DNA of 7,621 nucleotides from Deltaproteobacteria bacterium. Its GTDB lineage: Bacteria; Bdellovibrionota_F; JAHFAK01. The first letter of the stretch is position 1; each line of letters opens with the position of its first letter. The notes under the pieces were generated by a model, which was not told the origin of the DNA, did no database searches, and saw nothing but the letters and a program-made list of their open reading frames with translations. The DNA lies in contig JAHFAK010000098.1 of NCBI GenBank assembly GCA_023250585.1, positions 1 to 7,621 of the forward strand, given 5' to 3'. Positions 1 to 7,621 of the stretch are shown here, one piece after another. The position numbers were made by a program, and so were the translations under genes.

Positions 1-4
1 AAAG

Positions 5-32
5 TTGACGGTCACCTTTTTCGTATGATAAT
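5..32 (+). promoter_or_regulatory. Candidate sigma-70-type promoter for the first gene cluster
   Basis: A TTGACG hexamer at 5-10 and a GATAAT hexamer at 27-32 are separated by 16 bp, close to the vegetative consensus. The predicted transcription start is near 39, only a few bases before the ATG at 42, and no Shine-Dalgarno sequence is present. The first transcript could therefore be leaderless or nearly so. The assignment is by consensus matching only, in AT-rich DNA where chance matches are common. Confidence 0.45.
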
Positions 33-41
33 TTTTATAAG

Positions 42-440
42 ATGAATAATTCTCTTTTTAATAACCCAACTCGGTATTTTTCAATCGTTCTTTTCCTTGA
101 TCATAAAGCACTGGAAGAGCATCAGAAAAAACTAGAGCAATTATCGAACCAAAAAAATGTAAAACTTATTGTTCAGCCATGTGGCTTTGAAGCTGTAGCA
201 TTTCTGTATCACATTGAGCATGAAATTTTGGGACACTTTGAAAGTTCAGAAAACACAATGTTTTGGAAAGCAATTGAAATAAAAAAACCAGAAGATTCAA
301 CCACGCTTGAAAAAGTCGCAGCAGCTCATCATCAATATATCGTGGCAGTTCTTGAGCACAATATTCAAGCAATAAAGACTAATACAATTCGATTGCAAAA
401 TCTTTCTAAATACTTTATTAAACCGCTTATGAAGAAATAG
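42..440 (+). CDS. Hypothetical protein, 132 aa, family not recognised
   Basis: The frame is open from just after a TGA at 6-8, and the ATG at 42 is the only ATG before the body of the protein. No ribosome binding site precedes it. The product has no signal peptide or clear membrane segment. Residues 12-20 form a hydrophobic strand, residues 22-38 are charged and helix-prone, and there is a histidine-rich patch at 57-65 (HIEHEILGH). That patch is not a canonical HExxH metalloprotease motif because the spacing is one residue too long. The C-terminal half (about 85-132) also looks helical, and the protein ends in basic residues. The next gene starts 28 bp after its stop on the same strand, so co-transcription with the transferase and nucleosidase genes is likely. 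I do not recognise the family and assign no function. The reading frame looks genuine because it is compact, directional and placed behind a promoter-like site. Confidence 0.55.
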   Translation: MNNSLFNNPTRYFSIVLFLDHKALEEHQKKLEQLSNQKNVKLIVQPCGFEAVAFLYHIEHEILGHFESSENTMFWKAIEIKKPEDSTTLEKVAAAHHQYIVAVLEHNIQAIKTNTIRLQNLSKYFIKPLMKK

Positions 441-468
441 GTGAATGGTTAGCGCTCAAAGATGATTT

Positions 469-1152
469 ATGAAAGAATTTCAATCAACATATTACTTTGA
501 TGTAACGAATGTTTCATTCAGAGATATATTCCAAACAAAATACTGTTGGGAAGTTTTAGGAAAAACTCTGCAACAGTATATCCAAAAGAATTTAAAAAGT
601 GAAATTCGAGGAGAAGTTCAGAACGGAGCATATATTGTGGGAGATAATATTTTCATCGGCGAAGGTACTGTTGTTGAACCTGGGGCCTATATTATCGGCC
701 CTACAATTATTGGTAAAAATTGCGAAGTTCGTCATGGTGCTTATATTCGTGGAAATGTGTTAGTCGGAAACAATTGTGTTATTGGACATACCACCGAAAT
801 CAAATCATCGATCATGCTCAATGGCTCGAAAGCCGGGCACTTTGCCTATATTGGAGATAGCATTTTAGGTAACAACGTTAACCTTGGAGCAGGAACCAAA
901 CTTGCAAATTTAAAAGTAGTTGAGGGAAACGTTTATATAAAAATTGATGACAAAAATATTGATTCAGGACTTCGCAAATTCGGCGCAATTATCGGTGATA
1001 ATACTGAGATTGGCTGCAATAGTGTTACCAGCCCCGGTACACTGATTGGAAAAAATTCCACGCTTTATTCGTGTACGGTAACTCGAGGATTTTACCCCCC
1101 CAATTCAATTATTAAACTTCGCCAAAATCTCGACATTACTCGAAAAGAGTAG
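469..1152 (+). CDS. Left-handed beta-helix (hexapeptide) acyl/acetyltransferase, GlmU C-terminal-like
   Basis: The 227-residue product has about 45 residues of non-repeat N-terminus, then hexapeptide repeats over roughly residues 50-205, the signature of left-handed beta-helix transferases. Residues 105-142 closely resemble the acetyltransferase half of GlmU: a TEIK segment (K112), KAGHFAYIGD with H124 and Y127, and NVNLGAG with N138. These match the catalytic His, Tyr and Asn positions of E. coli GlmU (H363, Y366, N377) by inspection. GlmU also carries an N-terminal nucleotidyltransferase domain. It is absent here, so this is a stand-alone transferase, probably acting on a sugar nucleotide or related amino sugar in the cytoplasm; the substrate is unknown. 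The start is fixed by an in-frame TGA at 463-465 directly before ATG 469, with no good ribosome binding site, so it may depend on translation of the upstream gene. The nucleosidase-like gene follows after 2 bp. Confidence 0.85.
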   Translation: MKEFQSTYYFDVTNVSFRDIFQTKYCWEVLGKTLQQYIQKNLKSEIRGEVQNGAYIVGDNIFIGEGTVVEPGAYIIGPTIIGKNCEVRHGAYIRGNVLVGNNCVIGHTTEIKSSIMLNGSKAGHFAYIGDSILGNNVNLGAGTKLANLKVVEGNVYIKIDDKNIDSGLRKFGAIIGDNTEIGCNSVTSPGTLIGKNSTLYSCTVTRGFYPPNSIIKLRQNLDITRKE

Positions 1153-1154
1153 CT

Positions 1155-1847
1155 ATGAATTGTGCTATTCTTGGAGCAACTGAATTTGAAATAACACTCT
1201 TACGGTTAGCGGTTTGCGGTGAGCGGTTTGCGGTTCAGAAAATAGGTATTGGTCCAAGAAATGCTCAAAGCTCAATAGAAAAACTTATAGAATCAAATCG
1301 TCCAGATTTTGTTATTGTTTGTGGCTTTTGCGGAGGATTGCAGAACAATCTCAAAACGGGAGATAGTGTTATTTCCGATTCATTTGTTAGTACCACTGAA
1401 AAGATTGAATCAACTATTTCGACTGAAATAAAAAATGTAATTCTTGAAATAGCAGAAAAATTGAAATGTACCTATCATTATGGAAGTACGATAACAGTCG
1501 AAAAAGCACTTCTTACATCCAAAGAAAAAATCAGTGCACAGAAAAAGTATAATGCTCTAGCTGTTGAGATGGAAAATTTCCCCATTGCAAAAACATGTAA
1601 AGAACATGGTATTCCCATGATATCAATTCGCGCTGTTTCCGATAAAGTCGACGAGGATTTAGACTCGCGTTTTTTTAATGTGATCGATACCGATGGCTCT
1701 CTACGAAAAAGAAAACTCCTGCAATATCTCGTGAGAGATCCTTTTTTTATGTGGTCACTCATTAAAACAGGAAAGGCATCGAGGAAGGCACGAAAAAACT
1801 ATTCGAGATTAGTTCACAAAATTATCACTCACTTCGCAAACCAATAA
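1155..1847 (+). CDS. Nucleoside phosphorylase/nucleosidase family protein (MTAN/HpnG-like)
   Basis: The 230-residue product aligns by eye with the PNP/UDP phosphorylase superfamily. The N-terminus ILGATEFEITLLR matches the start of E. coli MTA/SAH nucleosidase, including general-acid Glu12. GFCGGLQNNLKTGD (about 57-70) is the phosphate/ribose-loop region. AVEMEN (136-141, with M139 and E140) and IRAVSD (158-163) match the ribose-binding Met-Glu and catalytic Asp (E. coli E174, D197). The tail from about 172 (a DTDG motif, then a basic helical end rich in ARK) resembles the hopanoid-associated phosphorylase HpnG more than classical MTAN, and the short N-terminal loop is also HpnG-like. A purine nucleosidase/phosphorylase activity is likely, but the substrate is not decided. 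The gene starts 2 bp after the transferase stop, with AAAAGAG about 6 nt upstream as ribosome binding site. Residues 17-28 are encoded by a 7-bp repeat array, and the stop codon lies in an inverted copy of it. Confidence 0.8.
   Translation: MNCAILGATEFEITLLRLAVCGERFAVQKIGIGPRNAQSSIEKLIESNRPDFVIVCGFCGGLQNNLKTGDSVISDSFVSTTEKIESTISTEIKNVILEIAEKLKCTYHYGSTITVEKALLTSKEKISAQKKYNALAVEMENFPIAKTCKEHGIPMISIRAVSDKVDEDLDSRFFNVIDTDGSLRKRKLLQYLVRDPFFMWSLIKTGKASRKARKNYSRLVHKIITHFANQ
1203..1237 (+). repeat. 7-bp tandem repeat array inside the nucleosidase-like gene
   Basis: Five consecutive heptamers of the type CGGTTTG occupy 1203-1237: CGGTTAG, CGGTTTG, CGGTGAG, CGGTTTG, CGGTTCA. Because 35 bp is read in phase with the gene, they encode residues 17-28 (from R17 to Q28) in the variable loop after the catalytic N-terminus. 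The local base composition is much more GC-rich than the flanks. Positions 1217-1235 have a 19-bp perfect inverted match at 1846-1864. This suggests a dispersed repeat that landed in, or became part of, the coding region. Confidence 0.85.
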
Positions 1848-1864
1848 CCGCAAACCGCTCACCG
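1837..1864 (-). repeat. Inverted copy of the 7-bp repeat array at the gene end
   Basis: Read on the minus strand, 1864 to 1837 is CGGTGAG, CGGTTTG, CGGTTAT, TGGTTTG, four heptamers of the array at 1203-1237. A further decayed unit (CGAAGTG) lies at 1830-1836. The stop codon of the nucleosidase-like gene (1845-1847) lies inside it, so the last residues of that protein are repeat-derived. The array ends 6 bp before the 3' end of the tRNA-Pro gene. A 19-bp perfect inverted match to 1217-1235 is present. Confidence 0.85.
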
Positions 1865-1870
1865 AAAGAA

Positions 1871-1945
<75 letters not shown>

Positions 1946-1950
1946 AAGTC

Positions 1951-1977
1951 ATGATAGAAAATCGATCCCTCTCTCAA
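1951..1977 (-). promoter_or_regulatory. Candidate promoter of tRNA-Pro
   Basis: On the minus strand a TTGAGA hexamer (1977-1972) and a TATCAT hexamer (1956-1951) are separated by 15 bp; shifting the -35 by one base (TTTGAG) gives 16 bp. The -10 ends 5 bp before the mature tRNA 5' end, a plausible distance for a tRNA with a very short leader. Support comes from position and consensus only. Confidence 0.4.
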
Positions 1978-1994
1978 AATAAACTCTAATATTC

Positions 1995-2021
1995 TTGACA
2001 AAAAATCGATGAGTACATAAT
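1995..2021 (+). promoter_or_regulatory. Promoter of the initiator tRNA
   Basis: A perfect TTGACA (1995-2000) is followed after 15 bp by CATAAT (2016-2021); a 17-bp spacing to a poorer TAATGT at 2018 is also possible. Transcription would begin around 2028, about 8 bp before the mature tRNA 5' end at 2036. The perfect -35 suits a strongly expressed tRNA gene. It is divergent from the tRNA-Pro promoter. Confidence 0.6.
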
Positions 2022-2035
2022 GTGTTCGTTCTTAC

Positions 2036-2109
<74 letters not shown>

Positions 2110-2118
2110 TTTTTATTT

Positions 2119-2134
2119 CTTCGAAACTTCGAAG
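2119..2134. terminator. Weak hairpin between convergent transcripts
   Basis: CTTCGA (2119-2124) and TCGAAG (2129-2134) can pair around a 4-nt AACT loop, with one or two weaker pairs extending the stem. A T-rich stretch follows about 10 nt later (2146-2155). The hairpin sits between the plus-strand initiator tRNA and the minus-strand antitoxin-type gene. The stem is short and the T-run is not adjacent, so a terminator role is only possible. Confidence 0.25.
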
Positions 2135-2168
2135 GACAATTTCTGTTTTTGTTTTAGAAGAAAAAACA

Positions 2169-2381
2169 TTATAATTTATCTCCTAATTTTTGTTGTTTGT
2201 CCGCAAGCTCATTATTCCTTCCTTCTTTTTCATTCGTAATTGATTCTCCCGGCCCTGTGATTACTGCTACTAATTTATCACGAATTCTTACATGAACGGT
2301 AAGTTTAGGATCTCTAATAAGTTCTTGAATAATTTGTGTTAAGTTACTGCGCACATAATTTAATTGAAATGTTTTTTGCAT
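2169..2381 (-). CDS. Phd/YefM-like antitoxin-type small protein, no adjacent toxin
   Basis: The 70-residue product (from the ATG at 2381) has the layout of Phd/YefM N-terminal domains. It begins with a strand and a short helix with YVRSNLTQII (about 9-18), which resembles the ARANLSELL segment of that family. The strand pair VHVRIRDKLVAVI (29-41) follows, resembling the usual RHGKPVAVL. The last 25 residues are polar and charged, where Phd-type antitoxins carry the toxin-binding tail. A start 15 bp upstream (2396) is also in frame. ATG 2381 is preferred because TGAGGT (2391-2386) lies 5 nt before it, inside the codons the longer form would need. No toxin-like gene is adjacent: tRNAs lie downstream and the M23 peptidase gene lies 90 bp upstream on the same strand. 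It may be an orphan antitoxin, a solitary DNA-binding regulator or a remnant. Confidence 0.65.
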   Translation of the reverse strand: MQKTFQLNYVRSNLTQIIQELIRDPKLTVHVRIRDKLVAVITGPGESITNEKEGRNNELADKQQKLGDKL

Positions 2382-2398
2382 AAATACCTCATTCACTC

Positions 2399-2404
2399 AT
2401 TATA
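2399..2404 (-). promoter_or_regulatory. Candidate -10 element for the antitoxin-type gene
   Basis: A perfect TATAAT on the minus strand (2404-2399) lies just before the ribosome binding site and would start transcription near 2392. No convincing -35 is seen at 17 bp. Upstream, at 2415-2427, ACGTAT is repeated directly with a 7-bp step (ACGTATGACGTAT). Phd-type antitoxins often autoregulate, so this repeat could be an operator, but that is inference. Confidence 0.3.
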
Positions 2405-2470
2405 ATTGTGTCACACGTATGACGTATACAAGTAATAAAATGAAGTCAACTAAAGAGAATCTCTCAAAAA

Positions 2471-3361
2471 TTATTGATGATGATTGAAGAGATGAATGAA
2501 CTGAAGTGGATTTAATGGAATATCGTTTTTTCGGAGTTCAAAATGCAAATGTGGTCCCGTTACATTTCCAGTATCCCCAACCAGTCCAATTACCGTAGCT
2601 TGATCAACATAATCGCCAGGCTTTACTAGGTTAGTTGAATTATGTCCATAGTACGTTGTATATCCATTACTATGCTCGATAATAATAAGATTTCCATAAC
2701 CGCTTTTTTGTCCAGAAAATATGACCGTTCCAGAAAGAGCTGGCCGGATTTTTGAATTATACGTACGTGGCAAATCAATACCTCGATGGAATTTCATTTT
2801 GCCCGATATTGGATGAACCCGATAACCAAACTTACTTGACGGTTGTACATTAAATGGCAACCGAAAATTTTCATCTTCAGCTCCTATAAGATGGCTATTT
2901 TTTTTGAGTTCTTCCTGAAAAGAATAATTAATAAAAGAGCTATGATTTTTAATATTATTAAGATCTACATGAGGTATATTGAATTTTATATATTCAGTAA
3001 TATCATCTATTATTTTGTCATCCGCATTTGCAACACTTCCATTAGGATCTTTAACAATCCAAAAAATATTATAGCCAATTAACGTGAGGCCAAATATGAA
3101 AAAGACAATTCCAACTAATGTATTCATTGAAATCAATTCTAGTCGTTTGCGTATACTATTTCTGAAAAGATGATATGTATAATCCAGAGTATGAGAAAGC
3201 CCTCGATGAAATATTTTTTTCTTTCTTTTAACGCCAATAAAATGATTTTCAAACAGCCCTCGTTTTATTACAAGAGGAAGAGAACACGAAGGACAACGAA
3301 CATTACGTGTACTTTCAACAGTAAAACTTGTTTCACAATGGCTGCATAATATCTTTTTCAT
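2471..3361 (-). CDS. Membrane-anchored M23 (LytM) peptidase with N-terminal zinc ribbon
   Basis: The 296-residue product has three parts. Residues 6-26 hold a CxxC-13-CxxC zinc ribbon (C6, C9, C23, C26) similar in style to MJ0042-type ribbons. Residues about 82-103 form one transmembrane segment preceded by a very basic stretch (44-73), indicating cytoplasmic N-terminus and periplasmic C-terminus. Residues about 165-287 form a complete LytM/M23 domain: SKFGYRVHP, HRGID (H192, D196), YYGH (H240) and HLHFE (H271, H273). These are the zinc ligands and catalytic histidines of active enzymes, so it is probably a working peptidoglycan endopeptidase rather than a degenerate EnvC-type activator. The start is fixed by an in-frame TAA two codons upstream. 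An AGGAG lies about 21 nt upstream of the ATG, too far for normal spacing. The antitoxin-type gene follows on the same strand. Coupling a cytoplasmic zinc ribbon to a periplasmic peptidase could allow regulation or partner binding; this is inference. Confidence 0.9.
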   Translation of the reverse strand: MKKILCSHCETSFTVESTRNVRCPSCSLPLVIKRGLFENHFIGVKRKKKIFHRGLSHTLDYTYHLFRNSIRKRLELISMNTLVGIVFFIFGLTLIGYNIFWIVKDPNGSVANADDKIIDDITEYIKFNIPHVDLNNIKNHSSFINYSFQEELKKNSHLIGAEDENFRLPFNVQPSSKFGYRVHPISGKMKFHRGIDLPRTYNSKIRPALSGTVIFSGQKSGYGNLIIIEHSNGYTTYYGHNSTNLVKPGDYVDQATVIGLVGDTGNVTGPHLHFELRKNDIPLNPLQFIHLFNHHQ

Positions 3362-3392
3362 ATTTTACTGAATCCGTTTATTCTCCTACCTT

Positions 3393-3421
3393 ATAATATA
3401 TTGTAGCAAAATCTATACCAA
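3393..3421 (-). promoter_or_regulatory. Candidate promoter of the M23 peptidase gene
   Basis: On the minus strand TTGGTA (3421-3416) and TATTAT (3398-3393) are separated by 17 bp, with predicted transcription start near 3386. That would give a leader of about 25 nt with AGGAG at its 5' end. The assignment rests on consensus and position. Confidence 0.45.
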
Positions 3422-3492
3422 AGTTCTTCTTTTTTATGAACTAAATGAAAATTCTTTTTATATTTTAAAGACTTACAATACAGCTTTCTCGC

Positions 3493-3521
3493 TTGACTTC
3501 ACAGCACATTTTCCTTATAAA
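3493..3521 (+). promoter_or_regulatory. Candidate sigma-70-type promoter upstream of the TSP3 lipoprotein gene
   Basis: TTGACT (3493-3498) and TATAAA (3516-3521) are separated by exactly 17 bp, each one base off consensus. Transcription would begin near 3528 and give a leader of about 280 nt before the ATG at 3811. The rest of the 3362-3810 gap has no gene I can support. Confidence 0.5.
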
Positions 3522-3566
3522 TGGCCTAGATTTTTTATACTTCTTAGTTTAATTATTCATTAAGAA

Positions 3567-3582
3567 TGGCATAGCACTTGCA
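3567..3582 (+). promoter_or_regulatory. Candidate sigma-54 (-24/-12) promoter upstream of the TSP3 lipoprotein gene
   Basis: TGGCAT (3567-3572) and TTGCA (3578-3582) fit the RpoN pattern TGGCAY-R-N4-TTGCW, with GG (3568-3569) and GC (3580-3581) exactly 10 bp apart. Transcription would start about 12 bp after the GC, near 3593, giving a leader of about 218 nt. Sigma-54 promoters need an enhancer-binding activator. No clear paired activator site was recognised upstream. The fit is good, but a single element can arise by chance. Confidence 0.5.
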
Positions 3583-3651
3583 CCTAGTTACTATAGAGAA
3601 GAAAAGAGGTTTAAGCCAAACTGTAGATGAATATAAAAAAGAGAAGATACT

Positions 3652-3678
3652 TTGGCATAATTAACAGATTAATATAAT
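3652..3678 (+). promoter_or_regulatory. Possible third promoter close to the lipoprotein gene
   Basis: A perfect TATAAT at 3673-3678 is preceded after 15 bp by TTGGCA (3652-3657). The start would be near 3685, just before the AAGGA at 3688-3692. The short spacer and AT-rich setting make this the least certain of the three candidates in this gap. Confidence 0.3.
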
Positions 3679-3799
3679 TAGTTTTTTAAGGAATTATGTA
3701 TGTGTAACAGCAACTGTAGTCAAAATCGTAACGTTTCAAAAAGAAAAATATCTTATTCTAAATCTCTGCAAACTTTGCACAAACTCATGAAATTTTTAC

Positions 3800-3806
3800 A
3801 AGGAGG
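3800..3806 (+). promoter_or_regulatory. Strong ribosome binding site fixing the lipoprotein start
   Basis: AAGGAGG lies 4 nt before ATG 3811 and is the best Shine-Dalgarno sequence in the window. It decides between three in-frame ATGs (3700, 3787, 3811). Only the start at 3811 places a lipoprotein signal peptide at the N-terminus. Confidence 0.8.
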
Positions 3807-3810
3807 CTTT

Positions 3811-6800
3811 ATGAACAAGCATCACCTATCTAAAGTAATAGTACTACCACTTTTTGTGGGATTAACCTTACTTATTAACTCGTGTGGTTTTCTCCAAGAT
3901 GCTCATTACTTCAGAGGAAAGGATACTACAATACTTGGGCAACAAATATTCGGTGATGTAGCAGGTGATGCGGCAGAACAAACTGGATCGCTTAATAATC
4001 CAGACTCTGCTCAAGTAGGTTCAACAGCTACGGTAAGTGATGGAATTGTTGATACCGATGGCGATGGAATCGCTGATAACGAAGACAACTGTCCAGATGT
4101 ATCTAACTCAGATCAAAAAGATAGTGATCAAGATGGAATTGGTGACGTGTGCGATGACGATCGTGACGGTGATGGAATCCCAAATGAAGAAGACAACTGC
4201 CCTGATCTATCAAGTGCCGATCAAACCGATACCGATAAAGATGGAATCGGTGATATATGCGATCCTGATGATGACAATGATGGAGTTCCTGATGAAAAAG
4301 ATAACTGTCCTCACATCAGTAACGCTTCTCAAAAAGATCTCGATGGCGATGGAATCGGTGATGCATGCGACTGTGATATTGATGATGATTCAATAAATAA
4401 CGAAGGTACCGATGACTTAGGTGTGGTTTGCGAAAATCCAGTCGATAATTGTTCATTAGTAGAAAACCTCGATCAAGTTGATACCGATAAAGATGGATAT
4501 GGTGATGCATGCGAATGCGATATAGATGGAGACAAGATCGAAGATAGCGTTGCTGCTGATTGTAGCGGTGATGACACCTGTCCTTACGATATAAATTCAG
4601 GAATAGATGAAGATCAAGACGGTATCGATGATGCATGTGATACCTGTATTGATACCGATAAAGACAATGCAGGTTTAGGTACCGCTACTGAAACCTGTGT
4701 TAAAGATAATTGTCCTGATATAGAAAATCCTGACCAAGCAAATAGCGACTCAGATGTAAAAGGCGATGCATGCGATGATTGTATTGACTCAGATGGTGAT
4801 GGGTATGGATTAGGCACCAAGTCAGAAAGTTGCCTCCAAGATAATTGCCCAACGGTTGCAAATGATCAAAAAGATTCAGATGCAGATGGTGAAGGTGATG
4901 CATGCGATATTGATGATGATAACGATGGCATTCCTGATCCAGAAGATAACTGCCCATTAGTTAACAATCCTAATCAAGAGGACCTTGATAAAGATGGAAT
5001 CGGTGATGCATGCGATTGCGATAAAGATAACGATGGACAAAATGAACCCGAATGCGATGGAAAAGATACATGTTTAAGAGGTAGTGAAAATGACGTTGAT
5101 GGAGATAACATCTGTGTAAGTGATAACTGCCCATCAGTAATCAATCCCGATCAAAAAGATAGTGATGGAGACACCCTTGGTGATGCATGCGATAGTTGTC
5201 CATTAGATTCTACAAATGATAGCGATGAAGATGGAATTTGTGAAAATCTCGATAACTGTCCTGGTGTAGCTAACTCAAATCAAAAAGATTCCGATGGTGA
5301 CTTAGTTGGAGATGCTTGCGATATCTGTCCACAAGATAGCCCGAACGATATCGATGAAGATGGTATTTGCACAAGCATAGATAATTGTCCAACAACTGCA
5401 AATTCCGGACAAGAAGATAAAAATGATGTTGGAAAACCAGATGGCGATGGAATCGGTGATGCATGCGACTTTGATAAAGATAACGATGGAATAAACGACG
5501 ACGTTGATAATTGTCCAACCATATCAAATCCTGGACAAGAAAATACCGATAACGATGAATTTGGAAATGTATGCGATACTTGCCCAAATGATCCACAAAA
5601 TGATAGTGATCATGATGGAATTTGTGGCGATTTAGATAACTGTCCATTTACCGCAAATGAAACTCAAGACAATAGCGACGGAGATACTTACGGAGATGTA
5701 TGCGATACCTGTCCAAATGATATAGATGAAGGAGATTTATCTGATTCTGATAACGATGGAGTTGGAGATCAATGCGATAATTGCCCTGCTGTTGCAAATG
5801 CAGATCAATCTGATGTTGATAATGATGGCTTAGGCGACGCATGTGATACGTGTCCTAACGATGTAGAAAATGATCAAGATAAAGATGGTGCCTGTGGCGA
5901 TGTTGATAATTGCCCTGTCGATGCAAACGCTAATCAAAATGATCAAGACAAAGATGGTAAAGGCGATATATGCGATATCTGTGCTAAAGATGCTCAAAAC
6001 GATGGCGATGGTGATGGTATTTGCGGTAATGTTGATAATTGCCCATCAACTGCAAATAAAGACCAAGCTGATCAAGATCATGATGGACTTGGAGATGTAT
6101 GCGATCCATGTCCTGAAGGTGATGATGATAAGGATACTATATGTAACAATGTTGATAATTGTAAAAATACATCAAATACAAACCAAGCTGATGCAGATCA
6201 CGACAGTATTGGTGATACATGTGATAATTGCCCTTCAAAGGCAAATGCAGATCAAATCGATGCAGATGGTGATGGACTCGGTGATGTTTGTGATAGCTGC
6301 AAAGATGATCCCACAAACGATGATCCAGATAGTGATGGGAAGTGCACAAGCCAAGATAATTGTCCGAATGTTTCAAATCCTACTCAATACGATGACGATG
6401 GAGATGGGGTAGGAAATCTCTGCGATAACTGTCAATTTGTGGCAAATCCAGACCAAGCTGATAGTAACGATATTGATCTAACTTTCGATATTAATGGAAA
6501 TGAAATTAAGATTACTAAAAAAGATGGCGTTGGCGATGCATGTGATAACTGTCCTGCTCGCTACAATCCAAATCAACATGATCAAGATGGGGATGGCATT
6601 GGTGATCTTTGTGACCCATGCCCATTTCAAGATAGTAAAATATCAGATCTTGACGGCGATAAAATATGTGCTGGAGTAGATAATTGTCCTCTCGTTGCAA
6701 ATGCTGGTCAGAAAGATACTGATCATGATGGTCGTGGTGATGCATGCGATATATGTAGCCTTGTAGCAAATTATGAACAATTTGATGATGACAGCGATGG

Positions 6801-7621
6801 GATAGGTAATGTCTGCGATAACTGTCCAGCTGTTTCAAATCAATTTCAAGAGGATTTTGATCAGGATCATATAGGTAATGCTTGTGATAACTGCCGCAAC
6901 ATTGCTAATACTCCACAACGTGATACTGATCACGATACTATCGGAAACGCATGCGATAATTGTCCGAAAGTAAGCAATACAGACCAAGCTGATACCGATG
7001 GTGATCGTATTGGTGATACATGCGATAACTGTCCTCTCGTTGCAAATGATCAAGCCGATGCTGATACAGATGGTGCTGGTGATGCCTGTGATGCATGTCC
7101 TCATGATGCAAACAACGACAAGGATAAAGACGAGATCTGTGCAGACAAGGATAACTGTCCTGATACATCGAATCAAGACCAAGCTGATGCAGATAATGAT
7201 GGTGTTGGGGATGTATGCGATTCAGAGAACTGTTATCATGATGACGATCAAGATCATGTCTGTGATGATATAGATAATTGTGTAAATGTAACTAACCCAG
7301 ACCAAGCAGATTCAGATCACGACGGTATCGGTGATGCATGTGATAATTGTAAAGACATCTACAATCCTTCCCAACAAGTTGATACCGATAAAGATACTGT
7401 AGGTAATGTGTGCGATAACTGCCCAGGCATAGTAAATACCGACCAAACCGATTATGACCTCGATGCTGTAGGTAACGCATGCGATAATTGTCCGGATAAT
7501 TACAATCCAGGACAAATCGATAGAGATCATGATGGTCTCGGTGATGTCTGTGATCCATGCCCTGAAGGAGATCGAGATGGAGATGGAATATGTGACCACT
7601 CAGACAACTGCCCTCGCGATG
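3811..7621 (+). CDS. Giant lipoprotein of thrombospondin type 3 calcium-binding repeats, 3' end outside the window
   Basis: The frame is open for at least 1270 codons and runs off the window. Residues 1-24 form a lipoprotein signal peptide: a basic start (NKHHLSK), a hydrophobic core ([14 protein letters not shown]) and lipobox INSC with Cys25, followed by Gly at +2, which favours outer-membrane or surface retention. Residues 26-80 are a non-repeat linker. From residue about 81 to the end the protein is thrombospondin type 3 repeat: acidic DxDxDG calcium loops, GDxCD, and about 31 DNC motifs, usually followed by P and an N-x-x-Q turn. Each repeat would bind calcium through its aspartates, and neighbouring cysteines would pair after export, giving a stiff, calcium-dependent rod. 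Role is not provable here; stalk, adhesion or surface spacer functions are typical suggestions. A terminal functional domain is probably beyond the window. Promoters lie at 3493-3678. A start at 3700 is possible but would bury the signal peptide. Confidence 0.92.
4051..5187 (+). repeat. TSP3 repeat zone A, irregular modules
   Basis: This zone contains eight DNC motifs, at 4084, 4192, 4303, 4444, 4705, 4843, 4945 and 5122. The first three are 36-37 residues apart, as in classical TSP3 proteins with a DGIP loop before each DNCP. Later spacings are irregular (34 to 87 residues), with degenerate modules around 4366-4440 and 4525-4700 that carry variants such as DDTCP. The DNA coding for GDACD recurs as GATGCATGCGA at least five times in this zone. 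Confidence 0.85.
5188..6153 (+). repeat. TSP3 repeat zone B, about 43-residue period
   Basis: DNC motifs at 5251, 5383, 5506, 5635, 5776, 5905, 6034 and 6154 are separated by 120-141 nt, most often 129 nt (43 residues). Each unit combines two calcium loops: a CDxCPxD half ending in DxDGIC, and a DNCPxxAN half ending in DGxGDxCD. The regular period suggests tandem duplication of a two-loop unit followed by divergence. Confidence 0.85.
6154..7621 (+). repeat. TSP3 repeat zone C, mixed with an exact 23-residue period run
   Basis: Single-loop 23-residue units (69 nt) appear here among the double units. Six successive units start at 6679, 6748, 6817, 6886, 6955 and 7024, with exactly 69 nt between each; the second has DIC in place of DNC. 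Further 69-72-nt steps occur at 6154-6226, 6355-6424 and 7273-7483. Most of these units have CDNC, so the two cysteines form a CxxC pair. A non-repeat insertion interrupts the zone at about 6466-6520. The zone continues past the window. Confidence 0.85.

Follow-up and report, generated by a model that had tools for sequence, protein, structure and literature searches.

The two inverted heptamer arrays at the ends of one gene in the window (the whole stretch of 7,621 nucleotides that was analysed) are expected to be arms of a dispersed family of mobile elements, and we give this reading a probability of about 0.8. The full-length form of the family carries a PF05635 gene and the short forms lack it; PF05635 is the family of the four-helix-bundle "23S rRNA intervening-sequence protein" (IVP). 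Direct support came from the dispersal of the arrays in this genome, the same arms around its sole IVP gene, the recurrence of the design at most of the IVP loci sampled, the presence or absence of the element at orthologous Nostocales junctions, and an IVP gene that is interrupted by an IVP-less element.

The left array, at positions 1203-1237 on the forward strand, consists of the units CGGTTAG, CGGTTTG, CGGTGAG, CGGTTTG, and CGGTTCA, the fifth of which is degenerate. The right array, at 1837-1864, is inverted and reads CGGTGAG, CGGTTTG, CGGTTAT, and TGGTTTG on the minus strand. The arms pair in inverted orientation between 1198-1232 and 1835-1869 (35 nt, 86% complementary) and between 1214-1235 and 1846-1867 (22 nt, 95%), and these pairings include the perfect 19-bp match that an earlier note on this DNA had described. 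A two-unit pattern with at most two mismatches matched seven times in the window against 0.15 expected, a number reached in 0 of 200 shuffles, and a three-unit pattern matched four times against 0 in 300 Markov shuffles. A chance origin of the arrays was therefore excluded, and the inverted arrays that the earlier note had placed at both ends of the gene were confirmed by coordinates as well as by shuffling. The right arm neighbours a tRNA-Pro (CGG) gene on the minus strand (1870-1946), which lies outside the element; the array is indeed close to the 3' end of the tRNA, the gap being 5 bp rather than the 6 bp first given. Elsewhere in the window, a long open frame at 3811-7621 with Asp-rich repeats of calcium-binding type, thrombospondin type 3-like by eye, was observed to run off the end.

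The gene that carries the arms (1155-1847, forward strand) encodes a PNP_UDP_1 nucleosidase-like protein (HpnG/MTAN-like). Residues 17-28 are encoded by the left array, of which one forward frame among three is open and is the frame used by the gene, and the right array encodes the last codons together with the TAA stop codon at 1845-1847; the earlier note had likewise given the residues and the position of the stop codon inside the right array. That note had also placed the residues in a variable loop. This was half right: the stretch from helix 1 to the GIG strand does differ in length among homologues, but in an AlphaFold2 model (mean pLDDT 87.5, approximately 80 at these residues) the segment closes helix 1 and continues through a turn into strand 2. 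The reading of the array as an added loop was rejected: a homologue (L141) and the HpnG profile are approximately as long as the window protein and lack the array; therefore, the array replaced sequence and was not simply added. A gene cassette framed by the arms was likewise rejected, because the first strand and helix of the protein, which match the family, are encoded outside the left arm.

Subsequently, array-pattern searches were extended to the whole genome (G000, 2.24 Mb, in which the window is contig C17), and the stretches around the matches were read. Many further arrays were found; the reversed pattern, used as a control, matched nowhere in three of the array searches and once in the loosest. 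The earlier note had offered a dispersed repeat family as one explanation and had named the lack of other copies as the outcome that would speak against it, and the copies observed here bear the explanation out. Twelve of them are hairpins of about 50-85 bp with inverted CGGTKWG-type arms, several with one arm decayed. In the standard hairpin, a loop of about 20 bp with CG on either side separates about four heptamers from about four inverted ones. A profile recovered all 12 at E values of about 1e-6 or better; because it was built from the same 12 hairpins, the count rests on the pattern searches, and the covariance model, which kept only 6 base pairs, works mainly as a sequence profile. Intact hairpins fold far above shuffled sequences (-65 kcal/mol, z -14, for the copy on contig C141), and in decayed hairpins this advantage is much smaller.

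The hairpins mostly lie between neighbouring genes, several of them immediately after one stop codon and before the following start codon. The copy on C141 adjoins a tRNA, but most copies lie between protein genes, and an element targeted to tRNAs was rejected, as a tRNA adjoins only two of about 14 sites. Accordingly, of the earlier suggestion of traces of a mobile unit next to a tRNA, the mobile unit stood, given the dispersed copies and the gene-bearing copy described below, and the tRNA proved incidental. The window is not the sole in-frame case, because a family hairpin at C14:35697-35742 (L055) lies in frame in a 1045-residue sensor-kinase-like protein, where it looks like part of a linker between receiver domains. 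CGGTKWG units are abundant in G000 and rare elsewhere: a strict search for the unit gave 0-3 matches in 57 of 58 other genomes and nine matches, mostly in one array, in the remaining genome. Near-perfect heptamer arrays were also seen in the pattern searches, at C1:2087585-2087637 of G052 (CGGTGTG) and C25:6102-6150 of G017 (TGGTCCC).

One copy in this genome differs from the hairpins in its contents. At C117:31818-32238 (421 bp), the family arms lie approximately 360 bp apart around a PF05635 gene, the only one found in the genome; the earlier note had drawn no connection to IVP elements. Its 126-residue product is a four-helix-bundle protein (PF05635, E 2.3e-41; TIGR02436, 132.8 bits against a cut-off of 24), and its nearest solved structure is 2gsc (Xcc0516). 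As in the window gene, the stop codon of the IVP gene lies inside the right arm. The other available genome of the phylum also has one PF05635 gene, and inverted heptamer arrays of a different sequence frame it. The window arms are inverted arms of short-period repeats, as in IVP elements, and their heptamers are those of the dispersed hairpins and of the IVP-framing arms on C117. A Pfam test found no IVP gene between them, the interior being the nucleosidase; therefore, the window holds at most a non-autonomous copy or remnants and not a full element.

The design around the C117 gene recurred widely. PF05635 loci occurred in 43 of 116 genomes, and loci were then sampled, several per genome, so that they are not independent. 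In the 68 loci with both flanks, a stretch counted as an array if it reached 19/28 matches at any of the lags 5-13. By this measure 57 loci had an array upstream and 49 had one downstream, 41 had arrays on both sides, and in 38 the two sides had the same period, usually 7; the upstream and downstream labels of the first 30 loci ignore strand, which leaves the two-sided counts unaffected. Control intervals elsewhere in the same loci (n = 63) gave 9, 8, 1, and 0, respectively. With a Markov null for each flank, both sides exceeded the 95% level in 46 of the 68 loci and did so with the same period in 44, mostly 7 (31) or 8 (11). The two arrays matched better inverted than direct at 46 of 51 loci, and a third of the sampled loci had no clear array on one side. 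Among 25 named loci from cyanobacteria, Nitrospira, Betaproteobacteria, Poribacteria, and others, 23 had an array on at least one side. The IVP elements spanned 365-653 bp (median 524), and in 23 of 51 the stop codon lay in, or at most 3 bp from, the right array.

The sequence of the arm unit varies from genome to genome while the framing of the IVP gene stays. Two other genomes (G001 and G041) also contain dispersed IVP-less arrays or arm pairs whose unit is that of their own IVP elements. By crude ORF calls, the IVP gene was in the sense of both neighbours in 34 cases and antisense to both in 11, an excess that would fit either selection or an RNA step. Arms of period 8 (L076, L084, L087, L095, and L096) and of period 9 (L077) were also seen; since the period always agrees on the two sides, it may track a subtype of the protein. 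In a further genome (G009), divergent pairs of short PF05635-like genes recur several times (L218 on C7 and L219 on C2, for example). The two genes of a pair are separated by about 100-150 bp that contain an inverted repeat, and the arrangement looks like a doubled form of the element. No IVP was found in phage records.

Movement was examined by comparing sites with and without the element; all of these comparisons come from Nostocales plasmids and concern copies other than those of the present genome and window. Five orthologous junctions in conserved gene neighbourhoods were found both filled and empty: one between T. variabilis and N. linckia at approximately 98% identity, two in one operon (gene1/gene2 and gene2/gene3), one between an integrase and the next gene, and one between nrdB and nrdA. 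Furthermore, in Nostoc N6 (L201), an arm-bounded element with matching heptamers and no IVP interrupts an IVP gene. From the filled and empty junctions and this nested element, we conclude that the elements move. In Brasilonema, the site at which T. variabilis carries the IVP element is occupied by an arm pair that lacks IVP, and judging by such sequence comparisons the short forms appear to move too. The candidate duplication GTAATTAA suggests an 8-bp target duplication at one Nostocales site, the other sites being ambiguous.

Taken together, these findings suggest the following scheme. A full-length element of about 0.5 kb would consist of an array of degenerate direct repeats of 6-9 nt, usually 7, an IVP gene, and the same array inverted, and gene-less short forms, either hairpins or arm pairs with other contents, would spread as non-autonomous copies, mostly to gene junctions. 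The IVP presumably recognises the heptamer arms, as DNA or as RNA hairpins, and may act in trans on the short forms, with host enzymes probably cutting and joining; neither a transposase nor another joining enzyme was identified for the element. In the window, the left arm would have replaced sequence in the length-variable stretch of the nucleosidase and stayed in an open frame, and the right arm would have landed at the end of the gene and supplied its last codons and stop.

Two histories of the window arms were weighed within this scheme. We lean slightly towards the arms being two scars, each of them the one arm left of a regular hairpin, with the left scar in the gene and the right scar at the junction between the gene and the tRNA, and give this about even odds. 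In other copies in this genome one arm is intact and the other has decayed, the sequence CAGAAAAT that follows the left array resembles the start of the hairpin loop GAGAAAAAT, the right array sits at a gene junction as is usual, and the N-terminus of the nucleosidase lies outside the left arm. However, independent and converging solo arms less than 700 bp apart would be improbable by chance unless movement is local. A single 662-bp element, movable as a cassette in principle, in which the body of the nucleosidase now occupies the interior normally held by an IVP gene or a loop, is a serious possibility at somewhat less than even odds. Its span is close to the 365-653 bp of the IVP elements, the score of each window array is like that of a solo arm of the C117 element, with no local partner, and only 0.075 pairs within 700 bp would be expected among 16 random sites. 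Nevertheless, the best pairing of the arms is shifted by two units, and the arms bound no gene, since the left arm begins only after the family-like first strand and helix.

It is improbable that the arrays are purely regulatory or structural repeats, acting on transcript ends, mRNA stability, or protein binding and never mobile. Their intergenic positions near gene ends and their strong RNA folds would suit such roles, which have been proposed for STRR and TAACTGA repeats (PMC2670836, PMC4679880), but the presence and absence of elements at orthologous sites, the nesting in an IVP gene, and the complete change of the unit between genomes while the IVP framing stays argue against them; a secondary regulatory role of mobile arrays may exist. 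An invertible switch of the 600 bp between the arrays, which the earlier note had raised and to which the inverted orientation and the 19-bp perfect match would lend themselves, is very improbable: a Pfam test of four window proteins revealed no recombinase family, an inverted segment would disrupt the gene, and most other array pairs in this genome are hairpins in which about 20-30 bp separate the arms, leaving nothing to invert.

This family was compared with known systems. The intervening sequence (IVS) in the 23S rRNA of Coxiella burnetii has 28-bp inverted ends and tandem GACAGAT heptamers before the S23p ORF, the number of which varies between strains (PMC4990558). It shares with the present elements the IVP protein family, inverted ends, and heptamers; however, it lies in rRNA, whereas the present elements are located between protein genes or within one, carry on either side arrays whose unit is specific to each genome, and are accompanied by dispersed short IVP-less copies. 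The window arms, one within a protein gene and one at its end rather than in a 23S rRNA helix, were not filed as an IVS. For CPR bacteria, too, IVP genes have been reported inside rRNA insertions (PMC11270868).

The STRR of cyanobacteria are degenerate tandem units, usually of 7 bp, which are intergenic, form hairpins, and have no known function (PMC2670836; Vioque 1997 as cited in PMC2858038). Such arrays serve as arms in several of the cyanobacterial IVP elements found here, but STRR are described as repeats only and are connected neither with IVP nor with the inverted ends of an element. The hairpins of the present genome have the form of STRR; as STRR are defined in cyanobacteria, this is a likeness only, and no membership is claimed. 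In X. campestris, 186 GGGAATC arrays, mostly of four units, are 89% intergenic and include 70 convergent pairs; this bacterium also has the IVP of structure 2gsc, and its heptamer arrays were read as G-quadruplex repeats (PMC4692102). The TAACTGA arrays of Beggiatoaceae are dispersed and intergenic, and the author considered a mobile origin; unlike the arms here, they are almost all direct, with only one inverted case reported, and no link to IVP is made (PMC4679880).

MITEs and REP/BIME are likewise short, dispersed inverted-repeat elements whose spreading factor is encoded elsewhere, and the 12 hairpins have terminal inverted repeats and no transposase gene, as MITEs do. However, the arms here are freely drifting arrays of 7-nt units, and no parental transposase was identified: the gene-bearing copy on C117 encodes an IVP and no known transposase. 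Avd of diversity-generating retroelements is a homologous four-helix-bundle protein, but the C117 protein scored only 33 bits against the Avd model (cut-off 80). Apart from the Coxiella note, no general link between IVP and heptamer arms was found in the literature searched; subscription papers and preprints were outside the search, and priority is therefore uncertain.

IVP genes have been reported near cas genes (PMC3936711) and appear in a figure on associations of CRISPR adaptation modules (PMC10910872). Because IVP elements are mobile, such genes near cas genes or CRISPR arrays may be inserted passengers and not parts of CRISPR systems. More broadly, we propose tentatively, at just short of an even chance, that IVP is the mobility factor of widespread bacterial transposable elements that have no known transposase, reverse transcriptase, or nuclease of their own and whose arms are drifting arrays of 7-9-nt direct repeats, and that much dispersed heptamer DNA, including STRR, GGGAATC, perhaps TAACTGA, and the window arrays, is their debris. 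Heptamer repeats such as STRR, GGGAATC, and TAACTGA have been reported piecemeal in bacteria for decades with their function unknown, and we know of no function for PF05635, a common protein family. Joining IVP and heptamer arrays gives both a testable role, that of a mobile element. An element made of an IVP gene and heptamer arms would also seed IVP-less hairpins between genes and, as in the window, in frame inside genes, and the occurrence of the design in many bacterial groups could explain these long-puzzling seven-base repeats.
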